This document shows, one piece after another, positions 1 to 55,572 of a stretch of DNA of 55,572 nt. The notes below the pieces were generated by a model. It saw only the letters and a list, made by a program, of their open reading frames with translations, made no database searches and had not been told where the DNA came from. Positions within the stretch are counted from its first letter, which is position 1. Every line of letters begins with the position of its first letter. Origin of the DNA: Fimbriimonadaceae bacterium (lineage in GTDB: Bacteria; Armatimonadota; UBA10988); NCBI GenBank assembly GCA_020850355.1, contig JADZEX010000027.1, forward strand, positions 1 to 55,572, read 5' to 3'. The position numbers and the translations under genes are program-made.

Positions 1-77
1 GACCCGTTTTCGTCGCCACCACGTCCAGCCCAGCCCACCCACCACGGTGACCGGCTGCCGTAAGGTCGTCTGGTCGA

Positions 78-98
78 AAAAGGGGTCTGACCCCTTTT
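78..98. repeat. perfect palindrome with GGGGTC/GACCCC arms
   Basis: Arms AAAAGGGGTC (78-87) and GACCCCTTTT (89-98) are exact reverse complements around a single T. The same GGGGTCTG core recurs at 155-162 and 291-298, and a half site GACCCGTTTTCG occupies bases 1-12. Palindromes with a GGGGTC..GACCCC core are common scattered repeats in many bacterial genomes. I see no REP-associated transposase gene in this window. Confidence 0.75.
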
Positions 99-133
99 CG
101 GTGCCATCAGCCCGCGCCGGGACCACCGCCGCG

Positions 134-170
134 GTGATCGGGTGCGGCCGGAAAGGGGTCTGGACCAGGG
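134..170 (+). repeat. direct repeat copy 1 (37 nt, partner at 270-306)
   Basis: The 37 bases match 270-306 with one difference (T at 138, C at 274); the period is 136 bp. The core CGGCCGGAAAGGGGTCTGG is followed by ACCAGGG. A more diverged relative starts at 47 (GTGACCGGCTGC). The repeat carries half of the palindrome seen at 78-98. Confidence 0.75.
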
Positions 171-194
171 CGGGGGCGGCGGGCCCCCCAGTGG

Positions 195-214
195 TCCCCC
201 CGAAATCGGGGGGA
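195..214. repeat. palindrome TCCCCCCGA/TCGGGGGGA
   Basis: Nine-base arms at 195-203 and 206-214 are perfect reverse complements with AA between them. A short C/G-rich palindrome of this kind is typical of dispersed REP-like elements. It sits between the two copies of the 37-nt direct repeat. Confidence 0.7.
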
Positions 215-269
215 CGACAAGGGTACCGACCCACAAGCTGCGCCAGGTGCGATGACCGTCGTCGGCGGG

Positions 270-306
270 GTGACCGGGTGCGGCCGGAAAGGGGTCTGGA
301 CCAGGG
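270..306 (+). repeat. direct repeat copy 2 (37 nt, partner at 134-170)
   Basis: This is the second copy of the 37-nt unit. Its core (281-303) is also matched, imperfectly, by an inverted copy at 357-378, whose reverse complement begins CGCCGGAACGCGGTCTGG. The pair at 281-303 and 357-378 could fold into a long hairpin with a loop of about 53 nt. Confidence 0.7.
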
Positions 307-510
307 TGGCAGCGCCCGGCGGTCCGTCTTCGTTCCGGCGCACGCGCTGGCTCGAATGGTCCAGACCGCGTTCCGGCGACCGCTTGCGTCCCAACCCCCC
401 GCGACGGACAGCCCTCCGCCAGCCCCGCAGGGGCGCCTCAAGCGAGCCCAGGGCAACGCCCTTGGAAACCGGCGGCTCGACGACTCCGCCCTGCGGTGGC
501 TCAGGTCGGC

Positions 511-540
511 TTGACCCGGCGGCCTCGCGGCGGCTACACT
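511..540 (+). promoter_or_regulatory. candidate promoter TTGACC-18-TACACT before pfkA
   Basis: A -35-like TTGACC at 511-516 is followed after 18 bases by TACACT at 535-540. Transcription would begin near 547. That is downstream of the GTG at 545 but just before the ATG at 554, which would make the mRNA nearly leaderless and supports 554 as the start. Confidence 0.45.
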
Positions 541-553
541 CGCGGTGGCGGAG

Positions 554-1528
554 ATGCGGGTGAAACGGATCGGGGTGCTCTGCAGCGGCGGCGACGCGCC
601 GGGGATGAACGCCAACGTACGCGCCGTGGTCCGCGCGGCGTTGGAGCGCGGGATCACCCCCTACGGCATCGACCGCGGCTATGCCGGGTTTTTGGCCGGG
701 GCGCTGCGGCCGCTGACCTCGCGCGATGTCTCGGGCATCGTCAACCTCGGTGGGACCTTTCTGCGCACGGCCCGCTGCCGTGAGTTCCACGAGCCCGCCG
801 GCCGCACGCAGGCCGCGGCTGTGTTGCGGCAACACCAGATCGACGGCCTGGTGGTCTGCGGTGGCGACGGCAGCTTCACCGGCGCGCAGTTGCTGCACCG
901 CGAGCACGGCGTGGCAGTCGTCGGCACGCCCGGCACCATCGACAACGACCTCGCCGGCACCGATCACACCATCGGTTTCGACACCGCGGTGCAGACCGCC
1001 GTCGAGGCCTGCGACAGGATCCGCGACACCGCCCACAGCCACGACCGCGTCTTCGTGGTTGAAGTGATGGGCCGCCACGCGGGCTTCATCGCGCTGGAAG
1101 TGGCGGTCGCGGCCGGCGCCGAGGTGGCGCTGTTGCCGGAGCATCCGGCTCACGACACCGCCTGGTGCTGCCAACAGATCGCCCTGATGCAGCAGCGTGG
1201 CAAGACTTCGATGCTGGTGGTGGTGGCCGAGGGTGTCGGCCGCGGCGAGCAGGTCGCCGCGGCGATCGACGCGCAGGTTCCGGGCACCTCGGCGCGGGCC
1301 ACAGTGCTGGGCCATGTGCTGCGTGGGGGCAGCCCCAGCAGCGACGACCGCGTGCTGGCCAGCTTGACCGGCGCCGACGCCGTCGCGGCGCTCTGTGAGG
1401 GGGCCACCTGCCACCATTGCGGGGTGATCGCCGGACGGCTGGTGCGAACGCCGCTGGAGGAGGTGGTCGGCGTCAAGAAACCGCTCAACCCGGCCACCGT
1501 GGCGCTGCTCGGGACCCTGGCGACCTGA
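554..1528 (+). CDS. pfkA: ATP-dependent 6-phosphofructokinase
   Basis: Phosphorylates fructose 6-phosphate to fructose 1,6-bisphosphate, the committed step of glycolysis, in the cytoplasm. The 324 residues are close to the bacterial PfkA norm of about 320. Visible family motifs are the N-terminal VLCSGGDAPGMN nucleotide loop, GGDGS (103-107), and PGTIDND with the catalytic Asp at 130, followed by GTDHTIGFDTA and VVEVMGRHAGF. Gly in GGDGS and Gly in PGTIDND are the ATP-type residues; pyrophosphate-dependent enzymes carry GGDDS and PKTIDND. I chose ATG 554 over GTG 545 because it gives the normal N-terminus MRVKRIGVL and fits the promoter position. The comF-like gene starts 4 nt after its stop. 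Confidence 0.95.
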   Translation: MRVKRIGVLCSGGDAPGMNANVRAVVRAALERGITPYGIDRGYAGFLAGALRPLTSRDVSGIVNLGGTFLRTARCREFHEPAGRTQAAAVLRQHQIDGLVVCGGDGSFTGAQLLHREHGVAVVGTPGTIDNDLAGTDHTIGFDTAVQTAVEACDRIRDTAHSHDRVFVVEVMGRHAGFIALEVAVAAGAEVALLPEHPAHDTAWCCQQIALMQQRGKTSMLVVVAEGVGRGEQVAAAIDAQVPGTSARATVLGHVLRGGSPSSDDRVLASLTGADAVAALCEGATCHHCGVIAGRLVRTPLEEVVGVKKPLNPATVALLGTLAT

Positions 1529-1532
1529 CCCC

Positions 1533-2300
1533 GTGACCGCGGCGCTGCTGCGCTGGCTCTACCCGCCGCGCTGTCAGGGCTGCGCCCGGCTGGCGAGCAG
1601 CGCGCTCTGTGCTGCCTGCTGCGAGCGGTTGCCGGAGCTGGCGCAGCCGCGCTGCCGGCGCTGCGGGGTGTTTCTCGACCCGCTCCTGCGGGGCCCGCTG
1701 GAGTGCGCCGACTGCCGCGGCCGGCAGCGCGATCCGCTCCGTCTGGCGCGGGCCGCGGCGCCCTACGCCGGGCTGCCGCGGGAGCTGATCCACCGGCTGA
1801 AGTACGACCGCCGCCGCCGCGCCGCGGTCGCGCTGGGCGAGCTCTGGGCGCTCTGGCTGGCGGCCGATGCCGAGGCCAACGAGGCCTTGCAGGTGGCCGA
1901 CCTGGAAGCGCTGCTGCCGGTGCCGCTGCACCCCTGGCGGCAGTGGCGACGGGGCTTCAACCAGGCCGAGCTGTTGGCGACCGAGCTGGCGACGCTTCTC
2001 GCGCGGCCGGTGCTGACACCGCTGCGGCGGGTCCGGGCGACGCGACCGCAGGTCGGCCTGTTGCCGGCCCAGCGGCGGGCCAATGTCGCCGGAGCGTTTG
2101 ATCTGGCCGAACCGGTGGCCCGCGGCGGCTACTACCTGCTGGTGGATGATGTCTATACCACCGGGGCCACGCTGCGCGAGTGCGCGCGGGTGCTCCGCCG
2201 CGCGGGCGCGGGCGCCGTGGCCGCGGTGACGGTGGCGCACCGCTCGCCGGTGGACCACCCTGGTGAGGTCGGGAGAACCGAGGATCACGGGCTGAAGTGA
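1533..2300 (+). CDS. comF: ComF family double zinc ribbon / phosphoribosyltransferase-fold protein
   Basis: A 255-residue protein with the ComF layout. An N-terminal region has Cys pairs at 14/17, 26/29, 41/44 and 58/61 suited to bind zinc. It is followed by a type I phosphoribosyltransferase fold with RGFNQAELLA near residue 140 and the PRPP-loop motif VDDVYTTGATL near residues 204-214. In naturally competent bacteria ComF acts in DNA uptake; in many others the role is unknown, so competence is only a possibility here. It starts with GTG 4 nt after pfkA, and its stop overlaps the start of the TamB-like gene in a GTGA overlap, which suggests co-translation. The C-terminal 20 or so residues beyond the enzyme fold look unstructured. 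Confidence 0.88.
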   Translation: MTAALLRWLYPPRCQGCARLASSALCAACCERLPELAQPRCRRCGVFLDPLLRGPLECADCRGRQRDPLRLARAAAPYAGLPRELIHRLKYDRRRRAAVALGELWALWLAADAEANEALQVADLEALLPVPLHPWRQWRRGFNQAELLATELATLLARPVLTPLRRVRATRPQVGLLPAQRRANVAGAFDLAEPVARGGYYLLVDDVYTTGATLRECARVLRRAGAGAVAAVTVAHRSPVDHPGEVGRTEDHGLK

Positions 2301-5300
2301 GCAGCAACTCGCCGCCGCAGGCTGTGCCGGCCGCGCGACCCCGACGCCGTTGGGGCCGCCGCCTGGTGCTGCTGGCCGCGCTGCTGCTGGGGCTCGGCCT
2401 GCTGCCGGTCGGACCGCCGCAGGCGCTGCTGCGGGTGGTGCTGCGGAGCGTGCTGACCCGCCGGACCGGGCGCGCGGTCGAGGTTGGGCGGGTCCACCAC
2501 GTGCTGCTGCGCGGGGTGGCGGTTGAGGGGCTGACGATTCCCGGCAGTCCCGAGCCGGTGTTGCACTTCGACCGGGCGGTCCTGCGCTGGAACCTGTTCA
2601 GTCTGCTGCGCCACCGGCGGGAGCCGTTGCTGGGGATCCGCAGCATCAGCGTCGACGGCCTGGATCTCGAACTCCGGCGCACCGCCGACGGCCAGTTCGA
2701 GCTGTTGCGGCTGTTCGAACCACCGCACAAGAAGCCCGCCCGGCCGTTCCGCTGGGGCGGTCGCGTGACCGTGCGCGACGGCCGGCTGCGCTTCCGCGAC
2801 GCCATCGCCCCGCCCGCGCCGCGCCTGCCGGCGATCGAGTTGGACCGCCTGGCCGGCAGCGCGCAGTTCGACGGCCGCGGCGGTGGCGAGGTCGACCTGG
2901 TCGCGGCGGCGCCGGGCCTGGCCCGCGAGGTGCGGCTGGAGCAGGCCCGCCTGGTGATCCGGCCATTCGGTCTGCAGACCGCGCTGGCCGTGCGCGAGCT
3001 GGACCTCGCCGCGGCCGGTCGGTTGGGCAACCCGTTGCTCCGGCGCTGGGTCACCTTGCGCGGCGGGCAGGTCACGCAGTGCGTCGGCCAACTGGCGGTC
3101 ACCGTGACGCCGCCGGCGGCGGCGAGCGCCGACCGACCTCAGGTCGACCTCGGTCTCGACCTGCGCACCGAGCTGGCGGCGGCCAGCCTCGGCACGCCGC
3201 AACTGGGCTTGCCGCTGACCGCGGATGGCGTGGTGCGGTTGACCCTGCCGCGGCGCGCCGAGGCGGGTCGGGCGGAGCAACTGCGGGCCGAGGGCCTGTT
3301 GGTGACGCTCGGCGCGCGGCAGGTCCGCGTCGACGGCAGCCTCACCGCGCCGCGCCAGCGCCGCGAGCTGGACCTGCGGTTGCGCTCGACCGACCTGCCG
3401 CTGGCCGAGTTGCCCCTCCTGTTGCCCCGCCTGCGACCGCTCCGGGCGCTGCGGGCCAGCGGCGCCAGCGGCTGCGACCTGCGGCTGCGGGGCACCGCCG
3501 CGGCGTTGCAGGTGCAGGGCTGGGTAACCCCCGGGGCCGTCGCCTACGGTCCGCTCGGGGCGGTCTACGGCGGGCGGCTGGCGGTCGACCTGCAGCGCGT
3601 GCCGCCCGCCGCGGGCGTCGCCGGGCTGCGTGGTGTGGTCGAACTGGAGCGCCTCGCGGTGCGTTCGCCCCGGCTGGGTGATGGGCTCAGTCAGCTCGCC
3701 GGCCGGGTCCGCCTGGGGGCCGACGAACTCGCCTTCGAGCCGTTGCAGGCCCTCGCCGGCGATGCCCCGGTGCGGCTGGCGGGCCGCCTGCGCGGCCTGC
3801 GGGCGGGCCGCCGCGAGGTCGACCTGCAGGTCGCCACCAGCGGGCTGCGCTTGGAGGTCTTCGCGCCCTTGGTGCCGGCCGCCTGGCGGCCGAGCGAGGT
3901 GGCCGGACCGCTGACCGCCGATCTGCGGCTGCGCGGGCAGGCCGCCGCATTGAGCCTGACCGGCCGGGTGGTCGCCCCGCCCTGCCGGCTGCCGCGACTG
4001 CGCCACCTCGGCGGCAGCTACGACCTGGCGCTGCAGCTCGGGTCGCGGCCGGTTGGCCGGATCGGCCTGCAGGGCGCTGGGGTGGTGCTGCCGGAGATCG
4101 GCGCGGTCGAGCAGGTCGACGGGCAGGTGCTGCTGGCCAGCCAGACCGTCACCTTGCAGGATCTGCGCGCGCGGTACGGCGGCGGGCGAGTCCGGGCGAC
4201 CGGGCAGGTCGCCCTCGACGGCCAACGCTTCGACCTGCGGGTCGCCGCGGCGGGGGTCGATCTGCAACAGGCCACCGGGCCGGTGCACCGCCGGGGCATC
4301 CGCGGCCGCGGGCCGCTGACGGCGGATCTCCGACTCGCCGGCACCCCGCAGCAGCTCCGCGTCGACGGCACCGCGCGAGTGCCCTGGTTGCAGGTGCCTG
4401 GGGTGACGCTGCGGGCCGAGCGCCTGCAGGCCGCCCTGGCGATCGCCCCGCGAGCCGGGCTGTTTGGGCTGGCCGGCCGCCTCCGCCTGAGCGGCACGCA
4501 GATCGCCGCCAGCGCAGCGCCGGCGCCGGTCTGGCTGCAGCAGGCCGACCTGCGCTTCGACCGCGGCGCGGTCACGGTCGCCAGCGCCCGTGGCACGGTC
4601 CACGACGATCCGTTGGCGCTGTCTGGCGAGCTGACCTTCCAGAACCGCCGCCGGCCGCAGGTGGCGGCCCTCGATTTGACGGTGCAGGCGCCGCGGGTGC
4701 GCGAGGCGACCCGCCGGCGGTTCGTGCGGCTGGTGCCTGCACTGGCCGCCTGGCGCCTTGACCAGCCCGCTGGCGCGACGCTGCGGCTAACCGGCCGGCC
4801 ACCGGCGGTCCACGTCAGCGGCGGGCTGCGCCTGCCGGCGCTGACTCGCCTCGGGCCGGAGCCGCTCCGCCTGGCGGCGACCGCGGCGGTCGACCTGCAA
4901 CTGCGCCAGCGGGCCCTGCCGCTGGGCACCGTCCGCCTCAGCAGCGGGGCGGTGCAGCCGGCGCAGGTGGCCCTGCCGCTGACGCGGATTCGTGGCGAGC
5001 TGCGGCTGGGGCCCGATGGCCGGCTGACGGTCAGCGCCGCCCGGCCGCTGCTGGCGCAGCTGGGCGGCACCGCGGTGCGCGCCCTGGGGAGCGTCGACCT
5101 GCGGGCCAGGCAGCCGCTGATCGACCTCACCGTGGCCAGCGACGCGGTGCTGGTGGCCGACCTGCAAGCGCTCACGCGCGACCTGCGCGAGCAGCCGGAG
5201 TTTGGCGAGGCCAGCGAGCTCGGCCCGCTGGCCGTGCGGCTGGTCGGCACCCCGGACGACCTCCGTGTCAGCAGCGTCGGCCCGGGTGGCGAGCCGGGCG

Positions 5301-8300
5301 GGACGGTGGCGGTACCGCCGCGGCTGGGGCTGCGGGAGTACGTCTTGGAGGGTGGCCGCGCCGGGTTCGATCTGCGGCTGCGGCGCGGCCGCGTCGACAG
5401 CGGGCAGGTCGACCTGGCCGGCACGGCGCTGACCGTGCCGCAGACCGGCACGCGGGTGGCGCTCGACACGGGGCGGCTGCGGCTGCGGGACGGCTGGATC
5501 GAGGAGACCGACCTGCGGGCGGCGATTGCCGGCCGACCGCTGCGGATCGCCGGCCGACCGCGCGGTCCGGCCGCCCGGGAGCTGGCGCTGCGGGTGATCG
5601 CCGACGACCTCGCCCTGGCGGCGCTGCTGCCGCGGCAGGAAGCCCTGGCGGCGCAACTGGGCGCCGACACGGTACGCTGCGACCTGACGCTGACCGGGCC
5701 GCCCGACGACCTGGCGGTGGCCGGGCGGGTGCAGTTAGCGGCCGGCGAGCTGCCGCCGGTCGAAGCGGCGGTGCACCTGCGGCTGGTACAGCCCTTGGAG
5801 GTCCCCGGCGGTGGCGACAGCGCGCCGCAGTTGCTCGGTGGCCTGCGCCTGACCGGCGGCAGCCTGCCGCTGCGCGATCTGGCGGAGCCGCTGACCGACC
5901 TGCGGGGCGAGCTCCAGATGACCCGCCAGAGCATCGTCCTGCGCGAGGTGCGGGCGACCCTCGGCGGCGCGCCGGTGAGCATCACGGGGCGAGTCGCCGA
6001 CCTGCCCGAGCCGGTGCTCGACCTGGCCGTGGAGCTGCCCGGCAACGACCTCGGCGCGGTCCTGGCGGCGCTGCGGCTGCCCTCGCCCGAGGACCCCGAC
6101 GGGCCGCGCAGGGATCTCTTCAGCAGCCGCGGGCTGCCCCGGCTGCTGACTCCCGAACTGGTCCGCGGACGCCTGCAGATCAGCGGGCCGCTCGACCACG
6201 TGGCGATTGTGCCTGACCTGACCCTGCCGCTGTTGAGCATCGCCGCGGCCGACGCGCTGCCGGCCGAGCGGGGCCTCGGCGCGGCCGACCCGCAGCGCGC
6301 CACGCGCGGCGCCGTGCTGGCCCGCGGGGTGCGGGTGACCGGCGTGGTCAGCGGTTCGCTGCGCCCAGTGACCGCCGAGCTGCCGGCCCGGGCCGACGTG
6401 GCGAGCGGCCTCGGGCGGCTGGCCGGCCGGCACTTCACCGCCGATCCGCCGGAGCTGGCCGCAGCCTCGGAGGCCAGTCTGCTGGACCATCTGGTCTGCG
6501 GCCTGCATGTCAGCGCGGCCGAACTCGACGCTCGCCAGGGCTTCGCGTTCCTGTCGGACGAGGCCCAGCGCGGCGTGCTCGCCAGCGCTTACCAGCACCA
6601 GCCAGCGCGCCTCGAGGTGGACCTCAGCGGCGCGCTGCGCGAGCCACGGCTGACCGGCCGGCTGGAGAGCGGCCGGCTCGAGTTCAAGGGTGTGCCGGCC
6701 CGCCGGCTGGTCTTGGCGTTCGACTACTTCGACCACCTGATGACCCTCAGCGAGCTGGCAGTGGACCTGCGCGCCGGCCGCCTGCAGGGCCACGGCGCGC
6801 TGCGGCTGGTGGCCGACCAGCCGCTCGACATGACCGCCACGCTGGTGGCCGAACGCGTCGAGCTGGCGGCGCTCAACCAGGTCGACACGCTGCGGGACAA
6901 GCAGCTCGGCCTGGGCGGCGTGCTGGACGGCGATTTGCTGGTGCATCTCTCGGACGAGGTCCCCCGCGCCACCGGGCTGTTCAGCGTCGAGGACCTGACC
7001 TTCCGCGGCCAGCGCCTCGGCAGCGGCAACCTCGACGCGGCGGTCGAGCACAAGAGCGTCCGCATCCGTGATCTGGACCTCGCCGACCCGACCAGCGGGG
7101 CCCGTGTGCGGGTGCGCGGCCGGGCGGACCTCGACCCGGTCGGGGCGCTCGATCTGGTGACCGACATCGCCGGTGTCGAGGTCGGGCGGTTCGCCGATCT
7201 GCTGGCCAGCGAGGCGGCCGCGGCGAGCCACGTGCCGCTGGTCAGCGGCAACCTGGAGCTGGTCGGACACCTCACCGGGACCCGCCAGGTGCCGCTGCTC
7301 GACGGCACCGCCGGGCTGGCCTTCGGCGCGCTGCGCGGCTACCCCTTCCACCGCCTGCGCTTGCGCAGCGTGCCGGTCGGTCAGGACGCGATGCAGCTCA
7401 CGCTCGACCTCAGCGACAGCGCCTGGCGGGCCGAGGCGACCGGGCAGATCAAGTCGACCGACGCCGCGGCCGGCGAGTTCAGCTACGGCCTGGACGCCAA
7501 AGTCCAGGCGATTGAGCTGCACGAGGCGGTGCCGCTGGCGGTGAAGCAGGCGCTCGGGCCGAGCTTCGGGCAGGTCAGTGGCAGCGCGCAGTTGACCGGC
7601 CGGGTGGCGCGGGTCGCCAACGACGACGGCAGCAGCCGGCTGAATCCGCTGGTTGACCTGACCGGCGAGGTCGACCTGCGGGCCGGGCGGCGCGACCAGC
7701 CGCTACGGCTGCAGATTGCCGGCGTCGACCTCGACACCGCCCGGCTGCGGCTGCGGGCCGGCAACGACGAACTGCTGGTCGAGGCCTTGGAGGTGACGGT
7801 CGGCGACACCCGGATCGGCATCGATCCGGCGCGCCGCAGTCGGCTCACGCAGCTCGGCAGCGAGCCGCAGGCGGAGCTGTTCCTGACCAGCGACCAGCTC
7901 CGCTACGAGGACCTCGAGCGGCTGACCGGCCTGCCGCTGCGGACGACCGGCACGCTGGGCGTCACGGCGGCCGTGGCCGGGCCGCTGCGCGATCCGGTGA
8001 CCGACGTCGAGATCGCCACGCAGGCCTTCACGATCGCCGGCTCGGCGGTCGGCGACCGCCGGTTGCGGGCGCGCATCGCCCGCGGGGTGACCGTGCTCGA
8101 ACAGCCCGAGACGTTCGACCTGTTCGGCACCGCGATCACCGTCTCGGGGGCCCTCGACCGGGCCACCGTGCAGGCCAACGTGGACCTCGTGATCTCCGAC
8201 TTCGAGAAGCTGCGCGGCTTTCTGAGCAGCCTCACGCAGCCGGTTGGCGAACAGCGGCAGCGGCCCTGGCAGCTCAGCCTGCAACAGACCCTGGACCGCC

Positions 8301-10690
8301 TGCCGCAGCCGCTGGCGGGCCGCTTCAGCGCCGCGCTGCGGTTGGCCGGGCCGCGCCAGCGGCCGGTCGGCTACCTGCTGGCGAGCGCTCCCGACCTGCA
8401 CTCGGGCGACCGCCCGCTGCCGCCGACCGAGGTGCTGGTGAACCTCGGCACGACCCGCCCGCGGCTGCCCGAGCGGTTCGACCCGGGCGTCTGTTACGTC
8501 TACGGCGCGGCCATTGTGGGGCTCGACAACGCTGCTTCCGCGCTGCGCCTGCAGGCTCGGGCCAGCAACCTGGAGCTGGCGCCGTACGCTGGCTGGTCGC
8601 CCCGCCTGGCCGGCCTGCGGGGCCGCCTGGAGCTCGCCGGCGCCGCCACCGGCTCGCTCGACGAACCGCGGCTGGAGCTGCAGCGGCTGACGCTGGCCGG
8701 GGCCGGGGCGGGCGGCCTGTACTTGCACACGGTTTCCGCTGGCGATGTCGTCTGGCAGCCCGGTGAGCTCCAAATCGGCGAGCTGCTGGTGCGCGACGGG
8801 ACCCTCGAGGCGAGCCTCTCGGGCGCGCTTCCGACACCGACCCGGGCGCTCAAGCTGGCCGACGACGGGCCGCTCGACCTGACCTTGCGCGGCGGGCTGG
8901 GCAACCTTGCCGAGTTCGCCGCGCTCTACCCGGCGCTCGGCCAGGTGATCGGCCGCGGCGAGTTTGACCTGCACCTCGGTGGCCGCCTGCGGGCGGCCGA
9001 TGTCGATGGCAAACTCGAGCTGGCCGTGCCGCGGCTGCAACTGATCGAGCCGCCGGAGACCGTGCAGGTGGCCCACACGGCCACCGAGCCGAGCCCGCTG
9101 GGCAGCGTCCTGAGCGTCCTGCGGCCGGCCCTCAAGCCCAGTGGGCCAGTCCTCTCGGAGTGGTCCGACGCCCAGCTCACGCTGCAGATCCAGGACAACG
9201 TGATCGAAGTCGCCGACGCCAGCTTGCAGGCGGACCCGACCGGCGGGGGGCTGGCGCAGAAGGGCCGCCTGGAGATCGAGCCCGGCGGCCGGATCGGCGA
9301 GGACCGCCCGCTCGACCTGCGGGCCTTCACGCAAGGTCAGCAGCTCTGGGCCTTGCCCGCCAACCTGCGCCTGCGGGCGGTCGACTTCGCGGCGCGGACC
9401 AAGCTGCTGCGCTGCGAGCGGGTCAACCTGGATGTCGAGGTGGCCCCGGTGTTTGACGGCCAGACGCTCAACCGGGTGACCATCCGCCGCGGCGATGCCT
9501 GGGTCAACGGCGGCTTCGCGACGGCCTCTGGCACGGTCGACATGCGCAGCCCCGACCTCGGCCACTGGGAGGAGCACCGCTACGACCTCACCGTGCAGAC
9601 GCCACCCCTGAGCGCTGGCAGCGCGCCGCCCGGGGCGGGTTCGGCGATCAACCTGGCGGGCCAGCCAGTGTTTGCGCCGACTCTCGCCTACGGCGCCGCC
9701 GGCTCGGCGCGGCTGGCCTGCGATCTGCGGCTGGTGACGCGCGAAGGGCAGACGCCGCCGCTGACGCTGGCGGGGCGAGTCGACGTGGTCGATGGGCTGA
9801 TCGGCGAGGGCGTCCTGGCGCTGCTGTTGGGCGGGCGCGGGCGCGGACAGCCGGCCAACTGGCCGGCCAACATGCGGGTCGATGTGGCGCTCAACGCGGT
9901 CCAGAACAACTGGATCCGGGCCAAAGTGCCGGAGTTGACGGTGCCGATCGCGGCGACGGTCAAACTGAGCGACACGCCGCAGCAACTGCGGGCCGATGGC
10001 ACGGCCGAGGTCGGCGATGGCCAGCTCGCCACGTCGCTGCTCAAGAACCGCGTCAACGTGCGCGGCGGCAGCGGCAGCTTCACGCTCAAGCGGAACCCGC
10101 TGACCGGGGCCTTTGCGCCCTTTGCCAACTTCGTGGCGAAGGCCGAGACGGCGCTCTACGAAGACACGGGGGGCGGTGACCGCGAGCGGATCGTGGTCAA
10201 CCTGGAGATCAGCGGGACGGCCCGACCGGGGCGCGATCAGCCGGTCGAGACCAACTTCACGGTGCGCGCCGACAGCACGCCGCCCTTGCCGGAAGAGCGG
10301 ATCTTTGCGATGCTGTCGCGCAAGGCCGAGTTCGCGACGGCCTTGACGTCGGGCAAGATGCAGGCTTTCCTGCGCCAGGAGCTGGCCAACGCCGCGGTGC
10401 AGACCGCGCTGAGCTACGCCCTGACGCCGGTCTTCAACGAGCTGCGGGAGCTGCTCGGGCTGGATGTGCTGACGGTCCGTTACGAGCTCGACCGGCCGTT
10501 GGAGGTGCAGGTCAGCAAGCAGATCGTGAAACGGCTGTTCCTGACCTTCTTCGTGGAGGTGGGAGGCGCCAGCGGCTCGAAACAGACCGTCAAGGTCGAC
10601 TACGATGTCGGTCGTGGCGTGCGGGTTGGAGCCGAGTTCGATTCCGACCGGGACTTCCGGATCACCGCGGAGTCGCGCCGGCGGTTCTAG
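2297..10690 (+). CDS. giant TamB-like translocation and assembly module protein
   Basis: A 2797-residue protein with one N-terminal membrane anchor (about residues 20-40, leucine-rich after RRRWGRR). A very long run of short beta-strand-like, Leu/Val/Arg/Gly-rich repeats of AsmA/TamB type follows. The C-terminal 300 residues (about 2490-2797) look like the DUF490/TamB domain, including LPEERIFAMLSR, NEL(R)ELLGLD, VSKQIVKRLFLTFFVEVGG and the closing DYDVGRGVRVGAEFDSDRDF. TamB family proteins span the periplasm from the inner membrane and work with BamA/TamA-type barrels in outer-membrane protein or lipid transport. A bamA gene lies 3.1 kb downstream in the same run. Length is about twice that of E. 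coli TamB (1259 aa). Start is GTG 2297, overlapping the comF stop. Confidence 0.88.
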   Translation: MSSNSPPQAVPAARPRRRWGRRLVLLAALLLGLGLLPVGPPQALLRVVLRSVLTRRTGRAVEVGRVHHVLLRGVAVEGLTIPGSPEPVLHFDRAVLRWNLFSLLRHRREPLLGIRSISVDGLDLELRRTADGQFELLRLFEPPHKKPARPFRWGGRVTVRDGRLRFRDAIAPPAPRLPAIELDRLAGSAQFDGRGGGEVDLVAAAPGLAREVRLEQARLVIRPFGLQTALAVRELDLAAAGRLGNPLLRRWVTLRGGQVTQCVGQLAVTVTPPAAASADRPQVDLGLDLRTELAAASLGTPQLGLPLTADGVVRLTLPRRAEAGRAEQLRAEGLLVTLGARQVRVDGSLTAPRQRRELDLRLRSTDLPLAELPLLLPRLRPLRALRASGASGCDLRLRGTAAALQVQGWVTPGAVAYGPLGAVYGGRLAVDLQRVPPAAGVAGLRGVVELERLAVRSPRLGDGLSQLAGRVRLGADELAFEPLQALAGDAPVRLAGRLRGLRAGRREVDLQVATSGLRLEVFAPLVPAAWRPSEVAGPLTADLRLRGQAAALSLTGRVVAPPCRLPRLRHLGGSYDLALQLGSRPVGRIGLQGAGVVLPEIGAVEQVDGQVLLASQTVTLQDLRARYGGGRVRATGQVALDGQRFDLRVAAAGVDLQQATGPVHRRGIRGRGPLTADLRLAGTPQQLRVDGTARVPWLQVPGVTLRAERLQAALAIAPRAGLFGLAGRLRLSGTQIAASAAPAPVWLQQADLRFDRGAVTVASARGTVHDDPLALSGELTFQNRRRPQVAALDLTVQAPRVREATRRRFVRLVPALAAWRLDQPAGATLRLTGRPPAVHVSGGLRLPALTRLGPEPLRLAATAAVDLQLRQRALPLGTVRLSSGAVQPAQVALPLTRIRGELRLGPDGRLTVSAARPLLAQLGGTAVRALGSVDLRARQPLIDLTVASDAVLVADLQALTRDLREQPEFGEASELGPLAVRLVGTPDDLRVSSVGPGGEPGGTVAVPPRLGLREYVLEGGRAGFDLRLRRGRVDSGQVDLAGTALTVPQTGTRVALDTGRLRLRDGWIEETDLRAAIAGRPLRIAGRPRGPAARELALRVIADDLALAALLPRQEALAAQLGADTVRCDLTLTGPPDDLAVAGRVQLAAGELPPVEAAVHLRLVQPLEVPGGGDSAPQLLGGLRLTGGSLPLRDLAEPLTDLRGELQMTRQSIVLREVRATLGGAPVSITGRVADLPEPVLDLAVELPGNDLGAVLAALRLPSPEDPDGPRRDLFSSRGLPRLLTPELVRGRLQISGPLDHVAIVPDLTLPLLSIAAADALPAERGLGAADPQRATRGAVLARGVRVTGVVSGSLRPVTAELPARADVASGLGRLAGRHFTADPPELAAASEASLLDHLVCGLHVSAAELDARQGFAFLSDEAQRGVLASAYQHQPARLEVDLSGALREPRLTGRLESGRLEFKGVPARRLVLAFDYFDHLMTLSELAVDLRAGRLQGHGALRLVADQPLDMTATLVAERVELAALNQVDTLRDKQLGLGGVLDGDLLVHLSDEVPRATGLFSVEDLTFRGQRLGSGNLDAAVEHKSVRIRDLDLADPTSGARVRVRGRADLDPVGALDLVTDIAGVEVGRFADLLASEAAAASHVPLVSGNLELVGHLTGTRQVPLLDGTAGLAFGALRGYPFHRLRLRSVPVGQDAMQLTLDLSDSAWRAEATGQIKSTDAAAGEFSYGLDAKVQAIELHEAVPLAVKQALGPSFGQVSGSAQLTGRVARVANDDGSSRLNPLVDLTGEVDLRAGRRDQPLRLQIAGVDLDTARLRLRAGNDELLVEALEVTVGDTRIGIDPARRSRLTQLGSEPQAELFLTSDQLRYEDLERLTGLPLRTTGTLGVTAAVAGPLRDPVTDVEIATQAFTIAGSAVGDRRLRARIARGVTVLEQPETFDLFGTAITVSGALDRATVQANVDLVISDFEKLRGFLSSLTQPVGEQRQRPWQLSLQQTLDRLPQPLAGRFSAALRLAGPRQRPVGYLLASAPDLHSGDRPLPPTEVLVNLGTTRPRLPERFDPGVCYVYGAAIVGLDNAASALRLQARASNLELAPYAGWSPRLAGLRGRLELAGAATGSLDEPRLELQRLTLAGAGAGGLYLHTVSAGDVVWQPGELQIGELLVRDGTLEASLSGALPTPTRALKLADDGPLDLTLRGGLGNLAEFAALYPALGQVIGRGEFDLHLGGRLRAADVDGKLELAVPRLQLIEPPETVQVAHTATEPSPLGSVLSVLRPALKPSGPVLSEWSDAQLTLQIQDNVIEVADASLQADPTGGGLAQKGRLEIEPGGRIGEDRPLDLRAFTQGQQLWALPANLRLRAVDFAARTKLLRCERVNLDVEVAPVFDGQTLNRVTIRRGDAWVNGGFATASGTVDMRSPDLGHWEEHRYDLTVQTPPLSAGSAPPGAGSAINLAGQPVFAPTLAYGAAGSARLACDLRLVTREGQTPPLTLAGRVDVVDGLIGEGVLALLLGGRGRGQPANWPANMRVDVALNAVQNNWIRAKVPELTVPIAATVKLSDTPQQLRADGTAEVGDGQLATSLLKNRVNVRGGSGSFTLKRNPLTGAFAPFANFVAKAETALYEDTGGGDRERIVVNLEISGTARPGRDQPVETNFTVRADSTPPLPEERIFAMLSRKAEFATALTSGKMQAFLRQELANAAVQTALSYALTPVFNELRELLGLDVLTVRYELDRPLEVQVSKQIVKRLFLTFFVEVGGASGSKQTVKVDYDVGRGVRVGAEFDSDRDFRITAESRRRF

Positions 10691-10706
10691 AAAGGTGTGA
10701 GCGCAG

Positions 10707-12128
10707 ATGCGGCGGTACACGCTCCGACGCGCGGCCCAACTGGCCGCGGGCCTGCTGGCAGCGGCGGCCCTGACGCTCGGCTGCAGCGGCGACGAGACCA
10801 GCTTCGCCGAAGGGGTGCGAGTCGACCAGTTGCTGGCCCGTGATGTCACCGTCACGGTCACCGACGACCGCGCCGTGGTCACCTGGATCACCCGCGACCC
10901 CGTCGCGACGCGCCTCGACTACGGCCCCACCGCCGGTCTCGGCAGTGTCGCCGGCTCGCAGGCGCTGGCGACGGTCCACCGCGTCGAGTTGACCGGCCTG
11001 GCGGCCAACACCACGCTGTTCTACCGGGTCAACGGCTCGGGGCTGAACTACCGCCTGCGCACCCTCGGCGGGACCAGCGGTCGCCTGGCCTTCGTCAGCG
11101 ACCGCAGCAACGGCCGGCGCGAAGTGTTCATCTGCTTCGAGTGGGGTGAAAACGTCGAGCGCCTCAGCAGCGGCGGCGGCTGGGACCCGGCCCTCAGTCG
11201 CGATGGGCGGCGGCTGGTCTGGACCGGCCCCGGCGCCGGCGGGCGGCCCGACTTGTTCGCCGCCGACCTGGATGCCGCCGGGCTGGTCGCCGGCAGCATC
11301 GTCAACCTCACCAACACCGCCGGTCGCGAAGAGGGCGAGGCCGACTGGTCGCCCGACGCGACCCGCCTGGTGTTCGTCGCGGCGACCCCCGGGGCGGCCT
11401 CGCAAGTTCTCCTGCGGACCGTCGCCGACGGCGCCGAACAGGTCCTGGTGGCCAACGGAGCGACCAACAGCGGCCCGGTCTGGAAGCCGTCCGGCACGGC
11501 CATCGCCTTCGCCTCGACGACCCGCACCGCGACGATTCAGCTTGGCGTGCGGCCGGTCGATCCGGGCAGCCTGCAGGTCGTGCTGAACGACGTCGGGCAG
11601 ACCGTGGTCGACTCGGCGCAGTTCCTGCTGGTCGACGCCGCGCAGGGCCTCGTCGACTGCAGCGGCTCGACGGTCACGAACCGGGAGATCTTGGTCTCCT
11701 ACACCAGCAACGGCACGCCGGTCACCAACGAGGGGCACGGCGTGCCGCGGCCGCACCTGGAGATCTACACCGTCGCCCCGAACGGCAGCGGGTTGCGGCG
11801 GTTGACCGACTCGGGTGAGAACGTCGCCCGCTTCGGGCCTTGCTGGCATCCCACCGCCGACCTCGTGGCGTTCGTCAGCGAGAGCGGCCAGGCCACCAAC
11901 TTGCAGAGCGTCGCCGGCACCGGCGGCGGGATTGCCGGGATCACCCGCGGCGCCTACCTCGACCGCGACCCGGTCTTCAGCCCCGACGGGCTGGAGCTGC
12001 TGTTCAGCAGCAATCGCCACGAGAACCGGTTGGTCAACCTGCACCGCAGCTCGTTGGCGGGCGACGTCGTCGCGGTCAACCTTTTCAGCAGTGGCGACAC
12101 GCAACCCTGCTGGTCCGTGGTACCATGA
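10707..12128 (+). CDS. lipoprotein with fibronectin-III-like domain and TolB-type beta-propeller repeats
   Basis: A 473-residue exported protein. The N-terminus (RRYTLRRAAQ, a hydrophobic stretch, then LTLGCSGDE) looks like a lipoprotein signal with Cys26, although Thr rather than Leu sits at -3. Residues about 35-115 (VTDDRAVVTWITRDPVATRLDYG ... LAANTTLFYRV) resemble a fibronectin type III or purple-acid-phosphatase N-terminal domain. The rest is built of WD40-like PD40 repeats (LAFVSDRSNGRREVF, DWSPDATRLVF, VFSPDGLELLFSSN) as in TolB propellers. Likely anchored at the envelope and used for protein or ligand binding; no enzyme motif is seen. It lies 16 nt after the TamB-like gene, and its last codons overlap the candidate upstream start of the next propeller gene. 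Confidence 0.75.
   Translation: MRRYTLRRAAQLAAGLLAAAALTLGCSGDETSFAEGVRVDQLLARDVTVTVTDDRAVVTWITRDPVATRLDYGPTAGLGSVAGSQALATVHRVELTGLAANTTLFYRVNGSGLNYRLRTLGGTSGRLAFVSDRSNGRREVFICFEWGENVERLSSGGGWDPALSRDGRRLVWTGPGAGGRPDLFAADLDAAGLVAGSIVNLTNTAGREEGEADWSPDATRLVFVAATPGAASQVLLRTVADGAEQVLVANGATNSGPVWKPSGTAIAFASTTRTATIQLGVRPVDPGSLQVVLNDVGQTVVDSAQFLLVDAAQGLVDCSGSTVTNREILVSYTSNGTPVTNEGHGVPRPHLEIYTVAPNGSGLRRLTDSGENVARFGPCWHPTADLVAFVSESGQATNLQSVAGTGGGIAGITRGAYLDRDPVFSPDGLELLFSSNRHENRLVNLHRSSLAGDVVAVNLFSSGDTQPCWSVVP
12118..12126 (+). promoter_or_regulatory. candidate extended -10 element TGGTACCAT
   Basis: TG-G-TACCAT fits the extended -10 form TGnTAnnnT. It lies at the very end of the preceding gene, about 32 nt before ATG 12158. 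Near-identical elements stand before three other genes in the window (31301-31309 minus, 41340-41348, 45218-45226). No clear -35 is visible. Confidence 0.3.
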
Positions 12129-12157
12129 GCCGATTCGCTGGAAAGGGAGCGGGGTCG

Positions 12158-13105
12158 ATGGCGAGACGAGGCGCCCGCTGGGGCAGTGCGCTGGCGACGG
12201 GTCTGCTGCTGCTGCTGTCGGCCTGCGGCGACGGCAACAGCGACGACTTCCTGTGGGGCCGCACCCCCAGCTTCACGCCCGACGGCCTGCGGCTGTTCTA
12301 CTCGCAGAACCTGTCGACTCCCAGCGACCGCTTCTCTGGCACCGTCACCAGCCTCGACGCCGGGGTGATCTGGCGGATCGACCGCAGCGGGCTGAATCCC
12401 CTCAAGATCACCCCCGACGGCCGCGGCCCGGATTTCTTCCCGAAGGTCTCGCCCGACGGCCGCCAGATCGGGTTCATCTGCGGTGAGAACGGCTGGTTCA
12501 ACCTCTGGGTGATGGACGCCGACGGCTTCAACCGACGGCAGTTGACCTTCGACCAGGCGATCGAAACGACCCCGGCCTGGTCGCCCGACGGCGACCGCCT
12601 GGTCTTCGTCAGCGACCGCAGCGGCAACAACGACATCTGGTCGGTGCGCCTCGACGGCAGCGGGCTGACGCAGTTGACCAGCCTGCCCTCGGACGAAGCC
12701 GCCCCGGAGTACAGCCCCGACGGCAGCACCATCGCGTTCGCCTCGAACATGGACCGCAGCAACTTCGACCTCTGGCTGATGGACGCCGGCGGCGGCAACC
12801 TGCGGCAGGTGACCCGCAAGGACAACGCCGCCACCGGGACCTCCGACGGCGGCCCGACCTGGGCGCCCGATGGGGCCACGCTGGTCTTCGAACGGTGGGA
12901 GGGTAACTGGGAGCTCTACGCCGTGCGGCCCGACGGCAGCACTCTGACGCGGCTGACCGCCAACGATCAGCACGACGGCGATCCGGTCTACAGCCCGGAT
13001 GGCGGCAGCATCGCCTTCACGTCGTCGCGGACCGGCTGGTGGCAGGTCTTCCTAATGGATGCCAACGGCGCCAACCCGCGGCAGTTGACCGGCGCGGGCC
13101 GATGA
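12158..13105 (+). CDS. TolB-like beta-propeller lipoprotein
   Basis: A 315-residue lipoprotein made almost entirely of PD40/TolB repeats: SFTPDGLRLFYS, KVSPDGRQIGFICG, AWSPDGDRLVFVSDRSG, EYSPDGSTIAFASN, TWAPDGATLVFE and VYSPDGGSIAFTSSRTGWWQVF, each near 42 residues. The signal peptide ends in LLLLLSAC with lipobox Cys23. I chose ATG 12158 because GGAAAGGGAG lies just upstream and it gives a compact signal peptide. An in-frame ATG at 12125, overlapping the previous stop (ATGA), is the alternative. It is a probable paralogue of the preceding gene without the fibronectin-like part. In TolB such propellers bind Pal and outer-membrane proteins; whether this one does so is not shown, and no tolA/tolQ/tolR or pal gene is in the window. 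Confidence 0.8.
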   Translation: MARRGARWGSALATGLLLLLSACGDGNSDDFLWGRTPSFTPDGLRLFYSQNLSTPSDRFSGTVTSLDAGVIWRIDRSGLNPLKITPDGRGPDFFPKVSPDGRQIGFICGENGWFNLWVMDADGFNRRQLTFDQAIETTPAWSPDGDRLVFVSDRSGNNDIWSVRLDGSGLTQLTSLPSDEAAPEYSPDGSTIAFASNMDRSNFDLWLMDAGGGNLRQVTRKDNAATGTSDGGPTWAPDGATLVFERWEGNWELYAVRPDGSTLTRLTANDQHDGDPVYSPDGGSIAFTSSRTGWWQVFLMDANGANPRQLTGAGR

Positions 13106-13178
13106 CCGCAGATCGCCTCGCCGGAGCGAGCAGACAACGCGTGGTGACGCCGTCGGACAGCCCGGGAGGCTGCCGCCG

Positions 13179-13790
13179 ATGAGGGATTCCGCTGCCAGTG
13201 AAGGCCGCGATCGAGGGCGCGCCGTGACCGTCGACTTCGATGCCCTGCTGGAGCGCTATCACAAGAAGATTTTCAACGTGTTGCTGCGCATGGTCGGCGA
13301 TTTCCACGAGGCAGCCGACCTGACGCAGGACGTCTTCCTGCAGGCCTACCGCGCGCTGCCCAGCTTCCGCGGCGAGTCGAAGGTCTACACCTGGCTCTAC
13401 CGGATCGCCGTCAACCGCGGCAAGAACAAAATGAAGCAGCGCGACCGCGGCGGGGCCGTGGTGGGCGCCTCGCTGGATGATCCACTGGACCCCGAAGACG
13501 GCCTGACGCGGGAAGTGCCGGATTACAGCCTGGTGCCCGACCGGATGCTGCAGCGCGCCGAGCTGCAAGCGGTCGTGTCGCAGGAGATCGCCAGTCTGGT
13601 GCCGGACTTCCGGCTGGTGATCATCCTCCGCGACATCGAGGGTCTCAGCTATCGCGACATGGCCGAGGTCGTGGGGATCTCGCTGGAAGCCGTCAAATCG
13701 CGGTTGTTCCGGGCTCGCACGCAGTTGCGCAAGCAACTGCTGCCGTACTTGCAGGACCACGACGACGGCGCTGACCGGTCGGTGGAGTAG
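13179..13790 (+). CDS. ECF-type RNA polymerase sigma factor
   Basis: A 203-residue sigma factor with only regions 2 and 4, as in the extracytoplasmic-function group. Region 2 spans about residues 22-90 (ERYHKKIFNVLLRMVGDFHEAADLTQDVF, then YTWLYRIAVN). Region 4 spans about 145-195 (LVPDFRLVIILRDIEGLSYRDMAEVVGISLEAVKSRLFRAR). The linker is acidic. GGGAGG at 13164-13169 sits 9 nt before ATG 13179. The bamA gene begins 12 nt after its stop. No anti-sigma gene with a zinc-binding (ZAS) motif adjoins it, so control of this sigma is unclear. The position suggests envelope-stress control, by analogy to RpoE acting on bamA and skp in enterobacteria. Confidence 0.92.
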   Translation: MRDSAASEGRDRGRAVTVDFDALLERYHKKIFNVLLRMVGDFHEAADLTQDVFLQAYRALPSFRGESKVYTWLYRIAVNRGKNKMKQRDRGGAVVGASLDDPLDPEDGLTREVPDYSLVPDRMLQRAELQAVVSQEIASLVPDFRLVIILRDIEGLSYRDMAEVVGISLEAVKSRLFRARTQLRKQLLPYLQDHDDGADRSVE

Positions 13791-13802
13791 GGAGGCGTGA
13801 AG

Positions 13803-16370
13803 GTGACGACTCGCTGGCTGCTCGTCCTGGCCTGGCTGCCGACCTGGCTGCACGCCGCCCCGCCGGCTGACCCCCCGGCCGCGGTGGACCTCCCACCGGC
13901 CGCCGGGCAGCCTGTGGCGACCACCGTGGCGCAGAACCCCGCCGGCCAGCCGGCCGTCGTCAGCCGGGTGCAGATCACCGGGCTGGAGACGATTGACGAG
14001 AAGGTCGTCCGCGACGCGATGACCCTCAAGGTCGGGCTGCCGTTCACCGCCGAGGGGCTGCAGGCCGACGTCGACCGGATCTACGCCCTGGGCTGGTTCT
14101 TCTTCGACAAAGAGAACCAGAACCGCGGCTCGGTGGTGACGCGCCGCACCGACGCCGACGGCAACGTCGAGATCCACATGGTGCTGGTCGAGAACCCGCC
14201 GGTCGTCGAGATCCGCTATCTCGGGGTCGACAAGCAGCTTTCCGGGCCGGCCGTCACCGACCGCGTCGCCTGGCTCAAGATCGGCCGGCCGCTGAACACC
14301 AGCCCGGCCCGCGTCGCCGCGGCGCTGCGCGAGATCGAGACGCTCTACCGCGAACTCTACCAGATCGACGTCGTCGCCAGCGTCAGCAGCGGGACCGAGC
14401 AGCCGCCGTTCTACGAGCGCAGTGGCGAGAAGGGCGTGGCCGTCAACATCAAGCTGCAGCAGCGTGGCGGCGGGGGCACTCGGCCGGTGGAGACCCCGCC
14501 GGTCACGCCGGGCGGGACGCCCGGCACGGGCAGCCCGACGACCCCGGCGACGACCCCCACCGGCGGCACCGAGGACGAGCCGCTGATCAAAGATGAGAAG
14601 CTGAAGGTCACCCGGATCGACGTGCTGGGCCTGAAGACCTTGCGGCCCGAGCTGGTCCTGGAGACCATCAGCACGAAGGTCGGCGAGGCCTACGACCGGG
14701 CGAAGCTGCAGCAGGACATCAACAAGCTCGACGACCTCGGCTGGTTCTACTTCAGCGGTTACCGCGAGGACCTCGTGAAGCTGGGCTACCCGGTGCCGGC
14801 GTCGACCGACATCGGCTCGCGGGCCGACCCTGACAACGATCCGACCGGGCGCGGCGTGGCGATCACCTTCCGGATGGTCGAGAACCCGACCATCAAGCAG
14901 GTCAAGCTGGTCGGCAACACCTTGCAGCCGAGCGCGGCGCTGCTGCAGGAACTGGTCTTCCTGAAGTCGGGCAACCTCTTCAACACCAATCCCGAGAAGA
15001 TCGAACGCGACCTGCGGCGGATCAGCGACCTCTACAGCAAGCAGGGCTACTTCGCTTCGGCCGGCTACGTGTCGCCCGACTCCAACCAGATGCTGCTGAC
15101 CCCCGAGCCCGACGGCACGGTCACCGTGACGCTCTGGATCACCGAGCTGCAGGTCGGCGAGATCAGCTTCAACTGGACCGGCTCACAGCGCACCAAGGAG
15201 CGGGTCTTCCGGTCCTACATGCGGTCCCGGCCGGGGCAGTACGTCAACTTCAACCGGATCGCCGAGGATCTCCGCGAGATCGAGCGGCTCGATCTGCTCG
15301 ATGACATCAAGCTGCAGCCGCTGAAGGTCTCGGAGGACGATCCCACCAAGCTCAACCTGATCTTCGACCTCACCGAAAAGCGCACCGGCAACATCTCCGC
15401 CGGTGGCGGCTACAGCTCGCGCTACGGGCTGGTCGGGTTCGTCGACATCAGCGAAAAGAACCTCTGGGGCCTGGCCCACCAGGTCAGCGGCCGGGTCGAG
15501 TTCGGCGGGCGGTTCAACTTCTCGACGAACTACTTCTACCCGCTGCTGGACGGTAGCGGCTCCGAGTTCAACGTGCGGCTCTACAACACCGAGGACCGCA
15601 CCGGGGCGACCGGGATCGGGGCCTTCACGAACCGGCGCGCTTCCTTCGACCAGACCCGCCGCGGTGGCTCGGTGCTCTTCTCGCGACCGATTCTGCCGAC
15701 GCTGCGCGGGTCGGTGCAGTACGAGCTGCAGAACGTCACGACGCAACGGCGCGGCTCGCAGTTGCCGAACCTGCCGCCGTTCCCGTTCCAGGACCTCGGC
15801 AGCGACACCACCAGCTCGGTGACGCTGGGTCTGACCCACGACACCCGCGACTTCGCCTTCGACGCCACCAAGGGCATGTACCAGTCGGCGACGGTTGAGA
15901 TCGCCGGGCTGGGCGGCGACAACCACTTCGGGAAGTACCGCCTGGAGACCCGCCACTTCTTCCCGGTCTTCGGCGGCACGATTCAGGGCAAGCGCCCGCG
16001 CCCGGCGTGGGTCGTCGCGACGCGCGGCGTCTACGGCTTCAGCTCGGGCCGCCCGCCGTTCAGCCAGGCCTACTTCGTCGGTGGCGCCGAGACGCTGCGG
16101 GGCTACAGCGAGGACCGCTTCTTCGGCGACCGCATGTTCCTGTTCAACCTGGAGCTACGGCGGTCGTTCAAAGGGAACATTCAGGCCGTCGCGTTCTTCG
16201 ATGCCGGTAGGGCCTGGTTCCAAGGCGAGCCGTTGGACTTCTTCAACGACCTCGCCTCGGCGGTCGGGGTCGGGCTGCGGGTGCAGACACCCGTCGGGCC
16301 GATCCGGCTGGACCTCGGCTTTGGCGCGGATGGCAGCAAGACCCATTTCAGCTTCGGGCAGCCGTTCTGA
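13803..16370 (+). CDS. bamA: BamA/Omp85-family outer-membrane assembly protein
   Basis: An 855-residue Omp85 protein that inserts beta-barrel proteins into the outer membrane. It has a signal peptide (MTTRWLLVLAWLPTWLHA), POTRA repeats to about residue 520, and a C-terminal 16-strand-type barrel (about 529-855). The barrel has the LRGYSEDRFFGDRMF loop that matches the family VRGY motif and ends in phenylalanine (FSFGQPF). The POTRA section is in two similar halves (about 56-185 and 269-415) separated by a Pro/Gly/Thr-rich linker at about 221-262, which I do not know from standard BamA. The start was set at GTG 13803, 7 nt after GGGAGG; GTG 13797 lies too close to that site. It follows the sigma factor by 12 nt and precedes ompH by 23 nt, a normal bamA-skp pairing. 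Confidence 0.92.
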   Translation: MTTRWLLVLAWLPTWLHAAPPADPPAAVDLPPAAGQPVATTVAQNPAGQPAVVSRVQITGLETIDEKVVRDAMTLKVGLPFTAEGLQADVDRIYALGWFFFDKENQNRGSVVTRRTDADGNVEIHMVLVENPPVVEIRYLGVDKQLSGPAVTDRVAWLKIGRPLNTSPARVAAALREIETLYRELYQIDVVASVSSGTEQPPFYERSGEKGVAVNIKLQQRGGGGTRPVETPPVTPGGTPGTGSPTTPATTPTGGTEDEPLIKDEKLKVTRIDVLGLKTLRPELVLETISTKVGEAYDRAKLQQDINKLDDLGWFYFSGYREDLVKLGYPVPASTDIGSRADPDNDPTGRGVAITFRMVENPTIKQVKLVGNTLQPSAALLQELVFLKSGNLFNTNPEKIERDLRRISDLYSKQGYFASAGYVSPDSNQMLLTPEPDGTVTVTLWITELQVGEISFNWTGSQRTKERVFRSYMRSRPGQYVNFNRIAEDLREIERLDLLDDIKLQPLKVSEDDPTKLNLIFDLTEKRTGNISAGGGYSSRYGLVGFVDISEKNLWGLAHQVSGRVEFGGRFNFSTNYFYPLLDGSGSEFNVRLYNTEDRTGATGIGAFTNRRASFDQTRRGGSVLFSRPILPTLRGSVQYELQNVTTQRRGSQLPNLPPFPFQDLGSDTTSSVTLGLTHDTRDFAFDATKGMYQSATVEIAGLGGDNHFGKYRLETRHFFPVFGGTIQGKRPRPAWVVATRGVYGFSSGRPPFSQAYFVGGAETLRGYSEDRFFGDRMFLFNLELRRSFKGNIQAVAFFDAGRAWFQGEPLDFFNDLASAVGVGLRVQTPVGPIRLDLGFGADGSKTHFSFGQPF

Positions 16371-16393
16371 CGAGCCCGTGAGGAGAGTGACCC

Positions 16394-17068
16394 ATGAAGG
16401 TGCGCCTGGTGGTGACGCTGGCGCTGGCAGCCTGGATCACGACCGCCGCCGCGGCGGCCGACGCCGTCAAGATCGGCAAGCTCGACGGCGAGAAGGTCTT
16501 CCAGGAGTATAAGCTCTACAAGCAGCTCAACGAGGAACTGCAGGCGATGGGCCGGCGGCTGCTCGCCGATTTCGACGAGCGCAAGCGCCGGCACCCGCTG
16601 CTGCTGGATGAGGAGTGGAGCCAGTACAGCACCCTCAAGGGCAAGGGCGCGCAGCGCAATCCGACCGAGCAGCAGGCCTTCGACCGGCTCTCGAAGCTGA
16701 GCGATGACCGCGACCGGCAGATCACCGAGCTCGAGGGCAAGCCGAAGCTGAGCGACGACGAGTCGAAAACCTGGAAAGCGCTGGTGGGCATGCGCACGCA
16801 GGCCGCCCAGGACCTGCAGCGGATGTTCGAGACCATTCAGAAGCAAGGCCAGGACCGCGCGCGGGAGCTCGAATCGAAGCTCACCGAGGAGATCCGCAAG
16901 GCGGTCGAGAAGGTCGCCACGCAACGCGGGCTGAGCGTCGTGCTGCAGGCCGAGGTGATCGTGTTTGGCGGCGAGGACATCACGGCCGACACCATCAAGC
17001 TGCTCAACGAGGCCCCGGTGCCGCCGGCCCTGACCCCCACCGGCCCGGCGCCGAAGCCGAACCCCTAG
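16394..17068 (+). CDS. OmpH/Skp-family periplasmic chaperone
   Basis: A 224-residue exported protein with a signal peptide cleaved near AAAAADA. A KIGKLDGEKVFQEY segment is typical of the OmpH N-terminal strand, and a long charged alpha-helical coiled coil runs over about residues 45-170. The final strand region is RGLSVVLQAEVIVFGGEDITADTIKLLNE, the usual end of Skp proteins, followed by a Pro-rich tail. Skp holds unfolded outer-membrane proteins for BamA. The helical arms are longer than in E. coli Skp (161 aa precursor). AGGAGAG precedes ATG 16394 by about 7 nt. Its place directly after bamA supports the call. Confidence 0.9.
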   Translation: MKVRLVVTLALAAWITTAAAAADAVKIGKLDGEKVFQEYKLYKQLNEELQAMGRRLLADFDERKRRHPLLLDEEWSQYSTLKGKGAQRNPTEQQAFDRLSKLSDDRDRQITELEGKPKLSDDESKTWKALVGMRTQAAQDLQRMFETIQKQGQDRARELESKLTEEIRKAVEKVATQRGLSVVLQAEVIVFGGEDITADTIKLLNEAPVPPALTPTGPAPKPNP

Positions 17069-17081
17069 GAGGCCCGGGCCG

Positions 17082-18860
17082 ATGGCGCGCACGATCCTGG
17101 CGACCGACTGCGGTTCGACCACCACCAAGGCGATCCTGATCGAGCAGACGGCTGAGGGCTATCGGCTGGTCTGCCGCGGCGAAAGCCCGACCACCGTCGA
17201 GGCGCCCTTCGATGACGTCACCGTCGGCGTCGTCAACGCGGTCAACGAGGTCGAGGATCTCTCCGGGCGGCAGATCGTCCGCGACGGCCGGCTGATTGTG
17301 CCGAGCGAGGGCGAGCAGGTTGGCGTCGATCTCTACCTGTCGACGTCCTCGGCCGGCGGCGGCCTGCAGATGACCGTTGCGGGGGTGGTCTCCAAGATCA
17401 CCGCGGAGTCGGCCGAACGCGCCGCGCTCGGCGCCGGGGCGATTGTGATGGACGTCGTCAGCATCGACGACGGGCGGGCCGAGCACCAGCGGATCGAGCA
17501 GATCCGGCGCCTGCGGCCCGACATGATCCTGTTGGCCGGCGGCACCGACGGCGGGCAGTCCAACAACGTCGTCGAGCTCGCCGAGTTCATCCTGGCCGCC
17601 GACCCGCATCCCCGCCTGGGCAGCGGCTACAAGCTGCCGGTGATCTTCGCCGGCAACCAGAGCATCCGCGACGATATCCGCAGCATCCTGGGCACCACCA
17701 CCGACCTGCGGATCGTCGACAACATCCGACCGACGCCCGAGACCGAGAACCTCGGGCCGTCGCGCGAGGCGATCCACGAGCTGTTCCTGGAGCATGTCAT
17801 GGAACATGCCCCGGGCTACCACCGCCTGAAGTCGTGGACCTCGGCCGACCTGCTGTCGACCCCGAACGCTGTCGGGCTGCTGGTCCGCACGGTCGCCGAG
17901 CAGCGCGGCTTGGATGTCCTGGCGGTCGACATCGGCGGCGCCACGACCGATGTCTTCAGCGTCTTTGGCGGGGAGTTCACCCGCACCGTCAGCGCCAATC
18001 TGGGGATGAGCTACAGCATCTGCAACGTCCTGGCGCTGGCCGGCACCGACAACGTCCTGCGCTGGGTCCCGGTGGCCTTCGACGCGGGTGAGCTGCGCAA
18101 CCAGCTTCGCAACAAGATGATCCGGCCGACCACCATTCCGCAGCAGTTGGTGGCCCTCTGCATCGAACAGGCGTTGGCCCGCGAGGCCTTGCGGCTGGCG
18201 CTCGACCACCATCGCGAGCTGGCGACGTCGCTGAAGGGCGTGCGGCAGGACACCAACATCAGCCGGGCGCTGGACCAGGGCAGTGGCGGGTCGCTGGTCG
18301 ACTTGATGAGCCTCGGGCTGATCATCGGTTCCGGCGGGGTCCTCTCCCACGCGCCGCACCGCGCCGAGGCGGCCTTGATGCTGCTCGACGCGTTCCAGCC
18401 GGCTGGGGTCACGCAACTGGCGGTCGATAGCATCTTCATGATGCCCCAGTTGGGGGTCCTGTCGACGGTGCTGCCCGAGGCCGCCGCCGAGGTCTTCGAC
18501 CGCGACTGCCTGATCCCGCTTGGCACGGCGATCGCCCCGCGGGGCGAGACTCGCGAAGCGGTCTTGGCGACGGTCCGCGGCGAGGGGATCGACGCCACCA
18601 TCCGCAGCGGCGAACTGCTCTGCGTGCCGTTGCCGACCGGCAGCAGCCGGACCGTCACGATGACGCCGGCCAAGGGGCTCGACGTCGGCGCCGGGCCCGG
18701 CCGGGAGCTGACCCGCGAAGTCGCCGGCGGCGAGGTGGGCCTCTTGCTCGACGGTCGTGGCCGGCCACTGCGGTTGGCTGGTGACGAGGCGACGCGGGTG
18801 GCGCAGGTCACCGCCTGGGCTGCCGCCCTCGGCATTCCGGTACCCACCGCCGCCCGATGA
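17082..18860 (+). CDS. GlmL/MutL-like ASKHA-fold protein
   Basis: A 592-residue protein with the actin/Hsp70/sugar-kinase phosphate loops: ATDCGSTTTKAILIE (about 7-21) and VLAVDIGGATTDVFSVF (about 280-296). Motifs such as LAGGTDGG, VFAGNQ-like VIFAGNQSI, and LIIGSGGVLSHAP are typical of the MutL/GlmL family. These proteins are found beside glutamate mutase and other B12 enzymes and are thought to protect or reactivate them, but the family is also common away from any mutase. No adenosylcobalamin mutase gene is in this window, so the partner is unknown. AGGAGG stands upstream of ATG 17082. It ends in an ATGA overlap with the nucleotidyltransferase gene. It is unrelated to the mismatch-repair MutL. 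Confidence 0.85.
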   Translation: MARTILATDCGSTTTKAILIEQTAEGYRLVCRGESPTTVEAPFDDVTVGVVNAVNEVEDLSGRQIVRDGRLIVPSEGEQVGVDLYLSTSSAGGGLQMTVAGVVSKITAESAERAALGAGAIVMDVVSIDDGRAEHQRIEQIRRLRPDMILLAGGTDGGQSNNVVELAEFILAADPHPRLGSGYKLPVIFAGNQSIRDDIRSILGTTTDLRIVDNIRPTPETENLGPSREAIHELFLEHVMEHAPGYHRLKSWTSADLLSTPNAVGLLVRTVAEQRGLDVLAVDIGGATTDVFSVFGGEFTRTVSANLGMSYSICNVLALAGTDNVLRWVPVAFDAGELRNQLRNKMIRPTTIPQQLVALCIEQALAREALRLALDHHRELATSLKGVRQDTNISRALDQGSGGSLVDLMSLGLIIGSGGVLSHAPHRAEAALMLLDAFQPAGVTQLAVDSIFMMPQLGVLSTVLPEAAAEVFDRDCLIPLGTAIAPRGETREAVLATVRGEGIDATIRSGELLCVPLPTGSSRTVTMTPAKGLDVGAGPGRELTREVAGGEVGLLLDGRGRPLRLAGDEATRVAQVTAWAAALGIPVPTAAR

Positions 18861-19903
18861 TCGCCGACGCCACCGCGGTCCGCCGCGCGCTGGCCGACCG
18901 CCTGGCGGCAACCCTCCGCGAGCCGTCCGGCACGATTCTACTGGGCGGCAGCGTGGCCCTCGGCCGGGCCGACCGCGACAGCGATCTGGACCTGCTGGTG
19001 GTCTGCCCCACGATCCCCACCGCCGCCTGGCGCGCCGCCTGGCTGGCGGCGCAGGCCGATGCGGGGAGCGCCTGGTACCACGATCTGCCGGTCCGCACCG
19101 GCGGCTGCGCCGACACGCTGCGGGTGGGCGGGATCGATGTCACGGTCACCTGGCGCCGTGGGCAGCAGGTCGAGCAACAGCTCGAGCCGCTGCTGGCGGG
19201 TCAGGCCGACGCCGACCACGAGGTGGCCTACGGCCATGAGCTGGGCGCGGCGGTGGTCCTGTGGGACCCGGCCGGCACCGCCGCGCTGTGGCGCCGCCGC
19301 CTGGCGGCCGGCGCGCCCCGCCGCGAGCTGCCGCCGCCGGCCGACCGGCCGACCGATCCCGCGACGGCCGCCTGGAGCGTCTACCCCACCGCGGTCGCCT
19401 GCCTCCGCGCGGCCTGCTGGGCACGGGGCTGCTGGTACCCTGGCCCGAAGCAGGTGGCCGCCGCGCTGGCCGGCGAGCCACGGCTGAGCAACGTGGTGGA
19501 AGCGCTCTGCGCCGCGGCCGATCCGTGGCAGCGGCTGGCGGCGATCGGCTGGTCCTGCCTGCCGCCTCGACCAACCCCCGCGGCGGTGCCCGCGGAGCAG
19601 TTGCTGGCGGTGGCGCTGGACGCCCTCGGCGAGCGCCACCGGACGGCCGCCCGGCGTGGCCAGCCGATCGTGCTGGCGCACTACCTGCACCGTTCGCTGG
19701 ACGCCTGGCTACGCCTCGGGGCACCGCCAACGCCGTATGTGGCGGCGCTGCGGCCGGGCAGCGATCCGGCGCGGCAGGCGGCGGTCCACCGCGAGCTGGT
19801 CGGGCTGTGGCTGGACTGGTTGCCGACCGCGGCGCTGACCGCCGCGCAAGGGCGCAGCGTCGGACAGGCCTGGCAGGCGCTGCGCGGGGTGACAGCAGCC
19901 TAA
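18857..19903 (+). CDS. nucleotidyltransferase-domain protein
   Basis: A 348-residue protein with the DNA-polymerase-beta-like nucleotidyltransferase signature GSVALGRADRDSDLD (31-45). The two metal-binding Asp residues are at 43 and 45, and a third acidic strand is likely at GGIDVTVTW. The C-terminal two-thirds are helical and Ala/Leu-rich, with conserved-looking WSVYPTAVACLRAACW and LAHYLHRSLDAWLRLG segments, as in aminoglycoside-adenylyltransferase-like and other stand-alone nucleotidyltransferases. The substrate cannot be told. The start overlaps the stop of the GlmL-like gene (ATGA), so the two may be made together. Confidence 0.8.
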   Translation: MIADATAVRRALADRLAATLREPSGTILLGGSVALGRADRDSDLDLLVVCPTIPTAAWRAAWLAAQADAGSAWYHDLPVRTGGCADTLRVGGIDVTVTWRRGQQVEQQLEPLLAGQADADHEVAYGHELGAAVVLWDPAGTAALWRRRLAAGAPRRELPPPADRPTDPATAAWSVYPTAVACLRAACWARGCWYPGPKQVAAALAGEPRLSNVVEALCAAADPWQRLAAIGWSCLPPRPTPAAVPAEQLLAVALDALGERHRTAARRGQPIVLAHYLHRSLDAWLRLGAPPTPYVAALRPGSDPARQAAVHRELVGLWLDWLPTAALTAAQGRSVGQAWQALRGVTAA

Positions 19904-19968
19904 GATGTCGGCCAAGAAGGAACAGTCAGCCGACCGGCGAAGCTGCTGGTTGGCCCTCTGGGCCAAGG

Positions 19969-22900
19969 GTGGAGAGGGCATTGGACGACGGGCTGCAGGG
20001 TTCGGAGCAGCCGGCCGGGCCCGGCCTGGAGTGGCTGTTGGTGGTCGCCGAGGAGGCCGAAGAGGCGCTCCTGGCGACCTTCTTGGCACACCTCCCGCCG
20101 CCGGCCGCGGGGCGGCCGGTGGTCTTGCTGGCGGCCTGGCCGGGGTGTCGGGTCGACCCGTTACCGGCCTGGGTGGCGTCGGGCAGCGCCGCCGGGCAGG
20201 TCTGGTTGCTGACGGGCGAGCAGGTTGCGGTGCAGGCCGCCGGCCAGTGGCGCACCGAGCCGGCCAAGCGGTCCTGGTTGACCGAGCAACTGGCCCTGCT
20301 GCATCAAGCCAGCCCGGCGCAGGGCGCCGTGGTGCTGCTCGCGCGGCCGGCCGTGCAGGTCGGCGACGACCTGCGTTCGCTGCGAGCCGCGGGCGGCGCC
20401 GTGCTGGCGGCCAGTGAGCTGTACGGCAGCAGCGACGGCTGGACCGCCACGGCACCGGCGGCCGAGCTGGGTGGGCTGCTGGGCCTGCTGTCGACCGCCG
20501 GCCACGACGCACCCGACCACGACGGCCTGCAGGCCGTGCTGGACTGGCTGCACCAGCAGGGCGTGGCCGACTTCCGGAGCTACAAGCGTCCGACGCTGGT
20601 GCGCCGGTTGCTGCGCCGGATGGGGCTCCGCCACGCTGCCACGGTCGACGCCTACCTCCACCTGCTGGCCGAGGACTCGGGCGAAGCCGAGGCGCTGGCC
20701 CGCGAGCTGCGGATCGGCGTGACGGCGTTCTTCCGCGACCCCGAGGTGTTCGACCACCTGGCCGCCGAGCTGCTGCCCACGGTGCTGGCGCAGCGCCAAC
20801 CGGGGCCGTTACGACTGTGGGTGCCGGGCTGCTCAACCGGCGAAGAGGCCTACAGCCTGGCGATTCTGACGGCTGAGCTGCTCTCGGCGATGGGCCGGCC
20901 GCTGGACCTGCAGGTTTTCGGCACCGACGCCGACGAGGCCACCTTGCAGGTGGCGCGGCGAGGGCTCTACAGCGACACCGACCTGGCGGCGGTGCCAGCG
21001 GCGCGGCGGCAGCGCTGGTTCGAGCCCAGCGGCGCGGGCTGGCAGGTGCGCTCCGAGCTGCGCTCGCTGCTGGTCTTCGCGCCGCAGAACCTGTTGCTCG
21101 ATCCGCCCTTCTCACGGCTCGACCTGGTCTCCTGCCGCAATGTGCTGATCTACCTCGACCCATCGGCCCAGGCGCACGCCCTGGCGATGTTCCACTTCGG
21201 CCTGCAGCCCTGGGGGCTGCTGCTGCTCGGCACCAGCGAGACTTGCGCCGCCAGCGAGGCCCTGTTCGAGCCGGTCTCGACCCGCTGGCGGGTCTATCGC
21301 CGGGTCAACAGCAGTGCCGCCCGGCCGGCCCGACCGTTCTGGCGGCCGCACGAGCCGCGCACCGAAGCGCCCGAGCCGCCGCCGCCGCGGCCACGCAGCG
21401 CCAGCCTCGGGGAGCTGGCGCAGCAGGCGTTGCTGCACTACCACACGCCGGCGGCGGTGGTGGTCAACCGGGCGCAGACCGTGCTCTGGTACCACGGCGA
21501 GACGCGGCCCTACCTGGAGCAGCCCGACGGCGAGCCGACCACCGATCTGTTGTCGCTGGTGCGCGCCGATCTGCGGCTGAAGCTGCGCGGGGCGCTGCAC
21601 CGCGCGACGCAGCAGGGCGACGTCGCGACGGTGCAGGTCACCACGGGCCCGCACCCGACGGCGGTCGCGGTGCGGCCGCTGGAGGGCACCGCCGGGCTGT
21701 TGCTGGTGACCTTCGCCCCGCTGCCGACCGTGCCAGCGGCGGTCCCCCGCACCGATCAGGCGGCGGTGCAGCAGCTCGAGCTCGAACTGCAGACGACCCG
21801 CGAGGACCTCCAGAGCACCATTGCGCAGCTCGAGTCCTCCAACGCCGCGCTGCGCGTGGCGCACGAAGAGGCGATGTCCGCCAACGAAGAGCTGCAGTCG
21901 GCCAACGAAGAGCTGGAGACCAGCTCCGAGGAGCTGCGGTCGCTGAACGAAGAGTTGTCGAGCGTCAACGGCGAGCTGCAGCAGACCGTCAGCGCCCTCG
22001 AGGCGCAGCGGAGCGATTGGGCGAACCTGCTGCGCAGCACCGAAGTCGCCGCGCTATTCCTCGACCGGCAGCTCGCGATCAAGCGCTTCACACCGGCGAT
22101 GGGCCAGTTGCTGCGGGTGATTGCCGGCGACATCGGCCGACCCCTGACCGACTTGCGCAGCGATCTGGTGGATGGCGACCTGCTGCAGGACTGCCGCCTG
22201 GTGCTGGACGAGCAAGCGATCCTGGAGCGGGAGGTGGCGACCACCAGCGGCGACTGGTACCTGCGCCGCACACTGCCCTACCGCCAGCCGGAGGGACCCA
22301 TCGAAGGCGTCGTGCTGACCTTCGCCGAGGTCACCGCACTGAAGCACACCGAGCAGGAGTTGCGGGCCGCCCAGACGCAGGTCGACCTGGCGATGGACGC
22401 GGGGCAGGTCGGCTGGTGGACCTGGAGCCCGCCGACCGGGGAGGTCTTCTTCTCAGCCGGCTGGGGCGCGCAGTTGGGGATTCCGCCCGACCAGGTGGTG
22501 CACCGCTTCGACGAGTGGGAGCGCCGGCTGCACCCTGCCGACCGCGACCGCACCGCGGCGGCGCTGGTGGCCTACACCCGCGACCCGCAGCCCGAGTTCC
22601 ATCTGGAGTTCCGGCTGCGCCACAACGATGGCAGTTACCGCTGGTTGGTCTCCCGCGCGGTGCCGCAGTTCGACGCCGCGGGCGTGCTGCAACGGCTCTA
22701 CGGTTGCCACCTCGACGTCACCGAGCTGCTCGAAGCCGAGACGGCGGCGCGGCAGGGCGAGTTGCGCTACCGGACGGTCTTCGAAAGCAACCTGGTGGCG
22801 CAGTGGCTACTGCACGGCGAACGCGCGGTGGACTGCAACGAGGAGGCGGCCCGGCTGTTCGGACGCTCGCGCGACGAGTTGCTCGGGAAGAGCCCGGCCG

Positions 22901-24654
22901 AGCTGTCACCGGCGACCCAGCCCGACGGACGGCCCTCTGAAGAGAAGGCCCGCGAGGCGATTGCCGCGGCCCTGGCGGGTACGCCGCAGCGCTTCGACTG
23001 GGTCCACTGCAAGCCCGACGGCACGCCGGTGGAGTGTCAGATCGGCCTCGTCTGCGTCGAGCTCGGGGCGCAGCAGCACGTGCTGGCGACCGTGCTCGAT
23101 GTCACCGCCAGCCGGCAGGCGGCGCGCCAGCTCGCCGAGTCCGAAGCGCGCCTGCAGTCGATCATGGCCTGCGCACCGTGCTGGATCGGACTCCTGGACC
23201 AGCACGGTGAGATCCTCCACTGCAACAGCCCGGACGGCGTCGTCCCGGCCGAGCAGGTGGTCGGGACACGGGTCTGCGACTGGGTCACCGAAGGCCTCCG
23301 GCCGCAGGTCGAGGCGGCGGTCAGACGGCTCTTCGCGACGCGCCAGCCGCAGTCGCTGGAGACCCTGGCGCAGAGCCGCCGCGGCGAGACCTGGTGGCGC
23401 CTCTGGTTCAGCCCGGTGGAGACCACCAGTCCGCTGCGCCACGCGGTGCTGCTGGCGCTGGACGTCACCGAGGAGAAGCTCCGCGAGGCCGAGCGCGCGC
23501 GCACCGAGGCCGATCTGCGGCACGCCAACAAGCTGGAGGCCCTCGGACGTCTGACCGGCGGTATCGCCCACAACTTCAACAACCTCCTGACGGTGATCGA
23601 TGGCTTCACCGACCTGCTGCTGGCGGTCACGCCGGAACATGACCCGCGGCATGCCGACCTCACGGAGATTCGTGTCGCGGCCGACCGCGCCGCGGAGCTG
23701 GCGGGCCAACTGCTGGCCTTCGGGCGCCGGCAGACGCTGCAGCCGGAGGCGCTCAACCTGACCCAACTCGTCCACGGCATCGAGCGGATGCTGCCGCCGC
23801 TGGTCGGCGAGGATGTGCAACTGGGCTACGAACTGGCAGCCGACCTGCCGGCGGTGTTCGCCGACCGCAGCCAGCTCGAGCAGGTGCTGATGAACCTCTG
23901 CACCAACGCCCGCGACGCCCTGCCGCACGGCGGGCGCCTGACGCTGCGGACGCACCTCGCGGCGATCGACGCGCTGCAGGCGGACGCCTTCGGCGACATC
24001 GCGCCCGGGCCGTTCGTCGGGCTGACGGTGCAGGATACCGGGATCGGGATGGATGCCGCGACGCGCGCCAGGATGTTCGAGCCGTTCTTCACGACCAAGG
24101 GTGTCGCCGAGGGCACCGGGCTGGGGCTGGCCACGGTCTACGGCGTGGCCCGGCAGAGCGGTGGGTTCGTCGACTGCCACAGCGTGCCGGGTGCAGGGAC
24201 CCGCGTGACCGTCTATCTGCCTGCCTACGACGGCCCGGGCGGCACTGTGGAGGGCGACGCGGCGACGGCCGCGACGGTCGCCGCGGCCCACGGGGTGGTG
24301 CTGGTGGTTGAGGACGAGGAGCCGGTCCGGCTGATCGCCGAGCGGGCCTTGCGGCAGGCCGGCTACCTGGTGCTCGGCGCCCCGGGCGCGGCGGCCGCGG
24401 AAGCCGCGGTGGCGGGTCGGGACCGGCTCGATGTGCTGGTCACCGATGTCATGATGCCTGGCCGCAAAGGCCCGGAGCTGGCCGCTGAGCTGCGCCAACG
24501 GTACCCGGCGCTGCGCGTGTTGTTCATCTCGGGCTACACGGCCGAGGCGCTGTCACAGCACCTGCGGCTGCCGCCCGGGACCGCCTTCCTGGCCAAGCCG
24601 TTCGGCCCGGCGCACCTGCTGGCGGCGGTGCGGCAACTGCTCGACGAGGGCTGA
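19969..24654 (+). CDS. CheR methyltransferase / multi-PAS / hybrid histidine kinase with receiver
   Basis: A 1561-residue signalling fusion. Order: a degenerate CheB-like segment (about 1-180); CheR helices and methyltransferase (about 184-445, with LRLWVPGCSTGEEAYSLAI, FGTDADEATLQVAR and VSCRNVLIYL); a PAS-like part (480-585); an acidic coiled coil (596-690, SANEELQSANEELETSSEEL, as in CheB/CheR fusions); PAS domains near 690-800, 805-920, 928-1048 and 1055-1175; HisKA with GGIAHNFNNLL (His1201); HATPase (NLCTNARDAL, DTGIGM, FEPFFTTK, GTGLGLATVYG); and a receiver with phosphoacceptor Asp1493 (LVTDVMMPG), FISGYT and LAKPF. No membrane segment is seen, so it is cytoplasmic. The start is uncertain: GTG 19969 or TTG 19981; upstream frame is open but reads antisense-like residues over the previous gene. 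No che gene is nearby. Confidence 0.88.
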   Translation: MERALDDGLQGSEQPAGPGLEWLLVVAEEAEEALLATFLAHLPPPAAGRPVVLLAAWPGCRVDPLPAWVASGSAAGQVWLLTGEQVAVQAAGQWRTEPAKRSWLTEQLALLHQASPAQGAVVLLARPAVQVGDDLRSLRAAGGAVLAASELYGSSDGWTATAPAAELGGLLGLLSTAGHDAPDHDGLQAVLDWLHQQGVADFRSYKRPTLVRRLLRRMGLRHAATVDAYLHLLAEDSGEAEALARELRIGVTAFFRDPEVFDHLAAELLPTVLAQRQPGPLRLWVPGCSTGEEAYSLAILTAELLSAMGRPLDLQVFGTDADEATLQVARRGLYSDTDLAAVPAARRQRWFEPSGAGWQVRSELRSLLVFAPQNLLLDPPFSRLDLVSCRNVLIYLDPSAQAHALAMFHFGLQPWGLLLLGTSETCAASEALFEPVSTRWRVYRRVNSSAARPARPFWRPHEPRTEAPEPPPPRPRSASLGELAQQALLHYHTPAAVVVNRAQTVLWYHGETRPYLEQPDGEPTTDLLSLVRADLRLKLRGALHRATQQGDVATVQVTTGPHPTAVAVRPLEGTAGLLLVTFAPLPTVPAAVPRTDQAAVQQLELELQTTREDLQSTIAQLESSNAALRVAHEEAMSANEELQSANEELETSSEELRSLNEELSSVNGELQQTVSALEAQRSDWANLLRSTEVAALFLDRQLAIKRFTPAMGQLLRVIAGDIGRPLTDLRSDLVDGDLLQDCRLVLDEQAILEREVATTSGDWYLRRTLPYRQPEGPIEGVVLTFAEVTALKHTEQELRAAQTQVDLAMDAGQVGWWTWSPPTGEVFFSAGWGAQLGIPPDQVVHRFDEWERRLHPADRDRTAAALVAYTRDPQPEFHLEFRLRHNDGSYRWLVSRAVPQFDAAGVLQRLYGCHLDVTELLEAETAARQGELRYRTVFESNLVAQWLLHGERAVDCNEEAARLFGRSRDELLGKSPAELSPATQPDGRPSEEKAREAIAAALAGTPQRFDWVHCKPDGTPVECQIGLVCVELGAQQHVLATVLDVTASRQAARQLAESEARLQSIMACAPCWIGLLDQHGEILHCNSPDGVVPAEQVVGTRVCDWVTEGLRPQVEAAVRRLFATRQPQSLETLAQSRRGETWWRLWFSPVETTSPLRHAVLLALDVTEEKLREAERARTEADLRHANKLEALGRLTGGIAHNFNNLLTVIDGFTDLLLAVTPEHDPRHADLTEIRVAADRAAELAGQLLAFGRRQTLQPEALNLTQLVHGIERMLPPLVGEDVQLGYELAADLPAVFADRSQLEQVLMNLCTNARDALPHGGRLTLRTHLAAIDALQADAFGDIAPGPFVGLTVQDTGIGMDAATRARMFEPFFTTKGVAEGTGLGLATVYGVARQSGGFVDCHSVPGAGTRVTVYLPAYDGPGGTVEGDAATAATVAAAHGVVLVVEDEEPVRLIAERALRQAGYLVLGAPGAAAAEAAVAGRDRLDVLVTDVMMPGRKGPELAAELRQRYPALRVLFISGYTAEALSQHLRLPPGTAFLAKPFGPAHLLAAVRQLLDEG

Positions 24655-24657
24655 GCG

Positions 24658-25293
24658 TCAGGCCAGCTCGGGGCGCACCTGCACCGGGCGCGTTTCGCGG
24701 ATGTCGAGCAGCAGGCCGGCCAGGCCGAGGTGGACCTGCACGTACCACTCGATCGAGTTGTTGCGGCCGCTGAAGCTGGCCGGCAGCCCGGCCGGCACGG
24801 CGAAGGCGGCCTCGGCCGACCAGGTCAGCCCCAGATCCAACACGGTGTTGGCCTCCAGCGGTTGGGTGTCCTGGTGCACGACGTGCGTGTAGGTGGTGTC
24901 GGTGGTGCCGGAGCGGTTGATCGCCCGCTCGCGGCAGATCAGCGCGATGCTGCCGGTCGTCAGCGGGGCGCGCCGCTTGGCGGTGACCTGGAGCTGCACC
25001 TTCACGGTGTCGTTGAAGCGGATCCGCTCGGGAGCGATCTGCAGCACCACGTCGACCGTCGCGGCCTGCCGGCGGCTGGCCGCCAGGTAACCCGTCAACA
25101 GCGCCACCACGCCGCCGAAGATCAGGCCGACCAGCGCCAGCGGCGGGGTGCCGCTCAGCAGGCCGAGCACACCCAGCGCCAGCAGGGCCACGGCCAGGCA
25201 GCCACACCCGACCACGCAACCCGCTGGTGCGCCACCTCCCGGCGCCGCCGGCGGTGCCGTCGGGGTCGCCAGATTGTCGGCCGGACGCTCCAT
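24658..25293 (-). CDS. small two-helix membrane protein with arrestin-like C-terminal domain
   Basis: A 211-residue protein. A Pro/Ala-rich N-terminus leads to two adjoining membrane segments (about residues 27-75, CVVGCGCLAVALLALGVLG and ALVGLIFGGVVALLTGYLAA). A beta-rich soluble domain follows whose last part (NNSIEWYVQVHLGLAGLLLDIRETRPVQV) resembles the end of arrestin-like or Spo0M-type domains. That family link is weak. ATG 25293 was chosen over GTG 25305 because GGAG lies at the right distance. Its stop is 3 nt from the stop of the convergent kinase gene, with no terminator hairpin evident between them. Function is unknown. Confidence 0.7.
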   Translation of the reverse strand: MERPADNLATPTAPPAAPGGGAPAGCVVGCGCLAVALLALGVLGLLSGTPPLALVGLIFGGVVALLTGYLAASRRQAATVDVVLQIAPERIRFNDTVKVQLQVTAKRRAPLTTGSIALICRERAINRSGTTDTTYTHVVHQDTQPLEANTVLDLGLTWSAEAAFAVPAGLPASFSGRNNSIEWYVQVHLGLAGLLLDIRETRPVQVRPELA

Positions 25294-25346
25294 GGCGCTC
25301 TCCACCCCGCAAGGATGGCACGCCGGCCGGGCGATCGCAAGTTGGC

Positions 25347-26825
25347 TCAGGCCGGCAGGCCCAGCCGCTGGTACTGCTCAACCGGCGCCTCGCCCTGCCG
25401 CAGCAGCGTCTGCAGGTGCTCGACCATCCGCGCCTCGGCCGCCGCGTCCTGCAGTGGCGCCGCCTGCTGCGGGTCGGCCTCCAGGTCGTACAGCAGCGTG
25501 CCGAACTCGTGGGCCCGCGCCCAGCGGCCGGCGACCGGGGTCTTCAGGGTGGGACAGCCCTTGGTGAAGCCGAAGGGCGGTGCCAGTTCGACCTGCGCGA
25601 AGCGCTGCGGGCCCCAGACGTTGCGCATGTCGGTGGGCATCAGGGTGTAGTTGTAGAGCGGCTCACTGGCCGCCGTGGCCGGGGCGCGGTAGTAGGCGTA
25701 GCGGCCGTCGGTGACGTTGACGTGGGCGCCGTGCATGCCAAACAGCGCGGCCTCGCGCACCGCGGCGTCGTGGTCAATGGTGCCGGTCAGCGGCCGGCCG
25801 AGCATGTCGGCGGTGGGCTGCTGGCCAAAGAAGTCGAGCAGCGTCGGGCCGAGGTCGATCGACGGTTGCACCAGCGCCTGCCGCCGCTCGCCAGCGCGCC
25901 GGCTGCGCGGGTCCCAGACGAAGAATGGGGTGTGCGAAATCGGCTCGTAGAAGGGCTGCCAGCATTTTGCCCAGCAGTTCTGCTCGCCGAGCATGAAGCC
26001 GTGGTCGGTCCAGACGATCAGCATCGTGTCGTCCCACAGCCCCAGCCGGTCGAAGGTGTCGAGCACGTCGCCCAGCTTGCTGTCGCACTGGCTCAGCAGC
26101 GCGGCGTACTGCCGGCGGCAATGCTCCACGGCCTCCGGGCTCTCCTCGACAAAGCGGTAGGCCGGCCAGTCGAAGTGCGGTCCGTCGTAAGCGTGGGGGT
26201 AGAGATCCTGCCACTTGCGATGCGTGAAGAACGGCTCGTGCGGGTCGAAGGTCTCGATTTGCAGGAACCAGTTGTCCTGCGCGTGGTTGCGCTGCAGGAA
26301 GTTCAGCCCAGCGCGGAAGGTGCCGCTGATCGGCTGCTCCTCCTCACTGCGCATCTGCATCCGGTTGACCCAGTCCTGGCGTTGCCACTCGTTGTCGCCG
26401 CGCCGGCCGAGCACCTCCGCCGGCCGCTCGACCTGGTCGCCGACCAGGCCCAGCCAGGGGTCGCCCTCCTGGCCGCGGAAGAACTCCCAGGTGCTGTACT
26501 GCGTGTGGTAGGTGGAGCCGCCCGCCTCGAAGTAATGGTAGTGGTCGGTGATCAGGTGGCTGGAGGTCCCCTGCGCCCGCAGCATCTGCGGCACGCAGTC
26601 GTCGAACGGCTCGATCGGCCCCCAGGAGCGGTGCAGGAAGTTCGGTCGCCCGGTCAGCAAATCGCGCCGCGCCGGCATGCAGGGCATGCTGCAAACATAG
26701 GAGTGATCGAAGGTGACGGTGCGCTCCGCCAGCCGCCGGAAGTTCGGCGCATGGGTCCAGTCGCAGCCGTAGCAGGGCAGCATGTGGCGGTTGAGCGAGT
26801 CGAACATCACCATCACGGCCTTCAT
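25347..26825 (-). CDS. sulfatase (formylglycine-type)
   Basis: A 492-residue sulfatase of the alkaline-phosphatase superfamily. The modification signature C-x-P-x-R is at Cys49 (CMPARRDLLTGR), where the Cys would be turned into formylglycine. Further features are MVMFDSLNRHMLPCYG at the N-terminus (one metal-binding Asp), TFDPHEPF, and WTDHGFMLGE with the metal-binding DHG. No signal peptide is visible from ATG 26825, so a cytoplasmic location is likely. AGGAG lies about 8 nt upstream of that ATG, and the longer open frame is not needed. It likely removes sulfate esters from sugars released by the neighbouring beta-galactosidase and lyases. A formylglycine-generating enzyme is not in the window. 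A 15-bp hairpin stands 29 nt upstream of the start. Confidence 0.9.
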   Translation of the reverse strand: MKAVMVMFDSLNRHMLPCYGCDWTHAPNFRRLAERTVTFDHSYVCSMPCMPARRDLLTGRPNFLHRSWGPIEPFDDCVPQMLRAQGTSSHLITDHYHYFEAGGSTYHTQYSTWEFFRGQEGDPWLGLVGDQVERPAEVLGRRGDNEWQRQDWVNRMQMRSEEEQPISGTFRAGLNFLQRNHAQDNWFLQIETFDPHEPFFTHRKWQDLYPHAYDGPHFDWPAYRFVEESPEAVEHCRRQYAALLSQCDSKLGDVLDTFDRLGLWDDTMLIVWTDHGFMLGEQNCWAKCWQPFYEPISHTPFFVWDPRSRRAGERRQALVQPSIDLGPTLLDFFGQQPTADMLGRPLTGTIDHDAAVREAALFGMHGAHVNVTDGRYAYYRAPATAASEPLYNYTLMPTDMRNVWGPQRFAQVELAPPFGFTKGCPTLKTPVAGRWARAHEFGTLLYDLEADPQQAAPLQDAAAEARMVEHLQTLLRQGEAPVEQYQRLGLPA

Positions 26826-26853
26826 CGTGGCAGGCTCCTGCCGCTTGGTTCGC

Positions 26854-26888
26854 GCCGGCTCGGCCACGTCCTGCGTGGCCGAGCCGGC
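26854..26888. terminator. strong 15-bp hairpin between the PIN-associated gene and the sulfatase
   Basis: GCCGGCTCGGCCACG (26854-26868) and its exact reverse complement (26874-26888) flank a 5-nt loop, TCCTG. It is the strongest hairpin I saw between genes. There is no T-run on either side, so it may be a Rho-type pause site, an mRNA processing or stability structure, or a leader element of the sulfatase rather than a classic intrinsic terminator. Confidence 0.5.
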
Positions 26889-26994
26889 CGACCTGCGAGG
26901 CTGGGGGCGTGAATCGACGCCGCGTCGCGCGACCGCGGTGGTCTGCCAGGTTGTCGAGGAGGACTGGAGCCAGGCCTGCGATCCGGCCGGCGGC

Positions 26995-27181
26995 CTAACC
27001 CGCTGCCGTGGCGGCCTCTTCGGCGGCGGCCTGCTCCGCCGCCAGGCGTGCACGGGCGAGGCGCTGCCGCTCCTTGAGATCCTCGCCGCGGGCTGCCCAG
27101 TAGGCCAGTTGCTCCTCGCGCGTCAGGCCGGCCAGTTGCGCCATGACCAGTTCGGCGCCCCGGCGCTTCATCTCGACACAA

Positions 27182-27198
<17 letters not shown>
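26995..27198 (-). CDS. small PIN-associated protein, probable antitoxin
   Basis: A 67-residue protein beginning MKKRFDCVEMKRRGAELVMAQ, followed by LTREEQLAYWAARGEDLKERQ and an Ala/Glu-rich helical tail. Short proteins with this opening commonly sit beside PIN-domain genes, and a role as antitoxin is plausible but not proved by sequence. Its start overlaps the end of the PIN gene by 17 nt (27182-27198), so the toxin-like gene comes first, the reverse of the usual antitoxin-toxin order. No clear DNA-binding fold is visible. Confidence 0.7.
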
Positions 27199-31743
<4,545 letters not shown>

Positions 31744-31787
31744 CTATCGTCTGCCGGCGAGGGCACGCCGAAAGGGACGGTGGGGCG

Positions 31788-33485
31788 ATGAGCGAGTTGT
31801 TGCGACCGTTTCGGGTGCTGGTGATCAGCGACGGGTGGGACGAAACGGTGGCGGGGGTGCTGGCCGACGAGGGCGAACTGGGTGCCCTGCTGACGGTCCT
31901 CACCGCCGGGCACATTCCTTTCGACCTGCTCCGGCTGGACGCCAACAGCTTGGAGCTGGAATCCTTCCTACAGCGCGGCGCGGCCGCCTACGGCGCGGTG
32001 GTCTGGCTGTCGGCGAGTGGCGACGAGGGCACCCTGAACACGCTCCGCGCCGCCGTCAACGAGCTGCACGTGCCGCTCCTGCTGCTGGGCGACCGGGTCG
32101 AGCACGCCGTACTGGCGGCGCTCGCCGGGCTCCGGCTGCGCGGCGCCTTCGACCGCCGTCCGCTCTATGTGCGCGGTGGCGAGCACTTCATCACCCGTGG
32201 CCTGGACCTGGCCACGCTGCCGCGGCCGGTGACCCTGCCGCGGGTGCGCCACCCGGTCGTCGCCACGCGCGGCGCCGAGGTGCTCCTGACCTGCGACGGG
32301 CACCCCGCGTTGACCGTCCACGAGGTCGCCGGCTGCGGGGTCGCTTGGCTCGGCCACGGCGTCGGCGGGCGGCGCCGCGCGCTGACCGACCATCCCGGCT
32401 GGGCGCGACTCTGTCTGCGGGCGCTGACCTGGCTGATCGGCTACCACTTCGGCCCCCACGACGAGCAGGCCGAGTTGCTGGTGATGGACGGCCTGGGCAA
32501 CCCCGCGGCCTGCTTCGCGCCGACTGGCGAGTACACCATCCCCGACTTCGCGCGGTTCGAGCGCTCCGTGGTGCATCCGCTGCAGCAGCACAACGCCAAG
32601 CTGGTCTGCCACGTCCTGAGCGCTTTCCCGCACGCCGAGAGCCGGACCCTGCGCCGGGCCTGGGACCTCACGTTTGTCGACGGGTTCGGCAACATGCAGG
32701 ACCTCAAGTCGCTGCATGAGGGCCTGCAGAGCGGGCAGACGGCTGGAGTCCTGGACCTGCAGTCGGGCGGCTACGCGCGGCTGCTGCCCGCTGCGTCCGG
32801 CTGGTGGGCAGCGGCCCCCGACGAAGGGCGCAGCAACGTCGCCTGGTACCGCGAGTTCTACGACGAGGAGCGCGGGCAGCCGGTGCCGGCGCCGCGGCAG
32901 GCCGAACGACTGCGGCTGGCGGTGAGCTGTCACGAAGAGGACTTCGGCCTGACGCCGCTGGCGCTCAGCGTCGGCGACGCCCCGATCGGGCTGACCGCCG
33001 CCGCGCACACGCCCGCCCTGGCCGCCAGCGCCGGGTTTGCGCTGCTCGGTGACGACTGGGTGCTCGACGCCCGGCGCGTGCTGCAGCTGCACCACGCGCC
33101 GTTGCCGGTGCATCACTTCACCGACCGCGACATCGCTCTCGACCCCGACCACCTGAAGCGATACCTGGCGGCCGTGCCGCCGGGGCGGCGGTTCCTCACC
33201 AAGCGCGACTGGATTGCCGCGCACCGCACCCGGCTCAGCAGCAACCGCGCCCGCACCGGGCTCTGGGTGCGCTGGGACCAGGTCGGCTGCGAGCCGTTCC
33301 GGACGCGGCCCAGCGAGTGGGCATTGACACTCAGCGACGAGCAACGGCACAAGCTGACCCACGGCGCTTACGCCTTCCTGTCGGTCAACGGCGAGACCGT
33401 CAACTTCAACAACCGCACCGAGCGGCAGGTGCTCACCCTGCCGGCCGGCATGGGTGCCTACCTGGAGTTCGTGAAGACGGTCTAA
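31788..33485 (+). CDS. conserved-looking protein of unknown family (565 aa)
   Basis: I do not recognise this protein. The N-terminal 210 residues (FRVLVISDGWDETVAGVLADEG ... YGAVVWLSASGDEGTLNTLRAAVNE ... VPLLLLGDRVEHAVLAALAG) look like an alpha/beta flavodoxin or glutamine-amidotransferase-like fold. No Cys-His-Glu triad is evident. A middle part (LLVMDGLGNPAACF, AKLVCHVLSAFPHAESRTLRRAWDLTFVDGFG, RLRLAVSCHEEDFG, PLPVHHFTDRDI) has scattered His, Asp and Glu residues that could form a metal or catalytic site of a deacetylase-like barrel. The C-terminal 100 residues end in a beta-rich stretch (AYAFLSVNGETVNFNNRTERQVLTLPAG). No signal peptide. It stands first in the plus-strand carbohydrate run, 54 nt before the lyase-like gene, so a role in sugar metabolism is a guess from context. 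Confidence 0.75.
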   Translation: MSELLRPFRVLVISDGWDETVAGVLADEGELGALLTVLTAGHIPFDLLRLDANSLELESFLQRGAAAYGAVVWLSASGDEGTLNTLRAAVNELHVPLLLLGDRVEHAVLAALAGLRLRGAFDRRPLYVRGGEHFITRGLDLATLPRPVTLPRVRHPVVATRGAEVLLTCDGHPALTVHEVAGCGVAWLGHGVGGRRRALTDHPGWARLCLRALTWLIGYHFGPHDEQAELLVMDGLGNPAACFAPTGEYTIPDFARFERSVVHPLQQHNAKLVCHVLSAFPHAESRTLRRAWDLTFVDGFGNMQDLKSLHEGLQSGQTAGVLDLQSGGYARLLPAASGWWAAAPDEGRSNVAWYREFYDEERGQPVPAPRQAERLRLAVSCHEEDFGLTPLALSVGDAPIGLTAAAHTPALAASAGFALLGDDWVLDARRVLQLHHAPLPVHHFTDRDIALDPDHLKRYLAAVPPGRRFLTKRDWIAAHRTRLSSNRARTGLWVRWDQVGCEPFRTRPSEWALTLSDEQRHKLTHGAYAFLSVNGETVNFNNRTERQVLTLPAGMGAYLEFVKTV

Positions 33486-33538
33486 GACTGGCAGGACGAC
33501 CCGCTCGCAGCGGCGAACAGCGCGCCGCGGGAGTGCTC

Positions 33539-36500
33539 ATGGTCTGCCTGCTGCTCGGTTCACTGACCGCCCTGGCACCGCCAGCGCCGGGCCCGCTGGC
33601 CTTTCGCGTGGTCGCCGACCAACAGCCGGGGCCGCGGCTGGTGAGTCTCAGCCTGCCACTGGGCCCCGGTGAAGCGACCAGCGCCGCTGGGGCCAGCGTC
33701 AGGCTCGGCACGACCACCAGCACGGCGCAGGTCCGCGCGCTGAATCGTCATCCCGACGGCTCGCTGCGACGGGTGCTGCTACGGCTGCCCTGGGAGGCCG
33801 GCGCCGGGGCCAGCGCCGAGGGCAGCGTCAGCTTCACCGCCACCGCGCCAAGCGGCCCGCCGATCGCCACCGACGACGGGCGCGGGATCGTCTTGCAGGC
33901 AGCCGGGCGGACCATCCGCAGCACCGCGCGCGGGGCGCGGATCGAGACCGCGGGCGGCTCGCCGGTCGAGCTGGAGCTGTTGGCGCCGCTGTTTCCGCAG
34001 CGCCACGTCGGGCCGGCCGTCCACCTGATCGAGAACGGGCCGCACTTCGCCTGGGTCGAGCTGGTCTGGTACAGCAACCCCTGGCAGGTCCGCGCCGAGC
34101 TCACGCTCGACCGCTACGGCGCCCTCAGCATCACCGCGCGGGTGCGCCTGTTGAGCGGCGGACAGGCCGATCCGCCGGCCTTCGGCCTGCGCCTGACGGG
34201 TCTCGCCCTGCCGACCGGCCCGGCCGTACCGAGCGCCGGGACCGTCACCGCCGGGCCGCGCGAGTGGACCTGTGGGCCGCAGCGGCTGCTGTTGCCCGAC
34301 GGCCCGCAGATTCGGCAGGGCCGCTGGGCCTGGGCCGCCGCCGCCGCCGGCGCGGCCTGGACCCTGACCCGCGACGCCAGCCTCGACAGCACCGTCGACG
34401 CCGCGGCGCTGCGGTTCTACGAGGGGCAGGAGCGCGCCGTCAGCGTGTTGCTGCCGCCACCGGGGCAGGCCCCACGCACCTGCCGCGTCGACGTCGCGTC
34501 GCGCCGTCGCTGCGCCGCCGTGCTCGGCCAGCCGCTGGTCGACTGGGGCCCGCTGACAGCGCTGCGCGCGACGCTCAACGCCGACGCCGCCAAGCTCTCC
34601 TGCCGCGACGGCGACCAGTTCGGCGATTTCACCAGCGCCGTCGACCCGGTCGCCCCGCGGTGGTCGCTGCAGGGGCTGACCCGCATCGACACCGGGGCCG
34701 ACCTGCTGCGCGACTACTACCGCGGCGGCGACGCCGTGCTGCGCGACCGGCTGGTTGAATGGGCCGAGAACTGGGTCAGCCTGAAGCAGTACCGCGGCGG
34801 CGACCTCAACAGCTACGGCGGGGAGCGGTACACCGTCGCCGCCTGGCAGAGCATCCCGTCATTCAATCAGAAGGGTATCGCGCTGGTCGCCTACGCCTAC
34901 GAGGAGACCGGCGACCCGCGCTACCTCGACAGCGTCCGCGCCTGGGGCAGCCGGCTGCTACGCCAAACCAGCAGCCGCGGCTTCGTCTCGACCTCGGTGG
35001 TCAGCCCGGCGACGATGCACTACGACATCAACGTCCGCCCGGCGTTCCTGGCCCGTGACCTGGTCTTCCTGGCGCGCTGGACCGGCGACGGCGCCTACCT
35101 GGACGCCGCGCGGACCGTGATCCGGGCGATGGACAGCCTCGACCCGGCCGCCGACGGGCTGCTGCGTGAGGGCTACGGCGACCCCTTCTCGCCGTTCTAT
35201 CGGCTGGTCACCGGGACCGACCTGGGGATCACCCAAGACAACAGCGACCACCACAAGCCGTTCATCCTGCAGTACTGCCTGGACGGCGCGCAGGCGCTCT
35301 TCGAAGCGACCGGCGACCCGGTCGCCGAGCGCTGGCTGCGGCGGCTCAGCGACTTTCAGTTGGCAGCCCGGCAGCCGGGCGGGATCTGGAACTACGCCCA
35401 ACGCCACGCCGGGGTCGGCAACAGCATCGGCCACATGACCGTCGAGATGTCCAACGGGCTGCTGCGCTCGGCCGAACTGACCGGCGACGCCCGTTACCGC
35501 GACGCCGCGCTCGACTCGTTGCACCTCGTGACCGCCCTGCTGCAACGCTATGGCCGGCTGCTGGACGGCGTCCACCCGCCGCTTGACCGCGCCTGGTTCT
35601 ACCCCGACGACCGCTGCGAGCTGGACTTCTACCGTGGCCGGGTCAGCCTCGCCATCGTCGGGCGCGACCTTTACGCCTACCTGCTCGACGCCCTCGACCG
35701 CGCGCTGCGGGTCGATCCGCAAGCGGCCAGCAAACTGACCGCCCCGGTCACCGATCCGCGGCAACAGTGGTTGGTGGATCAGGTCCCCCTGGCCGGCAGC
35801 GGCACCGACCACGAGTTCGGCCACTGCTGGATCGCCAAGCTGGTCTTTCCGTTCGACGGTGACAGCGAGAGCGGCGGCAAGTCCGACCTGGTGCTGCTGG
35901 AAGACGGCCGGGTGCTCGGCCCGCCGCATAGCCTGCACGCCGCGATTCGCGAGCAGGGCGGCGGGCGCTACAGCCACTGGACCCGCGGCACGCTCTACTT
36001 CAGCGCCAGCGACAACAGCGACCCGACCGCCAACGGTCGCGGGTATGCCTGGTTCCGCGGCAAGCCCGAGCAGGTGCCGCCCCGGGCCAGGTGGTCTGTC
36101 CTGCCGCTGGCCGGACCGTACCCCGGCCGCCGCCCGCACCCCTGCGTGGCGCTCTACGAGAAGGGCCTCGCCGCCGAACGGGAGCAGCGCTGGCTCGACG
36201 CCGTGGCGGTCTGGGACGAAGTCCTGAGACGCTGGCCGGCAACCGCGCCCGAGCTGTACCGCCAGATCGAACTGTACCGCGCCGCCGGCGACCTGCCCGG
36301 CGCCGTGGCGGTCTGCCAGCGCTTCGTGACGACCTTCCCGCAGCACCAGCGCGCCGCCGAGGTGCGCCTGCGCCAGGCCGCCCTGCTGCTGACCCTGAAT
36401 CGCCGCGACGAGGCCCGCGAAGCCTACGACGCGACGGTCCAAGCCCACGCCGGCAGTCCCTGGGCCGAGGAGGCCCTGGCCCGCCGGTGGGCCGAGTTGG

Positions 36501-37039
36501 GGCTTGGCTCGGCCCCGCCGCTGAGCGTGGTCGCCGCCCGCGACGCCGCGCCGGCGGTCACCTGGCCGGTCCTCGAAGCGGCCACCGGCGAACCCAGCCC
36601 CGCGCCGCTGCGCCTCGCCGCGCAGCACGACGGGACGACCCTCACCCTCACCGCGACCCTCGGCGGCGGCGCGCTGCCCGCTGGCGGCTACGAGGGTCTC
36701 TACCTCTACCTCGACCCCCGCGGCCAGCTCACGGACTACCTCACCTTCGGCCTCGGCAGCGACGGCACCGCGGTCGACCGGCCGCTCCTCTGGCACCTCC
36801 GCTCGACACCGCCACAGAAGGCCAGCGGCTGGACCGCCACCGCCACCCCGTCGGCCGACGGCTGGACCGCCACCTTCGCGATCCCCTTCGCCCGCCTCGG
36901 CTACACCCCCGCGGCCGGCCAGCAGACCCTCCGCCTGGCCCTCCGCTGGGACAGCCGCAGCGGCCCCCGCCTGCCCCGCCCCACCAACCCCGAAGTCCCC
37001 CGCCCCATCGACGGCGGCTGGCTGGTGGTCCGGCCGTAG
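33539..37039 (+). CDS. exo-rhamnogalacturonan-lyase (PcRGLX/YetA)-like protein with TPR and CBM9-like C-terminus
   Basis: A 1166-residue, probably secreted protein (MVCLLLGSLTALAPPAPGP as weak signal). The N-terminal domain (GPRLVSLSLPLGPGEA ... ALNRHPDGSLRRVLLRLPW) resembles the first domain of PcRGLX/YetA-type lyases. A long alpha-helical barrel-like region follows (about 340-800; RDGDQFGDFTSAVDPVAPRW, NSYGGERYTVAAWQS, DNSDHHKPFILQYCLDGAQ). About 875-985 are tetratricopeptide-like helices (ALYEKGLAAEREQRWLDAVAVWDEVL, AGDLPGAVAVCQRFVTTFP). The last 175 residues look like a CBM9-type sugar-binding domain (YEGLYLYLDPRGQLTDYLTFGLG ... WTATFAIPFARLGY). Start ATG 33539 has GGGAG upstream; GTG 33533 is possible. 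The substrate is unknown but likely an acidic polysaccharide. The catalytic assignment is inference from overall resemblance. Confidence 0.72.
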   Translation: MVCLLLGSLTALAPPAPGPLAFRVVADQQPGPRLVSLSLPLGPGEATSAAGASVRLGTTTSTAQVRALNRHPDGSLRRVLLRLPWEAGAGASAEGSVSFTATAPSGPPIATDDGRGIVLQAAGRTIRSTARGARIETAGGSPVELELLAPLFPQRHVGPAVHLIENGPHFAWVELVWYSNPWQVRAELTLDRYGALSITARVRLLSGGQADPPAFGLRLTGLALPTGPAVPSAGTVTAGPREWTCGPQRLLLPDGPQIRQGRWAWAAAAAGAAWTLTRDASLDSTVDAAALRFYEGQERAVSVLLPPPGQAPRTCRVDVASRRRCAAVLGQPLVDWGPLTALRATLNADAAKLSCRDGDQFGDFTSAVDPVAPRWSLQGLTRIDTGADLLRDYYRGGDAVLRDRLVEWAENWVSLKQYRGGDLNSYGGERYTVAAWQSIPSFNQKGIALVAYAYEETGDPRYLDSVRAWGSRLLRQTSSRGFVSTSVVSPATMHYDINVRPAFLARDLVFLARWTGDGAYLDAARTVIRAMDSLDPAADGLLREGYGDPFSPFYRLVTGTDLGITQDNSDHHKPFILQYCLDGAQALFEATGDPVAERWLRRLSDFQLAARQPGGIWNYAQRHAGVGNSIGHMTVEMSNGLLRSAELTGDARYRDAALDSLHLVTALLQRYGRLLDGVHPPLDRAWFYPDDRCELDFYRGRVSLAIVGRDLYAYLLDALDRALRVDPQAASKLTAPVTDPRQQWLVDQVPLAGSGTDHEFGHCWIAKLVFPFDGDSESGGKSDLVLLEDGRVLGPPHSLHAAIREQGGGRYSHWTRGTLYFSASDNSDPTANGRGYAWFRGKPEQVPPRARWSVLPLAGPYPGRRPHPCVALYEKGLAAEREQRWLDAVAVWDEVLRRWPATAPELYRQIELYRAAGDLPGAVAVCQRFVTTFPQHQRAAEVRLRQAALLLTLNRRDEAREAYDATVQAHAGSPWAEEALARRWAELGLGSAPPLSVVAARDAAPAVTWPVLEAATGEPSPAPLRLAAQHDGTTLTLTATLGGGALPAGGYEGLYLYLDPRGQLTDYLTFGLGSDGTAVDRPLLWHLRSTPPQKASGWTATATPSADGWTATFAIPFARLGYTPAAGQQTLRLALRWDSRSGPRLPRPTNPEVPRPIDGGWLVVRP

Positions 37040-37065
37040 GGGCTGACGGCCGCCAGCGGGCCCAA

Positions 37066-37124
37066 CTCCCGCAGAGGCGCGGAGGCGCGGCGGACCCAAT
37101 AGCACAAATGGCTCTGCGTGAGAT
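37066..37124 (+). repeat. partial copy A of the GCAGAGGC hairpin repeat
   Basis: A shorter, diverged member of the repeat family found at 37144, 37705 and 37813. The left arm GCAGAGGCGCGGAGGCGCGG and right end GGCTCTGCGTGAGA remain, while the inner part of the right arm is missing. It begins 26 nt after the stop of the lyase-like gene. Confidence 0.7.
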
Positions 37125-37143
37125 AGATTCGGGGGACGGGAGA

Positions 37144-37220
37144 GGTTCACGCAGAGGCGCAGAGGCGCAGAGAACTCGATGGTAGGATTGGCTCTGCGAC
37201 TCTGCGGCTCTGCGTGAGTC
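37144..37220 (+). repeat. 77-nt hairpin repeat copy B
   Basis: A 29-nt left arm (GGTTCACGCAGAGGCGCAGA onward, built of 8-nt GCAGAGGC steps), an 18-nt variable centre and a 30-nt right arm ending CTCTGCGTGAGTC, nearly complementary to the left. It lies 11 nt from the stop of the GxxExxY gene. Copies C and D have exactly the same 29-18-30 layout. Confidence 0.9.
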
Positions 37221-37231
37221 AGGCTGAGCGG

Positions 37232-37618
37232 TCACTGGTTGAGGTTGTTGACGATGCGGTGGATGCCGTCCTTCATGAGCGGAGCGCCGAAGTTGAGGAG
37301 CAGGCCGAGGCGGCAGTCGAGCAGGCGCAGGTAGGTCAGCAGTTGCTTGGAGTGGACCGGCGCCAGCTTCTCGACGGACTTGAGCTCGACGACGACCAGG
37401 CCCTCGACCAGCAGATCGACCCGGAAGCCTTCGTCGAAGTGCAGGCCGTCGTAGTCGATGGGCACTGCCTTCTGGCGCTCGACATCCAGCCCGCGCCGGG
37501 CCAGGTCGCGCGCCAGGACCGCCTCGTAGACCGACTCCAGCAGGCCGGGGCCGAGGCCAGTGTGGAGCCGGTAGGCCGCATCGACAATCGTCCCGGAGAT
37601 CTGGTTGTGGTCTGCCAT
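37232..37618 (-). CDS. GxxExxY family protein (PD-(D/E)XK-like fold)
   Basis: A 128-residue protein of the GxxExxY family, with the naming motif in GLGPGLLESVYEAVLARDL. The likely nuclease-fold core is FRVDLLVEGLVVVELKSVEKLAPVHSKQLLTYLRL, with Asp, Glu and Lys placed as in PD-(D/E)XK enzymes. The end is GAPLMKDGIHRIVN, typical of the family. The biological role is unknown. AGGAG stands 6 nt before ATG 37618. It lies against the direction of its neighbours and is enclosed by 77-nt hairpin repeats (B at its 3' end, C and D at its 5' end), so gene and repeats look like an inserted cassette within the carbohydrate locus. Confidence 0.92.
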   Translation of the reverse strand: MADHNQISGTIVDAAYRLHTGLGPGLLESVYEAVLARDLARRGLDVERQKAVPIDYDGLHFDEGFRVDLLVEGLVVVELKSVEKLAPVHSKQLLTYLRLLDCRLGLLLNFGAPLMKDGIHRIVNNLNQ

Positions 37619-37704
37619 CGCGGGCTCCTGCGCCAACCTGCCCCTTGAGACACCGGGAGTTGGCGGATGTTGCGCTGATGAGTCGGGCCGCGAAGGCGTG
37701 GCTT

Positions 37705-37781
37705 GGTTCACGCAGAGGCGCAGAGGCGCAGAGGGGGCAATAGTCTGGATAGCTCTGCGGCATAGCGGCTCTGCGTGAGTC
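37705..37781 (+). repeat. 77-nt hairpin repeat copy C
   Basis: Same 29-18-30 nt layout and length as copies B and D. The left 29 nt are identical in all three. The 18-nt centre (GGGGCAATAGTCTGGATA) is close to that of D and unlike that of B. It starts 108 bp before D and 87 bp from the GxxExxY start codon. Confidence 0.9.
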
Positions 37782-37812
37782 TGACCGGGAACCTCCGGGG
37801 GTATCCGGGTCT

Positions 37813-37889
37813 GGTTCACGCAGAGGCGCAGAGGCGCAGAGGGGGAAGTAGTTTGGATAGCTCTGCGGCTTGGCGGCTCTGCGTGAGTC
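37813..37889 (+). repeat. 77-nt hairpin repeat copy D
   Basis: The left arm is identical to copies B and C, the centre is GGGGAAGTAGTTTGGATA and the right arm ends CTCTGCGTGAGTC. C and D are separated by 31 nt. Beyond D, about 110 nt without recognisable features lead to the heparinase start at 38003. Confidence 0.9.
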
Positions 37890-38002
37890 TGGCCAACAAC
37901 CTGATGCGAGCATGGCGTCCTGGCGCAACCGCGGCGCGGCCGGTTCAGGGTTTGCGGCAGGCCGACCGGGCGCGAGGGCGAAAGGCGGGGCTGGAGCTGG
38001 CG

Positions 38003-40492
38003 ATGAGGGGCGGTCTGCTGGTCTTGGCGCTGGTGCTGCGGGCGGGCGGGCCGGTGGGGGCGGCTGAGGAGCGGCCGGTGCTGCTGGCCGCCTGCGACGA
38101 GCTGGCCGGTTGGCGTGGCGCCAGCGTCGACCGGGAAGTGCGACAGAGCGGGAGCGGGGCGCTGCGGTGGGTGCACGGCGAGGCGGCCGCCGTGGTCTGG
38201 CAGCCGGCCGTGGCCGACTGGTCGCAGCGCACGGCGCTGGCGCTCTGGCTGCATAACGCGCAGCCCAGCACGGCCAGCTTCATGGTGATCGCCCGCAGCC
38301 CCAACCCAGCCAGCGAGGGCGACGACTACTACCAGTTCCGCGTCAGCCTGAACTTCCGTGGCTGGCGGCGGCTAGTGATTCCCCGCAGCGCGCTGATTCC
38401 GACCCGGCAGCCGCGCGGCTGGGACCAGATCGACGAGCTGGTCCTGACCGCCAGGGGGTGGGAACAGACCCTCGACCCGACGGTGGTGGTGCACCTTGAC
38501 CAACTGGAGCTGGTGGACATGGTTGGCCCGCTGATCACCGATCCCGAGCTGTTTACGGCCCTCGACCTGGAGTTGCCGGCGTTGGCCGCCGTGCAGACCG
38601 CCGTCGCGGCGGCCGACTGGCCCGCGGCGCGCCTGGCGCTGGGGCAGTATCTGCGGCAGCGGCGCAGCGTGCCGTGGTGGTTCGATCCCCAGCAGCCCAC
38701 GCGCAGCACACGCTACGACCAGGCGGCTGCCGAACGCACCGTGCGGGGGGAGATTCAGCAGGTCACGCTGTGGCACGCCTTCGCCGACGGCCAGATCGAC
38801 TGGTTCTACAATCCGACCACCGCCAGCGCCGCGCTGCCGGACAACCACGAGTGGCAGTGGCAGCTCAACCGGATGGGCTTCTGGGGCGGCCTCGGTGCGG
38901 CCTGGTGGGGTAGCGGCGACGAACGCTATGCCCTGGCCTGGGTGCAGCAACTGCGCAGTTGGGTGCGCGACTGCCCGCGTCCGGAGAAGGTCCAGAACAG
39001 CGTGCGCTCGGCCTGGCGAACCATCGAGACGGGCATCCGGCTGTGCGGGTCGTGGCCCAACGCCTACCACCGCTTCCTGAGCAGCCCCAGCGTGACGCCC
39101 GACGACCTGGTGCTCTATCTCAGCAGCACGCTGGAGCAGGCCCGCTACCTGCGGCAGTTCCCGACCTCGGGCAACTGGCTGACGATGGAGTTGAACGGCC
39201 TCTACACCGCCGGCGCCCTGTTCCCCGAACTGCGCGAGGCGGCCGAGTGGCGGCAGTACGCGATCGGCCGCCTGTACGACGAACTGGCGACGCAGTTCCT
39301 GCCCGACGGCGCGCAGATCGAGCTGACGCCCGGCTATCACCAGGTCGCCCTGGGCAACATCCTGGCGTTGCCGCGGCTGGCCAGGCTGGTCGGTCGCGGC
39401 GGCGAGTTCCCGGCCGATTTCACGCAGCGCATGGCGCGCGCCTTCGAATACAACCTGGCGCTGCGCACCCCGGACGACGACCTGCCGCGGTTCAACGACT
39501 CCTGGCGAGTCCGGGTCAGCGGCAGCCTCGAACCGACCGCCGAGCTGTTCGCCGACCGCGCCGACCTGCAGTGGGGCCGCACCAACGGCCAGCAGGGCAC
39601 GCCGCCAGCGTACACCAGCCGCGCGCTGCCCTATGCCGGGTACTATGTGCTGCGCAGCGGCTGGGAGCGGGACGCCAACTACGCGGTGCTCGACGCCGGG
39701 CCGCTGGGGTATGGGCACTACCACCAGGACAAGCTGAACTTCGTGGCCTGGGCCTACGGGCGTGGTCTGCTGTTCGACGGTGGCGGCGGCAGCTACGAGT
39801 CCAGCCCCTACCGGCGCTATGCGACGGACACCTTCGGGCACAACTGCGTGCTGGTCGACGGCCTGCCGCAGCGTCGCGACGCCTCGAACCGGCAGCAGCT
39901 CTACGCCAAGGCGCCGCTCGACAACCCCTTCGAGACCAGCGCCGCGGCCGACTACGTGGCCGGGACCTACGCCGACGGCTGGGGCAAGGTCGAGGATCGT
40001 CGCGCGGTCCACGTGCGGCGGGGGCTGTTCCTCAAGCCGGACCTCTGGATCGTGGCCGACACGCTGACCCCGGCCGACGCCGCGGAGCACACCTACCAGG
40101 CGCGCTGGCATCTGGCCACCACCCGGACCAGCCGCCACGGCAACCTCGTCGCCACCAGCGATGCCGACCTGCCCAACCTGGCGGTTCAGCCGCTGCAAGA
40201 GGCCGGCCTGACGGTGCAGGTGGCGAGCTGCCAGACGGCACCGGAGCTGCTGGGCTGGTGGGTCGACAAGGACACCGACCCGCAGTACAAGCCCGCCACG
40301 ACCGTCTTGCACACCCGCCGCGGGACGGGGCCGCAGACCTTTCTGACCGCCCTGCAACCGCTCCGGCCGGGCCTGGTGCCCAGCCTGACGGCGACGGCGC
40401 TGGACGCGGTCACCTGGGAGCTGCGGTGGGGCGACCGGAAGGTCCGCCTGACGGTACCGCCAGAAGCGGGCCAGCCGTTGACCTGGCGCTGA
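38003..40492 (+). CDS. heparinase II/III family polysaccharide lyase
   Basis: An 829-residue exported protein with a short signal peptide (MRGGLLVLALVLRAGGPVGAAEE). It has an N-terminal beta-sandwich-like region (to about 190), an alpha/alpha toroid, and the C-terminal heparinase II/III beta-sandwich. Likely active-site residues are Asn391 (GNWLTMELNGLY), Tyr/His in ELTPGYHQ, His572/His574 and Asp576 (GHYHQDKLNF) and His613 (TFGHNCVLVDG). Such enzymes cleave uronic-acid-containing glycans by beta-elimination; the exact substrate is not readable. ATG 38003 with GGAG upstream is preferred. The open frame reaches back to 37775, but that part translates the 77-nt repeats. Confidence 0.87.
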   Translation: MRGGLLVLALVLRAGGPVGAAEERPVLLAACDELAGWRGASVDREVRQSGSGALRWVHGEAAAVVWQPAVADWSQRTALALWLHNAQPSTASFMVIARSPNPASEGDDYYQFRVSLNFRGWRRLVIPRSALIPTRQPRGWDQIDELVLTARGWEQTLDPTVVVHLDQLELVDMVGPLITDPELFTALDLELPALAAVQTAVAAADWPAARLALGQYLRQRRSVPWWFDPQQPTRSTRYDQAAAERTVRGEIQQVTLWHAFADGQIDWFYNPTTASAALPDNHEWQWQLNRMGFWGGLGAAWWGSGDERYALAWVQQLRSWVRDCPRPEKVQNSVRSAWRTIETGIRLCGSWPNAYHRFLSSPSVTPDDLVLYLSSTLEQARYLRQFPTSGNWLTMELNGLYTAGALFPELREAAEWRQYAIGRLYDELATQFLPDGAQIELTPGYHQVALGNILALPRLARLVGRGGEFPADFTQRMARAFEYNLALRTPDDDLPRFNDSWRVRVSGSLEPTAELFADRADLQWGRTNGQQGTPPAYTSRALPYAGYYVLRSGWERDANYAVLDAGPLGYGHYHQDKLNFVAWAYGRGLLFDGGGGSYESSPYRRYATDTFGHNCVLVDGLPQRRDASNRQQLYAKAPLDNPFETSAAADYVAGTYADGWGKVEDRRAVHVRRGLFLKPDLWIVADTLTPADAAEHTYQARWHLATTRTSRHGNLVATSDADLPNLAVQPLQEAGLTVQVASCQTAPELLGWWVDKDTDPQYKPATTVLHTRRGTGPQTFLTALQPLRPGLVPSLTATALDAVTWELRWGDRKVRLTVPPEAGQPLTWR

Positions 40493-40545
40493 CGCAGCGG
40501 TGATCATCGCTGTGCGGCGGGGGCTGCGAATCCGTTGCGGCGGTG

Positions 40546-40551
40546 TATAAT
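40546..40551 (+). promoter_or_regulatory. candidate -10 box TATAAT before prepilin gene
   Basis: A perfect TATAAT in the context GGTGTATAATGC, rare in such GC-rich sequence, 80 nt before ATG 40631. The -35 region is weak (CTGCGA at 16 nt). The preceding TG may compensate. Confidence 0.5.
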
Positions 40552-40630
40552 GCAGAACAAATCCGACGGGCCAGCGTCTGACCGTTCCGAAGCTGCCGGC
40601 CGTCGGTAGCAGAACTCGGTGGAGGACACC

Positions 40631-41278
40631 ATGAAGCGACGCGGTTTCACCCTGATTGAGCTGTTGGTCGTGATTGCCATCATCGCCATTTTGGCGGCGA
40701 TTCTGTTCCCGGTGTTTGCCAAGGCGCGCGAGAAGGCGCGGCAGTCGAGCTGCTCCAGCAACCTGAAGCAGATCGGCGTGGCGATCATGCAGTACATCCA
40801 GGACTACGACGAGCGCTTTACGCCGGCCTACATCTACACGGCCGCTGACGCCGAGCTGCTCTGGTTCGACGACCTCTGCCAGCCGTACATCAAGAACTAC
40901 CAAGTCGTGGCATGCCCCAGCCACCAACCCGGCACCTACACCTACCGGCGCCCGCCTTGGACCGGCTATCCGAACCCGCTGCTGTACAGCTACGCCTGCA
41001 ACGGGCACGGGGCCAACAGCGGCGTGGCACCGATGTTCGGCCGCGGCAGCTCGGCCGTGGCGCAGGTCGTCTCCCCGGCCAACCTGATCCTGATCGGCGA
41101 GACGATCAACGGCCAGAAGGAGTGGTGGAGCCGCGACAACTCGTGCGACGCCTACGCCGCCAACGGCGTCGGCTACATCGACAGGCGCCACAACGAAGGA
41201 TCCAACTTCACTTTCGCCGACGGCCATGTGAAGTGGCTGAAGAAGACGGAACAGGCGATGTGGAACCCGACGCTCTAA
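40631..41278 (+). CDS. DUF1559-like type IV pilin/pseudopilin with H-x9-DG signature
   Basis: A 215-residue prepilin. The leader MKRRG is cleaved before Phe6 of [20 protein letters not shown], the usual N-methylated hydrophobic helix. [25 protein letters not shown] follows, and the C-terminus has [21 protein letters not shown]. Proteins of this sort are numerous in Armatimonadota and Planctomycetes genomes, and most are of unknown use; they may be exported or surface proteins processed by a prepilin peptidase. GGAGG (40621-40625) precedes ATG 40631, the start four codons after the first in-frame ATG. A likely terminator follows. Confidence 0.92.
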
Positions 41279-41302
41279 GCCGGGTCCCCGCCGAACCCTT
41301 CA

Positions 41303-41338
41303 CGACCCCGGGCGGTGCGCCGTCCGGGGTCGCCGTTT
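41303..41338 (+). terminator. probable intrinsic terminator after the prepilin gene
   Basis: A 9-bp perfect stem, CGACCCCGG (41303-41311) with CCGGGGTCG (41324-41332), has a 12-nt loop that can pair further, and TTT follows at 41336-41338. It lies 24 nt after the stop codon. The T-run is short. Confidence 0.6.
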
Positions 41339-41339
41339 G

Positions 41340-41348
41340 TGGTACCCT
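41340..41348 (+). promoter_or_regulatory. candidate extended -10 element TGGTACCCT
   Basis: TG-G-TACCCT directly follows the terminator hairpin and stands 20 nt before ATG 41369. It matches the pattern seen at 12118, 31301 (minus) and 45218. Confidence 0.35.
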
Positions 41349-41368
41349 GCCGGCGGCGGAGAGCAGCG

Positions 41369-42265
41369 ATGACGCGGTTCATCTGGAGCATCGACGACGC
41401 CGGCAGCGGCGGACCGGAGATGCAGCAAGCGGTGCGGCAGGCCTGCGCGATCTTCGAGGCCGTCGGCGTGCGCGCGACCTGGTTTGCGGTGCCGCAGGCC
41501 GGGGGGCAGCCGCTGACGGCGGCCTGGCGCGACACGCTCTGCGAGGCGCGCGACCGGGGGCACGATCTGCAATTGCACGGGCTGACTCACGCCGACTGCT
41601 TCGAGTTCGGGCCGCCGGCCTGGCCTGCCGTGGACATCGTCCCGGCGTTCATCACCGAGTTTGGGCGCCGCCGCGAGGAGCTGCGGCCGCGCTACACCGT
41701 CGCCCATCTGCAGGACTGCCTCGAGACCGGGATCGAGGTCTTCGAGCACGACCTGAACGTTCGGCCGGTGGCCTTCCGGGCGCCCTGCGGGGCCCGCTCC
41801 GAGGCGCTCTACGCGGCGCTGCGAGCCGTTGGCATCGGCTACGAGTCGTGCGTCTATCTGAGCGCCACGGGGTACGAGCATCTGCCGCAACGCAGCGGCA
41901 GCCTGGCGCCGGCCTGGCGGCCGGAGGTGCCGCCGACGCCGTTCCGCTGGTACAGCGACGTGGTGCAGGTGCCGATTCTCAACGAGTACACCTGGCGCGG
42001 CGCGGGTGCCCGGTCGGACGAGTTCCTGGCCCTGGCGCGTGACGATGTTGCGCGGATCGCGCCGTTGACACCGGTGGCGGTGCTGCTGGCTCATACGCAC
42101 GGCCTGGCCGACGACTTCGCGCACGCCGAGCGGCTGATCCGCAGTGTTGTCGAGCAGGTCCGCGGCGAGGGCCTGGGCGACTTCGCGACGTTCGCGGAGG
42201 CGATCGCCGACGGCACCGTCGACGCGGCGGTGGCTGGTGAGCACCCCCGTGACCTGCCCTGCTGA
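41369..42265 (+). CDS. polysaccharide deacetylase-like protein (NodB-type fold)
   Basis: A 298-residue protein with NodB-like features. WSIDDAG (Asp pair) opens the fold, VRATWFAVPQAGGQP forms the second strand, GHDLQLHGLTH holds the likely metal-binding His residues, and VRPVAFRAPCGARSEALYAALRAVGI is typical of the RxPxG region. LLAHTHGL near residue 232 is the closing His motif. Members remove acetyl groups from carbohydrates, or are inactive relatives. No signal peptide is visible, so it probably acts in the cytoplasm. The start is ATG 41369 with GGAGAG upstream. It lies after the carbohydrate enzymes and before a transporter. Confidence 0.82.
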   Translation: MTRFIWSIDDAGSGGPEMQQAVRQACAIFEAVGVRATWFAVPQAGGQPLTAAWRDTLCEARDRGHDLQLHGLTHADCFEFGPPAWPAVDIVPAFITEFGRRREELRPRYTVAHLQDCLETGIEVFEHDLNVRPVAFRAPCGARSEALYAALRAVGIGYESCVYLSATGYEHLPQRSGSLAPAWRPEVPPTPFRWYSDVVQVPILNEYTWRGAGARSDEFLALARDDVARIAPLTPVAVLLAHTHGLADDFAHAERLIRSVVEQVRGEGLGDFATFAEAIADGTVDAAVAGEHPRDLPC

Positions 42266-42349
42266 GCGCCGACCCTGTCGCCTGGCCGCACCTCGTCGCA
42301 TCGTAGGCTGGGGTGGGCAGCGTCTGGCGGCCGGCCCGTGGTGGGATCT

Positions 42350-43396
42350 ATGAACCGATGGCGAACCCTCTGGCTGCTCCCGTTCCTGCTGCCCGGCTGT
42401 GGCAAGCCGGGCCCGCCGGCCGCCGACCAGCCGGCCGCCGTGGCGCCGGAGCGGCAGCAGGTGGTGGTCTACTCGCCCCACGGCAAGGAGATGCTGGAGC
42501 CCTTCGAGAAGCGCTTCGAGGCGGACCATCCGGAGATTGATCTGGAGTGGACCAACCTCGGATCGCAAGAGGTGCTCGACCGGCTACGGGCCGAGCGAGC
42601 GAATCCGGTGGCCGACGTCTGGTGGGGCGCGCCGCACACGATGTTCCGCAAGGCCGCGGCCGATGGGCTGCTGGCGCCTTACCGGCCGACCTGGGCCGAC
42701 CAGGCGCAGGCCGCACGGCACGATGCCGAGGATCGCTGGTATGGCCAGTACCTGACCCCGGCGGTGATCGTCTACAACAGCGACGCGCTGACCGCCCAAC
42801 AGGCGCCGCAGGACTGGGACGACTTGCTGGACGCCCGCTGGCAGGGCAAGATCCTGATCCGCCACCCGCTCGGCAGCGGCACCATGCGCAGCTTCTTCGC
42901 CGCGATGATCCTCCGGGCGAAGACCGTCGACGCCGGGTTCGACTGGCTCCGCAAGCTCCATCTCAACACCAAGGCGTACCCGGCCAACCCCGCGCTGCTG
43001 CATCGCCAGATGGCCACGCGGGAGGGTCTGGTGACGATCTGGGCACTGCGCGATGTCGAGATTCAGAAGCGCAGCCACCACTACCCGCTGGGCTATGTGG
43101 TGCCGCGGTCGGGCTGCCCGACGGTGCTCGACGCCCTGGCGATGGTCCAGGGAGCGCGGCACCCGGAGGCGGCGCGGACCTTCTACGAGTACGTCACAGC
43201 GCCGGCGCAGATGCTCTGGGCGGCCGAGCAGTTCGACTGCATGCCGGCCACGCCCGGCGTCGAGGCGGCCCGGCTGCCGGCGCGGATGCCGCGCAAGATC
43301 CAGCAGATGCCGCTCGACTGGGACGTCGTGGAGCGTGAAGGGGCGGGTTGGATGGACCGTTGGGACCGCACCGTGCGCTCGGTGAAGGTGCCGTGA
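42350..43396 (+). CDS. ABC transporter substrate-binding lipoprotein (iron/phosphonate type)
   Basis: A 348-residue lipoprotein with signal MNRWRTLWLLPFLLPGC and lipobox Cys17. The body has the type 2 periplasmic binding fold: VVVYSPHGKEMLEPFEKRF, NPVADVWWGAPHTMFRKAAADGLL, YLTPAVIVYNSDAL and GYVVPRSGCPTVLDALAMV. It resembles ferric-iron, thiamine or aminoethylphosphonate binding proteins; the ligand cannot be set from sequence. It ends in a GTGA overlap with the permease gene, so the two form one transporter. No Fe-binding Tyr pair was confirmed. Confidence 0.87.
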   Translation: MNRWRTLWLLPFLLPGCGKPGPPAADQPAAVAPERQQVVVYSPHGKEMLEPFEKRFEADHPEIDLEWTNLGSQEVLDRLRAERANPVADVWWGAPHTMFRKAAADGLLAPYRPTWADQAQAARHDAEDRWYGQYLTPAVIVYNSDALTAQQAPQDWDDLLDARWQGKILIRHPLGSGTMRSFFAAMILRAKTVDAGFDWLRKLHLNTKAYPANPALLHRQMATREGLVTIWALRDVEIQKRSHHYPLGYVVPRSGCPTVLDALAMVQGARHPEAARTFYEYVTAPAQMLWAAEQFDCMPATPGVEAARLPARMPRKIQQMPLDWDVVEREGAGWMDRWDRTVRSVKVP

Positions 43397-45081
43397 GCCG
43401 GACCCGTCGCTGGACGGTGGCGCTGCTCTGGCCGCTGGTCGGCGGGGTGTTGCTGTGGCTGGTGGTGGGGCCCTGCCTGTTGCTCTTGCAGGGCAGCCTG
43501 CACGGCCCGCAGGGACTCACCTTGGAGGGCTACCAGCGCTTCTTGGTGGCCCCGCCTGGGGCCGCCAACATCGAGCTTGAGGCGCTCTGGAACTCGTTGC
43601 TGCTGGGCGCCGGGAGTGTGCTGCTGGCCGCCCTGTGGGGCGTGCCGCTGGCGCTGCTGTTCCACTACTACGACTTCCCCGGCCGGCGGGTGTTGGCGGC
43701 GCTGGCGATGGTGCCGGTGCTGCTGCCACCGATGGTCGGCGTGGTCAGCTTCTACTGGCTGTACGGCGAGAGCGGCCTGGTGACCCGCCTGATGATGCTG
43801 GCGCTGGGTCGCGAGACGCCGCTCTGGACCTTCCGCGGGCTGCCGGCGGTGCTGCTGATCCATGCCTACAGCATGTACGTCTACTTCTACGCCTTCGTCA
43901 CCGCCGGCCTGCAGCGGCTGGACGCCAGCCAGGTCGAGGCCGCGGCGACGCTTGGGGCGAAGCCGCTCCGGCGGCTCGGCACGGTGACGCTGCCGCTGCT
44001 GACCCCGGCGCTGGTCGGCGCGGCGCTGCTGGTCTTCATGACCTCGATGGCCAGCTTCACGGCGCCGCTGATGTTCGATCTGCGGGTCCTCACGACGCAG
44101 TTGTTGAACAGCCGCAGCAACGAGGACTGGCTGCTGCAAAACGTCGAGACCGTCGTCCTGGCGCTGCTCTGCATCGTCTTCCTGGCGATCTTGCGGTGGG
44201 CCGAGGGCCGCGGGCGCTACGTCGGTGGCAGCAAGGGCAGCGGGGCAGCGCGGCAGCCGATCCGGGCCGGTTGGCTGCGCTACGGGGTGGCCGTGGTGGG
44301 GCTGCTGGCGGTCGGCGGGCTGCTGCTGCCGCACGGCATGGTGCTGCTGATGAGCGTCGCCGACCCGCATTGGACGACGCAGTTGCTGCCGCCCAGCTAC
44401 CAGCTCGACGCCTGGCGCTATGTGCTGACCGACCCCAGCGGGCGCGAGCCATTGGTCAACAGCCTGCAGACCGCCGGGCTGGCGACCCTTGGCAACCTGC
44501 TCTGGGCAGTCCCGGCGGCCTGGCTGCTGACGCGCTTCCGCTTCCGCGGCCGGGCCGCCACCGAGGCCGCCGCGATGCTGCCCTACGCCATCCCCGGCAC
44601 CGTCGTCGCCCTGGCGCTGGCCGAGTGGTTCGCCACCGACCAGCCGCTCAGTGGGCGCTTTGTGCTGGTCGGCACCTGGGCGCTGCTGCCGCTGGCCTAT
44701 TTCGTGCGCAACTTGCCGCTGGTGCTGCGGGCCGTGCAGGCCTCGCTGGCGCAAGTCGATCCGAGTCTGGAAGAGGCCGCGGCGACTCTCGGGTCCGGCC
44801 CGGCGGGGGTGCTGCGGAAGATCGTCCTGCCGCTCGCCGCGCCCGGCGTGACCGCCGGCGGGCTGCTCGCGATGATCGCGGCGCTGGGGGAGTTCGCCGC
44901 CTCCTGGGTGGCCCACATCCGCGCCAACCGGCCGATCAGCCTCGAGATGTGGGCCCAGTTGCAGGACGCCGCCTTCGACCGCTGCGCGGCCTTTGGCGTG
45001 TTGCTGGTGGCCCTGGTCAGCGTGCTGTTGCTGCTGGCCAACCGCGGCCGCCGCGATTCGACCTCCGTCTGGGGAGCGTAA
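43393..45081 (+). CDS. fused two-domain ABC transporter permease (FbpB/ThiP type)
   Basis: A 562-residue inner-membrane permease of two homologous halves, each with about six membrane segments and an EAA loop: VEAAATLGAKPLRRLGTVTLP in the first half and EEAAATLGSGPAGVLRKIVLP in the second. The layout is that of iron or thiamine importers with one fused permease. A hydrophilic linker (RWAEGRGRYVGGSKGSG) joins the halves. GTG 43393 overlaps the stop of the binding-protein gene. No ATPase gene follows; the next gene, about 170 nt on, is tolC-like. Confidence 0.9.
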   Translation: MSRTRRWTVALLWPLVGGVLLWLVVGPCLLLLQGSLHGPQGLTLEGYQRFLVAPPGAANIELEALWNSLLLGAGSVLLAALWGVPLALLFHYYDFPGRRVLAALAMVPVLLPPMVGVVSFYWLYGESGLVTRLMMLALGRETPLWTFRGLPAVLLIHAYSMYVYFYAFVTAGLQRLDASQVEAAATLGAKPLRRLGTVTLPLLTPALVGAALLVFMTSMASFTAPLMFDLRVLTTQLLNSRSNEDWLLQNVETVVLALLCIVFLAILRWAEGRGRYVGGSKGSGAARQPIRAGWLRYGVAVVGLLAVGGLLLPHGMVLLMSVADPHWTTQLLPPSYQLDAWRYVLTDPSGREPLVNSLQTAGLATLGNLLWAVPAAWLLTRFRFRGRAATEAAAMLPYAIPGTVVALALAEWFATDQPLSGRFVLVGTWALLPLAYFVRNLPLVLRAVQASLAQVDPSLEEAAATLGSGPAGVLRKIVLPLAAPGVTAGGLLAMIAALGEFAASWVAHIRANRPISLEMWAQLQDAAFDRCAAFGVLLVALVSVLLLLANRGRRDSTSVWGA

Positions 45082-45153
45082 CCGCCCGGCCCAACGGTTG
45101 ATAGAGGAAAGGGCCGCGCGGTGGCGGAACGACTCCTGGCCACCGCTGGTGGC

Positions 45154-45181
45154 TTGACTTGGAAACCCCAGGGGGTATCCT
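45154..45181 (+). promoter_or_regulatory. candidate promoter TTGACT-16-TATCCT before tolC
   Basis: TTGACT (45154-45159), 16 bases, TATCCT (45176-45181). A second candidate lies downstream at 45198-45226. Both read toward the tolC-like gene. Confidence 0.4.
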
Positions 45182-45197
45182 GAGCGGAGCAACGGCA

Positions 45198-45226
45198 TTG
45201 GACCGTGGCGCGCCGGGTGGTATCGT
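45198..45226 (+). promoter_or_regulatory. candidate promoter TTGGAC-17-TATCGT before tolC
   Basis: TTGGAC (45198-45203), a 17-base spacer and TATCGT (45221-45226), with TGG just before the -10 making an extended form. Transcription would begin near 45233, about 18 nt before the chosen GTG 45251. Confidence 0.45.
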
Positions 45227-45250
45227 GGGGTGGAACGGGAGAGTGCGACG

Positions 45251-46792
45251 GTGAGGCGCTCTGGCGGACAATACGGACTCCTGCTGGCCCTGCTGGCGGT
45301 CGCCGCGGGGCAGGCTGCGGAGGAACTGGGACCGCCGCGGCCGGCCGTCGAGATGGCGGTGGCGGCCGACGCTCCGGCGCCCGCTGCCGTCGCGGCGGGC
45401 GCGGCCGGCCCGACCACGGCGGGCGCGGACGAGGTCTTGACGCTGCTCGACTGCGTCGCCGCGGCGTTGCTCCAGAACCCCGAGCTGGGCGCCTCGCGCG
45501 AGGCGGTGGCGAAGGCCGCCGGCAACCGCCGGGCGGCGACGGGCGCCACGCTGCCCGACCTCTCGTTTTCGTACAACGAGATTTGGCAGCAGCAGAACAA
45601 GGTCAACATCGGCGGCCCGGCGGCGGTCACCGTGGCGCCGGGCAACATGCGGCAGTTCGCGCTCAACAGCACCTGGGTGGTTTGGGCGGGTGGCGCGTTG
45701 CAGGCCAATCAGGCGATCACCCGGCTGGCCGAGGCCGCGGCGCGACACCAGGTCCGAGCGACCGCCAACGGCGTGATCGCGCAGGTCGTCAGCGCTTACC
45801 TCAACCTGTTGCGGGCGCAGGAGCTGCTGGGCGTCGCCGAGCGGACCGTCGAGCTGGCGCAGCAGCAGGTCAAGGTGGCGACCGACAGCTTCGAGGCCGG
45901 GGCGATGCCGAAGGTCAACGTGCTGCGGGCCACAGCGGCCTACCAGAACGCGTTGCAGGCGCAGTTGCAGGCCGCCAACGGAATCGCCCTGGCGCAGGCC
46001 TCGCTGAACGCGGCGATGGGTCGCAGCCAGTTGCAGCCGCTGCGGATCGCCGCGCTGCCGCGGCAGTTGGCCGATCCGCCCGACCTGCTGGCGAGTCTGC
46101 GACAGGCGGTGCAGCAGCGGCCGGAGCTGCGGGCGATGCAGAAGGCCATCGACATCAACGAAGAGGCCGTCAAGGCGGCCCGCGCGGGCTACTACCCGAG
46201 TGTGTCGGTGAACTCGAAGGTCGAGCGCACGATGGGCGTCGGCCAGTTTGGCAGCGCCGACAGCTTCCAGGTGGTGGGCGTCTTTCGGCTGAACCTGTGG
46301 GACTGGTACCAGACCAGCGGCCAGGTCAAAGCGGCCCAGGCCGACGTCGCCGCCGAGCGGCAGCGGCTGGAAGGGCTGATGCAGCAGATCGAGCTGCAGG
46401 TGCGCCGCGCCGTGCTCAACATCGGCGCGGCCCGGCAGCGGGTCGAGGCGGCCCAGGCCGAAGTCGACGCCGCCCGCCAGGCGCTGCAGATCGAAGACCT
46501 GCGCTACAAAGAGGGCGACGGCACTTACCTGGAACTGCTGGACGCCCGCCGCGCGGTGACCGAGGCCGAGGCCAATCTGGTGACCGCCTACTACGACAAC
46601 GCCCTGGGCGAGTCCGACTGGCTGGCCGCGACGGGCGGCTTCCTGGGTAGCGGCGCCGCAGAGGTGACCCTGCCACAGGCCCAGACATTGCCCCTGCCGG
46701 CCGATCCGCCGCGGGGTGGCACCACGTACGACGAGTTGTTGCAGCAGTACGGCGTCACCCCGGCTCAGCCGGCGCCGGCCGCGGGGAAGTGA
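45251..46792 (+). CDS. TolC-family outer-membrane efflux protein
   Basis: A 513-residue exported protein with a signal peptide (MRRSGGQYGLLLALLAVAAGQA). It has two similar alpha-helical hairpin and beta-strand sections as in TolC: LTLLDCVAAALLQNPEL and ANGVIAQVVSAYLNLLRAQELLGVAERTVELAQQQV, then LLASLRQAVQQRPELRAMQKAID and RRAVLNIGAARQRVEAAQAEVDAARQAL. RYKEGDGTYLELLDARRAVTEAEANLV is a hallmark of the family end. It forms the outer-membrane channel of export systems. GTG 45251 follows GGGAGA by 8 nt; GTG 45230 is an alternative. The adaptor gene begins 10 nt downstream. Confidence 0.92.
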   Translation: MRRSGGQYGLLLALLAVAAGQAAEELGPPRPAVEMAVAADAPAPAAVAAGAAGPTTAGADEVLTLLDCVAAALLQNPELGASREAVAKAAGNRRAATGATLPDLSFSYNEIWQQQNKVNIGGPAAVTVAPGNMRQFALNSTWVVWAGGALQANQAITRLAEAAARHQVRATANGVIAQVVSAYLNLLRAQELLGVAERTVELAQQQVKVATDSFEAGAMPKVNVLRATAAYQNALQAQLQAANGIALAQASLNAAMGRSQLQPLRIAALPRQLADPPDLLASLRQAVQQRPELRAMQKAIDINEEAVKAARAGYYPSVSVNSKVERTMGVGQFGSADSFQVVGVFRLNLWDWYQTSGQVKAAQADVAAERQRLEGLMQQIELQVRRAVLNIGAARQRVEAAQAEVDAARQALQIEDLRYKEGDGTYLELLDARRAVTEAEANLVTAYYDNALGESDWLAATGGFLGSGAAEVTLPQAQTLPLPADPPRGGTTYDELLQQYGVTPAQPAPAAGK

Positions 46793-46801
46793 GGCGGAGC
46801 A

Positions 46802-48925
46802 GTGAAACGGTGGCAGATCGCAGGGCTGGCCCTGCTGGCGGGACTGGTGGCCCTGGCCGGGTGCGGCAAGCGCGCCGCCGAGGAGCCGGCCGCTGACGCC
46901 AAGAGCACCGCGCCGGAGAAGATGCAGGTCCGCCTCGGCGAAGCGACCGAGGTGACGGCCGACGAAACGCTGGCCGTGACCGGGTCGATCTTCGCCGCGA
47001 CCGATGTCAACATTGCGGCCAAGATCCCGGGCCGGGTCGTTGCGATTGGCGCCGACGACGGCGCGCGTGTCGGCGCCGGCCGGGTGCTGGTGCAGCTCGA
47101 CAGCCGGGCCGCGCAGGCCGACCTGCGCCGCGCACGGGGCGCGTTGTCCAGCGCCCGGGCGGCCTACGAGAAGGTCCGGCTGAACCAGGCGCTGGTCGAG
47201 ACCAGCGCCGACACCGGGCTGCGCCAGGCCCAGGCCGACGTCAGCGCCGCGCGGGCCCGGCTGGCGCAGGCCAGCGAAGCGGCCAAGCTGGCGTCGACCC
47301 GCTCCGGCAGCCAGGGCGTCGACATCGCCCAGGCCGACCTGGCGGTGGAGAGCTCCCGCTCGCGGCTGGAGCAGGCCCGCAAGAGTCTGGAGATGACCCG
47401 CAGCAAGGCCGACACCGACCTCACCGGCGCGACCGCGGCGGTGGCCCAGGCGCAGTCGGCGGTGCAGCAGGCGCAGGTCGCGGTGGGCCAGGCCGAGACC
47501 GCCCTGCAGTTGGCCGAGTCGACCACCAGCAGCAACCTCGAGAACGCCCGCCAGGCCGTCGTGGCGGCGCAGAACAGCCTCCAGATCCTGGAGACCGGCG
47601 CCCGTAGCCAGGAAAAGGCCCAGGCCCAGAGCCAAGTCTCCGCGGCGCAGGCGGCCCTGACCACCGCCCAGATTGAGTACGACCGGGCAAAGAACCTGTT
47701 CGAGCACGGCGCCGTGGCAAAGGCCGCGCTGGACGGCGCGACGCTCGTGCTGCAGACCCGCAAGGAGGCGCTGCAGCAGGCCCAGCAGGCGCTCAGTCTG
47801 GTCAACGAAGGCCCGCGCAGCGAGCAGGTGCGGATCGCGCAGGCGCAGTTGGCGCAGGCTCAGGAGCAGCAGCGCTTGCTGAGCGGCACGCGCGACAAGG
47901 AGCTGACCCTCCGTCGGCAGGACCTGGAGCGCGCCCGCGAGGGCGTCAGCACCGCCAAGGAAGGCGTCAAGCAGGCCCAGGCCAACCTGACCGCCGCGAC
48001 CACCGCCAAGGCCCAGGTGCCGATTGCCGAACAGAACGTGGCGCAGGCCGAGCAGGGGCTGAGTCAAGCCGAGCAGGCCGCCCGGCTGGCGAAGGCCGGC
48101 GTCGGGCAGGCCGAGATCGCGCGGCAGGAGGTGATCGCTGCCCAGAAGGCGGTCGCCGCCGCCGAGGAGCGGCTGCGGCAGGCGCGGCAGGCGGCTTACA
48201 GCACGCCACGGATCAACCGCGAGGACATCTTGGCCCTGCTGGGCCAGGTCCGCCAGGCCGAGGCGGCGGTCAGCGCGGCCAGCGTCGCCGTCAGCGACCA
48301 TGTCGTGGTGGCGCCGTTGCCGGGCAGCATCGCCGAGAAGAAGGTCGAGGTCGGCGAGGTCGTCAACCCAGGCCAGACGCTCTACCGCCTGGTCAGCGAC
48401 GGCATGGTGCGCTTCGACGCGTTGGTGCCCGAAGAGAAAGTGCGCTTCGTGAACGTCGGCAGCAGCGTCGCCGTGAAGGTCGACGCCGTGCCCGACGAGC
48501 AGTTCGTCGGGCGAGTGATCGAGATTCTCCCCGCCGCCGACCTGCGCAGCCGCACGTTCACGGTCAAGGTCGGCGTCCCGAACGTCAGCGGGCGGCTCCG
48601 CGAGGGGATGTTCGCGCGCGGGCAGATCACCGTGCAGCGCAACCGCAAGAGCATCCGGGTGCCGGCCGAGGCGGTCGTCTCGCGGCAGGACCGCAGCTTC
48701 GTGGTGCGGCTCGAAGGCGCCAACCGCGCCGTGCCGACCGAGGTCACCACCGGCGCGCAGCATGGTGCCAGCATCGAGCTCCTGAGCGGGCAGATCCTGC
48801 CGGGTGACCGCGTCATCACCGAGGGCGCGGCGACGATTGAGCAGGAGACCACGGTGGAGGTGATCACCGACCAGCCCGCGGCGGCCACGCCGGAGAAGCA
48901 GAGCGGCTCGACCGCGGTGAAGTGA
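46802..48925 (+). CDS. HlyD/RND-type periplasmic adaptor lipoprotein with very long coiled coil
   Basis: A 707-residue adaptor, far longer than the usual 350-420. The lipoprotein signal ends LVALAGC (Cys21). A first lipoyl half (NIAAKIPGRVVAIGADDGARVGAGRVLVQLD, about 60-102) leads to about 375 residues of Ala/Gln-rich coiled coil (about 110-490). The second lipoyl half follows (VVVAPLPGSIAEKKVEVGEVVNPGQTLYRL), then a beta-barrel (FDALVPEEKVRFVNVG) and membrane-proximal domain (VPAEAVVSRQDRSFVV). It should bridge an inner-membrane pump to TolC, encoded just upstream. No pump gene follows; the next gene is convergent and stops directly at its stop codon. Confidence 0.9.
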   Translation: MKRWQIAGLALLAGLVALAGCGKRAAEEPAADAKSTAPEKMQVRLGEATEVTADETLAVTGSIFAATDVNIAAKIPGRVVAIGADDGARVGAGRVLVQLDSRAAQADLRRARGALSSARAAYEKVRLNQALVETSADTGLRQAQADVSAARARLAQASEAAKLASTRSGSQGVDIAQADLAVESSRSRLEQARKSLEMTRSKADTDLTGATAAVAQAQSAVQQAQVAVGQAETALQLAESTTSSNLENARQAVVAAQNSLQILETGARSQEKAQAQSQVSAAQAALTTAQIEYDRAKNLFEHGAVAKAALDGATLVLQTRKEALQQAQQALSLVNEGPRSEQVRIAQAQLAQAQEQQRLLSGTRDKELTLRRQDLERAREGVSTAKEGVKQAQANLTAATTAKAQVPIAEQNVAQAEQGLSQAEQAARLAKAGVGQAEIARQEVIAAQKAVAAAEERLRQARQAAYSTPRINREDILALLGQVRQAEAAVSAASVAVSDHVVVAPLPGSIAEKKVEVGEVVNPGQTLYRLVSDGMVRFDALVPEEKVRFVNVGSSVAVKVDAVPDEQFVGRVIEILPAADLRSRTFTVKVGVPNVSGRLREGMFARGQITVQRNRKSIRVPAEAVVSRQDRSFVVRLEGANRAVPTEVTTGAQHGASIELLSGQILPGDRVITEGAATIEQETTVEVITDQPAAATPEKQSGSTAVK

Positions 48926-49621
48926 TCAGTCGACGTCCTGCCCGGCCAGGCCGCCAACGGTGGCGTTCGGGTCGGGCAGGCCGTCGGTCGCCGGCCGCAC
49001 GCGCTGCGACGGCTGGAATTTGACGTGGCCGTCGGCAAAGGCGTAGTTGCGGGCACCGCCCCAGGACCACCAAGAGTGCCGCCGCTCGGCATGGTGGTCG
49101 AGCCACTCGCCCAACAGGATCTTCTGCGCCGGCGCCGTGACCGCGGCCAGCGCCTGCGTGCGCGGCGTGGTGCCCGTCGGCAAGGTCCAGAAGCTGGCGC
49201 TGCTGAACCCGGCGACCTGCTGCGGGTCGTAGTAGAAGGTCGCGGCGTAGGCGTAGCTGGTCTGATCGTAGGTCGTCGCGGGGGTGCTGTCGGAGGGGCA
49301 CAGCAGGATGCTCGGGTCGTAGTCGGCCGCCACCAGCGGCGTGCCGGCGGCGCGCCCGCGCAGCGCCAGGTAGGGTTGCAGCGGCCAGCGCCAGTAGCGG
49401 CCGGCGAACAGGAACGGATTGCCCGTGTTCGGGAAGCTCTCGTCATAGTCGCCGGCGTAGAGCGCCACGGCCTGGGCGAGCTGCCGGAGATTGCTGCCGC
49501 AGACGGCCTGCCGGCCCTTCTCGCGGGCGCGGGCGAAGACCGGGAACAGGATCGCCGCCAGGACCGCCACGATGGCGATCACCACCAGCAGTTCGATGAG
49601 CGTGAAACCCCGCCGCCGCAC
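48926..49621 (-). CDS. DUF1559-like prepilin with H-x9-DG-type signature
   Basis: A 231-residue prepilin with a five-residue leader (MRRRG before Phe6), [45 protein letters not shown], and the C-terminal [15 protein letters not shown] motif. It is a relative of the prepilin at 40631 with a shorter tail motif and a different middle. GTG 49621 with GGAGAGG upstream gives the standard leader; GTG 49654 would add 11 residues before it. Its stop abuts the stop of the adaptor gene (TGATCA). Confidence 0.9.
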
Positions 49622-49645
49622 TGGCCTCTCCGCCCCCGCCCGGCA

Positions 49646-49651
49646 ATGATA
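49646..49651 (-). promoter_or_regulatory. candidate -10 box TATCAT before the second prepilin
   Basis: Minus-strand context GGTGTATCATTGC closely matches GGTGTATAATGC before the other prepilin gene. It lies 25 nt before GTG 49621; if it is a promoter, the start at 49654 would be excluded. The -35 is weak. Confidence 0.35.
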
Positions 49652-49692
49652 CACCTGGAGGTCCGAAAAGGCCAGGAGAGGCGCGGCGCGGC

Positions 49693-51522
49693 TCAGCCGC
49701 CGGGGAAGACCATCTGCTCCATGAACTGCATCTGGTAGACCAGGTCGCTGGCCAGGTAGAGCACGTCGATCTGGCGGGCCAGCTCGGCCGCGCGCTGCAG
49801 CTCGGCGCGGGAGATCAGCGCCAGCCGCGCCCCGGCCCCGGCGGCGTTGCCAACGGCCTTGATGCGATCGGGCGGAAAAGGCGGTAGCAGACCAATCCGC
49901 ACGGCGCTGGGCACGCGCAGGAAGCTGCCGAACCCGCCGGCCAGGTAGACCTTCTGAACGTCATCGTAGCCCACCCCGGCCCGCGCCAGCAGGGCTTCGA
50001 TGCTGGCGCGGATGCTGCTCTTGGCGAGCTGCACCTCGCGGATGTCGCCGGCGGTCAGGTAGAGCGCGTCACCCGTCGCCGACTCCGCAGCGCTGGCCAA
50101 CCGGAACCGCCGCCGCGGACCGTCGCCGCTCAGGCGGGCGCCCAGCCCCGCGTCGTGGTCAGCTTCGTCGAAGCGGCCGGTGTCATCCAGCACGCCAGCC
50201 TCCAACAGCACGGCAATCGCGTCGAGCAGCCCTGACCCGCACAGCCCGCGCGGTGCGACCTCGTCGATCACCGCCAGGTTGAGCTGTTCGTCGACCACGT
50301 CGATCCGGCAGATCGCACCCGCCGCGCCGCGCATGCCGCAGCCGATCCGGGCGCCCTCGAAGGCGGGTCCGGCGGCGGCCGAGCAGCCCCACCACTGGCC
50401 GTTATGGTAGAGCACCATCTCGCCGTTGGTGCCGATGTCGACCGCCAGACAGGTCTGCTCCGGCTGTGCCATCACGGCCAGCAGCACACCCACGGTGTCG
50501 GAGCCCAGGAAGCCGGCGATGTTCGGCAGCACCGTCACCGTGGCTTCGGCCGCGGCGCGCAGACCGAACTCGCTGGCCGGGGCCGTGACGCTTTCGTGGG
50601 TCACCGGCGCAAACGGCGCAATCCCCAGCCCGCGCGGATTGAGGCCGCAGAACAGGTGGGTCATCGTGGCGTTGCCGACGATGGTGCCGCGGAAGACATC
50701 GCTGGGCGACCGGCCGGCCTGCTCGCAGGCCTGCCGCAGCAGTTGGTCGAGCGCCACGCGGATCTCGCGGTGCAGGGTCTCGACGCCCTTCGCCTCGACC
50801 CCGGCGTGGTGGATCCGGGCGATCACGTCGTCGCCGTAGGCGACCTGCGGATTGAGCATCGCGGCGTGCGCCAGTTCGGCGCCGCTGGTCAAGTCCAGCA
50901 GATAGAGCACCACCGTGGTGGTGCCGATATCGACGGCGTAGCCCAACGGCGGCCGGGCCACGGCGCCGGCCTCGAGCCGCACGACGCGGTCGTCGACCAG
51001 CGTCGCAGTGACCTCGCCAGTCTCGGCGGCGAGCGCCGTCGGGAGCTGCCGCAGAGCGGCCAGACTCGGCCGCAACGGCCGGCCGGCAAGCTGTTCGAGC
51101 CGGGTCCAATCGTCGCGTTCATCACCCAGGGGGGCCTTGCCCAGCGGCAAGACCAGCCGCTCGACGCCGGCGTCGAGCTGCACCGCGCGGCTCTCGCCGC
51201 CGACCATGATCTGGTTGGCGCGCGAGCGGACCTGATCGCCGAGCGTCACGGTGAGGTCGCGGGTGACCTTCTGGCGACACGCCAGGCGCACCCCGGACTT
51301 GAGCTGGTTGGCGGTCAGGCAGCGCTCTTCGTCGGGCGTCGGCGGGCGGATCCCGCGGATCACCTCGACGCGGCACTGCCCGCACTGGCCCATCCCGCCG
51401 CACGGCAACTCCATCGGCAAGCCGGCCTGGACCGCCGCAAAGGGCAGGTTGGCCCCGCCGGGCACGTCGATCGCCACGCCGTCCGGCTCGAAGCGCACCT
51501 CGTAGCGTTCCGCCTCACTCAT
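49693..51522 (-). CDS. RACo-like corrinoid-activation protein (2Fe-2S ferredoxin plus ASKHA domain)
   Basis: A 609-residue protein. The N-terminal plant-type ferredoxin domain has Cys41, Cys47, Cys50 ([10 protein letters not shown]) and Cys82 for a [2Fe-2S] cluster. A linker leads to an ASKHA-type ATPase domain (from about 190) with [62 protein letters not shown] and [10 protein letters not shown], all typical of reductive activators of corrinoid proteins (DUF4445). These use ATP to reduce Co(II) corrinoid in methyltransferases. No corrinoid protein or methyltransferase gene adjoins. Its start overlaps the end of the peroxiredoxin gene by 8 nt. Confidence 0.92.
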
Positions 51523-52000
51523 CCGCCTGACCTCTTCCCATCGCGCCCGCCGGCCCGGCCGCCAGCAGCCGATCTACCAACTCGCGGTGCCGCGCGACCC
51601 GCAGATCGGCCACCGTGCGTTCCCGAATCAGCCCGCCGGGGTCGATCAGATAGGTCACCCGGCGGACCAGCAGTCCGAAAGCCCCTAAAGCGCCGTAGGC
51701 CCGGATCACGGTCTTCGCGGGGTCGGCCAGCAGATCGAACGGCAGCCGCTGCGCCGCGCGGAAGCGGGCGTGCGACTCCACCGACTGCGGACTGATCCCG
51801 AGCAGATGATAGCCGGCCGTCAGCAATTCGTCATGCACGTCGCGAAAACTGCAGGCCTCGGCGGTGCAGCCGGGGGTGAAGTCGGCGGGGTAGAAGTAGA
51901 GCAGCAGCGGCCCGGTCGCCAGGACTGTGGCGAGTCGGACGGGCTGGCCGTCCTGGTTCGGCAGCTCGAAGTCAGGGGCCACGGCGCCGGGCAGTAGCAT
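51515..52000 (-). CDS. Bcp/PrxQ-type thiol peroxiredoxin
   Basis: A 161-residue peroxiredoxin that reduces peroxides with thiols. The peroxidatic Cys45 lies in YPADFTPGCT, and the resolving Cys50 (AEAC) five residues on is the alpha-helix Bcp/PrxQ pattern. PDFELPNQDGQPVRL opens the thioredoxin fold. ATG 52000 gives the normal N-terminus; the upstream frame is not needed. Its last bases overlap the RACo-like gene start, so the two are probably co-translated, which may protect an oxygen-sensitive Fe-S/corrinoid system. Confidence 0.9.
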   Translation of the reverse strand: MLLPGAVAPDFELPNQDGQPVRLATVLATGPLLLYFYPADFTPGCTAEACSFRDVHDELLTAGYHLLGISPQSVESHARFRAAQRLPFDLLADPAKTVIRAYGALGAFGLLVRRVTYLIDPGGLIRERTVADLRVARHRELVDRLLAAGPAGAMGRGQADE

Positions 52001-52050
52001 CGTCGTCTCGCCCCGGGCAGCCACGCCCGGCCGAGGGCTAACGTGCCCAC

Positions 52051-52079
52051 TGGACAGCACCGCGGCAAGGGCTTAGAAT
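52051..52079 (+). promoter_or_regulatory. candidate promoter TGGACA-17-TAGAAT before hflX
   Basis: TGGACA (52051-52056), a 17-base spacer and TAGAAT (52074-52079) make a good sigma-70-like promoter in the divergent gap between the peroxiredoxin and hflX. The leader to ATG 52244 would be about 158 nt. Confidence 0.5.
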
Positions 52080-52243
52080 GCGGCCCAGCGAGGTGTGCGC
52101 GACAGCGCCACGACGCGGGGATCACGATGCGGATGCGGTTGGCCAGCCTCTAGGACTGCTCGGACAAGCTCCGCTTGCCCCAACGCGTGACCACCCTCCC
52201 CGGGCGGTCCCGCCATGGCCCAACCAGACCGGACCGGTACCCC

Positions 52244-53512
52244 ATGCACGAACATCCCAACCCCGTTCCCTACGAACGCGCCATCCTAATCGGCATCGAC
52301 CGCAGCGGGCAGCACGGCAGCCTGGCCGACCGCCTCGAGGAACTCGCCCTGCTGGCCGACACGGCGCGCTGCGAACCAGTCGGCACGCTGACCCAGGCGC
52401 GCCACCGGCCGGATCCGCGGACCTACCTCGGCAAGGGCAAGGTCGCCGAGCTGAAGGAGCTGGCCGCCGAGCTGGAAGCCGACGTGGTGATCGTCGACAC
52501 GGAGCTCAGCCCGGCGCAGGCCCGCAACCTGGAGGCGGCGCTGGAGCGCTCGGTGGTCGACCGCACCCAGTTGATCCTGGACATCTTTGCCCGCCGCGCG
52601 CAGACCCGGCTGGCCCGCTGGGAAGTCGAGCTGGCGCAGTTGCAGTACGACCTGCCGCGCTTCAAGCGGATGTGGACCCACCTCAGCCGGCTCGACGGCG
52701 GCGGGGTGGGCACCCGCGGGCCGGGCGAGACGCAGCTCGAAGAAGACCGCCGCGCGGCCCGGGCGCGGATCCACCTGATTCAAGAGCGGCTGGCCGAGGC
52801 CGAACGCCAGAAGGAAGTCGCTGGCGCCGCCCGCCAGGGCGCGTTCGCAGTGGCGCTGGTCGGCTACACCAACGTCGGCAAGTCGACGCTGATGCGGGCC
52901 CTCACCGGCGCCGAGGTGTTTGTCGAGGACCGCCTCTTCGCAACCCTCGATGCCACCACCCGGCGGCTGGCCATCGATGGTTCGGACCTGCTCCTGACCG
53001 ACACCGTTGGCTTCATCCGCGATCTGCCGCACACGCTGGTGGCCAGCTTCCATGCGACCCTGGCCGAGGTGCTGGAGGCCGACCTGTTGTTGCACGTGGC
53101 CGATGTCGCAAGCCCCGAGCTGGGCGAGCAGATCGACTCGGTGCGGGCGGTGTTGCAGGAGATCGGCGCCGCCGAGCGCCCGACGCTGATGGTCTTCAAC
53201 AAGGTGGACCGCCTGCCGAGCGAGGCCGACGCTGCCGCGATCGCGGCCCGGTTCGGCGATGGGGTGCTCGTCTCGGCCCAGACCGGGACCGGCCTCGACG
53301 ACCTCCAGGCGGCCCTGCTGGCGGCGTTGCGAGCCCGGCACCAGCACGTCCGCCTGGCCATCCCGTACCGCGAAGGCCGCGTCACCGCCTACCTCGAGGC
53401 CAACGCCAAGATCCTCCACCGCGAGTTCACACCGACCGGCACCGAGATCGAAGCGCTGGTCGATCCCGCCGATGTCGGTCGGGTCCGCGACTGGATTGTG
53501 GAGGAACTGTGA
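52244..53512 (+). CDS. hflX: ribosome-associated GTPase HflX
   Basis: A 422-residue GTPase that splits stalled or hibernating ribosomes. The HflX N-terminal domain contains the glycine-rich PDPRTYLGKGKVAELK and VVIVDTELSPAQARNLE. The GGVGTRGPGETQLEEDRR linker is diagnostic. The G domain has GYTNVGKST (G1), DTVGFIRDLP (G3), NKVD (G4) and SAQTG (G5), and the end resembles the usual C-terminal domain. ATG 52244 was chosen; the frame is open back to 52175, but that part is unlike HflX. It lies in a divergent pair with the peroxiredoxin. Confidence 0.95.
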   Translation: MHEHPNPVPYERAILIGIDRSGQHGSLADRLEELALLADTARCEPVGTLTQARHRPDPRTYLGKGKVAELKELAAELEADVVIVDTELSPAQARNLEAALERSVVDRTQLILDIFARRAQTRLARWEVELAQLQYDLPRFKRMWTHLSRLDGGGVGTRGPGETQLEEDRRAARARIHLIQERLAEAERQKEVAGAARQGAFAVALVGYTNVGKSTLMRALTGAEVFVEDRLFATLDATTRRLAIDGSDLLLTDTVGFIRDLPHTLVASFHATLAEVLEADLLLHVADVASPELGEQIDSVRAVLQEIGAAERPTLMVFNKVDRLPSEADAAAIAARFGDGVLVSAQTGTGLDDLQAALLAALRARHQHVRLAIPYREGRVTAYLEANAKILHREFTPTGTEIEALVDPADVGRVRDWIVEEL

Positions 53513-53597
53513 CGGCGGATCCCAGGGACTGAGGAGGAATCCCCAGAATCCCGCCCCGAATAACTGCGTTCAGAGGAACGGGTACCAGGAGACCGTC

Positions 53598-55572
53598 ATG
53601 CTCGCGCTATCTCGCCGGTTCGGCTGGGGGATGCTCTGCAGCGCCTTGCTGTCCGTCGGGCCCGTCTCTGCCGCCAAGCCGGTGGGGCAGGTCTGGACCG
53701 AGATGAAGGGCTTCCGGTTGCTGGTGGTCAGCCCGGACTCCCCCGCCGCCACCGCCTGGGTGCAGAACGCGCTCAACAACCTGCCGGTGCGCGTGTTGCA
53801 CCCCCGCGACTACGATCCGCGGCGATCGCTGCAGGCCGGTGAGCAGGTCTGCCTGCTGTACAGCGGGGAGCAGCAGGCCGAATGGCCGGCGGCCCTGCTG
53901 GGCAGCCTGCCGCGGAACCCGAGCAGCGTGCCCGCTGACGAGGTGCTGGTCTCCTGCCGGGTGGTTGCCAAGGCGGTCTGGGAGACCACCCTCGCCGCCC
54001 CCGATCGCGACCAGGTCCAGGCGGCCTTCGGCGAGCTGCTGCGGATGGACTCCGTGCAGTTCGACAAGAGCCCCTCGGCGATGCTCTCCTGGAAACTCGT
54101 CGAGGCCCTCGGGATTGGCACCAACGGCCCGCTGCTGAGTGGCTGGTTGAGCTACCAGGGCAGTCAGTTCCAGCGGCTGCGGGCGCTGCTCAACAGTCCG
54201 GTCAACATCAACCCGGAGAAGCTCCGCTCTGTCGGGCTGACCGCCGTGGCGCTGACCTACGCCGAGTGGCGCGACCTGGGCGGGCCGACGCAGGACATCT
54301 TGAAGGGCCTGCTGCCGGGCGCCGTCGCCGAAGCGCTCGAACGCGGCGACGAGAAGATGGTCGTCAGCGGCATTCAGACGGTCGGCGGCAAACTGCGGGT
54401 CGGCGCTTGCGCGCCGAACGAGCGCTTCCTGCGGGCCGTGCTGCCGAGCGCCGGCGAGGCCAGCGCGCCGGCCAGCACGCCCGAGGCGGCCGCGATGCGG
54501 CTGACCAACCTCAAGAGCCCCGGCGGGGTCTGGGAGCTGAAGGACCTGCGGCCGTTCCCGAAGGTCGTCCTGGTCGCCGCCCAGCTCGGCAACCAACGCC
54601 AGGAGATCGCGCTCGACCTGGCCTACAAGCTACGCCGCTCGCTGGCCGAAACCGGCCGCTGGCAGTTCATCGACGACCAGGCGCTGGAGGCGAGCATTCG
54701 CCGCCAACTCCAGGAAGGCGCCTTTGGGCAGGGCACCCAGATCAACGCGGCCGGTGCTGACGCCATTGTGGTCGCCCGGCTGCACCACGTCGAGCGCCGC
54801 ACCGAGTTCGCCGAGGCGCCGGCCAGGCGGCTGACCAACCCGCCCGCGGAGTTCACCGAGGGTGAGCCCAGCAAGCCCGATCCCGATGCCCGGCTGTACG
54901 TCCTCGCTGGTCCGAAGGTCTACCCGCAGGGCGTCAATGACCCGAAGTACCAGCAGGATCTGCAGACCTACAACACCAAGTTCAACGAGTGGCGGCAGCG
55001 GCGCGACCAGTACGTCGCCAACTTCAACGCCGCCGAGGTGGTCTGGGAGCAGACCCTGCTGACCCGCCAGGCGGTCCGCCTGGACGGCATTCTGGAGGTC
55101 TTCAGCCGCGACGGGTTGCTGGTCTGCTCGACCCCCATCAACAGCGGCCTGCGCACCGAGGCGCGGCAGCCGCGGCAGGTCACCGTGCGGGGCTTCGGCA
55201 CCGCGCCGGCCGCCCTGCCGCTGCCGGCGGCGCAAGAGACCGTGCCCGACACGATGCTCAACGAGGCCACCGCCCAGGCCGCCAAGGAGACCGCCGCCGG
55301 GCTGGTGTTGATGGCCCTGACGCCGCGCGACGGCGGCCGGCCGGCGGTGGTCGTGACCGGCCCGGGTCCCGGCCCGGCGACGCCCGTCGGTGGCACGACG
55401 CGCCAGGGCGGTGGCCAACCCAGCACGCCGTCCACCCCGGGCGGACCGCAGTTGGTCGAGGTTGACGGCGTCGGCAAGCTGGCCGACGGCGACGACGCTG
55501 CCCGGCGCCAGGCCCTCAACGACGCGCTCCGCAACGCGGTCGAGAAGGTGATCGGCACGTACGTCGAGTCGA
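53598..55572 (+). CDS. secreted CsgG-like protein with FlgT/LPP20-like end, cut by the window edge
   Basis: At least 658 residues, no stop before the window end. The signal peptide is MLALSRRFGWGMLCSALLSVGPVSA. The first 300 residues (MKGFRLLVVSPDSPAATAWVQNALN ... ) match no family I know. The middle (FPKVVLVAAQLGNQRQEIALDLAYKLRRSLAETGRWQFIDDQALEASI ... GADAIVVARLHHVE) has the layout of CsgG or LpoB-like domains. After a Gly/Pro/Thr-rich linker, VEVDGVGKLADGDDAARRQALNDALRNAVEKVIG resembles the start of a FlgT or LPP20-type domain. AGGAG stands about 7 nt before ATG 53598. Likely periplasmic or surface-bound; function unknown. Confidence 0.75.
   Translation, partial: MLALSRRFGWGMLCSALLSVGPVSAAKPVGQVWTEMKGFRLLVVSPDSPAATAWVQNALNNLPVRVLHPRDYDPRRSLQAGEQVCLLYSGEQQAEWPAALLGSLPRNPSSVPADEVLVSCRVVAKAVWETTLAAPDRDQVQAAFGELLRMDSVQFDKSPSAMLSWKLVEALGIGTNGPLLSGWLSYQGSQFQRLRALLNSPVNINPEKLRSVGLTAVALTYAEWRDLGGPTQDILKGLLPGAVAEALERGDEKMVVSGIQTVGGKLRVGACAPNERFLRAVLPSAGEASAPASTPEAAAMRLTNLKSPGGVWELKDLRPFPKVVLVAAQLGNQRQEIALDLAYKLRRSLAETGRWQFIDDQALEASIRRQLQEGAFGQGTQINAAGADAIVVARLHHVERRTEFAEAPARRLTNPPAEFTEGEPSKPDPDARLYVLAGPKVYPQGVNDPKYQQDLQTYNTKFNEWRQRRDQYVANFNAAEVVWEQTLLTRQAVRLDGILEVFSRDGLLVCSTPINSGLRTEARQPRQVTVRGFGTAPAALPLPAAQETVPDTMLNEATAQAAKETAAGLVLMALTPRDGGRPAVVVTGPGPGPATPVGGTTRQGGGQPSTPSTPGGPQLVEVDGVGKLADGDDAARRQALNDALRNAVEKVIGTYVES

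Follow-up and report, generated by a model that had tools for sequence, protein, structure and literature searches.

A probable non-secreted pseudo-deacetylase of three-domain NodB type in a carbohydrate locus of a Fimbriimonadaceae bacterium

The window analysed here, a 55,572-nucleotide stretch of contig JADZEX010000027.1 from a Fimbriimonadaceae bacterium (Armatimonadota), encodes a 565-residue protein, P0001, which we read, at a probability of roughly 0.6, as a non-secreted pseudo-deacetylase of a three-domain family that binds glycan without catalysis. The parts of this reading differ in strength. We are highly confident that P0001 is a homologue of three-domain NodB-type proteins and consider it very probable that it lacks metal-dependent deacetylase activity, while the proposal that it works mainly as a non-catalytic glycan binder, made by analogy, is slightly favoured. 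An unlabelled protein thereby becomes a testable pseudoenzyme. The analysis also outlines a bacterial group of three-domain deacetylases with six close members, most of them below the Pfam cut-off. Some are encoded next to a gene for an exo-glucosaminidase or a heparan-type glucosamine acetyltransferase, and as relatives of Agd3 and PelADA they are accessible to assay.

Reading frame and direct searches

The ORF described in the initial annotation proved sound, beginning with an ATG, extending over 565 codons and carrying a coding signal (GC at codon positions 1, 2 and 3 of 0.746, 0.489 and 0.920; Table 1). It is overlapped by a 464-aa antisense ORF and by a 502-aa ORF in another frame; however, a codon score trained on three other genes of the window came to +0.311 per codon in the P0001 frame and to no more than +0.041 in any of the five alternatives. 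Because the score favours its frame, we regard P0001 as a real gene despite these long ORFs, and a chance ORF was rejected, P0001 having the best coding score of the six frames. A start farther upstream was likewise rejected on account of the absence of an in-frame alternative. The short distance to the next gene (given as 54 nt) also held, with 53 bases following the P0001 stop before the next start at 33539. The 'convincing promoter' at 31661–31689 was not supported: TTGCAG-17-TACGAT matches the consensus at 3/6 and 4/6 positions, and a scan for sigma-70-like sites across 31000–38000 found none (0.2 expected).

Table 1. Coordinates of P0001, its predicted domains and motifs, and neighbouring features in the window
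Feature	Position	Strand	Description
P0001, 565 aa	31788..33485	+	Probable three-domain pseudo-deacetylase; ORF, coding signal, full-length homologues
In-frame codons (23) from previous stop to ATG	31719..31787	+	No other ATG/GTG/TTG; no leader peptide
P0001 residues 1–222	31788..32453	+	Predicted alpha/beta/alpha domain, class I glutamine amidotransferase/ThuA-like, in CBM87/CBM114-like position
P0001 residues 223–480	32454..33227	+	Predicted NodB-type deacetylase domain, degenerate
P0001 residues 481–565	33228..33485	+	Predicted beta-rich C-terminal domain; strands in low-confidence model
Motif 1, residues 233–235	32484..32492	+	Met-Asp-Gly
Motif 2, residues 327–331	32766..32780	+	Gly-Gly-Tyr-Ala-Arg, replacing His-x-x-x-His
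Motif 5 region, residues 442–447	33111..33128	+	His442-His-Phe-Thr-Asp446-Arg447; His-Asp-Arg in homologues
P0002, next gene, 1166 aa	33539..37039	+	TPR region; weak match to GH127 catalytic model
P0002 residues ~749–844	35783..36070		Recurrent stretch of about 90 residues
DUF2334/polysaccharide deacetylase, 298 aa	41369..42265	+	8 kb downstream of P0001
GH2 beta-galactosidase	27661..31671	-	Start probably nearer 31272 than 31671, from the coding signal

Taken alone, P0001 is not recognised by direct searches. Its best matches in Pfam (E 0.06) and NCBIfam (E 0.01) fall far below cut-off, the full-length protein matched no PDB sequence at E≤10, and its pieces searched separately returned nothing better than the whole protein and nothing credible. 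An hhalign comparison of P0001 alone with four NodB proteins, one encoded in the window and three at other places in its genome, gave nothing. The initial description of a protein of no recognised family is therefore fair as regards database labels, but it lapsed once diverged homologues were added.

Relatives were also sought in genome collections. Protein searches revealed no relative in 61 related genomes and no credible relative in 291 genomes of the phylum, whether with P0001 or with residues 227–480; the matches that reached E values of 3.6e-4 and 3.5e-4 in these searches sit in or across other genes. Six of the weak matches were inspected (L002, L081, L082, L083, L099 and L104). None of them falls within a convincing gene on the strand that was matched, and three are antisense to recognisable genes (two of them GroEL-like, named by eye). 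No relative was found in the plasmids or viral contigs searched, nor in the GTDB species collection using exact 8-residue peptides of P0001. Among 14 stretches carrying relatives of the downstream gene P0002, seven were ORF-listed and seven proteins translated, with no counterpart of P0001 seen by eye. The DUF2194 model returned eight weak, sub-cut-off matches in 151 genomes, none in the window's genome; the five loci viewed of the nine from this search showed nothing resembling P0001, and DUF2194 (PF09960) did not match P0001 or its homologues at E≤1.

Diverged homologues and domain architecture

The idea of a NodB domain first came from reading the sequence by eye, where the motifs appear worn, and served as a lead. 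A relaxed query, consisting of five made-up variants of residues 300–565 in which only the guessed motif residues were fixed, matched 58 stretches in GTDB species genomes, three of which encode relatives according to tblastn against the real P0001 (E values relative to the candidate stretches): L114 (Acidobacteriota, 30% identity, E 3e-26), L115 (Alphaproteobacteria, 28%, E 7e-23) and L116 (Acidobacteriota, 28%, E 2e-20). All three align with P0001 over its full length, and so also over the first 299 residues, which lay outside the query; the homology is hence independent of the motif guess. A four-protein profile was then matched in 12 of 297 genomes of L116's phylum, scoring at most four candidates per genome; the 12 comprised L116's own genome, those of the full-length L121, L122 and L123, and eight with ten partial matches between them. 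With the same limit of four, this profile recovered nothing but P0001 itself from the 291 genomes searched in the window's phylum; with a limit of seven, it recovered L115 alone from 161 genomes of that protein's class. Rare diverged copies may have escaped under these limits. Identity to P0001 is 29–32% for all six full-length homologues (L114, L115, L116, L121, L122 and L123). Counts over 11 homologues refer to these six together with the partial matches L124, L126, L127, L129 and L133, with L125, L128, L130, L131 and L132 left out of the alignment.

The homologues supply the family signal. Among the seven members (P0001 and the six homologues), four match Pfam Polysacc_deac_1 (PF01522) at E≤1 and the others do not; L122 exceeds the cut-off (29.7 bits, cut-off 23.1). 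At E≤1, all five aligned partial matches hit both DUF2334 (PF10096; best E 1.4e-6) and PF01522 (best E 1.4e-5). The seven-protein profile aligned by hhalign with the profile of these five DUF2334/Polysacc_deac_1-matching proteins at 99.9% probability (E 1.2e-33, 495 columns, all domains). Against the four NodB proteins used above, the seven-protein profile reached 63% at best. On the strength of the homologues' Pfam matches and the profile–profile alignment, P0001 is, on sequence grounds, placed in the NodB world at the superfamily level, inside a group mostly missed by Pfam. A clear match to a characterised family, which the annotation had set against its proposal of novelty, is accordingly reached through the homologues at the level of fold and architecture, and not by P0001 directly.

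We infer that an amidotransferase-like alpha/beta domain is followed by a NodB deacetylase domain and then by a beta-rich end, an order that agrees with the alpha/beta start, His/Asp/Glu-containing middle and beta-rich end sketched previously. Overall, P0001 keeps 74 of 128 homologue-invariant columns (six columns gapped), the columns invariant in the six homologues being kept at 30/48, 39/67 and 5/7 in domains 1, 2 and 3, respectively. In the first domain, the six homologues share ten invariant aromatic columns, of which P0001 keeps seven unchanged and has Phe for Tyr in one more. By eye, neither P0001 nor its homologues carry the class I amidotransferase Cys at the expected elbow (Leu-Gly-Asp-Arg-Val). 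AlphaFold2 models of P0001 reached a pLDDT of 34.1 with one sequence as input and 42.7 with four, too low for folds to be assigned from the model. The best Foldseek matches of the first domain in this low-confidence model were the ThuA-like 1t0b (E 3e-3) and a CTP synthase glutaminase (E 5e-3); NodB structures were absent among the 50 matches listed, the middle of the model being poor.

Metal site, gene neighbourhood and possible roles

The second Asp of motif 1, a metal ligand, and both His residues of motif 2 are present in 11/11 homologues, and P0001 has Gly235, Gly327 and Arg331 in their place; an active enzyme is disfavoured because of these three replacements. The annotation had proposed to look for invariant His/Asp/Glu in homologues from other Armatimonadota; as none was detected in the 291 genomes searched there, the comparison was made with homologues from other phyla. 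Motif 1 of the homologues reads Met-Asp-Asp, or an Arg/Val-type residue followed by Asp-Asp, in ten cases and His-Asp in one. The exception is L122 (Met-His-Asp), in which the base Asp is replaced and the metal ligands are retained. The would-be base Asp234 of P0001 is retained, as are Pro390, Asp446 and Arg447, and Trp247 and His248, common to the six closer homologues, are lost. The counterpart of the catalytic-acid His depends on the alignment, being His442 in the seven-row and Thr445 in the twelve-row version. P0001 keeps 15 of the 22 columns identical in all 11 homologues, having lost the metal triad, a Pro (gap), Asp282, the residue at 445 and Tyr478; with these 15 columns and Asp234 kept, it may still support some chemistry. 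A sequencing error behind the lost motifs was rejected by judgement, as three separate codons are affected and the frame is intact. Of the earlier suggestion of a new carbohydrate-active enzyme, the link to the carbohydrate world stands, the homologues being NodB deacetylases, but the active enzyme is disfavoured by the lost ligands.

P0001 also lacks the hydrophobic leader present in the six closer homologues; its highest 12-residue hydropathy near the N-terminus is 1.53, inside the first domain, compared with 2.35–2.79 in those six. Its branch is long (2.78 changes per column vs. a median of 0.27) and its composition unusual.

Near P0001 lie genes for a sulfatase with an SGSH C-terminal match, a GH2 beta-galactosidase, a heparinase II/III-like protein and an intact-looking DUF2334 deacetylase. 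The last of these retains Asp-Asp and His-x-x-x-His, and the beta-galactosidase has a Laminin_G_3 insertion that separates its barrel from domain 4. The domains of P0002 were scanned on 33317–37039. A stretch in P0002 (residues ~749–844) recurs at 41–59% identity in many proteins of the phylum; this recurrence is apart from the N-terminal part of P0002, and no Pfam domain was reported there.

The homologues keep different company. L115 and L116 adjoin GH2 genes with an exo-beta-D-glucosaminidase Ig domain (93.5 and 97.5 bits, respectively). Downstream of L114 and L121 comes an acetyltransferase gene of HGSNAT type (28.3 and 29.4 bits, respectively; cut-off 22), and downstream of L123 a gene for a DUF5009 protein (22.7 bits, below the cut-off of 25), a family akin to HGSNAT. 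The glucosaminidase and HGSNAT-type neighbours point to amino-sugar polymers as the substrates of the active relatives; no large gene adjoins L122 on its contig. These neighbour genes are not conserved at the P0001 locus. HGSNAT-like (two) or DUF5009 (one) genes follow a homologue at L114 6853–7965, L135 6010–7122 and L123 2485–3675, and deacetylase-like and acetyltransferase-like genes thus stand side by side in Acidobacteriota-type genomes.

In the reading that we prefer, P0001 would be unable to hold the catalytic zinc and would therefore carry out no deacetylation. It would stay in the cytoplasm, where the cleft across its first two domains may, as a best guess by analogy with CBM87 and CBM114, still bind a sugar chain. 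The ligand would probably be an amino-sugar-containing oligo- or polysaccharide, and P0001 would serve the carbohydrate locus around it by binding or scaffolding. A more elaborate version, which we think very doubtful, is that P0001 left the cell surface, losing its leader peptide and metal site, and then became a cytoplasmic glycan sensor or scaffold in control of how the products of the neighbouring sulfatase, beta-galactosidase and heparinase-like genes degrade a sulfated amino-sugar polymer.

The absent leader and dead site would also suit an intracellular regulator or sensor of the neighbouring carbohydrate genes that senses a breakdown product, and the position of P0001 beside P0002, with the sulfatase, beta-galactosidase and heparinase-like genes near, is consistent with such a role; however, no DNA-binding or signalling domain appeared in any family search (Pfam and NCBIfam, whole protein and pieces), and we consider a regulator unlikely. 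Quite unlikely, in our view, is a re-purposed, metal-independent enzyme whose new chemistry would draw on Asp234, Arg331 and His442/Asp446. Metal-free catalysis by a NodB fold has a precedent in the allantoinase PuuE, and Asp234, Pro390, Asp446 and Arg447 are retained; yet the nearby conserved Trp247 and His248 are gone as well, and the genome searches turned up no other protein whose site is changed in this way, so that a new conserved active site is not recognisable.

Finally, P0001 could be what is left of a transferred deacetylase gene, functionless today and in decay. It has no detected second copy in the 291 phylum genomes (up to four candidates scored in each), sits on a long branch and has lost both catalytic residues and leader. 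A relic is nevertheless very unlikely given an uninterrupted 565-codon frame with genome-typical codon use, the retention of all three domains and the 74/128 invariant columns kept. Counting against the non-secreted, glycan-binding pseudo-deacetylase itself is the fact that P0001 is a single sequence with a long branch and unusual composition.

Comparison with known systems

Agd3 of Aspergillus fumigatus (CE18, CBM87) has an amidotransferase-like first domain that lacks the catalytic triad and has a ThuA-like structural neighbour (PMC7229062). The three-domain order predicted for P0001 is the same, with outer domains of 222 and 85 residues compared with 224 and ~74 in Agd3, and its predicted first domain is likewise amidotransferase-like, with a ThuA-like protein as a near structural neighbour (PMC7229062). 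Within the limits of a low-confidence model, the order fits the Agd3-type succession of alpha/beta/alpha, NodB and beta-sandwich domains. The gap between motifs 1 and 2 is long in both, at 92–95 residues here and >120 in Agd3, whereas in CE4 enzymes it is about half that of Agd3 or less (PMC7229062). The metal triad sets the two apart: it is present in Agd3, where the metal is assigned to D378 (the second Asp of motif 1) and to H510 and H514 (motif 2), and lost in P0001 (PMC7229062). The Agd3 models in Pfam did not match P0001 or the six homologues at E≤1, and a search with the Agd3 model PF25115 was silent in 151 genomes and in its own controls alike and is hence uninformative.

PelADA of Bacillus cereus (CE26, CBM114, PDB 9ZAU) shows the domain order predicted for P0001, and its N-terminal carbohydrate-binding domain (27–253) is similar in length to the predicted first domain of P0001 (PMC13254593). 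Its base-to-acid spacing is 226 residues, compared with 227 in homologue L114, and an Asp comes just after the acid His, as in the homologues' His-Asp-Arg (PMC13254593). PelADA is catalytically active, uses Zn and has a transmembrane helix, with D263 and HxxxH as metal ligands, whereas P0001 has neither ligands nor leader (PMC13254593). The top PDB match of a 12-member profile was to PelADA, at a non-significant E value of 0.52 and in the first domain only. Glycan binding by CBM87 and CBM114 domains has been measured (PMC7229062, PMC13254593).

Among NodB pseudoenzymes, Ba0150 (4M1B) and EcCDA (2VYO) are judged inert or probably inactive, and 2VYO, like P0001, is without both His residues of motif 2 (PMC10967932). 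P0001 differs from both in its predicted three-domain layout and its separate homologous group. Among the papers listed for NodB pseudoenzymes, Armatimonadota polysaccharide deacetylases and PelA/CE21, nothing concerned P0001, which is no proof of absence. Both NodB pseudoenzymes and the three-domain architecture are already in print, and P0001 is a variant on them.
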